Part shown: one piece after another, positions 1 through 7,264 of the stretch | Layout of the letters: each line of letters opens with the position of its first letter | Position numbering within the stretch: position 1 is the stretch's first letter | Assembly: GCA_027063545.1 (NCBI GenBank) | Contig: JAMORN010000136.1 | Coordinates: 1 to 7,264 of the forward strand | DNA length: 7,264 nucleotides | Direction: 5' to 3' | DNA from: JAMORN01 sp027063545 [NCBI: bacterium] | Lineage (GTDB): Bacteria > JAMORN01 | Program-made: the position numbers and the translations under genes | The notes under the pieces: model-generated | What the model was told of the DNA's origin: nothing | The model's input: only the letters and a program-made list of their open reading frames with translations | The model's database searches: none

Positions 1-417
1 ATAAAAACTAATATAGGATTATCAAAGAAAAAAAGTGAAGAGATTATAAGAGAGTTAAAAGGGAGCGAATATAAATTAAAAGGAAATATAAGGGATTTAG
101 CATTAATGGCTTATACTATTTATGCATATTTAAATTCTGATTCTTCTGAGGAAGAGGCAGTAAATAAGGCTATAGAAAATTATTGGAAAAGATCAGAATA
201 TGAAGATGAAGGTATAGATGAATTATCTTTAAGGAATATTATAGATAAAATGGTAGATGAAGGTAGCATTGATGCTCAAAAGTTATTAAAGGATTTTCAA
301 TATAGATTTGCCAAAAAGGCAATGGAGTTATCTGGGGGAAATAAAAGAAAAGCTGCAAAGATGTTAGGATTAAAAGACGGAAAAAGTATAGATAATTGGT
401 TAAAAAATAAAATTTGA
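1..417 (+). CDS. C-terminal fragment of a sigma-54-type (enhancer-binding) transcriptional activator
   Basis: The reading frame is open from the first base, so this is the 3' end of a longer gene; 138 residues are visible. Residues 28-33 read GNIRDL, which matches the GN(V/I)REL signature near the end of the AAA+ domain of NtrC-family activators. A linker rich in acidic residues follows. Residues about 98-137 form a Fis-like helix-turn-helix (FAKKAMELSGGNKRKAAKML and the following helix), where the GGN-K-KAA-LG pattern is typical of these regulators. Such proteins bind upstream DNA and use ATP to open promoters held by sigma-54 RNA polymerase. The sensor domain and most of the AAA+ domain, including any GAFTGA loop, lie outside the window, so the signal and sigma-54 dependence cannot be confirmed. 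The Met codon at 106 falls inside the GNIRDL region and is not the start. The stop is TGA, one base from the stop of the convergent operon. What it regulates is not visible. Confidence 0.8.
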   Translation: MKTNIGLSKKKSEEIIRELKGSEYKLKGNIRDLALMAYTIYAYLNSDSSEEEAVNKAIENYWKRSEYEDEGIDELSLRNIIDKMVDEGSIDAQKLLKDFQYRFAKKAMELSGGNKRKAAKMLGLKDGKSIDNWLKNKI

Positions 418-418
418 T

Positions 419-994
419 TTAAAAATTGTTTATTATTGTATCTATATCATCTTCTATGTAGCCGTAAACTTTGATACTTCCGTTATCTTCATCTATAGAT
501 ATTTCTATTTCGTTATGTGGGGTTAAATCTTTTAAGGTATATTTAGAGGAATAAAAAGTTATTTTCTGATTTGTTGAGCCTATAATGCCACCATTTGTAA
601 TATCTCTTTTAGTTTCATTATAGGGTTCGCTAATGAGAATATCAATATAATTTAGTATTTCATTATATTTTTTTTCAACAATTTTTAAAGGATAGCCTGT
701 ATAAAGTATAATAGATAAATTAAGGTTTTTCACTTTTTTAGAAAGTTCTAGTATTTCTTTATATTGATCTAAAGGTTCTCCTCCTAATATAGTAATACCT
801 TCTATATCATTTTTTATTTTTTCTATTTGCCTTATTAAATCTTCAATTTTATATAAATTTTTTGGTTTAAATTCCCACAATTCCTTATTCCAGCAGCCTT
901 TACATCTAATAGAGCAACCTTGTACCCAGAATACAAATCTAATACCAGGTCCATAAATTAAACTTTTTTCTTCAATAAAGGCTATATTTAGCAT
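419..994 (-). CDS. Radical-SAM protein of the NrdG/activase type (4Fe-4S single-cluster family)
   Basis: This 191-aa cytoplasmic protein has the CX3CX2C motif at C27, C31 and C34, which would hold the [4Fe-4S] cluster that cleaves S-adenosylmethionine. The preceding YGPGIRFVFWVQG matches the usual activase N-terminus. ILGGEPL (about 69-75) is the SAM-binding GGEP motif, and YTGYPL (98-103) and SEPYNETKRD with GSTNQKI (about 122-145) are hallmarks shared with anaerobic ribonucleotide reductase activase. The length is near-complete for that family. No NrdD or other glycyl-radical enzyme is present; the protein closes an operon behind DUF2997 and DUF1257 genes, so it probably serves that system, either making a radical or modification on a partner or acting as its Fe-S component. 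The ATG is four bases beyond the previous stop and has no clear ribosome site, which suggests translational coupling. It is the only plausible ATG, because the frame is closed upstream at 1016-1018. It could still be an ordinary NrdG with nrdD elsewhere. Confidence 0.85.
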   Translation of the reverse strand: MLNIAFIEEKSLIYGPGIRFVFWVQGCSIRCKGCWNKELWEFKPKNLYKIEDLIRQIEKIKNDIEGITILGGEPLDQYKEILELSKKVKNLNLSIILYTGYPLKIVEKKYNEILNYIDILISEPYNETKRDITNGGIIGSTNQKITFYSSKYTLKDLTPHNEIEISIDEDNGSIKVYGYIEDDIDTIINNF

Positions 995-998
995 ATTA

Positions 999-1460
999 TT
1001 AATAATTATGTCTAACTAAAATTAGTTTTATTTTATTCCCAACTTTTTTCTCCTTCACAGTATATCCTTTTTCTTTTGCTCGTTTGATTATTTCATTTTT
1101 TTGTTTTTCTATAAAATCTTTTTTTTCTTCTTCTATTTTTCTTAATTTTTCTTCAAATCTTTTTCGTTCTTCTTCTAATTTTGCTTCTTCTATTAATTTT
1201 TTTTGTTCTAAATATACTTTATTATACTCTTTTTCTAAGGAAGCTAAAAAGGTTTTATTTTCCTTTTCATGCCAGCTATCATATTGGTATATAAATTGTC
1301 CATTTTCATATAAAAACTTTTCTTCTATATACACTTTATTTTTATTCTCTATAATAAGTTCATTGCCTTGATCTATATATGAAATATTTAAATTATTTAA
1401 TGCTTTTAATAGTAATTCTTTATTAATAAATGGTGTTGTATAAATTCTTCTTTGGCTCAT
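999..1460 (-). CDS. DUF1257 / Ycf35-like protein with an inserted charged coiled coil
   Basis: This is a 153-aa soluble protein. Three parts resemble the DUF1257/Ycf35 family: a start of the MSxx type followed by a helix reading LLLKALNNLNISY (about 17-29), a central YQYDSWHE segment (59-65) followed by FLASLEKEYN, and an end with GYTVKEKK (132-139), then KIKLILVR (143-150). Between about residues 86 and 122 lies a stretch almost wholly of K, E and hydrophobics, a predicted long helix or coiled coil that seems absent from short Ycf35 proteins. The family's molecular function is not established. An in-frame ATG seven codons upstream (1481) gives 160 aa, but I chose 1460 because it has an AGGAGA site seven bases upstream and gives the family-like N-terminus. 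It starts one base after the DUF2997 stop, so the two are probably co-translated and may form a complex. Family assignment is from memory of sequence patterns. Confidence 0.75.
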   Translation of the reverse strand: MSQRRIYTTPFINKELLLKALNNLNISYIDQGNELIIENKNKVYIEEKFLYENGQFIYQYDSWHEKENKTFLASLEKEYNKVYLEQKKLIEEAKLEEERKRFEEKLRKIEEEKKDFIEKQKNEIIKRAKEKGYTVKEKKVGNKIKLILVRHNY

Positions 1461-1461
1461 T

Positions 1462-1668
1462 TTATTTTCTCCTATTTTCAATTTTTCTTTTATTTACAAT
1501 ATTATTTTTTTGATAGAATTCATCAGTTTTTTTACTCTCCAGCAGATGTAAATCTTTTCCTAATATATCATCTAATTCTGATATACACATTTCACCTTTA
1601 ATTCCTTCTGTTTTTGCTATAATTTTTCCATCTTCATCAATTGTTATTATAATTCTTTCTTCCCCCAT
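1462..1668 (-). CDS. DUF2997 family small protein
   Basis: This 68-aa protein matches the DUF2997 pattern throughout: a beta-strand pair RIIITIDEDGKIIAKTEG (5-22), the G-x-x-C element at KGEMC with Cys28, a helix reaching ILG (35-37), and a T-D-E-F-Y motif (48-52) in place of the usual EYY/EFY. After that comes a short basic tail (about 59-68, RKIENRRK) that the family core does not need. The biochemical role of DUF2997 is unknown; the proteins are usually encoded beside DUF1257 genes, as here. The single conserved Cys28 could touch an Fe-S partner, but this is inference. The ATG has a perfect AGGAGGT site that overlaps the stop of the preceding 641-aa gene, 11 bases between the two genes. 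Its site is the strongest in the operon, hinting that this subunit is made in excess. Confident as a gene; fairly confident of the family. Confidence 0.8.
   Translation of the reverse strand: MGEERIIITIDEDGKIIAKTEGIKGEMCISELDDILGKDLHLLESKKTDEFYQKNNIVNKRKIENRRK
1468..1473 (-). promoter_or_regulatory. Ribosome binding site that sets the DUF1257 start
   Basis: On the minus strand this reads AGGAGA, seven bases before the ATG at 1460. It lies inside the last codons of the DUF2997 gene. It supports the 1460 start over the upstream in-frame ATG at 1481, which it could not serve. Confidence 0.8.
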
Positions 1669-1674
1669 AATAAT

Positions 1675-1681
1675 ACCTCCT
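1675..1681 (-). promoter_or_regulatory. Strong ribosome binding site of the DUF2997 gene
   Basis: On the minus strand this reads AGGAGGT, six bases before the ATG at 1668. It overlaps the TAG stop of the 641-aa gene (1680-1682), so termination and re-initiation are directly adjacent. It is the closest match to the consensus in the window. Confidence 0.8.
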
Positions 1682-3605
1682 AGTTTTGTTTTTTAGCAGA
1701 TAATTTAGCCTTCAATCTTTGTGCTTCTTCTTTAGCTTCTTCATAATCTTCCCAGAATTCTATTTCTAAATATTTTTCATTTTTATTAGCATATAATATA
1801 CCTATCTTAGGAAGAGACTCCAAAGATTCTAATTTTTCTTCTATATTTTTATCTTTTTCTTTTTTTGGAGTATTATTATTCTTATTACTTACGTTTTTCA
1901 CGACCATTTGTAGAGAGGTTTTTTCTTCATCAATTTGTTCTTTATTTTTTCTATTTAGATAATTTTTGGTTGTATCTATTTTAGTATTTAAATCTTTAAT
2001 TTCTTCTTCCAGAGTTTTTATCTCTTGTTCTAATTGTTTTAATTTATCTTGAGGGATTTTATCTTTATTTTTTAATTCTTTTCTTTTATACTCTAATTTT
2101 TTTGTTATCTTTTCTTTTTCTTTAGTTAGCAGGTTATAATATAATTCATTTAAACTTTTATTAATTCTTTTTCTTTCTTCTTTTGATTTTGTAGGAAGTT
2201 CATCTTTTAATTTTTTTAGTTTTTTTATAATATTTTTTTCTTCATTCAATTTTAAATCTATAATTAACTCTTCTATTTCATTTAATTTTCTTTCAAAGTT
2301 TAGCTTAACATATTCCCACTCACTATATAGTTTATCTTTTGTTGAATTATTTGGAGTATAGAATGGTATTATTTTATATCTATAAGTTATTTTAACGTTT
2401 TTCCCATCATCACCTATATTTTTAGGGGTATAATTTTCAAAAGAGTCTTTATTAATTAATTCAGATAATTTAATCTTCCCTAAATCTACTTCTTTACTTT
2501 CTTTTATATTTATTACTTTACCATTATATATAATCTCTTTATTAATTAAGTTTTGTCTTATTTCTTCAGGAATAAACTTATAAACATGAAATTTTTTTAA
2601 TTCATTAAAAATTTTTTCAATCTTTTCTTTTTGATTATTATCTTCTAATTTAATAGCATAAAAATAGTTGCTATTTTCTATAAACTGTTTAGGAAATATA
2701 TAAATAAATTTAGAATTACCATAAAATATAGGAAGTTTTATTTTTTTCAATTGCTCATAATCAAAAGCATATATTTCATTTTCTAAAGAAAGATTTTTTA
2801 TAATATCAAAATCAGACTCTTTAGAGGTTATAATTGTTGTATTTTCTACTCTTTTAATTATATCAAAAATAGGATCGTTTTTTTCTATTTTGGGGATATA
2901 TAGAAAGGAGTAGTTTTCATCTTTATATTTTGAAAGTTCTTTTTTTACATATTCCATATCGCAAAAGTCATTTTTATTGGGATATACATATATAGGTGTT
3001 TTATATTCTTTATTTGAGAGTTCTGTTATTTTCCCATTTATTATTTCATAATTTGTATTCTCCCAAAAGTTATAAGAGAAATATCTATGTAAATATTCTA
3101 TTTGATTTTTATTTAATTCAATTATTAGACTTTCGTTAGATAGTGTTGTTAACGCCATTGGAAGAAAATAGCCTTTAGATTTTTTTTCTTTAGGATTTAT
3201 TAAAATAAAACTACCTATAAACTTTTCTTCTAAATTTTTTATATCACCCGCAGTTTTTGTTCTTATAAATACATATTTTAGACTTTCTAAATATTTTTCA
3301 TTTTCAATTTTATTTGTTATTAAATATATTCTATTTTTATTTTGAGGTTTTGATATATTAAATATAAGTTTTATTATACCATCACTATCTAATTTTTCAG
3401 TATATATAAGAATAGAGCTATTTTTAGCAGTTTCTAAATTATATACTAAATCAGTGTAATTCCCATAAAAATTTTTAATATTATCAATAGTAGTTTTTGT
3501 GTTAATTGGATTATTTTTTAGCCAAAAGTTTTTATATTTGAAATTATAAAAATATAAAGTTTTAATTTTTTGTTGAGGAGAGATAAATGTTTTTTCTTTT
3601 TTCAT
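1680..3605 (-). CDS. Uncharacterised 641-aa protein: degenerate PLD-like region plus long coiled coil
   Basis: I do not recognise a named family. Residues about 50-185 have the alternating strand-helix pattern of a phospholipase-D-like half-domain (SSILIYTEKL, NRIYLITNK, KFIGSFILINP, then KGYFLPMALTTLSNESLIIE and a helix ending RYFSYNFWE), but the H-x-K-x4-D catalytic motif is not there. A second similar unit may span about 230-345 (YSFLYIP, TTIITSK, FIYIFP, YFYAIKL). A KITYRYKIIPFYTP segment lies near 405-418. Residues about 425-560 are dominated by K, E, L and I in heptad-like order, a long coiled coil, followed by an Asn/Lys-rich linker and a compact end, IGILYANKNEKYLEIEFWED (601-620) with EEAQRLKAKL. 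No signal peptide or membrane segment is seen. It is therefore probably a cytoplasmic scaffold or binding subunit, perhaps an inactive nuclease fold. The start has AAGGAGT five bases upstream and follows the 541-aa gene by 12 bases. The PLD resemblance is inference. Confidence 0.6.
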   Translation of the reverse strand: MKKEKTFISPQQKIKTLYFYNFKYKNFWLKNNPINTKTTIDNIKNFYGNYTDLVYNLETAKNSSILIYTEKLDSDGIIKLIFNISKPQNKNRIYLITNKIENEKYLESLKYVFIRTKTAGDIKNLEEKFIGSFILINPKEKKSKGYFLPMALTTLSNESLIIELNKNQIEYLHRYFSYNFWENTNYEIINGKITELSNKEYKTPIYVYPNKNDFCDMEYVKKELSKYKDENYSFLYIPKIEKNDPIFDIIKRVENTTIITSKESDFDIIKNLSLENEIYAFDYEQLKKIKLPIFYGNSKFIYIFPKQFIENSNYFYAIKLEDNNQKEKIEKIFNELKKFHVYKFIPEEIRQNLINKEIIYNGKVINIKESKEVDLGKIKLSELINKDSFENYTPKNIGDDGKNVKITYRYKIIPFYTPNNSTKDKLYSEWEYVKLNFERKLNEIEELIIDLKLNEEKNIIKKLKKLKDELPTKSKEERKRINKSLNELYYNLLTKEKEKITKKLEYKRKELKNKDKIPQDKLKQLEQEIKTLEEEIKDLNTKIDTTKNYLNRKNKEQIDEEKTSLQMVVKNVSNKNNNTPKKEKDKNIEEKLESLESLPKIGILYANKNEKYLEIEFWEDYEEAKEEAQRLKAKLSAKKQN

Positions 3606-3610
3606 TTTTT

Positions 3611-3617
3611 ACTCCTT
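3611..3617 (-). promoter_or_regulatory. Ribosome binding site of the 641-aa gene
   Basis: On the minus strand this reads AAGGAGT, five bases before the ATG at 3605 and directly after the TAA stop of the 541-aa gene, with no room for a separate promoter or terminator. Confidence 0.75.
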
Positions 3618-5243
3618 TTATTTTTGAATGATTTCTTTAATAAAATTAGTTAATGTAGGATCAAGAACTTCTAATCCATATTTAACTTTTGAGATATTTG
3701 TTGTTTCACATATTTTTAATTTATCAGGATTATTATTATCTAAATAGATAAAATTATTTAAAGAAGACGGAGATTCCCATATACTGTATTGATTTAGATC
3801 TTTAAAAAACATAAAATATCTATTATGAGGACCTAATTTATTGTTTTCTTTAAAGATATCTTCGATATAAAATATCCTAACATTAGGAGCTTCACTTTTT
3901 ACTATCTCTAATTTATTATTTTGTCCTTTAATATTTTTTAAAGTTATTAATGTTATATTAGATAAATTATTAAAATTTTTTATAATATTTAAAAATATTC
4001 TTTGTTGAATTTCATTAAAGACATATCTATCGTAATAAATAATATAGTTAATTGGGAAATCTACTTTTCTTTGGAAGATCTCTGTCAGTTCCTCAAATTT
4101 ATAGGTTTTGTTTAATTCCAAAGATATTAAAGGCTCTAAATAAGAATTTATACTAGAATCATTATCTGGATTTAGATCATCATAGGCTACTAAATGAAAT
4201 AAATGATCTATTTTATTGTGAGAAAAATAATTATCAATTTTTCTTTTTTTATAATCATTTTTAAAAATATAATCGTATAACTCATGGGAAAATGTACTTA
4301 ATGCCTTGTTATATATAATATTTTGTAATTTATTTTCTACACCAATAGAATAAAAATTGCTTTCTAAAATATTATCATAAATAAAGTCAATAATTTTTTT
4401 TGCTTCATCAATATCAAAAGGTTTTATAGGTAATTTTTTAATTTCTATATAATCAAAATTATAAAAATCATTTTTTAGTTCCAAATAATTATTCTCATGG
4501 TTATAAATAAATGTATCAATATAAAAATTTTGAATTTCTTCTATATCAATATTATCTTTTATTTGTTTTAATTTAACTTTTAATCTGTTAGACTTTTCGT
4601 CCCATAAATTATTAAAGAAATTTTTTAATATTTTTTCTTTATTAATATTTTTTAAATTTAAAGTTTCTTTTTTTATTTGGCGAGTTTCGATTTCCCCAGA
4701 AAAATATATTACTGCTGAATCATTAGAATCTGCAATTTCTAAATGAATTTCTATATTTCTATTTTTTTCATTTTTTTCATTTATCCCATAAATTTTGTTA
4801 TCTTCGGGTAATATCTCTATTTTAGAAATATTATTTTTATCATTTTTCAATGATAACCAGAATCCTTCTTTTTCTATAGGTATATTTAGTTTTTGTATTT
4901 TATCATCATTTATGGGCTTTACTCTTTCTAAATAAATTACTTTATTGTTAAAAAATGTATTAGGTCTATCATCTATATACCAAATTTTATATTTTCCAAA
5001 TTCGATTTCTTCCATCATATGTGTATCAATAACTTTTTGCCCTTTTGAAGTAAGATTAAGAGAATTTTTTTCAATAAGGTCTAAATTTCTTAAATATTCT
5101 ATAATTCTATTATTAATAAAATTATCCTCAAATCTTTTTCCTTTTAAAAATTTAACAACATCCTCTCTTCTTATATATTTTTTAACTTTCAATATACTTA
5201 TAAACCAGGAAATTTCTATATTTTTTTTGGCTTTAATAATCAT
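3618..5243 (-). CDS. Uncharacterised 541-aa protein: winged-helix-like N-terminus, possible PLD-like C-terminus
   Basis: I do not recognise a named family. Residues about 10-75 look like a winged helix: a helix SWFISILK, a second helix REDVVKFLKG, a recognition-type helix NNRIIEYLRNLDLI, then a short hairpin NSLNLTSKG. The middle (about 80-390) is mixed strand and helix without a motif I can name. The C-terminus (about 396-495) reads INYIIYYDRYVF, a helix, ITLITLKN, VRIFYIED, then LGPHNRYFMFF and a WESPSSLNNF loop. That order resembles phospholipase-D-like domains in which the active-site strand carries H-D-R-Y; here the equivalent would be H473, N474 and R475, so catalysis is doubtful. It may bind nucleic acid for the helicase encoded immediately upstream. 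The start is supported by AAGGAGA seven bases upstream, inside the helicase's last codons; only three bases separate the two genes. It is cytoplasmic by absence of signal or membrane segments. Gene certain, domains tentative. Confidence 0.65.
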   Translation of the reverse strand: MIIKAKKNIEISWFISILKVKKYIRREDVVKFLKGKRFEDNFINNRIIEYLRNLDLIEKNSLNLTSKGQKVIDTHMMEEIEFGKYKIWYIDDRPNTFFNNKVIYLERVKPINDDKIQKLNIPIEKEGFWLSLKNDKNNISKIEILPEDNKIYGINEKNEKNRNIEIHLEIADSNDSAVIYFSGEIETRQIKKETLNLKNINKEKILKNFFNNLWDEKSNRLKVKLKQIKDNIDIEEIQNFYIDTFIYNHENNYLELKNDFYNFDYIEIKKLPIKPFDIDEAKKIIDFIYDNILESNFYSIGVENKLQNIIYNKALSTFSHELYDYIFKNDYKKRKIDNYFSHNKIDHLFHLVAYDDLNPDNDSSINSYLEPLISLELNKTYKFEELTEIFQRKVDFPINYIIYYDRYVFNEIQQRIFLNIIKNFNNLSNITLITLKNIKGQNNKLEIVKSEAPNVRIFYIEDIFKENNKLGPHNRYFMFFKDLNQYSIWESPSSLNNFIYLDNNNPDKLKICETTNISKVKYGLEVLDPTLTNFIKEIIQK

Positions 5244-5246
5244 ATA

Positions 5247-7264
5247 TTAATCTCCTTTTTGAGAAATTATATATATACTATTTGCTAAATTTTTTAAGTC
5301 TTCGGATTTTGAATAGTTTGAAAAGTAAGTATGATTTCCTATTATAACTAATTGGTATCTTGCTCTTGTTATAGCAACATTAAGTCTATTTGGATTATCC
5401 AAAAATCCATCTTTTTTAGTTTGTACCATAGAGAGAAATACAATATCAGCTTCATGTCCTTGAAATTTATCTACAGTATACAGCATTATTTTTATTTTTC
5501 TTCCCAGTTCTTCTCCATATCTGAATATAGAATATGCATTAAGTCCTGTTAATTCTCTGAGTTTATCTCTTATTCTACTTTCTTGTCCTCGATAGAATGT
5601 AAGGCAGGCAATTGTCCAATCTTTATTTTCTTCGGGATAAGGATGTTGTAAGGCCCACTCTAGAAAATCTTTAAGTTCTTTAATTAATACTTTTATTTCT
5701 TCTTGATTATAATTTTTAATGGTTTCCCCTCTAACATCAATCCATACAGATCTTTGAGAATATTTATTATAATTCCAATTTCTTAATATTTTTATTTGTT
5801 GAGGTTGCTCTAAATCTTTTAAAGCATTTTTTTCTTTATAGAATTGTTCACGAGGAAATCGAGAAATATCTGGATGCATTCTATGTTGATATACTAAAAT
5901 TTCTCTCCTTTTTTCTAAATCTTCTTTATTAAAACCTTCATTAATTACTCTAGATTTATTTATTTTAATTCCTTGTATTCCATGGATTAAACTTTCTAGA
6001 ATGGAAGGGAAGAATATAGCAGCCTTTTCATCTATTAACTCAATAATTTCTTTCTTATTATATTCTTTATATGTTAAAGGAATTAATCTATTAATAGTTT
6101 CTTTATAATGTTTAATTTTTTTATTTTCACGAAGTCTTAACTGATAAATTCTATCAAGTCTCCAAGCAATTTCTTCAGCCCAATTTTTTTCTGTTAATAA
6201 TGTGTTTATATTTTGTACTATTTTAAAAAGATTATTTGAGTTATTGTCCTTATTTTTTAAATATATTTTATTATAATTAAAATAATATGAAGTTAAATAT
6301 GCATGTTTTGTTTCTTCCCAATTATTTTTTCTTAATATTATATGAGTTTCAGGGAGATAGTCTAAAACTTCATTAATATAAGCCTGGTTTATAAGAATTA
6401 AATCATAGGCAACTAGCTTAAGACGTTGGTCTGTTAGATTTTTTATATCTAAAAATTCTATATTATCTATAACATAGTTTTTAGTATTTATTAAAGTTAA
6501 ATTTTCAATAACAAGAATTCTTTTTTCAAAAATTTTTTCATGATACTGATTTTTATATCTATTTATATATTCGTTAAGAAATTCTTTTAAAGTTGAAGAG
6601 CCTATAGGAAATATAATTTTTAAATCATTATTATATTTAAAGATTTGATTTAGATGAAAGAGAAAAAAGATAGCTTCTTTTAAATCTTTATCATTTACAA
6701 TAGTATCAATATTTGCTACTATATATTCTTTATTTGTAAATGGAGAAAGTTGCATAACATCACCAACTAAAATCCATTTTTTAGCATATAAGGCTGGCAC
6801 TAAAAATTCTTGAAATGTTGTTTTACTTGATTCATCTATTATAAGATAATCAAAAGAAGGTACAATTGGGGTATTAACATTTTTTCTACCTTTAAAATAA
6901 GGATGCTGTAGAATTCCAATAGTTGTCCCACATACTAGATTGGCACTATCAAGAATAAGTTTTAAATCTTCATCTGACATATTATTTCTTTCTTTAATAT
7001 CATCTAATTGAAATTCCCTAACATTTTCACTAATTCTATTTTTATCACCAATTCTTATAGGTAGAATATTAAAATATTCTAAGTAACTTTTTCCATCTTT
7101 AAATTTATTCTTTAATCTTTCTAAAACATTATCAACAGCAACATGAGTTGAACCAGCTAAAAGAATTTTTTTTCCTTGTTTGATTAGTTGTAAAATAAGT
7201 TCCAATATAACAGTTGTTTTTCCCGAACCAGGAGGCCCTTCTAAAATTGCAAAATCAGGAGTGG
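5247..7264 (-). CDS. UPF1-like superfamily 1 helicase, N-terminus cut by the window edge
   Basis: The frame is open to the right edge, so the 5' part is missing; 671 residues are visible. Motifs in order (visible numbering): Walker A GPPGSGKTT at 9-17; motif Ia AGSTHVAVDNVLE near 36-48; GTTIGIL near 112-118; motif II IIDESSKTTFQEF from 141, with D143-E144; motif III GDVMQL at 167-172; motif IV YQHRMHPDISRFP near 458-470; motif V VDKFQGHEADIVFLS near 597-611; motif VI LNVAITRAR near 627-635. This is a complete AAA_11/AAA_12-type helicase core, predicted to move along or unwind DNA or RNA using ATP. Motif II is DESSK rather than the common DEA-Q of UPF1 relatives. About 260 residues (roughly 190-450) between motifs III and IV form a large insertion, partly K/N-rich, with no motif I recognise. 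A TTG at 7205 could be read as a start, but it lies after Walker A and is not one. The gene is the first visible member of the operon. Confidence 0.92.
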   Translation of the reverse strand, partial: TPDFAILEGPPGSGKTTVILELILQLIKQGKKILLAGSTHVAVDNVLERLKNKFKDGKSYLEYFNILPIRIGDKNRISENVREFQLDDIKERNNMSDEDLKLILDSANLVCGTTIGILQHPYFKGRKNVNTPIVPSFDYLIIDESSKTTFQEFLVPALYAKKWILVGDVMQLSPFTNKEYIVANIDTIVNDKDLKEAIFFLFHLNQIFKYNNDLKIIFPIGSSTLKEFLNEYINRYKNQYHEKIFEKRILVIENLTLINTKNYVIDNIEFLDIKNLTDQRLKLVAYDLILINQAYINEVLDYLPETHIILRKNNWEETKHAYLTSYYFNYNKIYLKNKDNNSNNLFKIVQNINTLLTEKNWAEEIAWRLDRIYQLRLRENKKIKHYKETINRLIPLTYKEYNKKEIIELIDEKAAIFFPSILESLIHGIQGIKINKSRVINEGFNKEDLEKRREILVYQHRMHPDISRFPREQFYKEKNALKDLEQPQQIKILRNWNYNKYSQRSVWIDVRGETIKNYNQEEIKVLIKELKDFLEWALQHPYPEENKDWTIACLTFYRGQESRIRDKLRELTGLNAYSIFRYGEELGRKIKIMLYTVDKFQGHEADIVFLSMVQTKKDGFLDNPNRLNVAITRARYQLVIIGNHTYFSNYSKSEDLKNLANSIYIISQKGD
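5251..5257 (-). promoter_or_regulatory. Ribosome binding site of the 541-aa gene, inside the helicase 3' end
   Basis: On the minus strand this reads AAGGAGA, seven bases before the ATG at 5243. It forms part of the last sense codons of the helicase gene, whose TAA stop lies between the site and the ATG, so the two are probably translationally linked. Confidence 0.75.

Follow-up and report, generated by a model that had tools for sequence, protein, structure and literature searches.

A UPF1/MkoA-like helicase operon combining a predicted PLD-fold protein that lacks the HKD motif with an AAA+/radical-SAM module

The stretch of DNA analysed here (the window; 7,264 nucleotides, the entire contig C136) holds six genes of a seven-gene unit, which in its relatives encodes, in order, a Ycf46-like AAA+ ATPase, a UPF1/MkoA-like helicase, a 541-aa protein that we call U, a 641-aa protein, a DUF2997 protein, a DUF1257-like protein and an activase-type radical-SAM enzyme. 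We give roughly even chances to the interpretation that this unit encodes an RNA-directed surveillance or defence complex in which the effector site moved from a PLD protein to U and an AAA/radical-SAM module was gained.

Six open reading frames occupy positions 419-7262, all on the minus strand, as expected from the single operon proposed in the initial annotation, and the spacing of 1-12 bases reported there agrees with measured gaps of 4, 1, 11, 12 and 3 bases when the DUF1257-like gene begins at ATG 1460. The alternative start at TTG 1481 would overlap the DUF2997 gene by 20 bases; ATG 1460 is favoured because the Met-Ser at this position is invariant in 10/10 aligned class-B copies (class B, defined below, includes the window). 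Ribosome sites had also been described at the junctions: Shine-Dalgarno-like AGGAG or AGGAGG sequences lie 5′ of the DUF1257-like, DUF2997, 641-aa and 541-aa genes, but none was clear upstream of the radical-SAM gene. As the window is a whole contig, the helicase is incomplete, its start falling outside the window and its reading frame being truncated by the contig end; a search of the window's genome for the N-terminus did not find it, and this part presumably falls in an assembly gap. Another contig of the same genome probably has the beginning of the AAA gene at one of its ends. An Rfam search of the window at the gathering threshold returned zero matches. Two things had been overlooked in the first reading of this DNA, namely the plus-strand tail of a sigma54 activator at 1-417 and the seventh (AAA+) gene.

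Table 1 Features of the window and the evidence for each.
Feature	Position	Strand	Evidence
RtcR/PspF-type CARF-AAA-HTH sigma54 activator, C-terminal 138 aa, convergent with operon	1..417	+	PADLOC RtcR_PspF1 1e-10
Radical-SAM protein, 191 aa, NrdG/PFL-activase type	419..994	-	Fer4_12 1.2e-32, Radical_SAM 8e-11
DUF1257 (Ycf35)-like protein, coiled-coil-like insert (by eye)	999..1460	-	hhalign; ATG start, TTG 1481 possible
DUF2997 protein, 68 aa	1462..1668	-	PF11211 25.5 bits vs cut-off 24.1
Predicted pseudo-PLD protein, 641 aa: tandem PLD fold, long coiled-coil-like helices, small C-terminal domain	1680..3605	-	hhalign, AF2
Predicted tandem PLD fold without HKD, residues 36-364	2514..3500	-	VIA-align on AF2 model
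Protein U, 541 aa: winged-helix-like N-terminal part, middle domain, MITD1-like domain	3618..5243	-	hhalign to class-A U; AF2
Predicted MITD1-type PLD-like domain, residues 368-522	3678..4142	-	Foldseek, VIA-align on model
UPF1/MkoA-like SF1 helicase, N-terminus truncated	5247..7262	-	AAA_12 7e-37, AAA_11 2e-29; PADLOC MkoA 1.2e-76
Helicase Walker A GPPGSGKTT	7213..7238	-	pattern match; sole match in genome for that pattern

The assignment of the gene at 5247-7262 to the SF1 helicases is upheld by its Pfam matches, though the gene is truncated, and among PADLOC profiles it is nearest to the MkoA models. Full-length class-B relatives measure 1046-1150 aa. Type I MkoA has a kinase domain; Pfam gave no kinase match on the full-length helicase of locus L012. 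The NCBIfam model 'PLuB system helicase-like protein' scored 103.8, far below its cut-off of 999, and the term 'PLuB system' was not found in the literature searched.

Relatives of the operon fall into two classes. Class A is a simpler helicase-U-PLD operon, found at 47 loci without the AAA gene or the trio (DUF2997, DUF1257-like, radical SAM) and often accompanied by a CARF-sigma54 activator; we found no published name for it in the open-licence literature. Homologues of the window's helicase, U and PLD-fold protein are encoded there in identical order, but class A differs in that its PLD protein carries HKD motifs, its U has no added domain and its helicase is mostly shorter. Judging by profile alignments, the second and third class-A genes have their diverged counterparts in the window's U and 641-aa genes (hhalign 99.9%, E 3.5e-31 over 338 columns for U; 99.9%, E 1.3e-31 for the PLD protein), which rules out that the latter two are orphan families. 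Loci L013, L065-L068 and L070-L086, with no U, PLD or strong AAA readable, were placed in neither class. On a quick helicase tree, built without bootstrap, containing several long branches and excluding L039 (broken helicase frame), class B, the clade of the window, forms one side of a single branch (SH-aLRT 90), requiring 1 change as against 13.8 in shuffles.

Within class B, the AAA+ gene is present in 11/11 loci where its place is readable, and the trio in 10/11 loci with readable downstream DNA, or 11/13 after later loci were added. All seven genes, in the same order, were present in a held-out locus that a search with the U profile picked up. Variants also occur: L016 and L159 have the helicase, U and pseudo-PLD genes without the trio, L017 has an extra gene and its DUF2997 at the end, and L020 has its AAA+ gene at the end. 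Class B is found in eight phyla, one of them archaeal, which suggests horizontal spread. The system is rare, being present in 1/385 other sampled genomes. Several searches were unproductive: plasmids gave no tblastn match to either the 541-aa or the 641-aa protein, the helicase as a single query hit seven stretches of viral contigs of which none was confirmed, and the 541-aa protein found only its own genome among 59.

The initial annotation's guess that the 641-aa protein is PLD-like is supported by its AF2 model (pLDDT 84.4), in which VIA-align gives Z 19.1 to vaccinia F13 (279 residues) and 18.3 to PLD3. The class-A PLD proteins are near DrmC and MkoB. A search for HxK in the window's protein found none, ruling out an active HKD nuclease. 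By a stricter motif, HKD is absent from 12/12 class-B PLD proteins, as against at least one in 44/44 from class A; with L157 and L159, which also have none, both sites are gone in 14/14 readable class-B proteins, and although a looser H-x-K (any middle residue) matches L010, L015 and L016, these matches fall outside the HKD columns of the alignment. The class-B PLD protein thus appears, from its model, to have kept the fold and lost the active site.

Protein U was modelled with a pLDDT of 79.8, and by eye its N-terminus resembles a winged helix, as had been suggested. Residues 368-522 are predicted to have an MITD1-type fold (Foldseek 2ymb/4a5z, E 3.3e-6 to 8.5e-5; VIA Z 12.4 to the C-terminal domain of human MITD1, rmsd 2.9 over 139 residues, next family 8.4). 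The sequence signal is weak, MITD1 being the sole match in a profile search of PDB sequences (E 0.98), and the domain carries an invariant D..T..H-x-R. Among complete class-B U proteins, 10/12 bear the MITD1-like domain, one (L020) has RNase_Zc3h12a in its place (64.7 bits vs a cut-off of 23) and one (L009) has no added domain, so an added domain is not always required; class-A U proteins gave no match to the MITD1-like domain above 8 bits. In a sequence search of the PDB, the L020 RNase domain matched ZC3H12B best, weakly (E 0.033). Human Regnase-1, the namesake of Zc3h12a, is a partner of UPF1 in mRNA decay.

The trio named in the initial annotation is recovered for DUF2997 and radical SAM; its middle member had no match to Pfam DUF1257 (PF06868), but the 160-aa protein aligns by hhalign to DUF1257 members (95.8%, E 8e-9), DUF1257 itself matches one member of this comparison profile at 56 bits, and the L014 copy reaches 11.7 bits to PF06868 (cut-off 22.2). 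G-x-x-G-x-x-C is invariant in 29/29 aligned copies of DUF2997. The radical-SAM protein resembles NrdG (TIGR02491, 106.8 bits, under the equivalog cut-off of 126.1) and the PFL-activating enzyme 3c8f (6e-10), and CxxxCxxC and GGEP are present in 10/10 aligned class-B copies, including the window's. The families of the operon had been expected to occur together rather than scattered. The helicase, 541-aa and 641-aa families do so, and in one helicase clade they are joined by the trio, but the triad also exists without it in class A, and 20/20 other DUF2997 neighbourhoods (19 above the cut-off and G246 below, with weaker places in G257, G321 and G124 excluded) lack helicase, U or PLD relatives; the trio is therefore a separable module. 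DUF2997 also adjoins a ferredoxin gene in cyanobacteria, according to PMC4284462, and together with its occurrence in other neighbourhoods this suggests that the module has some role outside the operon. The gene ycf35 is also listed in plastid genomes.

The activator at 1-417 is of the type that accompanies class A, where it is present in 29/47 loci as the last gene on the same strand, whereas in the window it is on the opposite strand. Its N-terminal 289 aa are probably at an end of contig C17 (L138:11958-12824), where an open reading frame matches RtcR_PspF1 at 1.7e-70 and Pfam RtcR at 31.3 bits (cut-off 23.1); this frame and the window's tail are probably one gene, with no base overlap between the two pieces. 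Among class-B loci, many with short flanks, an activator was seen in 1/15, that of the window's genome. Strong sigma54 sites precede 12/28 class-A operons with an activator (16/28 have none) vs 0/18 in a set without one that comprises 16 class-A and 2 class-B rows (L007 and L020), a comparison that includes several near-copies, relies on single-base shuffles and excludes L018, L043 and L060, whose starts are too close to a contig end. The 9/9 other class-B operons have no strong site. Contig C241 has a sigma54-like site with TTGT instead of TTGC, one mismatch away (expectation 0.10 in C241) and equalled at one mismatch in 20/200 shuffles of this contig; as the pattern TGGCAYN5TTGYW was broadened to TTGY after this site was seen, the number of its matches does not provide an unbiased test. 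The window itself has five matches at two mismatches, where 1.94 are expected, and these were not used.

Defence islands had been anticipated around such operons. Of four class-B loci partly scanned with PADLOC, L012 and L015 have defence-like neighbours, L014 has one weak match and L016 none. L012 is surrounded by DruE-like (4e-54), UvrD/GajB-like (1.5e-31) and PDC-S69 (4e-117) genes, L015 adjoins NERD-UvrD (6e-57) and L159 adjoins CARF2 (2e-70), all of these being picked loci rather than a sample. Class-A copies on plasmids have CRISPR genes nearby or dnd genes about 9 kb away. The system is probably mobile and directed against invaders.

The statement that no named system shares this composition agrees with our search, which found none in the open-licence literature. 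Mokosh is similar in its MkoA-type helicase core and a partner with a PLD fold, and the PLD protein of a class-A relative matches MkoB (2.7e-11). The window's PLD protein lacks the active site, however, and the operon additionally has U, AAA+, DUF2997, DUF1257-like and radical-SAM genes, which Mokosh is not known to contain. Membership in Mokosh is ruled out, as the 641-aa protein has no HKD and no PADLOC match to MkoB. PMC11291487 states that Mokosh (MkoA helicase and PLD nuclease) breaks down viral transcripts. CoCoNuT types II and III, as described in PMC11090510, share with our operons a UPF1-like helicase, a winged-helix effector partner, interchangeable nuclease domains (HEPN, Vsr or PLD in CoCoNuTs) and often an RtcR-like neighbour, but here the AAA+ protein is Cdc48/Ycf46-like and U bears an MITD1-like or Zc3h12a domain. 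Neither a McrB-type GTPase nor McrC was among the Pfam matches of the window's proteins or the L012 operon, and membership in CoCoNuT is thus ruled out. A cyanobacterial DUF2997-Ycf35-ferredoxin cluster likewise places DUF2997 and DUF1257 beside an Fe-S protein gene, but it has ferredoxin instead of radical SAM, and its gene list in PMC4284462 includes no helicase.

From these comparisons we infer a complex, a role in defence, a trigger, a substrate and a chemistry. The UPF1/MkoA-like helicase, U and the PLD-fold protein without an active site would together be responsible for engaging nucleic acid. The class-A PLD partner, with its intact HKD, is presumably a nuclease, and its class-B counterpart may have turned into a scaffold or sensor as the effector place shifted to the new C-terminal domain of U, mostly MITD1/PLD-like and a Zc3h12a-type RNase in L020. 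The gained module would comprise the Cdc48-like (Ycf46-type) AAA+ ATPase, DUF2997, the DUF1257-like protein and the activase-type radical-SAM enzyme. The AAA+ motor and the effector in U would both be switched on once the helicase part has engaged foreign RNA. The radical-SAM enzyme would serve to prime or modify some partner, the simplest candidate being the small DUF2997 protein with its invariant motif. In the window's organism, the adjacent CARF-sigma54 activator probably turns the operon on, perhaps upon sensing damaged RNA. A more specific version, a radical-based RNA-directed immune effector, seems to us quite unlikely in its details: the radical-SAM enzyme would place a radical or cross-link on GxxGxxC of DUF2997, the AAA+ and DUF1257-like proteins would hold or deliver it, and the MITD1-type domain (D..H-x-R, at the place of the L020 RNase) would be a new catalytic site replacing the dead HKD pair.

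One may postulate that the operon responds to RNA damage, or serves RNA repair or decay, rather than acting against viruses: the RtcR-like activator would sense broken RNA, the helicase complex would clear or salvage it, and the AAA/radical-SAM proteins would act on stalled RNPs. The window's RtcR-type neighbour, the sigma54 sites of class A, the RNase domain of L020 with its Regnase-1-UPF1 parallel and the activity of UPF1-type helicases on RNA and ssDNA (PMC11090510) are consistent with such a response, yet no RNA ligase or cyclase was among the Pfam matches of the window's proteins or the L012 operon, most class-B loci have no activator, and the distribution is patchy with some defence-like neighbours; we regard this scenario as fairly unlikely. 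It is unlikely, to a slightly greater degree, that two unrelated modules merely travel together, the AAA/DUF2997/DUF1257/radical-SAM genes having a housekeeping-type job and hitch-hiking in a helicase operon. DUF2997 does occur with a Ycf46-like AAA+ gene away from the helicase (8/20 of the neighbourhoods above), and helicase-U-PLD operons occur without the module in class A, or without the trio in L016 and L159; however, only a few bases separate the genes in loci from the six phyla where the trio is readable, and the order DUF2997-DUF1257-radical SAM is kept in 9/10 loci. That the module falls in the very clade in which HKD was lost and U gained a domain also suggests a joint function.

The radical-SAM protein might instead be a viperin-type effector that makes a modified nucleotide or modifies the invader's nucleic acid, the other proteins delivering its substrate. 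Its intact motifs, the co-occurring nucleic-acid helicase and a weak likeness to prokaryotic viperins (2.1e-7 for the window, 0.0029 for the L012 copy) would fit this role, but NrdG (9.5e-31) and PFL activases (1.1e-21, besides 3c8f) are much nearer than viperin in NCBIfam (1.8e-5), and class-B copies, at 182-221 aa, fall short of the viperin profiles, which span 257 and 281 positions, making this the least probable of the scenarios considered.

The operon gives a defined context to DUF2997, DUF1257/Ycf35 and Ycf46-like AAA+ proteins, families of unclear role, and we report a prokaryotic MITD1-like domain beside a Cdc48-like ATPase. It suggests a path in which a helicase-nuclease system loses its nuclease site, the effector moves to another subunit and an AAA+/radical-SAM module is gained, and the occurrence of a Regnase-type domain in an operon with a UPF1-like helicase is reminiscent of the eukaryotic UPF1-Regnase-1 pair. 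Direct tests are possible, because environmental isolates, Shewanella decolorationis S12 and Amphritea atlantica C1R06 among them, carry complete operons.

The window, a whole contig (C136) of a 1.57 Mb assembly in 355 contigs, carries six tightly spaced genes on one strand, as described in the initial annotation. These had been taken for a conserved unit without a published name, and such a unit does exist, but it comprises seven genes rather than six: a Ycf46-like AAA+ protein, a UPF1/MkoA-like helicase, a 541-aa protein termed U, a 641-aa pseudo-PLD protein, and a trio of DUF2997, a 160-aa DUF1257-like protein and a radical-SAM protein. Of the six operon proteins, three have Pfam matches (helicase, radical SAM and DUF2997), and the 541-, 641- and 160-aa proteins have none. 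As the helicase ORF opens near the Walker A motif at the contig edge, about 450 residues appear to be absent from the window, judging by the aligned N-terminal parts of relatives. The 59 'relatives' searched included the window's own genome, and every other one was labelled only as belonging to the same domain.

Coordinates of features in the window and at related loci (L-numbers denote sampled loci; C241 is another contig of the window's genome)
Feature	Position	Strand	Details
Six operon ORFs	window 7262 to 419	minus	gaps of 3, 12, 11, 1 and 4 bases, in that order
Seventh ORF	window 1-417	plus	convergent with operon; end one base from radical-SAM gene
DUF2997 gene	window 1462-1668
RNase_Zc3h12a domain	L020:4585-4905		within U (3352-4995), Thermodesulfovibrio copy; 64.7 bits, cut-off 23
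Near-consensus sigma54 sites	36-69 bases before helicase		L019, L021, L026, L030, L045, L046, L052, L053, L054, L056, L069
Candidate sigma54 site	C241:2907-2922		gap before DUF1232-AAA; minus-12 element TTGT
DUF1232 gene	L139:3075-3452
Class-A operon near cas genes	L005:9418-12707		V. aerogenes plasmid
Class-A set, Prometheoarchaeum	L036:1773-12585
CARF2 protein	L159:14054-14686
MoxR-like AAA protein	L157:13413-14399; L159:5635-6513
DUF2997 and split radical-SAM gene	L116:7356-8138

A tblastn search with the helicase against plasmid records (316 records) gave two Vibrio plasmids and one Pontibrevibacter plasmid as best matches, all with the gene order helicase, 365-369-aa protein, PLD-family protein and sigma54 activator. 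A scan of a single genome from each species, based on a three-helicase alignment, confirmed at least 137 loci, of which 80 were kept as a sample. Iterated profiles gathered 57 proteins whether they began with the 541-aa protein of the window or with the second genes of the plasmids; profiles begun with the 641-aa protein and with the plasmid PLDs came close to one another, at 56 and 55. Because these profiles converge, and because comparison of separate alignments from the two operon classes described below scored 99.9% for both the U and the PLD pair, the sequence evidence identifies the two large proteins, previously considered unknown, as diverged members of known operon partners.

A search of all ORFs at the loci separated 47 class-A loci from 15 of class B (window included), with 22 in neither. 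Class-B loci with a complete operon include L012 from Amphritea atlantica C1R06 and L014 from Shewanella decolorationis S12, and Marinobacter xestospongiae (L019) provides an example of class A. Class A consists of helicase, U and PLD as far as readable, with the activator also present in 29 of 47 by its own profile; DUF2997, the Ycf46-like AAA+ and a strong radical-SAM match were found in none of the 47. Class B, whose complete helicases span 1046-1150 aa, has the entire trio in 10 of the 11 loci whose downstream DNA could be read, all except L016, and in nine of those ten the order is DUF2997-DUF1257-radical SAM; L017 has an additional 194-aa gene and places DUF2997 last. The AAA+ gene was present at all 11 class-B loci where its place could be read; ten have it upstream of the helicase gene, and L020 has it behind the radical-SAM gene. 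It is Cdc48/Ycf46-like (Pfam AAA, 1e-30; p97 family among PDB sequences, 1e-76). The HKD active-site motif is absent from all 12 readable class-B PLD proteins, and at least one HKD is present in each of 44 class-A counterparts. On a helicase tree of 61 rows, class B is set apart by a single branch (support 90; one change, with 13.8 expected in shuffles), and HKD loss also requires one change; a single origin of class B is favoured but not proved, since this was a quick tree with long branches and no bootstrap. Class B occurs in eight phyla (Bacteroidota, Campylobacterota, Pseudomonadota, Myxococcota, Nitrospirota, Mycoplasmatota, Methanobacteriota and, by title, Patescibacteria), and the trio was seen in six of these because the Mycoplasmatota and Patescibacteria loci were readable for AAA+ and helicase alone. 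Separately, a metagenome-assembled genome labelled Cyanobacteria has a class-A locus nearly identical to one from Phycisphaerales (L047/L044), which points to mislabelling or a mixed bin, and a Prometheoarchaeum contig has, besides a class-A set, another PLD protein (with one HKD) and another helicase, both on the opposite strand.

A held-out test looked beyond this sample. One match besides the window's own turned up among 386 sampled genomes searched with the class-B U profile; its neighbourhood (L157), reached without recourse to the helicase, contains the complete seven-gene series in order, with a PLD protein lacking HKD. In the taxonomic class of the L157 genome, U matched in 3 of 25 genomes, that genome included. 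L158 reads AAA-helicase-U as far as the contig end. L159 comes from a congener of L157 and seems by eye to share its chromosomal site; it has helicase, U and pseudo-PLD, the latter two weak at about 40 bits, but neither the AAA gene nor the trio. With these loci counted, the trio occupies 11 of 13 and the AAA+ 13 of 14 readable places. An AAA+ matching the whole profile occurs in 2 of 19 genomes of the family concerned, precisely the two with the operon, and 16 others have a paralogue matching only the ATPase half. Such patchy presence resembles that of mobile defence genes, but is not by itself proof of defence. In both congeners a MoxR-like AAA protein (AAA_lid_8, weak bpMoxR) adjoins the operon, beside ClpA-like and TsaB-like genes named by eye, and at L159 a stand-alone CARF2 protein (PADLOC, 2e-70) adjoins the helicase-U-pseudoPLD set.

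The inclusion of the trio in a single unit, as initially suggested, holds for most readable class-B loci, but the trio is also a separable module: none of 20 DUF2997 neighbourhoods examined in other genomes (19 over the Pfam cut-off) had helicase, U or PLD relatives, and eight had a Ycf46-like AAA+. In cyanobacteria the DUF2997/DUF1257 pair adjoins a ferredoxin gene (PMC4284462). Given these helicase-free neighbourhoods and the ferredoxin-linked pair, the module is wider than the window's operon, and its special feature here is its joining to helicase genes. Every one of the 29 aligned DUF2997 copies (window and L111-L130 among their sources; ten of class B and 19 from elsewhere) keeps G-x-x-G-x-x-C, possibly a modification or cofactor site. 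Profile comparison links the 160-aa protein to DUF1257 (95.8%), and its class-B profile matches L126, itself 56 bits to DUF1257. The radical-SAM protein has CxxxCxxC and GGEP in 10 of 10 copies and is nearest to NrdG and PFL activases. At L116, which lacks the helicase, DUF2997 adjoins an NrdG-like radical-SAM gene divided between two ORFs, possibly a broken remnant of a stand-alone trio.

AlphaFold2 models were built from alignments whose rows were all from the window and scan loci. In the 641-aa model (pLDDT 84.4), residues 36-364 form a tandem PLD fold (Z 19.1 against vaccinia F13 and 18.3 against PLD3); long helices follow, and the protein closes with a small domain. The 541-aa model (pLDDT 79.8, pTM 0.54) has a helical N-terminal part, winged-helix-like by eye, and in the model residues 368-522 match MITD1 (Foldseek 3.3e-6; Z 12.4 vs 8.4 for the next family). 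Against PDB sequences up to E 10, the profile of this domain matched MITD1 alone, weakly (E 0.98). Of 12 complete class-B U proteins, ten have the domain: nine that went into the profile, and L017, which lay outside it and scored 44.5 bits. D, T and H-x-R are invariant in ten aligned copies, and no class-A protein exceeded 8 bits. The L009 U has no added C-terminal domain. In L020 an RNase_Zc3h12a domain, whose best match in a single-sequence PDB search was ZC3H12B (weak alone, E 0.033), stands in place of the MITD1-like domain, an effector-slot exchange. Because most copies have the MITD1-like domain and L020 the RNase at the same place, the end of U behaves like an effector slot with at least one occupant from an RNA-cleaving family, and the modelled MITD1-like occupant is a candidate effector.

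Regulation was read partly across contigs of the window's genome. The window starts with the tail of an RtcR_PspF1-type activator; contig C17 ends within an ORF that encodes the CARF part of such an activator and the first portion of its AAA domain (1.7e-70), and contig C241 ends within an ORF for the first part of the Ycf46-like AAA+ (9e-45), preceded by a DUF1232 gene. An activator facing the operon's end and an AAA+ early in the operon is the likely layout, inferred because the contig ends do not overlap. This DUF1232 gene (L139) lies between a sigma54-like site and the AAA gene. Strong sigma54 sites occur in 12 of 28 class-A operons with an activator, 11 at the tabulated distance from the helicase, and from these near-consensus sites the eleven operons look directly controlled by the CARF-type activator. 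Such sites were absent from the other 16, from all 18 operons of the set without an activator, and from nine class-B operons. The C241 site is one of 12 matches to TGGCAYN5TTGYW in the window's genome (0 to the reversed control); it is a lead rather than a test, as the pattern was widened after this site was seen, and 20 of 200 shuffles give one match at one mismatch. Transfer-RNA halves that end in a cyclic phosphate are ligands of RtcR's CARF (PMC7790460), which by analogy suggests that the signal in the window's system may perhaps be the same.

Some neighbours are defence-like. A DruE-like helicase, a UvrD/GajB-like protein and PDC-S69 lie around L012; the flanks of L015 hold a NERD-UvrD protein together with a P-loop protein that has restriction-enzyme-like matches, those of L014 gave one weak match and those of L016 none. 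The V. aerogenes operon has cas2, a RAMP gene and a long cas1 of 3012 bases in its vicinity, and dnd genes lie about 9 kb from the class-A copy of Pontibrevibacter. As these neighbours were picked for their promise, and the flanks of L011 and L008 are ordinary by eye, they serve as examples and no enrichment is claimed. Neither a description of an operon of this composition nor a mention of a 'PLuB system' was found among the open-licence papers listed. The nearest published design found, CoCoNuT (PMC11090510), resembles this operon in its UPF1-like helicase, its exchangeable effector domains and its RtcR neighbours, but it comes with McrBC and, as described there, lacks the AAA/DUF2997/DUF1257/radical-SAM module. 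A radical-based, RNA-directed immune effector in which the MITD1-type domain of U replaces the dead HKD pair is improbable in our estimation, even as raised by the RNase domain in L020. A defence role for the operon in general stands in the balance, with the case for and against about equal, and the seven-gene operon is filed as a variant of the helicase-PLD kind of system.
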